A stretch of DNA of 20,550 bases. It comes from a virus. Positions 1 through 20,550 of this stretch are shown here, piece by piece. Made by a program: the position numbers and the translations under genes. Under the pieces are notes generated by a model. The model saw only the letters and a program-made list of their open reading frames with translations, searched no databases and had not been told where the DNA came from. Where the stretch lies: the IMG/VR virus record IMGVR_UViG_3300031999_002034, positions 1-20,550 of that record. The stretch is one strand, 5' to 3'. Positions within the stretch are counted from its first letter, which is position 1; every line of letters starts with the position of its first letter.

Positions 1-3000
1 GCGGAACTACAACTAATGGTGCCATAAACTCTGCATCATACATAAAAATTTCACCTGTATTTAAATCTTCATCCCCGGCATAAGCAGAAATAATTGAAGG
101 ATAAGAAGTATCTACATAAGTATCTCTATGAACATTTGCAACGTGTCTGAAATTATTATCTTTGTATTCAAGTAGCTTAGCCATTTGGTCCCCGCCACTA
201 ACAAATCTTCCTACAAATTGAATCTTATTTCCCATTGGATTAAGACTGTTATAACCATTACTATAACTCCACTCTGTTATATCAATAATATCCTGTATAG
301 AATTAATAGGATAATCTAAAAATGCTCTAGAAATAAATTGTCCATCTGTTCTATTTGAAATGTAAATTACACAACCAGTATCATCTTCTATTACAGGTGC
401 ATAATAAAACTCATCATCACATCTATAAAGATAAAAAATTCCATATGGATCATAAACATCAAAACCATATCTCCATTCACAAATAGGATGTACCGCTTCC
501 TTTCCAGCGACAAATCCCCATGAACCACCTCTAGGGTCATTATAATCCCAACTAGCAGGCCAAGGGTCTATATATAAAGGGACAGTTCCATATTTTCTAT
601 GGCTGGTTCCGTCTTTATTAACTTGTCTAATTTCCATGCTATTCATGCCACTTTCTGCATCATATTTATATGTCATAATAGCGCAGTGATTCGTATAATC
701 TGGATAAAGAATACATAAAGACCAACTCGAAATCGCATCTACCATCCCTCCCCAAATTTGAGTTGTTAATTCTACTAAAAGAGTTGTATTATGCTCCCCC
801 GCAGTATTAATACTAAATACGCTCCACTTGAAAATATCGTCTAGTGGTGAATCAGAATAGCCAAATAATCCTATTACTGTATCATCTACAGTAGTAATAA
901 ATTGATTATAATCATTATTAGTAAAATCAGCAGTAGAAATTCCCGAAGAACCTATAACATAATCTCCAGTAATTGTATCGGTAGTTAAATCAATTAATGC
1001 ACAGCGATATTGAGAATCTATATCCTCATAATCCGCAGCGCCGGAATCTGTAAGATAAGAATAGAATACAAATAACGTGGTTCCAATGACTTGCATATGA
1101 CCTTGATAAACTTGACAACGATCACTAGTATAAGGTTTTATCATTATTCTTGTATAGCTATGGGTATTAAAATCCACTTTAGCAACAGCTAGGTCTTGCA
1201 TATTGTAGTTAGTATCGCCAGAAAACCAAATAACTCCTGGAGAAGCTTGCGCTCCGTATGGATACCATGTCCAGTAGTTTACCCAATTAGATCCTTCTTC
1301 TGCTGTTAGAACTGAATCTACTAATTCCCCCGTAGAAATTTGCCATTTTCCTATGCCATCGTAGTTACCACTATAATGGTAATCATATAAATAATCACCC
1401 TCTACAAAAGTATAGGTATATATTTGACCGTTTTGACTAATTAATGGTTCTACATAAGAATTGCTTGCATTAATGTGAGAGGTGTAATTTGTCATATCCT
1501 GATCTTGCATATAGGAGTTATCCCAATTGGTTACTCTATTCATCATATGGTTATAAAGACCACTAGGGGCTATAGGATTTATAGTAGTAGCATAAACTGC
1601 ATAGCCATTACTATCTATATCATAGACTCCCATATTATTATCACCACTTAGTAAAACATTTGTAGAACCGAGATTACTTTTATTTTTCTTAGAGACTATC
1701 CAACTACGAGCCTCTCCTGCGGCTATAATATTATAAGATCCATAAATAGTTCCAGTAAAACGGTCTACTGTACAAGAAGTAAACTCCCCATCTCCTGCAA
1801 CTGAAGTTCCTGTAAGTTCGTCTATTGTTGGAAATCCTGTCACTGGATTCCACTGAGTATCAATTGGATATCTGGAATACATGGTTCCGTCTTTTGTAAC
1901 GCAAGATAGGACAGAATTAGACATAGACAGTTTCTCTACATATAAATCAGATAAGCCTTGAGAAAAGTTTTCCCAAGTATCATCATCTTGAATAGGTTTT
2001 CTCCATACACCCGCTCCCTCAGTAGCTACATATACATACATACCAAAGTCATAATATCCAAATATTCTAGGGCATCTTTGATTTAAAACTACATGTGTAA
2101 TTAAACCTTGGGAAGATAGAGAAGATCCAATAGAAGTGACAATCCCTGTAAAATTTAAACTTGGATGGTCTAAATGAACAGAATCTCCTAATACAATATC
2201 AAATGCTCCCGCCGCATCAATAGATACTTCAAAAGTTCTCTTAGTAAATTCATTGATAGCTTTCTTAGCTAAATCTTGGGCAGTAGCGCCATCTGGAATA
2301 TAACCATTTGATATTACAATAGATCTAACATCGTTAGAGTCATATTCTTCTTCATATCTTCCATGCTGATCAATTTCCGCTGTTACCCAAGCGTCATTGA
2401 TAATATCTCCCATTCCATAAACTACAGCTCTATTTCTAAACATATTGCTGTTTGTAGAAGTTGAAAAGTTCAGACAAGTTGTTTCATCTATATTTGCATC
2501 TACCTGACCAGGTGCTAAAGAAAACTTACCTATCTGAGCTACATTATCTGGACTGAAATGTAAATACCAAGCATTCATTTGAATCATCTGAATAACAGTA
2601 GATAAAACATCGGTTAGACCAAATACAGAGTTATTATTAACTAGACTACCTATCTGACCTGTATTGAAACTATAAGACACTTTAGCTTCAGTTAAATACT
2701 TAATTATGATATCCTTAGCATGGGTTGGTTCTGTTACTAAAAATGTATCTGGAATAAAGTAATCTTGAAGTCTTTTAGAATAATCCTGACATCCAAATGA
2801 GATAGTTCCATTAGGAACATTATTTGTAAAATCGGTAACTACATAGGCTCCTTTTTTAATGCCACCTTCGTATAGATGAAATTCTTTGTATGTTTGTGGT
2901 GTAATATTGACAGTATCAGATAAGGTAAAAGAAGCATTTCCAATACCTGTACAAATCTGCTGTTGTCTACTATATTCTATAACATAATGAGTTACATCGG

Positions 3001-3028
3001 TTCCATCGTATAAAATCTGAACGTTCAT
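1..3028 (-). CDS. Tail hub-like protein with propeller-like extension (3' end outside window)
   Basis: The reading frame is open from the ATG at 3028 to the left edge, giving 1009 codons with no stop, so the C-terminus is missing. Its ATG overlaps the TGA of the upstream hub gene (ATGA). Residues 1 to about 315 resemble the neighbouring 338-aa protein: both carry a C-x-D-x3-R-x2-DYFI motif and an (F/L)RNR-x-VVYG-x-GDI motif, the latter at residues 197-208 here. That pattern is familiar from XkdQ/gpD-type tail hub proteins. From about residue 318 the protein changes to Tyr/Trp/Asp-rich beta-type sequence starting with YVYVATEGAGVWRK and an Asp-box-like DDDTW, which suggests a BNR/sortilin-like beta-propeller. 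A role in the tail tip, with the propeller facing the host surface, is inference. The hub assignment is fairly secure; the propeller is only a likely fold. Confidence 0.75.
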   Translation of the reverse strand, partial: MNVQILYDGTDVTHYVIEYSRQQQICTGIGNASFTLSDTVNITPQTYKEFHLYEGGIKKGAYVVTDFTNNVPNGTISFGCQDYSKRLQDYFIPDTFLVTEPTHAKDIIIKYLTEAKVSYSFNTGQIGSLVNNNSVFGLTDVLSTVIQMIQMNAWYLHFSPDNVAQIGKFSLAPGQVDANIDETTCLNFSTSTNSNMFRNRAVVYGMGDIINDAWVTAEIDQHGRYEEEYDSNDVRSIVISNGYIPDGATAQDLAKKAINEFTKRTFEVSIDAAGAFDIVLGDSVHLDHPSLNFTGIVTSIGSSLSSQGLITHVVLNQRCPRIFGYYDFGMYVYVATEGAGVWRKPIQDDDTWENFSQGLSDLYVEKLSMSNSVLSCVTKDGTMYSRYPIDTQWNPVTGFPTIDELTGTSVAGDGEFTSCTVDRFTGTIYGSYNIIAAGEARSWIVSKKNKSNLGSTNVLLSGDNNMGVYDIDSNGYAVYATTINPIAPSGLYNHMMNRVTNWDNSYMQDQDMTNYTSHINASNSYVEPLISQNGQIYTYTFVEGDYLYDYHYSGNYDGIGKWQISTGELVDSVLTAEEGSNWVNYWTWYPYGAQASPGVIWFSGDTNYNMQDLAVAKVDFNTHSYTRIMIKPYTSDRCQVYQGHMQVIGTTLFVFYSYLTDSGAADYEDIDSQYRCALIDLTTDTITGDYVIGSSGISTADFTNNDYNQFITTVDDTVIGLFGYSDSPLDDIFKWSVFSINTAGEHNTTLLVELTTQIWGGMVDAISSWSLCILYPDYTNHCAIMTYKYDAESGMNSMEIRQVNKDGTSHRKYGTVPLYIDPWPASWDYNDPRGGSWGFVAGKEAVHPICEWRYGFDVYDPYGIFYLYRCDDEFYYAPVIEDDTGCVIYISNRTDGQFISRAFLDYPINSIQDIIDITEWSYSNGYNSLNPMGNKIQFVGRFVSGGDQMAKLLEYKDNNFRHVANVHRDTYVDTSYPSIISAYAGDEDLNTGEIFMYDAEFMAPLVVVP

Positions 3029-4041
3029 GCTTCTGGCATTCTCCTTAGTCCTAAAGACGTTACGTAACCAGCTTTACTTAAAGAATGGTCACACATTTCT
3101 ACAAACCATGTTCCTAATATTCCTAACCTTTCTGCACTAGCTCCAACAATATCTCTACATCTCAAACTTGGTTCTCCAGCTAGTGTTACTCTAATTTGCT
3201 CAGTATATCTACAAAATAAATCTAAGTTATAATCAGCAATCTGTTGAGCTAAACTCTGACTATCAACCATTTCTCCAGCACCCAATACGCTTGTCTTATA
3301 GAAATCTGCTGGAAGTTCCGCAACTTCTCTTGAAGCTTCTGCGTGTATATCCCCTGCTCCATATACCACAACTCTATTTCTTAAATTCTTCTCAGAAGTA
3401 GTTAAAGCCATATCTAAAGATATAACATCTGTGAAAGTAAAATCAGGAGTAGTTGTATCTCCAGCAGGAGGCCAGCCAGGTTGTTCAACTCCAGCATCCA
3501 TCGGATAAGGTTTTCTATTTTCAAAGTGAACTGTACCAGTAGAATCTGCCCATATTGCCCAAGTAAGATTATCACAAATAGCCCTACAATACTCATATAC
3601 TGGAACTAAATTAACCTCAAATTCTCTCGTTACTCCAAATGTAAATGATGATGGTATAGGACATGTAAAATCATTCAGACCGGCTTGACTCATTAGTTCT
3701 TCTATGAAATCTTCTGCTCTAATATTTCTAAATTTTTGAGGATTATCTGGATCAGAAGCGGCTATGAAATAATCCATAGCTCTAGTCATAACATCTGCAC
3801 AGGTAATACTATATAAAGACTCTGGTGTTCTTTTATCTATTTGTTTGACATAACCAGTGAAGACTACTTCATGATTATCTGTATATCCCATATCAACAGT
3901 AACATAATCCCCTAGAGTTAAAGACGAAGTTTCCGCTTCTATTGTAGCCATAGAAGTGGAAGTATCTTGAGAAGATGTTACTGCTACACTTTGTATGTGA
4001 GATGTATTTGTAACACTTGCATAAAGTCTTTTAGCTGTCAT
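3025..4041 (-). CDS. Tail hub / baseplate-like protein (XkdQ/gpD type)
   Basis: 338 aa. Residues 44-68 hold GDYVTVDMG followed by FTGYVKQID, the usual strand pair at the start of hub domains. C81-A-D-x3-R-x2-DYFI comes next, and RNRVVVYGAGDI at 221-232 matches the conserved NRVVVYG motif of phage hub proteins. The same landmarks recur in the next gene downstream, so the two are tandem paralogues. The start is the ATG at 4041, overlapping the upstream stop codon as TAATG, and the stop TGA overlaps the following ATG, so all three genes are probably translationally coupled. By family analogy the protein would form the ring closing the tail tube below the tape measure. No lysozyme or peptidase motif is visible in it. 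Confidence 0.72.
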   Translation of the reverse strand: MTAKRLYASVTNTSHIQSVAVTSSQDTSTSMATIEAETSSLTLGDYVTVDMGYTDNHEVVFTGYVKQIDKRTPESLYSITCADVMTRAMDYFIAASDPDNPQKFRNIRAEDFIEELMSQAGLNDFTCPIPSSFTFGVTREFEVNLVPVYEYCRAICDNLTWAIWADSTGTVHFENRKPYPMDAGVEQPGWPPAGDTTTPDFTFTDVISLDMALTTSEKNLRNRVVVYGAGDIHAEASREVAELPADFYKTSVLGAGEMVDSQSLAQQIADYNLDLFCRYTEQIRVTLAGEPSLRCRDIVGASAERLGILGTWFVEMCDHSLSKAGYVTSLGLRRMPEA

Positions 4042-4394
4042 TAGAGCATTAACTCCATTGATATATCATAGACAGGTACATAACAGTCTTGGGTGGTATC
4101 TATTGTTTGAGCGAAGGTCTTTCTTCTTTTTATAGTAAGTTTAGATAAATATAAATTAGTGGAGCTAAAATCATTTCCAACTAAAGCATATGCTGTTCCA
4201 TCGTTGAGTAAAGCTTTTAGAGAGTCTTTGTTTGTATTTCCTACTATAATACCGTCTATACTGTAGATAATAGCTTCATCTCCGAATATTTGAAGTATTG
4301 TAGTAGCACCTATTGGTTGAAGTCTAGCAATGATCTGACTACCACTTTCATTCTGATCCTGTACATATATTCTTATATTATTATATGTCCACAT
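4041..4394 (-). CDS. Small tail protein between tape measure and hub (distal-tail-like)
   Basis: 117 aa, beta-rich, with no transmembrane or signal sequence. The central YSIDGIIVG followed by a short helix (DSLKALL) resembles the layout of small phage tail-tip proteins with a beta-sandwich, such as Dit-like or gpU/lambda gpM-like proteins, but no diagnostic motif identifies the family. The position directly after the tape measure gene and before the hub gene is where siphophages usually encode the distal tail or first tip protein, so the call rests mainly on synteny. The ATG at 4394 has an AAGGAGG Shine-Dalgarno five bases upstream that overlaps the TAA stop of the tape measure gene (TAAGGAGG), so expression is probably coupled to that gene. 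Confidence 0.5.
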   Translation of the reverse strand: MWTYNNIRIYVQDQNESGSQIIARLQPIGATTILQIFGDEAIIYSIDGIIVGNTNKDSLKALLNDGTAYALVGNDFSSTNLYLSKLTIKRRKTFAQTIDTTQDCYVPVYDISMELML

Positions 4395-4403
4395 ACGTCC
4401 TCC

Positions 4404-7400
4404 TTATACCTGTACTGTTCTTGTTACTGAAGTGGCATTGTTGCCATACTTGATTAGATCATTGGTCATGATTGTCTTTAATTCCCTAGCAAGTACAGCC
4501 GCGTTCAAGTTAACTTGGAACGATGCTGTTATGTTTAAGTTTAGATTTGTTGATACTTCTGGTAATTTGGTTGATGCAGTTGAATCTCTAGCATATTTTG
4601 GAGTACCTGCACCAGCATCCATAAATCCTGATATACCTTTATAATTCTGACCTGGCAAAGTTCTTGGACCAAAGTCAGGACCACCCGCTGTCATAAACAT
4701 AGGATAACCTGCTGAAGTAATTGGTTTAGTTGCTGGAGGTACTGTTGATTTAGCTAATTCAGCCGCCCTAGCCGCTTCTTGCATAGCTTGTCTTGCCATT
4801 ACGTTTTCATCAAGAGTTATGTTAGCTGGAGTTCTAGGTGAATTTACACCAAGAGCAGTAGCTTCATTAGGAGTTAGTTTGGCGGCTTGTTCTGGAGTTG
4901 TAGTAGATCCACCTGGTCCAGCAGTCGTATTTGTATTCTTATTATAGTAACTACTTACAGCAGAGTAAGGCACCCAAAATGAAGCACCTTCTGGTAAGTT
5001 ATACATACCATCAACCATCTTCTTAGTATTCTCTGAGATTTCTGCTAATAGGGATTGGAAGATCCTCATATCGGTGTCTAGCCACATCATACCATCTTTA
5101 GCCATGATAACTTGTTGAGATTTCTCTTCTTTATAAGTTCCACCAGCGGCCGCGGCTGTAGCTTGTACCGAAGCTAATCTAGCTGGATACATTTGCTGAG
5201 CCTGTCTATACTGAGCCATTGTTAGTTCTTTATCTTGAGAGAAACCAGCGGGTTGTAATTTAAGTTTACCCTCTTCTTGAAGCTTCTGCATAGCATCATT
5301 TAGATAACTAGACTGTAGTTTAGTTACTTCTGTATAATCATCTTTAGTCTTTACTAAATACTTGATATTAGCATCTCTAGCTTCTGATGAGGCTTTTTCT
5401 TGTACAGTTAATTCGGATAAATCTTTATTATACATCTCCACAGCGGCATCTTTAACCATCTGGAACTGAGTAGATGTTAGATCTATCATAGAAACTATAT
5501 CTCTAATTGGCTTTCTTAGTTGGATGTTTCCAGCCTCGTTAGATACAGCCATATTATAAGTTTCTTTTTTACTAGCTAATTGAGCTTGAGCATCACTAAA
5601 TTTTACATCCTCACCGTTAACTTTAATAGTTGTATCTGGAGTAACAACACCAGATTGTTTAGCGGCATCAATCGCAGTAGATAAATCACCAATATCACCA
5701 GCTAGAGTTACTATTTCTGTAATTGCTTCTGTAGCACCACCTGCAAGAAGATCAGCAAAATCCTTTAGAGCTTTTGTCGTATCAGTTACATTTCCACTGA
5801 TTTGACCTGCGGCTACTAATGTAGGTAATTTATTCTGATAACCTTCAATCTCACCCATAGCTGTAGTATATTGTTTAACAGTCATAGGATTTTCAGCGAA
5901 GGGTTGCATTCTCTTCTTTAGATCTTCTCTAGATTGTGCTTGAATATTAGTTATATCTGTTGTACCTGTAGCTACAATGGCATTCTTTCTAGTATTGAAT
6001 GATCCATATTCACCTTCACCCTGAGTGACAATTTCTGGAGCCATGAATTTATCAAACTGAGCAGTTATTCTGGCACGTAAATTTTCTACGGCTTTTTTCT
6101 GTGCATCAGTAACTGGTTTCATTCCAGCACCACTTGAAGTTGGTTTACCCACTATATCCATATATTCAGGAGATTTTAGCATGGCCTCATTAATGGATGT
6201 TTGCCAAGGATCAGGAGCTTTAGTTATACCTACTTGAGATAGTATTCCAGGTACACCCATCTGCATTTCTTGGTTGAATTTACCTAACTTAGCTTGTTTA
6301 CTAACCTCTTCTGGAGCAATAGGAGTCCCTCCTGTTTGACCAAATAAACCTAATTTCTCCTCTTTTGTTAATTTAGCAACTTCATCTTCATATGTAGGAA
6401 TTTTTGGAGCTTTTTCAGGTGTAGCTGGTTGAGGTTTATATAAAGTATTTCTAGCGTCTGCTATAGCGCGATTCCATGCTTGAATAAAAATCTCGGCAAT
6501 AGAACCACCAATAGCCGCACCAATACCAGGTGCCGCACCTAATGCTTTACCAGCAAATTCAGCGGCAATAGAAGCACCACCGGCTATAGCAGCCTGACCA
6601 GGATGTCCTTGAACAGCATTACTATAAGCAAATAAACCTGCTGTCATTGCTCCTGGGGCCCAACTTGATACAAAATTTCCAGCCGCTTTTGCATTAGGAG
6701 CAAATTGATTAGCACCCTGAAGAGCCAACTGTCTTGAAGTTAATTCTACATTTCTTGTAGAGTAACCTTGTGTCATTCTTTCTTTTTGAATTAATGCTTC
6801 AGCGTCTTGTCTGTAGATGTCTTTATTTAGTGTACTTTCTAATCCAGATATAGCTCCTGTGGTAGCGGCACCAAGTTTGCTAGGTAATCCCAAACCTTTA
6901 GCAACCCCTGTAATAGCTAATATAGGTAAAGCTGTTCCTAGTAATTTAGCTACATTGTTTAATCCATTTACGGCTTTAGTAGAATTATTTGTTAAATCAG
7001 TTACAACTGCTAGTAGACCACCCTCTGTACCAAGAGTTTGAGCTAAACTTTGAAAAGCGTTTCCTAATATAATTGTAGCAGTTTCAACTGTAGCCATTTC
7101 AATAGCCAAGGCTTTTTCAGCCTCACCATTAGCTATAGCTGAAGCTTGTTCAGCAGTAGAAGCAGTTTTCTGACCAACTATAGCTGTAACAACCTGAGCC
7201 TGACGTCTGTTACCACCACCAATTGCTCTTGCTAAACTGTTTAGTTGATCTGGTGAAATAGCTCCACCCGCAATTCCAGATCTGATGTCAGTCATGATCT
7301 CTTTGAAAGTTCTAGCCTGACCTTGAGAATTTTGAACAGCAATACCAAATTTCTCTAATTGTTTTACAGCATCATTATTTGTAACACCTGTAATAATAGC

Positions 7401-10241
7401 TCTAACAGCATTACCAGTTTCTTTAGCAGAAGTAATACCGCTGGCCGCAACCGTAGCAATTAGACCATTAAGTTCATCAATACTTAAACCAGCATTATCC
7501 GCCGCCTCAGCTACGATAGCAAAGGAAGTAGCTAATGTATTAACATCAACGTTAGCGACCTTAGATACAGCTACCCACTTATCAAGTAAGGTAACACCCT
7601 CATCAATAGGAGTATTTGTTTGTCTTAAAGAAGCTACTAAGATATCAGTAGCGCTAGCTTGATCAATTTCAGCTAGTTTAGCAAGAGTAATGGAATCCTT
7701 AAGAATTACATTTGCTTTAGCATATCTTTCAGTAACACTTTGAATATCACCAGTAGCTCTATAGGCTTGGTTATATCCTTCTAGAACACCTGTAATAGAT
7801 TCACCAGTAGCATTAGCAACGGAAGCCGCACTACCAAAGATTTTATTAGTATCTTCTTGGGCGGCATTCATTGTAACCATAACATTGGCTAATTGAGATT
7901 GGTTTTCAATCGAAACTTTAACTAATTCTTGTAATTTTAATAGAGGAGTATAGACAATACTAACAGCGGCTGTCCACTTCAAGAATTCTAGAGAATTTTG
8001 TGCAATAGCTTTAGTAAAGTCAGCAGTTCTTCTAGTAGTCTCAGGAAGAATGTTTCCTTGAAGATCTGTTAGAATTCTTGTCTGAACTGGATTACCAGCC
8101 TGATCTTGTCTCTCTACATCAAAGATTTTTACATTATTTCTTTGTTTAACTTGTAAATCAGTAATAGCCCCCTTTTCCATATAGGCGGGATCTCTTTTAG
8201 CTAATTCTTTATAAACACTCGGATAACCTAATTGTTCAAATTCTGCTTGCTTTCTAGTAGCATATGTGGCATTATCAGCTATAGCTTTATTTTGTTTAGA
8301 ACTAGCGGCTATAACATCTTCTGGACCAATTTTACCTGTAGTTAAATCTTGAGCTACTGTATATTGTTTAACTGCACCAGAAGCATCCCTCATAGTAACA
8401 ACTAATCTAGTTAGATTGTCATTTAGATCAGTAGTTACCTTTGTAGTAGCTTGTATTTTAGAGTCAGTTAGGTCTGTAACCTTACCAAATTGTTCGGCCG
8501 CAGTAAATAATTCAGGATTATTAGCTTTTGTACTGGATCTCTGAGCAGAAGTCATACCCCAAGACTTGGAATCCCCACCACTTGGTTGTTGAGGAACTCC
8601 CCTACCGCCTGGATTATTTGTGCCAGGAGGGGGAGTTGTAGGAGTTACACCCTCATCTGGAGTTGCAGGTTGTTTCTTAGCTTCTTCTGCGGCGGCTTTA
8701 GCTTGGGCTTCAGACAAACGTTCTTTTGATCTCTTAAGTTTATCATCAACTTCTAGTTTACGAGCTTTTGCATTGTTATCATCTATCTCTTTCTTTTTTC
8801 TTTTATAGTCAGCATCTTCTGGACTATCAGGAGTAGCTTCGGCAGGTGGTTTTCTACCACCACCTCTACCACTCCCACCTCCACCGGCGGCTTGAGCTTT
8901 TAATTTATCATTAACAATCTGAGCTTGTTTATCAAACTCTTCTTGTATATTTTTTAGATCAGTATCAAAAGAGTCTACGGGAGCCTCAGCAGGAGCAGTA
9001 GCGGCTGGAGGAACTGGAGGTTTTGGAACAACTACTCTAGTTCTAGTAACATTTCTAACGCCAGGGGGCTCATCAAGATGACCTGTATGTGTAGTTTGAG
9101 ACTTACCCATTGTAACTTGTCCTGCTTGAATAGCAGTTAGTAATGATTCATCTGTAACAGGACCGCCAATCAGACCCTCAAGTCTAGTTAACATAGAGTT
9201 AGAGATTATATATTCATCACCATTTTCACCAACTTTAATTACTTTATTTCCTCTCACTCTACCTCCAGAGGCATAACCTTCTAAATATTTATTTCCATTA
9301 GCTATTTTAGGTAAAACCTTTTCTAAAGATGAACTAGAAGCTAGTCTTGAAATCATTGGACCGGTTTTTCTGCTCAATGCACCCCTTTTTTCTAGAACAT
9401 TTATAAGTTTATCTGTTAATTCTTTTGGATATTTAGAAGGAGTACCATTAATATATTGTGATACAACTCTAGCTCCAGTTTCTTCTGGATCTGACCAGTA
9501 ATATAGATAATCTTTATCTTCAAAAGTCATATCTTTAGGTAGTGTTGGTCTTATTAAATCATGAGCTGTTTTGGATAGTTCTTCTAATATTGGTTTAACT
9601 TCTGGATCGTCTACATATGGAAATAACATTTTATGACCAAACTCATGTGCTATACTATTTTTAGCTTCTGGTGATGATTGTTGTAAATATTTAGGACCAA
9701 TAAGTATTGAATTAGGAGAGGATGCGGCACCAGAATCATTTCTAGTTACTTCAAAACCTATATCAATAGGACCACCATATTTTTTATTTATTAAGGTAGA
9801 TATAGCAGGGTCTGGATTATTAGTATTTTTTTTCCATTCTTCATTTATATTTTTTTGCATTGTCATAATAACATCACGTGTATTACTAACATTGCTTATA
9901 GCTTTTTTAAAGTTATTAATATGATCTAAGGCAATAACTCTAGTAAGTCCTAACTGTGGATCATTATTTTGTTCTACGAGTTGTTTAACATTATCAAGAG
10001 CATTACTAACTTTATTTAAAGATCCATATACATCTCTAAATCTAGGACTGTTAACAAAAGCATCCTTTTCTTGAAACGTATTATTTTCCCATATTTTAGA
10101 TGTATCCCAAAAATAAGCGGCAAATTTGTTTAGCTCAGGTGTATTACCAGTTACTTTACTTATCCTTCTTATTTCTGTTTTTACATCTTCTATATCCATA
10201 CCTGCATGGTTAGCTATAAGTTGTCCAATAGTAAATGACAT
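4404..10241 (-). CDS. Tail tape measure protein with N-terminal zincin-like domain
   Basis: 1945 aa, the largest gene here. Residues 1-150 are helical. Residues 150-265 hold HEFGH (199-203) and DPEETGAR (251-258), a zinc-metallopeptidase-like module. Residues 326-351 carry a GGRV...VGENGDEYI motif common in tape measures. Residues 388-475 and 525-560 are Pro/Gly-rich linkers around a charged coiled coil (about 476-525). Residues 745-1110 form the TP901-type tape measure core, with alternating Ala/Asn-rich helices and the AADNAGLSIDELNGLIA block. Residues 1185-1257 are Ala/Gly-rich and hydrophobic, possibly membrane-interacting. The C-terminus is beta-like. The ATG at 10241 sits one base after the chaperone stop codon and has a GGGAGATATAGG Shine-Dalgarno. 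The protein sets tail length and leaves the tube during DNA ejection. The core call is firm; the peptidase activity is unproven. Confidence 0.95.
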   Translation of the reverse strand: MSFTIGQLIANHAGMDIEDVKTEIRRISKVTGNTPELNKFAAYFWDTSKIWENNTFQEKDAFVNSPRFRDVYGSLNKVSNALDNVKQLVEQNNDPQLGLTRVIALDHINNFKKAISNVSNTRDVIMTMQKNINEEWKKNTNNPDPAISTLINKKYGGPIDIGFEVTRNDSGAASSPNSILIGPKYLQQSSPEAKNSIAHEFGHKMLFPYVDDPEVKPILEELSKTAHDLIRPTLPKDMTFEDKDYLYYWSDPEETGARVVSQYINGTPSKYPKELTDKLINVLEKRGALSRKTGPMISRLASSSSLEKVLPKIANGNKYLEGYASGGRVRGNKVIKVGENGDEYIISNSMLTRLEGLIGGPVTDESLLTAIQAGQVTMGKSQTTHTGHLDEPPGVRNVTRTRVVVPKPPVPPAATAPAEAPVDSFDTDLKNIQEEFDKQAQIVNDKLKAQAAGGGGSGRGGGRKPPAEATPDSPEDADYKRKKKEIDDNNAKARKLEVDDKLKRSKERLSEAQAKAAAEEAKKQPATPDEGVTPTTPPPGTNNPGGRGVPQQPSGGDSKSWGMTSAQRSSTKANNPELFTAAEQFGKVTDLTDSKIQATTKVTTDLNDNLTRLVVTMRDASGAVKQYTVAQDLTTGKIGPEDVIAASSKQNKAIADNATYATRKQAEFEQLGYPSVYKELAKRDPAYMEKGAITDLQVKQRNNVKIFDVERQDQAGNPVQTRILTDLQGNILPETTRRTADFTKAIAQNSLEFLKWTAAVSIVYTPLLKLQELVKVSIENQSQLANVMVTMNAAQEDTNKIFGSAASVANATGESITGVLEGYNQAYRATGDIQSVTERYAKANVILKDSITLAKLAEIDQASATDILVASLRQTNTPIDEGVTLLDKWVAVSKVANVDVNTLATSFAIVAEAADNAGLSIDELNGLIATVAASGITSAKETGNAVRAIITGVTNNDAVKQLEKFGIAVQNSQGQARTFKEIMTDIRSGIAGGAISPDQLNSLARAIGGGNRRQAQVVTAIVGQKTASTAEQASAIANGEAEKALAIEMATVETATIILGNAFQSLAQTLGTEGGLLAVVTDLTNNSTKAVNGLNNVAKLLGTALPILAITGVAKGLGLPSKLGAATTGAISGLESTLNKDIYRQDAEALIQKERMTQGYSTRNVELTSRQLALQGANQFAPNAKAAGNFVSSWAPGAMTAGLFAYSNAVQGHPGQAAIAGGASIAAEFAGKALGAAPGIGAAIGGSIAEIFIQAWNRAIADARNTLYKPQPATPEKAPKIPTYEDEVAKLTKEEKLGLFGQTGGTPIAPEEVSKQAKLGKFNQEMQMGVPGILSQVGITKAPDPWQTSINEAMLKSPEYMDIVGKPTSSGAGMKPVTDAQKKAVENLRARITAQFDKFMAPEIVTQGEGEYGSFNTRKNAIVATGTTDITNIQAQSREDLKKRMQPFAENPMTVKQYTTAMGEIEGYQNKLPTLVAAGQISGNVTDTTKALKDFADLLAGGATEAITEIVTLAGDIGDLSTAIDAAKQSGVVTPDTTIKVNGEDVKFSDAQAQLASKKETYNMAVSNEAGNIQLRKPIRDIVSMIDLTSTQFQMVKDAAVEMYNKDLSELTVQEKASSEARDANIKYLVKTKDDYTEVTKLQSSYLNDAMQKLQEEGKLKLQPAGFSQDKELTMAQYRQAQQMYPARLASVQATAAAAGGTYKEEKSQQVIMAKDGMMWLDTDMRIFQSLLAEISENTKKMVDGMYNLPEGASFWVPYSAVSSYYNKNTNTTAGPGGSTTTPEQAAKLTPNEATALGVNSPRTPANITLDENVMARQAMQEAARAAELAKSTVPPATKPITSAGYPMFMTAGGPDFGPRTLPGQNYKGISGFMDAGAGTPKYARDSTASTKLPEVSTNLNLNITASFQVNLNAAVLARELKTIMTNDLIKYGNNATSVTRTVQV
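9447..9794 (-). other. Zincin-like metallopeptidase domain within the tape measure protein
   Basis: This segment encodes residues 150-265 of the tape measure protein. The HExxH zinc motif is AHEFGHKM, with H199, E200 and H203 encoded at 9633-9647. It is preceded by a short strand and the SPEAKNSI helix, as in zincins. About 50 residues later DPEETGARVVSQYI offers E253 or E254 as a third ligand, and resembles the PEE-x-x-AR helix that follows HExxH in several phage-borne metallopeptidase domains. That all three elements occur in order supports a folded gluzincin rather than a chance HExxH. The substrate is unknown: self-processing of the tape measure, or a host envelope or cytoplasmic target, are both possible. 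Confidence 0.7.
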
Positions 10242-10242
10242 A

Positions 10243-10536
10243 TTATCCTATATCTCCCTCGTCAATTTCAAACTCGACGCTGTTTTGACTCTTTTTATTT
10301 CCAACTGCATTATCAATCCACTCTTCTAAATCTTCAGATCGTCCGTACCATATCAATCTCTCAGGTGGTCGTTTCTCTTTACTGAGTTCTGAAAGACTAT
10401 CTACTTGTTGATTCTTTCTAATCACATAGGAGATAGTATATGGGATATCTCTAATCTCTTGAATTCTATTATCTATAGGGATTCGTAATGTTTTTGAAAT
10501 TGACCACAAACTTCCAATCGCATTACTCCTGGCTAT
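10243..10536 (-). CDS. Frameshift extension of the tail assembly chaperone (T part of G-T)
   Basis: This -1 frame continues from the end of the 238-aa chaperone ORF and stops (TAA) one base before the tape measure ATG. Read by frameshift from the A AAA AAA heptamer it adds 97 residues, starting IARSNAIGS and ending EIDEGDIG, and gives a fusion of about 335 aa. There is no good independent start: the first usable codon in the frame is a TTG at 10509 with only a weak upstream purine run. The extension is charged and hydrophilic, with a WYGRSEDLEEWID segment. In lambda-type phages the G-T fusion recruits tube protein to the tape measure. Position, size and slippery site all fit that role, although the sequence itself is not diagnostic. 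Confidence 0.8.
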   Translation of the reverse strand: MARSNAIGSLWSISKTLRIPIDNRIQEIRDIPYTISYVIRKNQQVDSLSELSKEKRPPERLIWYGRSEDLEEWIDNAVGNKKSQNSVEFEIDEGDIG

Positions 10537-11249
10537 TTTTTTAGAGTAATCATATCTACTTCAAGTGAAGTATAGAACTCTCTGATCTGTCTTTTAATAA
10601 ATGATGGAATGTTTTCATACTCTTCTTGTGAAGAGAAATACTTTTCTGTAAGGGCTTCATCTTTGTAAGCCCCGAAATATGTACAATAATCTACGAAGCG
10701 ATCATACATTTCAGCTTCGCAAAGTTCATTGATAAGATCTTCTAAATAGATAGCATAAACTTCTTCATCAGTCTTTTGACTGATCGTCTTCTTTATGTTC
10801 TCTAATCTCTTATCAACCTCTGCTTGAATAGCGCCTCTCATCTTATCTGGATAAGCATCTATCTCTGCTTGATGCTTCTCTAGAATTTCTTGTGGAGCAT
10901 CTGAAGCGGGTTCCTTTGGAACCGGAACTTGAATATCCTGAGCAACTTCTTTATAAATGTTCTTACTATTTACATATAGAATATAAGCTTCTATTTTTGG
11001 TCTTCCTAGAGTTTCAAATTCAGGGACATAACCAACTCGTTCATCTGAATTTATGTCTAGGAGTTTCTTACGAAGTTCGGATGCTTTTCTAAGCGCCATA
11101 ATTCTAGCTCTATTCATTTCAGCATCACCCACAATTCTAAGATAAATAATATCTAGAACTTCTTTGGCGGGGGAAAGCAATTCAAACTTATCAAACCAAG
11201 TAAATAGTTTACTTATATCAATGTCGTTTTTTTCGAGTGAATATGTCAT
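10533..11249 (-). CDS. Tail assembly chaperone (G-like, zero-frame product)
   Basis: 238 aa, acidic and strongly helical, starting MTYSLEKND. The ATG at 11249 has an AAGGAG Shine-Dalgarno (GTAAGGAGATTATATG). The C-terminal half, from about residue 155 (KTDEEVYAIYLEDLINEL) through YDRFVDYCTYFGAY, looks like an all-helical chaperone domain. The function is assigned from context: it sits between the major tail protein and the tape measure gene and ends in a slippery A-run feeding a second frame. In lambda the G and G-T proteins bind the tape measure and tube subunits and are absent from the virion. The family cannot be named from the sequence alone because these chaperones diverge quickly. Confidence 0.82.
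   Translation of the reverse strand: MTYSLEKNDIDISKLFTWFDKFELLSPAKEVLDIIYLRIVGDAEMNRARIMALRKASELRKKLLDINSDERVGYVPEFETLGRPKIEAYILYVNSKNIYKEVAQDIQVPVPKEPASDAPQEILEKHQAEIDAYPDKMRGAIQAEVDKRLENIKKTISQKTDEEVYAIYLEDLINELCEAEMYDRFVDYCTYFGAYKDEALTEKYFSSQEEYENIPSFIKRQIREFYTSLEVDMITLKK
10536..10542 (-). promoter_or_regulatory. Slippery heptamer A AAA AAA for -1 programmed frameshift
   Basis: On the minus strand the 3' end of the chaperone ORF reads CTA AAA AAA TAG. The heptamer lies exactly in the X XXY YYZ phase (zero frame CT-A AAA AAA), immediately before the zero-frame stop at 10533-10535. Slippage by -1 continues as ATA GCC AGG AGT into the frame ending at 10243. The position, between the tube and tape measure genes, is where tailed phages conserve this event. 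No clear downstream pseudoknot or stem was found; the adjacent stop codon may itself promote pausing. Confidence 0.85.
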
Positions 11250-11280
11250 ATAATCTCCTTACCTAATTCCTTGAAAAATT

Positions 11281-11329
11281 AAAAAAACCCAAGATGAATA
11301 GACTAGGATATAGTCATTTCTTCTTGAGT
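11281..11329 (-). terminator. Intrinsic terminator between tube/zinc-finger genes and chaperone gene
   Basis: On the minus strand a 19-nt arm (11329-11311) pairs with 11305-11287 across a 5-nt loop (11310-11306). Sixteen of 19 positions pair, counting one G-T. A run of seven T (complement of 11281-11287) follows, then AATT. This is a textbook Rho-independent layout, oriented to end transcripts coming from the tube gene. The chaperone Shine-Dalgarno lies about 25 bases further on and no convincing promoter is seen between, so the element probably attenuates rather than fully stops the operon. Confidence 0.8.
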
Positions 11330-11357
11330 CCCGTATTACTGCACCTTTATTGACTCG

Positions 11358-11555
11358 TTAAAGTCTATTAAATTTACTTTGTAATAAATATTGTTGTAGT
11401 GGTTTTAAATTTAGTTTATTACCCCATGCATTATCGTTCAGTCTTATAAATAAAAAACCTCTATCTCTTTTATTATAGCAATGTTTTGAACAATAATTTG
11501 CGTTTGATCTTTGGCAGGTAAAATTTTTACCACATTTTATACATATTTTTTCCAT
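11358..11555 (-). CDS. Small zinc-finger protein of unknown role
   Basis: 65 aa. The N-terminal half has C5-x2-C8 and C22-x3-C26, with the KxFxCQRSNANYCSKHC pattern seen in many small phage zinc fingers and in the N-terminal finger of some HNH-type endonucleases. No HNH or other nuclease motif follows; the C-terminal half is basic and short. The ORF lies alone in the non-coding stretch between tube and chaperone genes, bounded upstream by a GC-rich hairpin and downstream by a terminator, which suggests a moron-type cassette or a remnant of a homing endonuclease gene. The Shine-Dalgarno is weak (AAAGAG about ten bases before the ATG). Its lysine/asparagine-rich coding resembles its surroundings. 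That it is expressed is likely but unproven. Confidence 0.6.
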   Translation of the reverse strand: MEKICIKCGKNFTCQRSNANYCSKHCYNKRDRGFLFIRLNDNAWGNKLNLKPLQQYLLQSKFNRL

Positions 11556-11575
11556 TATTTTGACTCTTTATAGCG

Positions 11576-11607
11576 GGGTGGGAGAAGAAAGAGGTCTCCT
11601 CCCACCC
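11576..11607 (-). other. GC-rich hairpin downstream of the major tail gene
   Basis: The arms 11576-11584 and 11599-11607 form a perfect 9-bp stem (GGGTGGGAG / CTCCCACCC) with a 14-nt loop, starting 25 bases after the tube gene stop codon. It stands out in an AT-rich genome. No T-run follows on either strand, so it is not a standard intrinsic terminator. A role as an RNA 3'-end stabiliser or processing site for the abundant tube mRNA is possible. Confidence 0.6.
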
Positions 11608-11632
11608 TTACTATCAAAATAATTATATTACG

Positions 11633-12820
11633 TTAAAAACTTCCGCTGTAGATTCTGCAGTGAGCAGTTCTTGACTTGAAGTTGAAGGTAGCCTGTGCGT
11701 TCTGGTTTACATTTGAAGTATATGAGTCACCTGTTACAGTGATGTCATCTAAGTAAATGGTCTTTAGAACAGCAATAGGGGCTTCTGTGTCACAAGGGTC
11801 TTGCAATTGAATCTTTAGAACTACACCACTGGCTACGCATCCTTCGCCTGGTGCGAATTCTGTACCAAATGCTAGAACACCATATTGTAGTAAGCTCATC
11901 AATTCTGTATCTGTATCCATAACTGTAATTGTACCAGTTATTTCAGGAACCTGTCTTTGATAACCGATGATAACTCTACTTCCCATTTCCCTTACAGGTT
12001 GGACGTTTAGTGTACCATTGATTGTTACAGACTGGACTCTTGGGATACTATTAGCCGCGATATTAACTAGAGCATCTTTACCTCTAATAGCGGCTGGCAT
12101 TAGTGGGTCAGAAACATCAACCCAGGATGGAGTAGCTGTTGCTACTTGGTAAACAACAATCATTCTTGTAGCTGGAGTTGAGTTAACACCAAATGTAATT
12201 GTTGTACCTGAAACTGAAAATTGGTTCGCTATTGGTGCAGATGGAACTTCATCAAGATAGCCAGTTTCTGATTTCAAAGATAGTAGTTTATTACCATTCT
12301 TTAGAGCAACAGGTGCCTGAGCTAGTGTAGTGAATGTTCCGGTCTTTACCTCAACAGCGATATCATTGCTGAACCATCTCTTCTCTGAACCAACGGCTGT
12401 GTAGTCTTCAGTAGATTCACCATCGGCTGAATAGCTGAATGTGAAGTCTCTAATCTGAAGTCTCTTAGCATGAGCGGTCTTAACATAATCCGCAATTGAT
12501 GGGTCTTTGATAAAGATGATAGCATCCATTTCACCCAAACTTGAGATATCAACACCACCAGCAGGGTATGCGGCAGAGTCAGTACCAGTTAGAGCGGAGA
12601 AAACCTTGATACCAACGTCCATAGCACTAAATGTCAATGTTACGTTTGGAACGTCTTTTACATCACCTACGTGAGAGGCATTACCCAACTCATCAATAGT
12701 AGTACTTGGAATGTCAGTATTGAAAGTTAATCTCTGGATTCTTGAGGCCTTGAACCAATCTCTTGGACCAACAACGTGAAGTTGTAATTCCTTTGATGGA
12801 ATGGCGAGTCTTTTAGCCAT
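11633..12820 (-). CDS. Major tail tube protein with duplicated tube domain
   Basis: 395 aa, beta-rich. Residues 27-68 and 261-302 align without gaps at an offset of 234, sharing R, Q, T, E, G, G, VP, T, T and MD at equivalent positions. The later strands (DFTFSYSADG at 125 and DDITVTGDSY at 359) repeat at nearly the same offset. This is an internal duplication of the tail-tube beta-sandwich, as known in T5 pb6, where a double-domain subunit makes trimeric pseudo-hexameric rings. Between the copies (about 160-258) lies an insert resembling a small Ig-like domain (NQFSVSGTTITFG). The ATG at 12820 has a TAGGAGG site nine bases upstream. The gene lies between tail terminator and chaperones, as expected. 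A contractile sheath was considered and not supported. Confidence 0.82.
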   Translation of the reverse strand: MAKRLAIPSKELQLHVVGPRDWFKASRIQRLTFNTDIPSTTIDELGNASHVGDVKDVPNVTLTFSAMDVGIKVFSALTGTDSAAYPAGGVDISSLGEMDAIIFIKDPSIADYVKTAHAKRLQIRDFTFSYSADGESTEDYTAVGSEKRWFSNDIAVEVKTGTFTTLAQAPVALKNGNKLLSLKSETGYLDEVPSAPIANQFSVSGTTITFGVNSTPATRMIVVYQVATATPSWVDVSDPLMPAAIRGKDALVNIAANSIPRVQSVTINGTLNVQPVREMGSRVIIGYQRQVPEITGTITVMDTDTELMSLLQYGVLAFGTEFAPGEGCVASGVVLKIQLQDPCDTEAPIAVLKTIYLDDITVTGDSYTSNVNQNAQATFNFKSRTAHCRIYSGSF

Positions 12821-12833
12821 TTATAAAATCCTC

Positions 12834-13283
12834 CTAAATTTCATTGTAAACTGCTGTAAATGTCACAACAGATCTATAATACATCAGTTCTGTAAGTTCC
12901 GGTAGAACTTTAACTATTGTAAGTTGAACTGACTCAGGGTCTATAACCCCTAACTTTGTGGGTGTAACATCAGGGGGAAAACCCTGATCGTAGTCATAGA
13001 CTGGAATTTTCTCTTCTATAGCATGTAAAATTCTATAGGCATACTCATCCCTTTGTGACCTGTTAGCCGCAAATACATCTATATACCACGTTCTTATTTT
13101 ACCAAATGATCTGTTACCTAATTCTTGATTATAAGTATTTATCTCATCATTCTCTACAGCAACAGTAGGAATGGTTAAATTTTCTGGTTCAAAAGCATTC
13201 GTAACATTGATAAAAGGAGCATCTGCAAATAAAGTTTTTATAAAGTAATACACAGATAAGTCCTGCTTTTTTTCTATATACAT
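12834..13283 (-). CDS. Tail terminator-like protein
   Basis: 149 aa, alpha/beta. The middle part, FGKIRTWYIDVFAANRSQRD followed by a helix (EYAYRILHAIEEKI), then a C-terminal strand pair ending YYRSVVTFTAVYNEI, matches the fold order of tail-terminator/tail-completion proteins (gpU/gp17-like), which form a hexameric ring on the finished tube and join it to the head. It precedes the major tail protein gene directly, the normal place for this gene. The ATG at 13283 overlaps the TAA of the upstream gene (TAATG), so translation is probably coupled. The family assignment is by pattern and position, with no catalytic motif to confirm it. Confidence 0.62.
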   Translation of the reverse strand: MYIEKKQDLSVYYFIKTLFADAPFINVTNAFEPENLTIPTVAVENDEINTYNQELGNRSFGKIRTWYIDVFAANRSQRDEYAYRILHAIEEKIPVYDYDQGFPPDVTPTKLGVIDPESVQLTIVKVLPELTELMYYRSVVTFTAVYNEI

Positions 13284-14755
13284 TATTTCTTAACTCCTCT
13301 GGTTGTCATTCTACGCATATAAACTTCCCTTTTCACTCTTGCTTGCATCTCTTCGGTAGTAACGATCATAGCGGCAAGAATTCTTTCTATCATTTTTGTG
13401 GGAATGCTCTTTTTATAAACTTCAATGTTTTTTTGTAAGTCTTTAGCGATAGCCTTTGTCCTAATACTTAATTTTACATTATCCCTACTAATAATGTAAA
13501 GTCTAGCTGGAACTACCTTCTCAGACAGTACTGTAGCTACAAAAGTATTTAGTTTTTGTTCTACTAATTGGTTTTCTTCAATGGATAATCTTTCAATAAC
13601 TTTGTTTTGTTGAATTTTAGTATTGAAAAGCTGTCTAGCTATTGTCTGAAACTGTTCCAAAGCTATAAACATTTGTTCAGGAGAATTAAGATTTTTCAAA
13701 AGTTCGTTGAAGCGAGATTTTAAAATCTTTATATCCTTTGCTACTTCTTTCAAATTTACAGAATTCTCTTTTTCTAAATTAATTAGTCTTGTAAGATCAA
13801 TATATCTAGGATCATTTTTATAACTCATTGTTTTAGGAGATATATATGGTCTTTCAACTTGCTGTCTAGCAAGCATTTCAAATATTCTCTTAGTAGCTTT
13901 TTCAACAAAGCGGGTTGGTTGATTTGTAGGTCTACCTGTACCACCTTTATTAGAGTTAGACATTCTAGGAACATTTAAATTTCCATAATTTAGAAGATAC
14001 CAATAAGCAGGTTTACCACCCATTTCTTCCAGTCTGGTACGCAAAATGTTATTATACATTTCAGTTCTTCTAGCTTCATCTGCTTCATCCCTTCTAGGTT
14101 TAGACCAGCCTTTTCTCATTTTAACAACTCGACCACCCTCTCTAGCAATTCTGTATAAACCATTATACCAAGCATTTGTAGCTCTTTCTCCAACCACCTT
14201 TTGACCATAGCCTAAACTCTCTCTTGTAGCTTTAATAGCATTTGCTAAATCTTCTGGAGTTCCAGCTATTTTCTCTACATTCAATTTAAAAGAACGATAT
14301 GGCGTAGTCATAGCTGGACCTTTTATACCAGTTGACGTCTGTTTATCCGCTAGTTTTAATTCTATCATTTGAGGATTAGAGAAGGCTACTTTAAGAGGTT
14401 CAGATAGTATAGGTATATTATATTCAGGACATCTCTCTAAAGCATTATTCAACTCCTCCATAATAATTTTAGTACAGGCATTATAAACACCACCCTGTTC
14501 GTCAAATCTTTTATCTTCAATAAGAGGAGTGACTTTAAGATCTTCCTGTTTCTTTTTTAGATCTGCAATATATTCATTATATTCTTTAACAGACTGCTCT
14601 ACAGTTTCACCTAATTCACCTAATAATTGTAAATTATGAGTAAGATCTGCATAGTTAAATTGACCTGCCGGACCTGTTTTAGTTAGGATGTAATTATTAG
14701 TTTTGGTAAACTCTGCGAATAGTTTGTTATAGTAATCAACGTTTGTCTGTGTCAT
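13283..14755 (-). CDS. Large neck/tail-completion protein of unknown family
   Basis: 490 aa, mostly helical and basic. In the middle (about 247-295) AYWYLLNYGNLNVP, a Gly/Pro/Asn-rich loop and PTRFVEKATKRIFEML recall the conserved core of HK97 gp10-type tail-completion proteins (Tyr and N-Y-G, a mobile loop, then P-x-R-F and a helix). If so, this protein is about four times the usual length, with long helical arms on both sides (1-110 and 310-490, the latter likely coiled coil). It sits between the four-cysteine connector and the tail terminator, so a neck role is likely. The ATG at 14755 overlaps the preceding TGA (ATGA). The gp10 comparison is tentative. Confidence 0.45.
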   Translation of the reverse strand: MTQTNVDYYNKLFAEFTKTNNYILTKTGPAGQFNYADLTHNLQLLGELGETVEQSVKEYNEYIADLKKKQEDLKVTPLIEDKRFDEQGGVYNACTKIIMEELNNALERCPEYNIPILSEPLKVAFSNPQMIELKLADKQTSTGIKGPAMTTPYRSFKLNVEKIAGTPEDLANAIKATRESLGYGQKVVGERATNAWYNGLYRIAREGGRVVKMRKGWSKPRRDEADEARRTEMYNNILRTRLEEMGGKPAYWYLLNYGNLNVPRMSNSNKGGTGRPTNQPTRFVEKATKRIFEMLARQQVERPYISPKTMSYKNDPRYIDLTRLINLEKENSVNLKEVAKDIKILKSRFNELLKNLNSPEQMFIALEQFQTIARQLFNTKIQQNKVIERLSIEENQLVEQKLNTFVATVLSEKVVPARLYIISRDNVKLSIRTKAIAKDLQKNIEVYKKSIPTKMIERILAAMIVTTEEMQARVKREVYMRRMTTRGVKK

Positions 14756-14967
14756 ATCTCAAAATCATTTCCAAAGATAACTCTTAATATAGATCTAGTA
14801 TAGCTATTATAACTATCAAGAATTAGTTTTCTAACCTCTGCATATTCAGGTGAATCCTTTCCTAAAACCTGTTCTATGTCTTGAAGTAAAATCGCTTGGA
14901 ATTTCTTATTCTTTTTCTTCACGAAATACACCACATCAAGCACGTCGAGCCCCTGTATAATATTCAT
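14752..14967 (-). CDS. Small protein of unknown function in the neck cluster
   Basis: 71 aa, two or three predicted helices, lysine-rich centre (VKKKNKKFQ), no cysteine motif and no membrane segment. It is almost certainly expressed: the ATG at 14967 has a strong AAAGGAGAGG site that overlaps the TAA stop of the upstream connector gene, and its own TGA overlaps the next ATG. I do not recognise the family. The conserved position between two connector-type genes suggests an assembly helper or a small neck component. Confidence 0.65.
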   Translation of the reverse strand: MNIIQGLDVLDVVYFVKKKNKKFQAILLQDIEQVLGKDSPEYAEVRKLILDSYNSYTRSILRVIFGNDFEI

Positions 14968-14981
14968 AATATTCCTCTCCT

Positions 14982-15413
14982 TTATTCTTCTTTTAATCCT
15001 AAAACTATTCTATTGAGACTTTGAACTCCTCTTGGTGTTTTATTAGCTATAGCTAATTTAATACCATCAACTTCTACATTATCCGCACCCTCTATAATGT
15101 TATAGTTATCGACAGTATATTCAACTTGAATTCTACAATCATAAGCTTTCCATTGACCTCCCTCTGACCATTGTAAAATTTCAGAAGGATTCCAAGTTAT
15201 ATGTGCTTTCATAGAAGTACCGCTAAGAGTTGTAAGCCAACCCACTCCACTACAAACTACACAAAAAGGATTTGTAGATTCATTTGTTACTGGATTTATA
15301 GTGCAGGCGGGACAATCTTCTAACACTTCTGTATAGAAGATTACGTCCCTACCTATTGCATTTCTAATATCATCAATTATTAACTTCGTGTTTGTCGGCC
15401 AAGTTATTCCCAT
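14982..15413 (-). CDS. Head-tail connector-like protein with four-cysteine zinc site
   Basis: 143 aa. C34-PA-C37 and C51-VV-C54, separated by N-x-E-S-T-N-PF and followed by SGVGW, form a rubredoxin-like knuckle pair. A C-x2-C ... ST-N-x-F-C-x2-C-x-G-x-G pattern of this kind occurs in a class of phage neck/head-closure proteins. The remainder is beta-rich (AHITWNPSE, CRIQVEYTVD). It probably seals the portal-tail junction, judged by its neighbours. The ATG at 15413 has an AAGAGG site, and the first 41 bases lie inside the 3' end of the glycosyltransferase gene in another frame. Confidence 0.6.
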   Translation of the reverse strand: MGITWPTNTKLIIDDIRNAIGRDVIFYTEVLEDCPACTINPVTNESTNPFCVVCSGVGWLTTLSGTSMKAHITWNPSEILQWSEGGQWKAYDCRIQVEYTVDNYNIIEGADNVEVDGIKLAIANKTPRGVQSLNRIVLGLKEE

Positions 15414-17547
15414 TTAGTGCCTCTTGAAACAAACCATGCCAAATACCTGCGATATTCTTCCAGCTATATTGGGGGCTTGTAAATAATTTATATGATCTTA
15501 ATGCTAAAGTTTTATACAGAACTTTATCTGTATAAGCTGTCTCTAAAGCTTGAGCTACATCTTCTGGTTTAACCAGTCCACCTTCAGTCATGATATCATC
15601 TTGAGTGTAGTCCATTGTCACTGGAATTAGCAAACCACATTCAGAGAAAAGTTCCCTACAGGCTGAGTGATCTGGTACTATTTGTAAAGCTCCAGTACAA
15701 GCATGTTCAACATTACAGTTATGTACTACATATCCATTTGCAATATATGAGTGGTCTTCCTCTACTTCCAAGTCATATACATGACCTAGACCATAGGGTT
15801 CAACTCTTAGTACTTTAGCATATGCTAAAGTATCTAGATCCATAATTCTAAATGAACAGAAATATCCCTTACCATTCTCTCTCATTCTGCATTCAAATCT
15901 ATAATTATTGATTGATAATTGATGAACAATAAAAGAGCTAGTACTATTAGAAAATGTTGCAAAGAATTTTCCAGCAATTTCTTTTCTTGATTTATTTAGA
16001 AGAAAACTTTCTAAAACATTCTTCATAGAATGACTAAACCAACTAATAGGAACCTTTCTAGTTCTAAGTTTTGAACCAAAATTATTCAAGAAGAATTTAA
16101 CATAAGTCTTATCTGTAGTATCAACAACGGGTCTATGTCTTAGATCAAATGTAATATTAGATGTAACACCCAATCTTCTAAATTTATTTACTATCTGTTG
16201 GGCATCATTTTCTGTACGGGTTCTGATTGTTAGTTTACCCTTTTTTATTTTACCTGATGCTAGATATTGACCTACAATAATACCAAGATCTTCATCCATG
16301 TCTACATGTCTTTTATACATTCTAGGGAGAATTCTATCTTCTCTTCTCCAAACAAAATCATCATTACACAAAAGATCTCTATCCTCAGCTAGATCGACAA
16401 CCAGTGATTCTTGATTTACCTTTGGTTTAAAAACCTTTACAACATCTAAGTTTGTAAGGTCTTTGGCCTTTTTCCACCCATCAAGAGTCATAAGCAAATG
16501 CTCAGGTGTGCATTTCAATTCCCTTCTATTTTGAAAAGTGATCTTTACTAGATCCTTTATACCATTATCGAATACATTGATTACTTTCTTAATCTCTCCA
16601 GTATGTGTAACTGTTCTGTCTCCTACCTGCATATCTTTAATACGTTTGATACCATCAACAGACCAAATTGGGGTGTTTTCTTCTAAACATAAACCCCAAC
16701 CTTCTCCTAGAGAAGTATTAATTCCTATATCTGCTGAATTATAAATTTCATTCATCTTGAAAATAGGAACCTGTTGAGGTCCAGCATTTCTAGTGGTAAC
16801 AACATACTTATTAGCTATGCCTAATCTATGAGCCATGATAGAAGTATTTATAGCCGCATCAACCACACCGGAGTGCATATATAAAACTGCATCATCCTTA
16901 TTCTCTGCAAACATTGCAAAGCCTTTCATAGTGATATCTAATCTCTTTCTAGGTTGATTTCTATTAGCATTCAAGACAATAAACTTATCCATATATGTAT
17001 CTGGATCTTTCTTGAATACTCTCTTTCTGGCTTCCATTTTATCCATTCTAAAGAAATCATTAGTTTCTACACCATGTGGTATTACTGAGAATTGAATATC
17101 AGGTCTGGCTTTTGAAGCTACATCCAATCCGAACTTAGTGTAAGTTACGGGGAAGACCTTATCAAAGTGAGCATACCATTCAGAGTTATGTTCTTTAGAA
17201 TCTACTGGAAAGTAAACAAACGTAGCGGGGATTTCCCCGTTTTCATACAAACTAATCAATGCTTCAAGGAATTGATTTAAATTCCATGCATCACCCAAAG
17301 CTAAAATGATTTCTGGTTTAGCTATGGTCAAGATCTCTTGTAATCTATTCAAACCTAATAGATCTCCATGAGAGTCAGCGGGATATATCTTATACGGATA
17401 GCTGTGGGGATCACCATGATAATTTACTCCGATCCAATAAATATCATACATATCCTGCGGAAGATTGTCAACAATTGAATGTAAAACTTTTGAGAAACCA
17501 GTTGCAACGACCGCGTCTCCCCAAACTAATAACCTTGCCTTATTCAT
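15373..17547 (-). CDS. GT4-type glycosyltransferase precursor containing an intein
   Basis: 724-aa precursor. Residues 1-286 plus 611-724 make a 400-aa GT-B fold glycosyltransferase, the normal length for the group. The N-terminal Rossmann half starts LLVWGDAVVATGFSKVLHSI; the C-terminal half has NRNQPRKRLD (196-204) and, once spliced, the EX7E motif E282-GWGL-CNV-E614 that binds the nucleotide-sugar. Residues 287-610 are an intein placed inside that motif, so splicing is needed for activity. Related GT4 enzymes occur among structural genes of many phages and are thought to modify virion proteins or host polymers; donor and acceptor here are unknown. The ATG at 17547 has an AAAGGAGAGG site. 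The gene lies between adaptor and connector genes and overlaps the latter by 41 bases. Confidence 0.92.
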   Translation of the reverse strand: MNKARLLVWGDAVVATGFSKVLHSIVDNLPQDMYDIYWIGVNYHGDPHSYPYKIYPADSHGDLLGLNRLQEILTIAKPEIILALGDAWNLNQFLEALISLYENGEIPATFVYFPVDSKEHNSEWYAHFDKVFPVTYTKFGLDVASKARPDIQFSVIPHGVETNDFFRMDKMEARKRVFKKDPDTYMDKFIVLNANRNQPRKRLDITMKGFAMFAENKDDAVLYMHSGVVDAAINTSIMAHRLGIANKYVVTTRNAGPQQVPIFKMNEIYNSADIGINTSLGEGWGLCLEENTPIWSVDGIKRIKDMQVGDRTVTHTGEIKKVINVFDNGIKDLVKITFQNRRELKCTPEHLLMTLDGWKKAKDLTNLDVVKVFKPKVNQESLVVDLAEDRDLLCNDDFVWRREDRILPRMYKRHVDMDEDLGIIVGQYLASGKIKKGKLTIRTRTENDAQQIVNKFRRLGVTSNITFDLRHRPVVDTTDKTYVKFFLNNFGSKLRTRKVPISWFSHSMKNVLESFLLNKSRKEIAGKFFATFSNSTSSFIVHQLSINNYRFECRMRENGKGYFCSFRIMDLDTLAYAKVLRVEPYGLGHVYDLEVEEDHSYIANGYVVHNCNVEHACTGALQIVPDHSACRELFSECGLLIPVTMDYTQDDIMTEGGLVKPEDVAQALETAYTDKVLYKTLALRSYKLFTSPQYSWKNIAGIWHGLFQEALNGNNLADKHEVNN
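15718..16689 (-). mobile_element. Intein (Hint domain with degenerate LAGLIDADG-type insert)
   Basis: 324 residues (287-610 of the precursor). Block A begins C287-LEENTPIWSVDG. Block B has T347-PE-H350. Block F has VYDLEVEEDHSYIANG, with D592 and H599. The junction is H609-N610, followed by C611 as the +1 nucleophile. All splicing residues are present, so it should be active. Residues about 418-545 (15913-16296) resemble a two-motif homing endonuclease, but the first motif reads LGIIVGQYLASG with Ser431 where the catalytic acid belongs, and the second candidate (VLESFLLNKSR) has no acid-glycine. Homing activity is therefore probably lost. Flanking exteins rejoin cleanly as GEGWGL-CNVEHAC. Confidence 0.95.
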
Positions 17548-17559
17548 AAACCTCTCCTT

Positions 17560-18384
17560 TTAATATTCAGTATCTCTCTCGTAAGTATTTCCAAGATAAC
17601 CTGGAAGTGTGCCTTTTCTAGCTCTGGCTAGTCTCTTTGATGGGGGTATTAGATAGGACTGTAATTCCGCCCATAATCTATCAACGTTCTTATCTCTAAT
17701 TCTACCACTTTCTAGATTAGTGTAAGATATTTCAGCATCTTTCCATGAAACCGTATCCCATGCTGAATTCTCTAAAGCTCCTTGTAGAACTAAGAATGAA
17801 GCACAAAGAATTAATAGATATTCATCAGCCGTTTCTATAACTCTAACGTTAACTGGAGTCTCATAATATTCATATGGATTCCTGCTAACTATACCAGAGT
17901 CACTTACATAATAACGACTGTCCCACCAACGTTCTAAGAATCTTATCGCGCTGATTAAAGAGGTCTTTAACCATTCATCAGCATAGCGATAGGCTAATGG
18001 ATTAACATCTCCTAGTTTAAGTCTTAGCATGGGAATTAGATATTCTACTCCGATCTTTGTTTCATCTAGTAAGAATATGTTTCCAGTAAGAACTTGGGTT
18101 TCTATATTAGAGACGTCTTTGACCTCTAGCTTGAAGAAATTTCCGACTATCTTAGCAATATCAGCAGGGGTCAATGATAAAGTTAATATTCCAGTTGTTC
18201 CACCATTAGTGATCTCTCCTGTGATAGTGGAGAATACAACTGAAGAAAAATTTCCAGGTGTCTGCACAATATACATATTGGCAATATATCCTGAAAGGTT
18301 CAAAATAGTACCATCAGATTTCTTGATTAGAAATCTTTTAGTATATCCTGACCCCGTTGAGATTGTAAGATCATAATTTGGCAT
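17560..18384 (-). CDS. BppU-like domain fused to a head-tail adaptor-like domain
   Basis: 274 aa with two parts. Residues 1-108 are beta-stranded, with KRFLIKKSDGTILNLSGY and LSLTPADIAKI. They resemble the N-terminal domain of phage baseplate-upper (BppU)-type proteins, which have a polymer-of-strands pattern and 'nLsG' turn. Residues about 115-274 are helical: MLRLKLGDVNP, YADEWLKTSLISAIRFLERWW, then ETADEYLLILCASFLVLQGALE. This matches the helix order of head-tail adaptor proteins (gp6/gp15-like) that sit under the portal. The gene leads the connector cluster, which supports the adaptor role. The Shine-Dalgarno TAAGGTGA overlaps the muramidase stop. The C-terminal assignment is the better supported of the two. 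Confidence 0.58.
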   Translation of the reverse strand: MPNYDLTISTGSGYTKRFLIKKSDGTILNLSGYIANMYIVQTPGNFSSVVFSTITGEITNGGTTGILTLSLTPADIAKIVGNFFKLEVKDVSNIETQVLTGNIFLLDETKIGVEYLIPMLRLKLGDVNPLAYRYADEWLKTSLISAIRFLERWWDSRYYVSDSGIVSRNPYEYYETPVNVRVIETADEYLLILCASFLVLQGALENSAWDTVSWKDAEISYTNLESGRIRDKNVDRLWAELQSYLIPPSKRLARARKGTLPGYLGNTYERDTEY

Positions 18385-18392
18385 GATTCACC

Positions 18393-19406
18393 TTATGGTA
18401 ATTTACTATTGATTTGCTTTAGAAGTTCGTTATTCTCTAATTCTAATGCATATATATTGTCTAGTGTAGCCATATCCTCTGGAGGAACTTCAGCACTAGG
18501 GGATGGTGATGGACTATTTTCTGGTTTATCTGGATCATCTTGTTGCCATCTACCTGATGCAAATACTGTATCCATTGGAACTAGCATAGTATCTAGATCT
18601 ACATTATGAGGAACGGTCATTGAAGATTCACTATAGATGCCAGGAAGTCTAACATTATCAGTTAGCTGTAGCATTTCAGGTGGTTTATTACCAACCCATT
18701 TAGGATTGTAAGCGACGCTTTTTACAATGTTTGTAACTTCTGACCACTGTTTGAATTGTCCCTTTGTCTGAGTATATACTGGTGTAGTATAATCAGCTAA
18801 CCACTGAATTCTATAATGTAGATATGAATCCAATGATGGAGAATATGCATCAACAAACCATTTACCAGTGTAGATCCAGATGGGAACGGTTAATAGTTTT
18901 CCATTAGCCTGATCCTCTTCAATTCTATTAAAGAGATCTGCGGCACTATCTCTAATCCAAATATCAGGAATCTTTTTGATAACAGAAGGATTAGTATTTT
19001 TGTTTTTATAGTAATCATTATAAGACATCCACCATCTTTCTACATCAATACAGATAGCATGGTATGTTTTATTCTTCAAAGCTTGTCTTAGAGCTAACAT
19101 TTGAGGATCAACATCATTTGGATATTTAACATGATTTGTTAATTGAGAAGCATAGAATAACATTTTATATGCTGGATTATCAAAGATATATGCACATGCG
19201 GGAATGTTTTTGTTATATGCAATCTGTACCCAATTACTTAGATAGGTTGGATCAGTACAGAACATGTCTACACTTTCTTTTGAATTCCAATTGAAAACTC
19301 TGTCATCTACTTCTACTGCTTTGAAACCTAACCATTTTAGACCTAAAAGTTCAGACTCTTTTAGATAAGGCTCATAAGAGCTAATATCAATTCCGACTTC
19401 TTTCAT
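18393..19406 (-). CDS. GH25-type muramidase (lysozyme) with Pro-Ser linker
   Basis: 337 aa. The GH25 barrel landmarks are in order: GIDISSYEP with D7, AICIDVERWW with the catalytic D121-x-E123 pair, VPIWIYTGKWF at 174-184, QWLADY at 201-206 and VDLDTM at 269-274. GH25 enzymes cleave the MurNAc-GlcNAc bond of peptidoglycan. There is no signal peptide. After the barrel come a PSPSPS linker (about 299-304) and a short C-terminal helix (ALELENNELLKQI) in place of the usual wall-binding repeats. It starts one base after the stop of the serine-rich gene with a GGAGGAG site, and precedes neck genes rather than a holin, so it may be a virion-associated lysin or fibre part as well as, or instead of, the endolysin. 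Confidence 0.85.
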   Translation of the reverse strand: MKEVGIDISSYEPYLKESELLGLKWLGFKAVEVDDRVFNWNSKESVDMFCTDPTYLSNWVQIAYNKNIPACAYIFDNPAYKMLFYASQLTNHVKYPNDVDPQMLALRQALKNKTYHAICIDVERWWMSYNDYYKNKNTNPSVIKKIPDIWIRDSAADLFNRIEEDQANGKLLTVPIWIYTGKWFVDAYSPSLDSYLHYRIQWLADYTTPVYTQTKGQFKQWSEVTNIVKSVAYNPKWVGNKPPEMLQLTDNVRLPGIYSESSMTVPHNVDLDTMLVPMDTVFASGRWQQDDPDKPENSPSPSPSAEVPPEDMATLDNIYALELENNELLKQINSKLP

Positions 19407-19407
19407 T

Positions 19408-20550
19408 TTACTCCTCCACTTTTCCTGTTTGTAAATTTACTACTATATAATCCCCTGTTAGGATTACTATAGTAAGATCATCAGATAAATTAATTATACT
19501 ATAATCATCGTCTAATATTATAATCTCTGTGGTTGCATCAATCCTGTCTTCGGGTGGGGGTGATGGTGAAGGTGAAGAACTAGGACTTAATGATTGGCTC
19601 TCGCTTGGGCTAACACTTCTTGAGGTGCTGGCACTTGGAGATAGACTTGGACTTTCTGATCTACTTTCACTTGAACTTTCACTAGGTGAAAGGGAAGCAC
19701 TTGGTGATAGACTTGGACTCTCACTAGTTGAAACTGATGGGCTTGTACTTACTGAAGGACTTCTACTTGTACTTTCAGAAGAGCTTTGGCTAATAGAAGG
19801 TGAAGCACTCTTACTTTCAGAAGGAGAAACCGATGGGCTTACACTTGCGCTAGTACTTGGAGAAACGGAAGTTGAGGGGCTTATACTTGGTGAAGCACTA
19901 GTACTAGGACTCTTACTAGGAGATTCTGAACTGCTTGGTGAAATGCTTGGTGATTCAGAAGGACTTACTGATGGTGAAACGCTAGGACTAATACTTGGTG
20001 AAACTGAAGCACTTGAACTTGGGCTAACGCTAGTGCTTGGTGATAGTGATTTACTAACACTTGGACTAACCGAAGGACTTACTGATGGGCTTACTGAAGA
20101 ACTTCCTAGTGGTGCAGTTGATGGACTTGCACTTGAGCTTGGTGATAATGAAGGTGAAGCACTAGGTGAAGTAGATGAGCTTGCTGAAGGAGAAACACTT
20201 CTGCTTGCAGAAGGGCTTACACTACTTGATGGACTTAAACTTGGGCTAACCGAAGCACTTGGAGATACTGAATTGCTAACACTAGGAGAAACACTTGGTG
20301 AAACCGATTTACTAGCACTACTTGATGGTGATATACTTGGACTTTGACTTGGTGAAGTTGAAGGTGAAGTTGAAGAACTAGGTGATTGTGATCTACTTTC
20401 ACTTGGACTTACTGATGGACTGATAGATGAACTAGCGCTAGGACTTACACTATTTGAAGGCGAAACTGATGGGCTAACTGATGGTGAAGCACTTGGGGAT
20501 ACACTAGAGCTAGGGCTTACTGAGGGTGAATTACTAGGAGAAACACTTGA
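19408..20550 (-). CDS. Ser-Pro-rich repeat protein, probably virion surface (5' end outside window)
   Basis: 380 codons are visible before the TAA at 19408-19410; the start lies beyond the right edge. The first 330 visible residues are a lattice with serine at every second position and mostly Pro, Val, Ala, Thr, Glu or Ser between (SPSVSPSAS style). The last 50 residues (PPPEDRIDATTEIIILDDD...) alternate acidic and hydrophobic residues, probably beta strands. Freshwater and environmental phages often carry SPSxS proteins of unknown function. The extended chain would be an unfolded or polyproline-like stalk and a likely substrate for O-glycosylation or phosphorylation. The long leucine-rich frame on the opposite strand is only its antisense. 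Coding is certain from the frame-preserving pattern; the function is inferred. Confidence 0.85.
   Translation of the reverse strand, partial: SSVSPSNSPSVSPSSSVSPSASPSVSPSVSPSNSVSPSASSSISPSVSPSESRSQSPSSSTSPSTSPSQSPSISPSSSASKSVSPSVSPSVSNSVSPSASVSPSLSPSSSVSPSASRSVSPSASSSTSPSASPSLSPSSSASPSTAPLGSSSVSPSVSPSVSPSVSKSLSPSTSVSPSSSASVSPSISPSVSPSVSPSESPSISPSSSESPSKSPSTSASPSISPSTSVSPSTSASVSPSVSPSESKSASPSISQSSSESTSRSPSVSTSPSVSTSESPSLSPSASLSPSESSSESRSESPSLSPSASTSRSVSPSESQSLSPSSSPSPSPPPEDRIDATTEIIILDDDYSIINLSDDLTIVILTGDYIVVNLQTGKVEE
19561..20550 (-). repeat. Ser-x dipeptide repeat tract (about 165 units)
   Basis: Ser occupies every second residue through all visible repeats, in unbroken phase. The only interruption is Thr-Ala-Pro-Leu-Gly at 20104-20118, where two serine positions are lost but the phase continues. 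Serine codons mix AGT, AGC, TCA, TCT and TCG freely, so the DNA is not a simple tandem repeat. The tract continues past the right edge. Confidence 0.92.

What the first reader, a model, noticed from the sequence alone, without database searches (positions are those of the whole stretch)
9447..9794. Zincin-like metallopeptidase embedded in a tape measure protein
The N-terminal region has HEFGH and a downstream DPEETGAR helix spaced like a gluzincin, and is connected to the tape measure core by long Pro/Gly linkers. Tape measures are known to carry peptidoglycan hydrolases; a zinc protease of this kind is much less familiar. It could process the tape measure after assembly or act on a host protein after ejection.
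Basis: partly seen in the sequence, partly recalled or inferred. Interest (0 to 1): 0.65.

Follow-up and report, generated by a model that had tools for sequence, protein, structure and literature searches.

The report
Zinc-protease domain on phage tape measure
The front end of this phage's tail-length ruler protein carries an extra domain that looks like a zinc protease, an optional attachment found in only a few related phages and probably carried into the host with the DNA; its activity and target have not been shown.

Summary
The 1,945-residue tape measure protein (window 4404-10241, minus strand) has HEFGH at residues 199-203 and a downstream Glu (E254, in DPEETGAR) in an N-terminal extension, upstream of a clear TP901-type tape-measure core. 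Among 56 distinct related tape measures, 3 have HExxH in this extension (0.024 expected by shuffling; 0 of 5000 shuffles reach 3), each followed by an ExxA motif 43, 55 or 89 residues on. No HExxH occurs in the rest of any of these tape measures. An AlphaFold model of residues 145-300 (3 sequences) is confident over residues ~194-289; its best structural matches are the catalytic domain of a HExxH zinc protease (lethal factor, 678-773; Z 5.5, 3.1 A, 80 residues), apparently in register. Foldseek alone gives nothing significant. The rest of the tape keeps its usual length, so the domain is an accessory module. Most likely it is a zincin metallopeptidase ejected with the tape, acting on a host protein or releasing itself. 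Zincins in injected phage proteins, and enzymes fused to tape measures, are both known; I did not find this combination described. Catalysis and target are inferred.

The parts
4404..10241 (-). Tape measure protein gene, 1,945 aa
   Evidence: TIGR01760 E 2.5e-21, PF10145 E 3.2e-17, PHROG tape measure families
9822..10241 (-). N-terminal helical region, residues 1-140, upstream of the zincin
   Evidence: Predicted mostly helical in the single-sequence model, low to moderate confidence
9342..9809 (-). Zincin-like metallopeptidase domain, residues 145-300 (helical half ~194-289 modelled with confidence; expected beta part 145-186 not)
   Evidence: Model me6bceefdfa7b, pLDDT 83-96 over ~194-289; VIA-align to LF catalytic domain Z 5.5 and 5.2, same match from a separate model
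9633..9647 (-). HEFGH, residues 199-203, predicted Zn ligands H199 and H203 and general base E200
   Evidence: Sequence; HEFTH in L002 and HEMGH in L006 at the equivalent place
9468..9491 (-). DPEETGAR, residues 251-258; E254 is the predicted third zinc ligand
   Evidence: E254 aligns with E308 of L002 (PNEIIAR); ExxA motif at spacing 55 (L002 89, L006 43)
9195..9269 (-). GGRVRG...VGENGDEYI motif, residues ~325-349, of a kind usually seen near the C-terminus of other tape measures
   Evidence: Weak match to phrog_167 positions 1408-1441 of 1555, E 0.002
8562..9044 (-). Pro/Gly-rich linkers and a charged helical stretch, residues ~400-560
   Evidence: Sequence
6900..7940 (-). Conserved TP901-type tape-measure core, residues 768-1114
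   Evidence: TIGR01760; 54% identical to L002 and 52% to L009 over the core

Best explanation
The N-terminal extension of this siphophage tape measure holds a zincin-like zinc metallopeptidase domain (two His of HEFGH plus E254 holding zinc, E200 as base), of the lethal-factor / polyvalent-protein kind. It is an optional cargo module: the ruler part of the protein is unchanged without it. It is packed in the tail with the tape, tethered by flexible linkers, and leaves with the tape on infection; its most likely job is to cut a protein in the host (envelope, defence or takeover target), perhaps after cutting itself free. Shown here by computation: position, motif, recurrence, partial fold, accessory distribution. 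Inferred: zinc binding, protease activity, ejection, and the host target.
For: HExxH and downstream ExxA in 3 of 56 distinct tape-measure N-termini, against 0.024 expected. The Glu half of the domain is homologous between window and L002 (local score 52 against 30 +/- 5 in shuffles, 0 of 400 reach it). Model confident over residues ~194-289, with its top two structural matches both the LF catalytic domain 678-773 on model 47-143; the first aligned residues put model H55 (TMP H199) at 686, the LF zinc ligand as I recall it. A separate model of 1-366 gave the same match, 191-287 on 678-773, Z 5.5, 2.8 A. PF13688 (M12 metallopeptidase) matched below its cut-off, E 1.1e-4, ending on HEFGH. Accessory: core-to-C-terminus is 1,206 residues here and 1,124-1,359 in the family, while the N-terminal part is 739 against a median of 341; L009 aligns from its residue 119 with window residue 556 onward and has no such domain. 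The domain evolves much faster than the core (about 23-30% against 54% identity window to L002), as expected of a part that meets a host target. Precedents: an RNA polymerase fused to the N-terminus of the P23-45 tape measure (PMC10770324) and zincins in injected phage proteins (PMC5512222).
Against: No activity data. Foldseek itself gives no significant match and Z 5.5 is modest. The beta-sheet half expected before the HExxH helix was not modelled with confidence. Only three members, with L006 only weakly similar to the window (score 37, shuffle frequency 0.05). In phage 80alpha the tape N-terminus sits at the neck (PMC11661146), so the domain would leave last and must pass or unfold in a narrow tube. 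Nothing identifies a target.
Confidence: 0.5

Rival explanations
1. Maturation protease: the zincin cuts the tape measure itself during or after tail assembly (removing its own N-terminal arm or another segment), and has no host target.
For: Tape measures of T5 and lambda are cleaved in morphogenesis (PMC10038345), and zincins in polyvalent proteins have been proposed to self-process, e.g. P1 DdrB (PMC5512222). Flexible Pro/Gly linkers next to the domain are possible cut sites.
Against: 53 of 56 distinct related tape measures have no HExxH in the N-terminal part, so tape processing in this family cannot depend on this domain unless it only removes itself. No cleavage site is evident.
Confidence: 0.3
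2. Envelope penetration enzyme: the domain cuts a surface protein layer or the peptide part of the wall to let the tail through, like tape-measure wall hydrolases but of another fold.
For: T5 pb2 carries a muralytic metallopeptidase motif (PMC10038345). Two tail-tube relatives lie in contigs binned as Parcubacteria and Bathyarchaeota, groups whose envelopes may include S-layers (own knowledge).
Against: Wall-cutting activity would be expected near the C-terminus, which leaves first; here the domain is N-terminal. HExxH zincins are not the usual wall-peptide cutting families (M23, M15). The binning of those contigs may be contamination and says nothing certain of the window's host.
Confidence: 0.12
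3. Dead or structural zincin: the fold is kept as a packing or assembly module without catalysis.
For: For one contractile-injection effector, Cgo1, growth inhibition was reported independent of the DUF4157 metalloprotease motif (PMC11297309); the N4 zincin region is needed for encapsidation (PMC5512222).
Against: HExxH and the ExxA glutamate are kept in all three domains although the rest has diverged.
Confidence: 0.06
4. Not a zincin: a chance HExxH in a helical N-terminal arm.
For: Foldseek gives no significant match; no Pfam, PHROG or NCBIfam family reaches its cut-off for this region.
Against: Recurrence far above chance at the same place, homology with L002 including both motifs and LF-type match in two models.
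Confidence: 0.04

Closest known systems
Zincin-like MPTase domains of phage and plasmid polyvalent proteins (PMC5512222)
   Same: HExxH on one helix and a Glu on a following helix, variable insert between them, embedded in a very large virion protein expected to be injected; linked by those authors to the lethal-factor endopeptidase fold
   Different: Here the carrier is a siphophage tail tape measure, not a head-packaged or conjugated polyvalent protein; no ArdC, RNA polymerase or other partner domain; clade membership not tested
Lethal-factor catalytic domain (MEROPS M34) and Pro-Pro endopeptidases
   Same: Top structural match over both catalytic helices; HEFGH-type motif; HExxH-to-Glu spacing of 55 close to 49 in LF (LF numbering from memory)
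   Different: 15-20% identity only, beta half not modelled, no sequence-level match, different protein context and no sign of a role outside a phage tail
Thermus phage P23-45 tape measure gp96 with N-terminal RNA polymerase (PMC10770324)
   Same: A folded enzyme fused to the N-terminus of a tape measure and thought to be delivered with it; that tape measure is also said to contain a metallopeptidase domain
   Different: Its N-terminal cargo is an RNA polymerase; the nature of its metallopeptidase domain is not stated in the text read
T5 pb2 C-terminal metallopeptidase motif (PMC10038345)
   Same: A metallopeptidase motif within a tape measure, released by cleavage
   Different: C-terminal, muralytic, ejected first; here N-terminal HExxH zincin
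DUF4157 domains of contractile injection system effectors (PMC11297309, PMC13277306)
   Same: HExxH domain on cargo of a phage-tail-like particle, in some cases on tape-measure-related effectors
   Different: No Pfam match to DUF4157 here; phage tail rather than an injection system; function of DUF4157 itself unsettled
Mycobacteriophage Omega gp18 (PMC3706429)
   Same: Phage protein with an LF-like zinc-binding half
   Different: Stand-alone 170-residue protein in the left arm, not fused to the tape measure

Membership tests
Siphophage tape measure protein (TP901 type) | TIGR01760 / PF10145 core above curated cut-off | tested here: met
   76.1 bits against cut-off 28.8; 63.5 against 33.2
Siphophage tape measure protein (TP901 type) | Place in the tail operon: tube, two chaperones with frameshift, tape, distal tail and hub genes | tested here: met
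   Order in window and L002 identical; -1 slippery A7 and conserved KKIARSNAI extension
Zincin-like MPTase of polyvalent proteins / LF type | HExxH on a helix | tested here: met
   HEFGH 199-203 inside model helix 47-65 = TMP 191-209
Zincin-like MPTase of polyvalent proteins / LF type | Glu ligand on a following helix | tested here: met
   E254 in model helix 108-121 = TMP 252-265; conserved in L002. Metal geometry itself not measured
Zincin-like MPTase of polyvalent proteins / LF type | Three-stranded sheet and N-terminal helix before the HExxH helix | tested here: inconclusive
   Model residues 1-42 (TMP 145-186) have pLDDT under 50; a helix at 2-11 and two single bridge residues only
Zincin-like MPTase of polyvalent proteins / LF type | Significant match in fold search | tested here: inconclusive
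   Top VIA-align rows are LF, Z 5.5 and 5.2, but Foldseek E-values are above 1
LF / PPEP family (M34) | Profile or sequence match | tested here: inconclusive
   No Pfam hit to such a family; PDB sequence searches empty; divergence too high for a negative to count
Metzincins (M12, Reprolysin_5) | Third His ligand, HExxHxxGxxH | tested here: not met
   Sequence is HEFGHKMLFPY; PF13688 hit below its cut-off, 23.0 against 27 bits
DUF4157 (contractile injection effectors) | Pfam profile match | tested here: inconclusive
   No match at E up to 1; weak matches are dropped by the filters
Any zinc metallopeptidase | Zinc binding and proteolysis | not testable with these tools
   Needs protein biochemistry

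The most novel reading that the evidence does not exclude
A class of siphophages uses the head-proximal end of the tape measure as a delivery arm for a protease effector of the lethal-factor type that cuts a specific host protein during DNA entry, swapped in and out between phages while the ruler stays the same.
Probability: 0.35. Interest if true: 0.75.

Novelty: new variant of a known kind. Interest (0 to 1): 0.5.

Why it matters
If right, the tape measure is not only a ruler and a pore: its head-proximal end would be a fusion site for optional enzymes, with a protease as a second kind beside the RNA polymerase of P23-45. That would make a delivered phage protease directly testable (wild type against E200A) in a tail already known to be ejected, and would give a clean comparison of related phages with and without the domain.

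Tried and rejected
Close-relative searches of the domain itself found nothing: viral contigs, phage records by tblastn with the window, L002 and L006 domains, so relatives were reached through the tail-tube protein instead and the tape core. PDB sequence searches were empty or chance. Foldseek of both models was not significant; the single-sequence model was poor overall (pLDDT 52). Considered and rejected: metzincin (no third His); wall hydrolase of the M23 kind (wrong motif); HExxH in glycosyltransferases of relatives (HEYKH and the like), taken as chance since no Glu helix follows and they sit in unrelated proteins. A degenerate zincin in the other long N-termini (L037, L038, L024, L087) was looked for with the three-sequence profile and not found, though the profile is weak. 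MAFFT on the whole N-termini misaligned the motifs, so domain-length segments were used.

Full report
What is there. The window is a 20,550-base viral record with a tail operon on the minus strand. The finding lies in a 1,945-residue ORF, 4404-10241. Residues 768-1114 match the TP901-type tape measure model TIGR01760 (E 2.5e-21), with PF10145 and several PHROG tape measure families agreeing. HEFGH is residues 199-203 and DPEETGAR residues 251-258. The linkers between this part and the core are rich in Pro and Gly, about residues 400-560.

Is it more than chance. Direct searches for relatives of the N-terminal domain failed. Going through the tail-tube protein gave first one contig, L002, then ten loci, then 80 loci, plus two from genome bins. 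Tape measures with a recognisable core were found in 63 of these loci; with the window and after removing near-duplicates, 56 distinct N-termini. HExxH occurs in three of them: window HEFGH, L002 HEFTH, L006/L005 HEMGH. Shuffling residues within each N-terminus gives 0.024 on average and never 3 in 5000 trials; all three also have an ExxA motif further on, and no tape measure has HExxH in the rest of its sequence. The spacing from the first His to that Glu is 55 (window), 89 (L002, with an insert just after the HExxH helix) and 43 (L006).

Homology of the domains. Window and L002 are similar over the Glu-bearing half (score 52, shuffles 30 +/- 5, 0 of 400 reach it). Window and L006 are only marginally similar (score 37, shuffle frequency 0.05), so L006 may be a very diverged or a separately acquired domain. 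The tape core, by contrast, is 54% identical between window and L002 and 44% between window and L006. A profile from the three domains found no further copy, stand-alone or fused, in any ORF of the fetched loci.

Fold. A single-sequence model of residues 1-366 was poor (mean pLDDT 52). A model of residues 145-300 from the three-sequence alignment A8 was much better: pTM 0.63, pLDDT 83-96 over about residues 194-289. HEFGH lies in the helix 191-209 and E254 in the helix 252-265. With VIA-align the top two of 541 chains are lethal factor entries, chain residues 678-773 on model 47-143, Z 5.5 and 5.2, 3.1-3.2 A over 80 residues; the next, unrelated, row has Z 4.2. The start of the aligned range puts H199 on residue 686, which I recall as the first zinc-binding His of that enzyme. 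The separate single-sequence model gave the same match at 191-287 on 678-773 (Z 5.5, 2.8 A, 77 residues, 20% identity), although there it ranked 46th among unrelated helical matches to another part. Foldseek scores are not significant. The tools give no coordinates, so the distance between the three ligands was not measured. The sheet expected before the HExxH helix (residues 145-186) was not modelled with confidence. I take the zincin identity as likely, about 0.85, not proven.

Which zincin. It is not a metzincin: the Reprolysin_5 hit (E 1.1e-4, below its cut-off) ends at HEFGH and the third His is missing. The layout, HExxH on one helix and Glu on a later helix with a variable insert between them, is the one described for zincin-like MPTases of polyvalent proteins, which those authors tie to lethal-factor endopeptidase (PMC5512222). 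Clade membership was not testable here.

Accessory module. From the start of the core to the C-terminus, complete tape measures of this family span 1,124-1,359 residues (window 1,206); the part before the core is 739 in the window, 858 in L002 and 554 in L006, against a median of 341. L009 aligns with window residues 556-1945 from its own residue 119 and has no such domain. So the ruler is unchanged and the zincin is added on top, in only a few phages.

Mechanism. In phage 80alpha the tape N-terminus is at the neck and the C-terminus in the baseplate (PMC11661146); T5 ejects its C-terminal part first (PMC10038345). The zincin would then sit at the head end and leave last, next to the DNA, as proposed for the RNA polymerase fused to the N-terminus of the P23-45 tape measure (PMC10770324). 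Because most relatives do without it, an obligatory role in tape maturation is unlikely; an optional role after ejection fits better, and the fast divergence fits a changing host target. Self-release by cutting its own linker is compatible with that and is the main rival. Every step after the fold is inference.

Known or new. Zincins in injected phage proteins are known, enzymes in tape measures are known (wall hydrolases, T5 metallopeptidase motif, P23-45 polymerase), and HExxH DUF4157 domains occur on contractile injection cargo, some of it related to tape measures (PMC11297309, PMC13277306). In the papers I could search I found no HExxH zincin described at the N-terminus of a siphophage tape measure, but the library is open-access only. 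P23-45 gp96 is said to contain a metallopeptidase domain whose kind the text read does not state. I file this as a new variant of a known kind.

Noticed in passing
window 10243-11249 (-), slippery site about 10535-10542: The two tail assembly chaperone ORFs are probably joined by a -1 frameshift: an A7 run at the end of the first ORF and a conserved KKIARSNAI extension in the -1 frame, in both the window and L002; the TTG-started second ORF is not a separate gene.
   Followed up: partly
window 15373-17547 (-), intein about 15718-16689: A glycosyltransferase gene is interrupted by an intein (Intein_splicing E 3.4e-17) with a LAGLIDADG-like stretch; the L002 orthologue of about 406 aa has none.
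   Followed up: partly
window 19408-20550 (-): At least 380 residues of Ser-Pro-rich repeats (SPSVSPSVSPSAS...), open at the window edge; the reverse strand also stays open by composition.
   Followed up: no
window 18393-19406 (-): A 337-aa protein beginning GIDISSYEPY, with CIDVERWW and PIWIYTGKWF, looks like a GH25-type lysozyme fold by eye; no Pfam match to one.
   Followed up: no
window 9195-9269 (-): A GGRVRG...VGENGDEYI motif just after the zincin, of a kind usually near the C-terminus of other tape measures (phrog_167, E 0.002); VGExG occurs in the N-terminal parts of only a few relatives. It may mark where a piece of another tape measure was joined.
   Followed up: partly
L037 12313-15147, also L087, L024, L038: Other tape measures of the family have N-terminal extensions of 559-943 residues without HExxH and without a clear Pfam domain; they may carry other cargo.
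   Followed up: partly
L087, L088: Relatives of the tail-tube protein sit in contigs binned as Candidatus Parcubacteria and Candidatus Bathyarchaeota; a possible host hint or a binning error.
   Followed up: no
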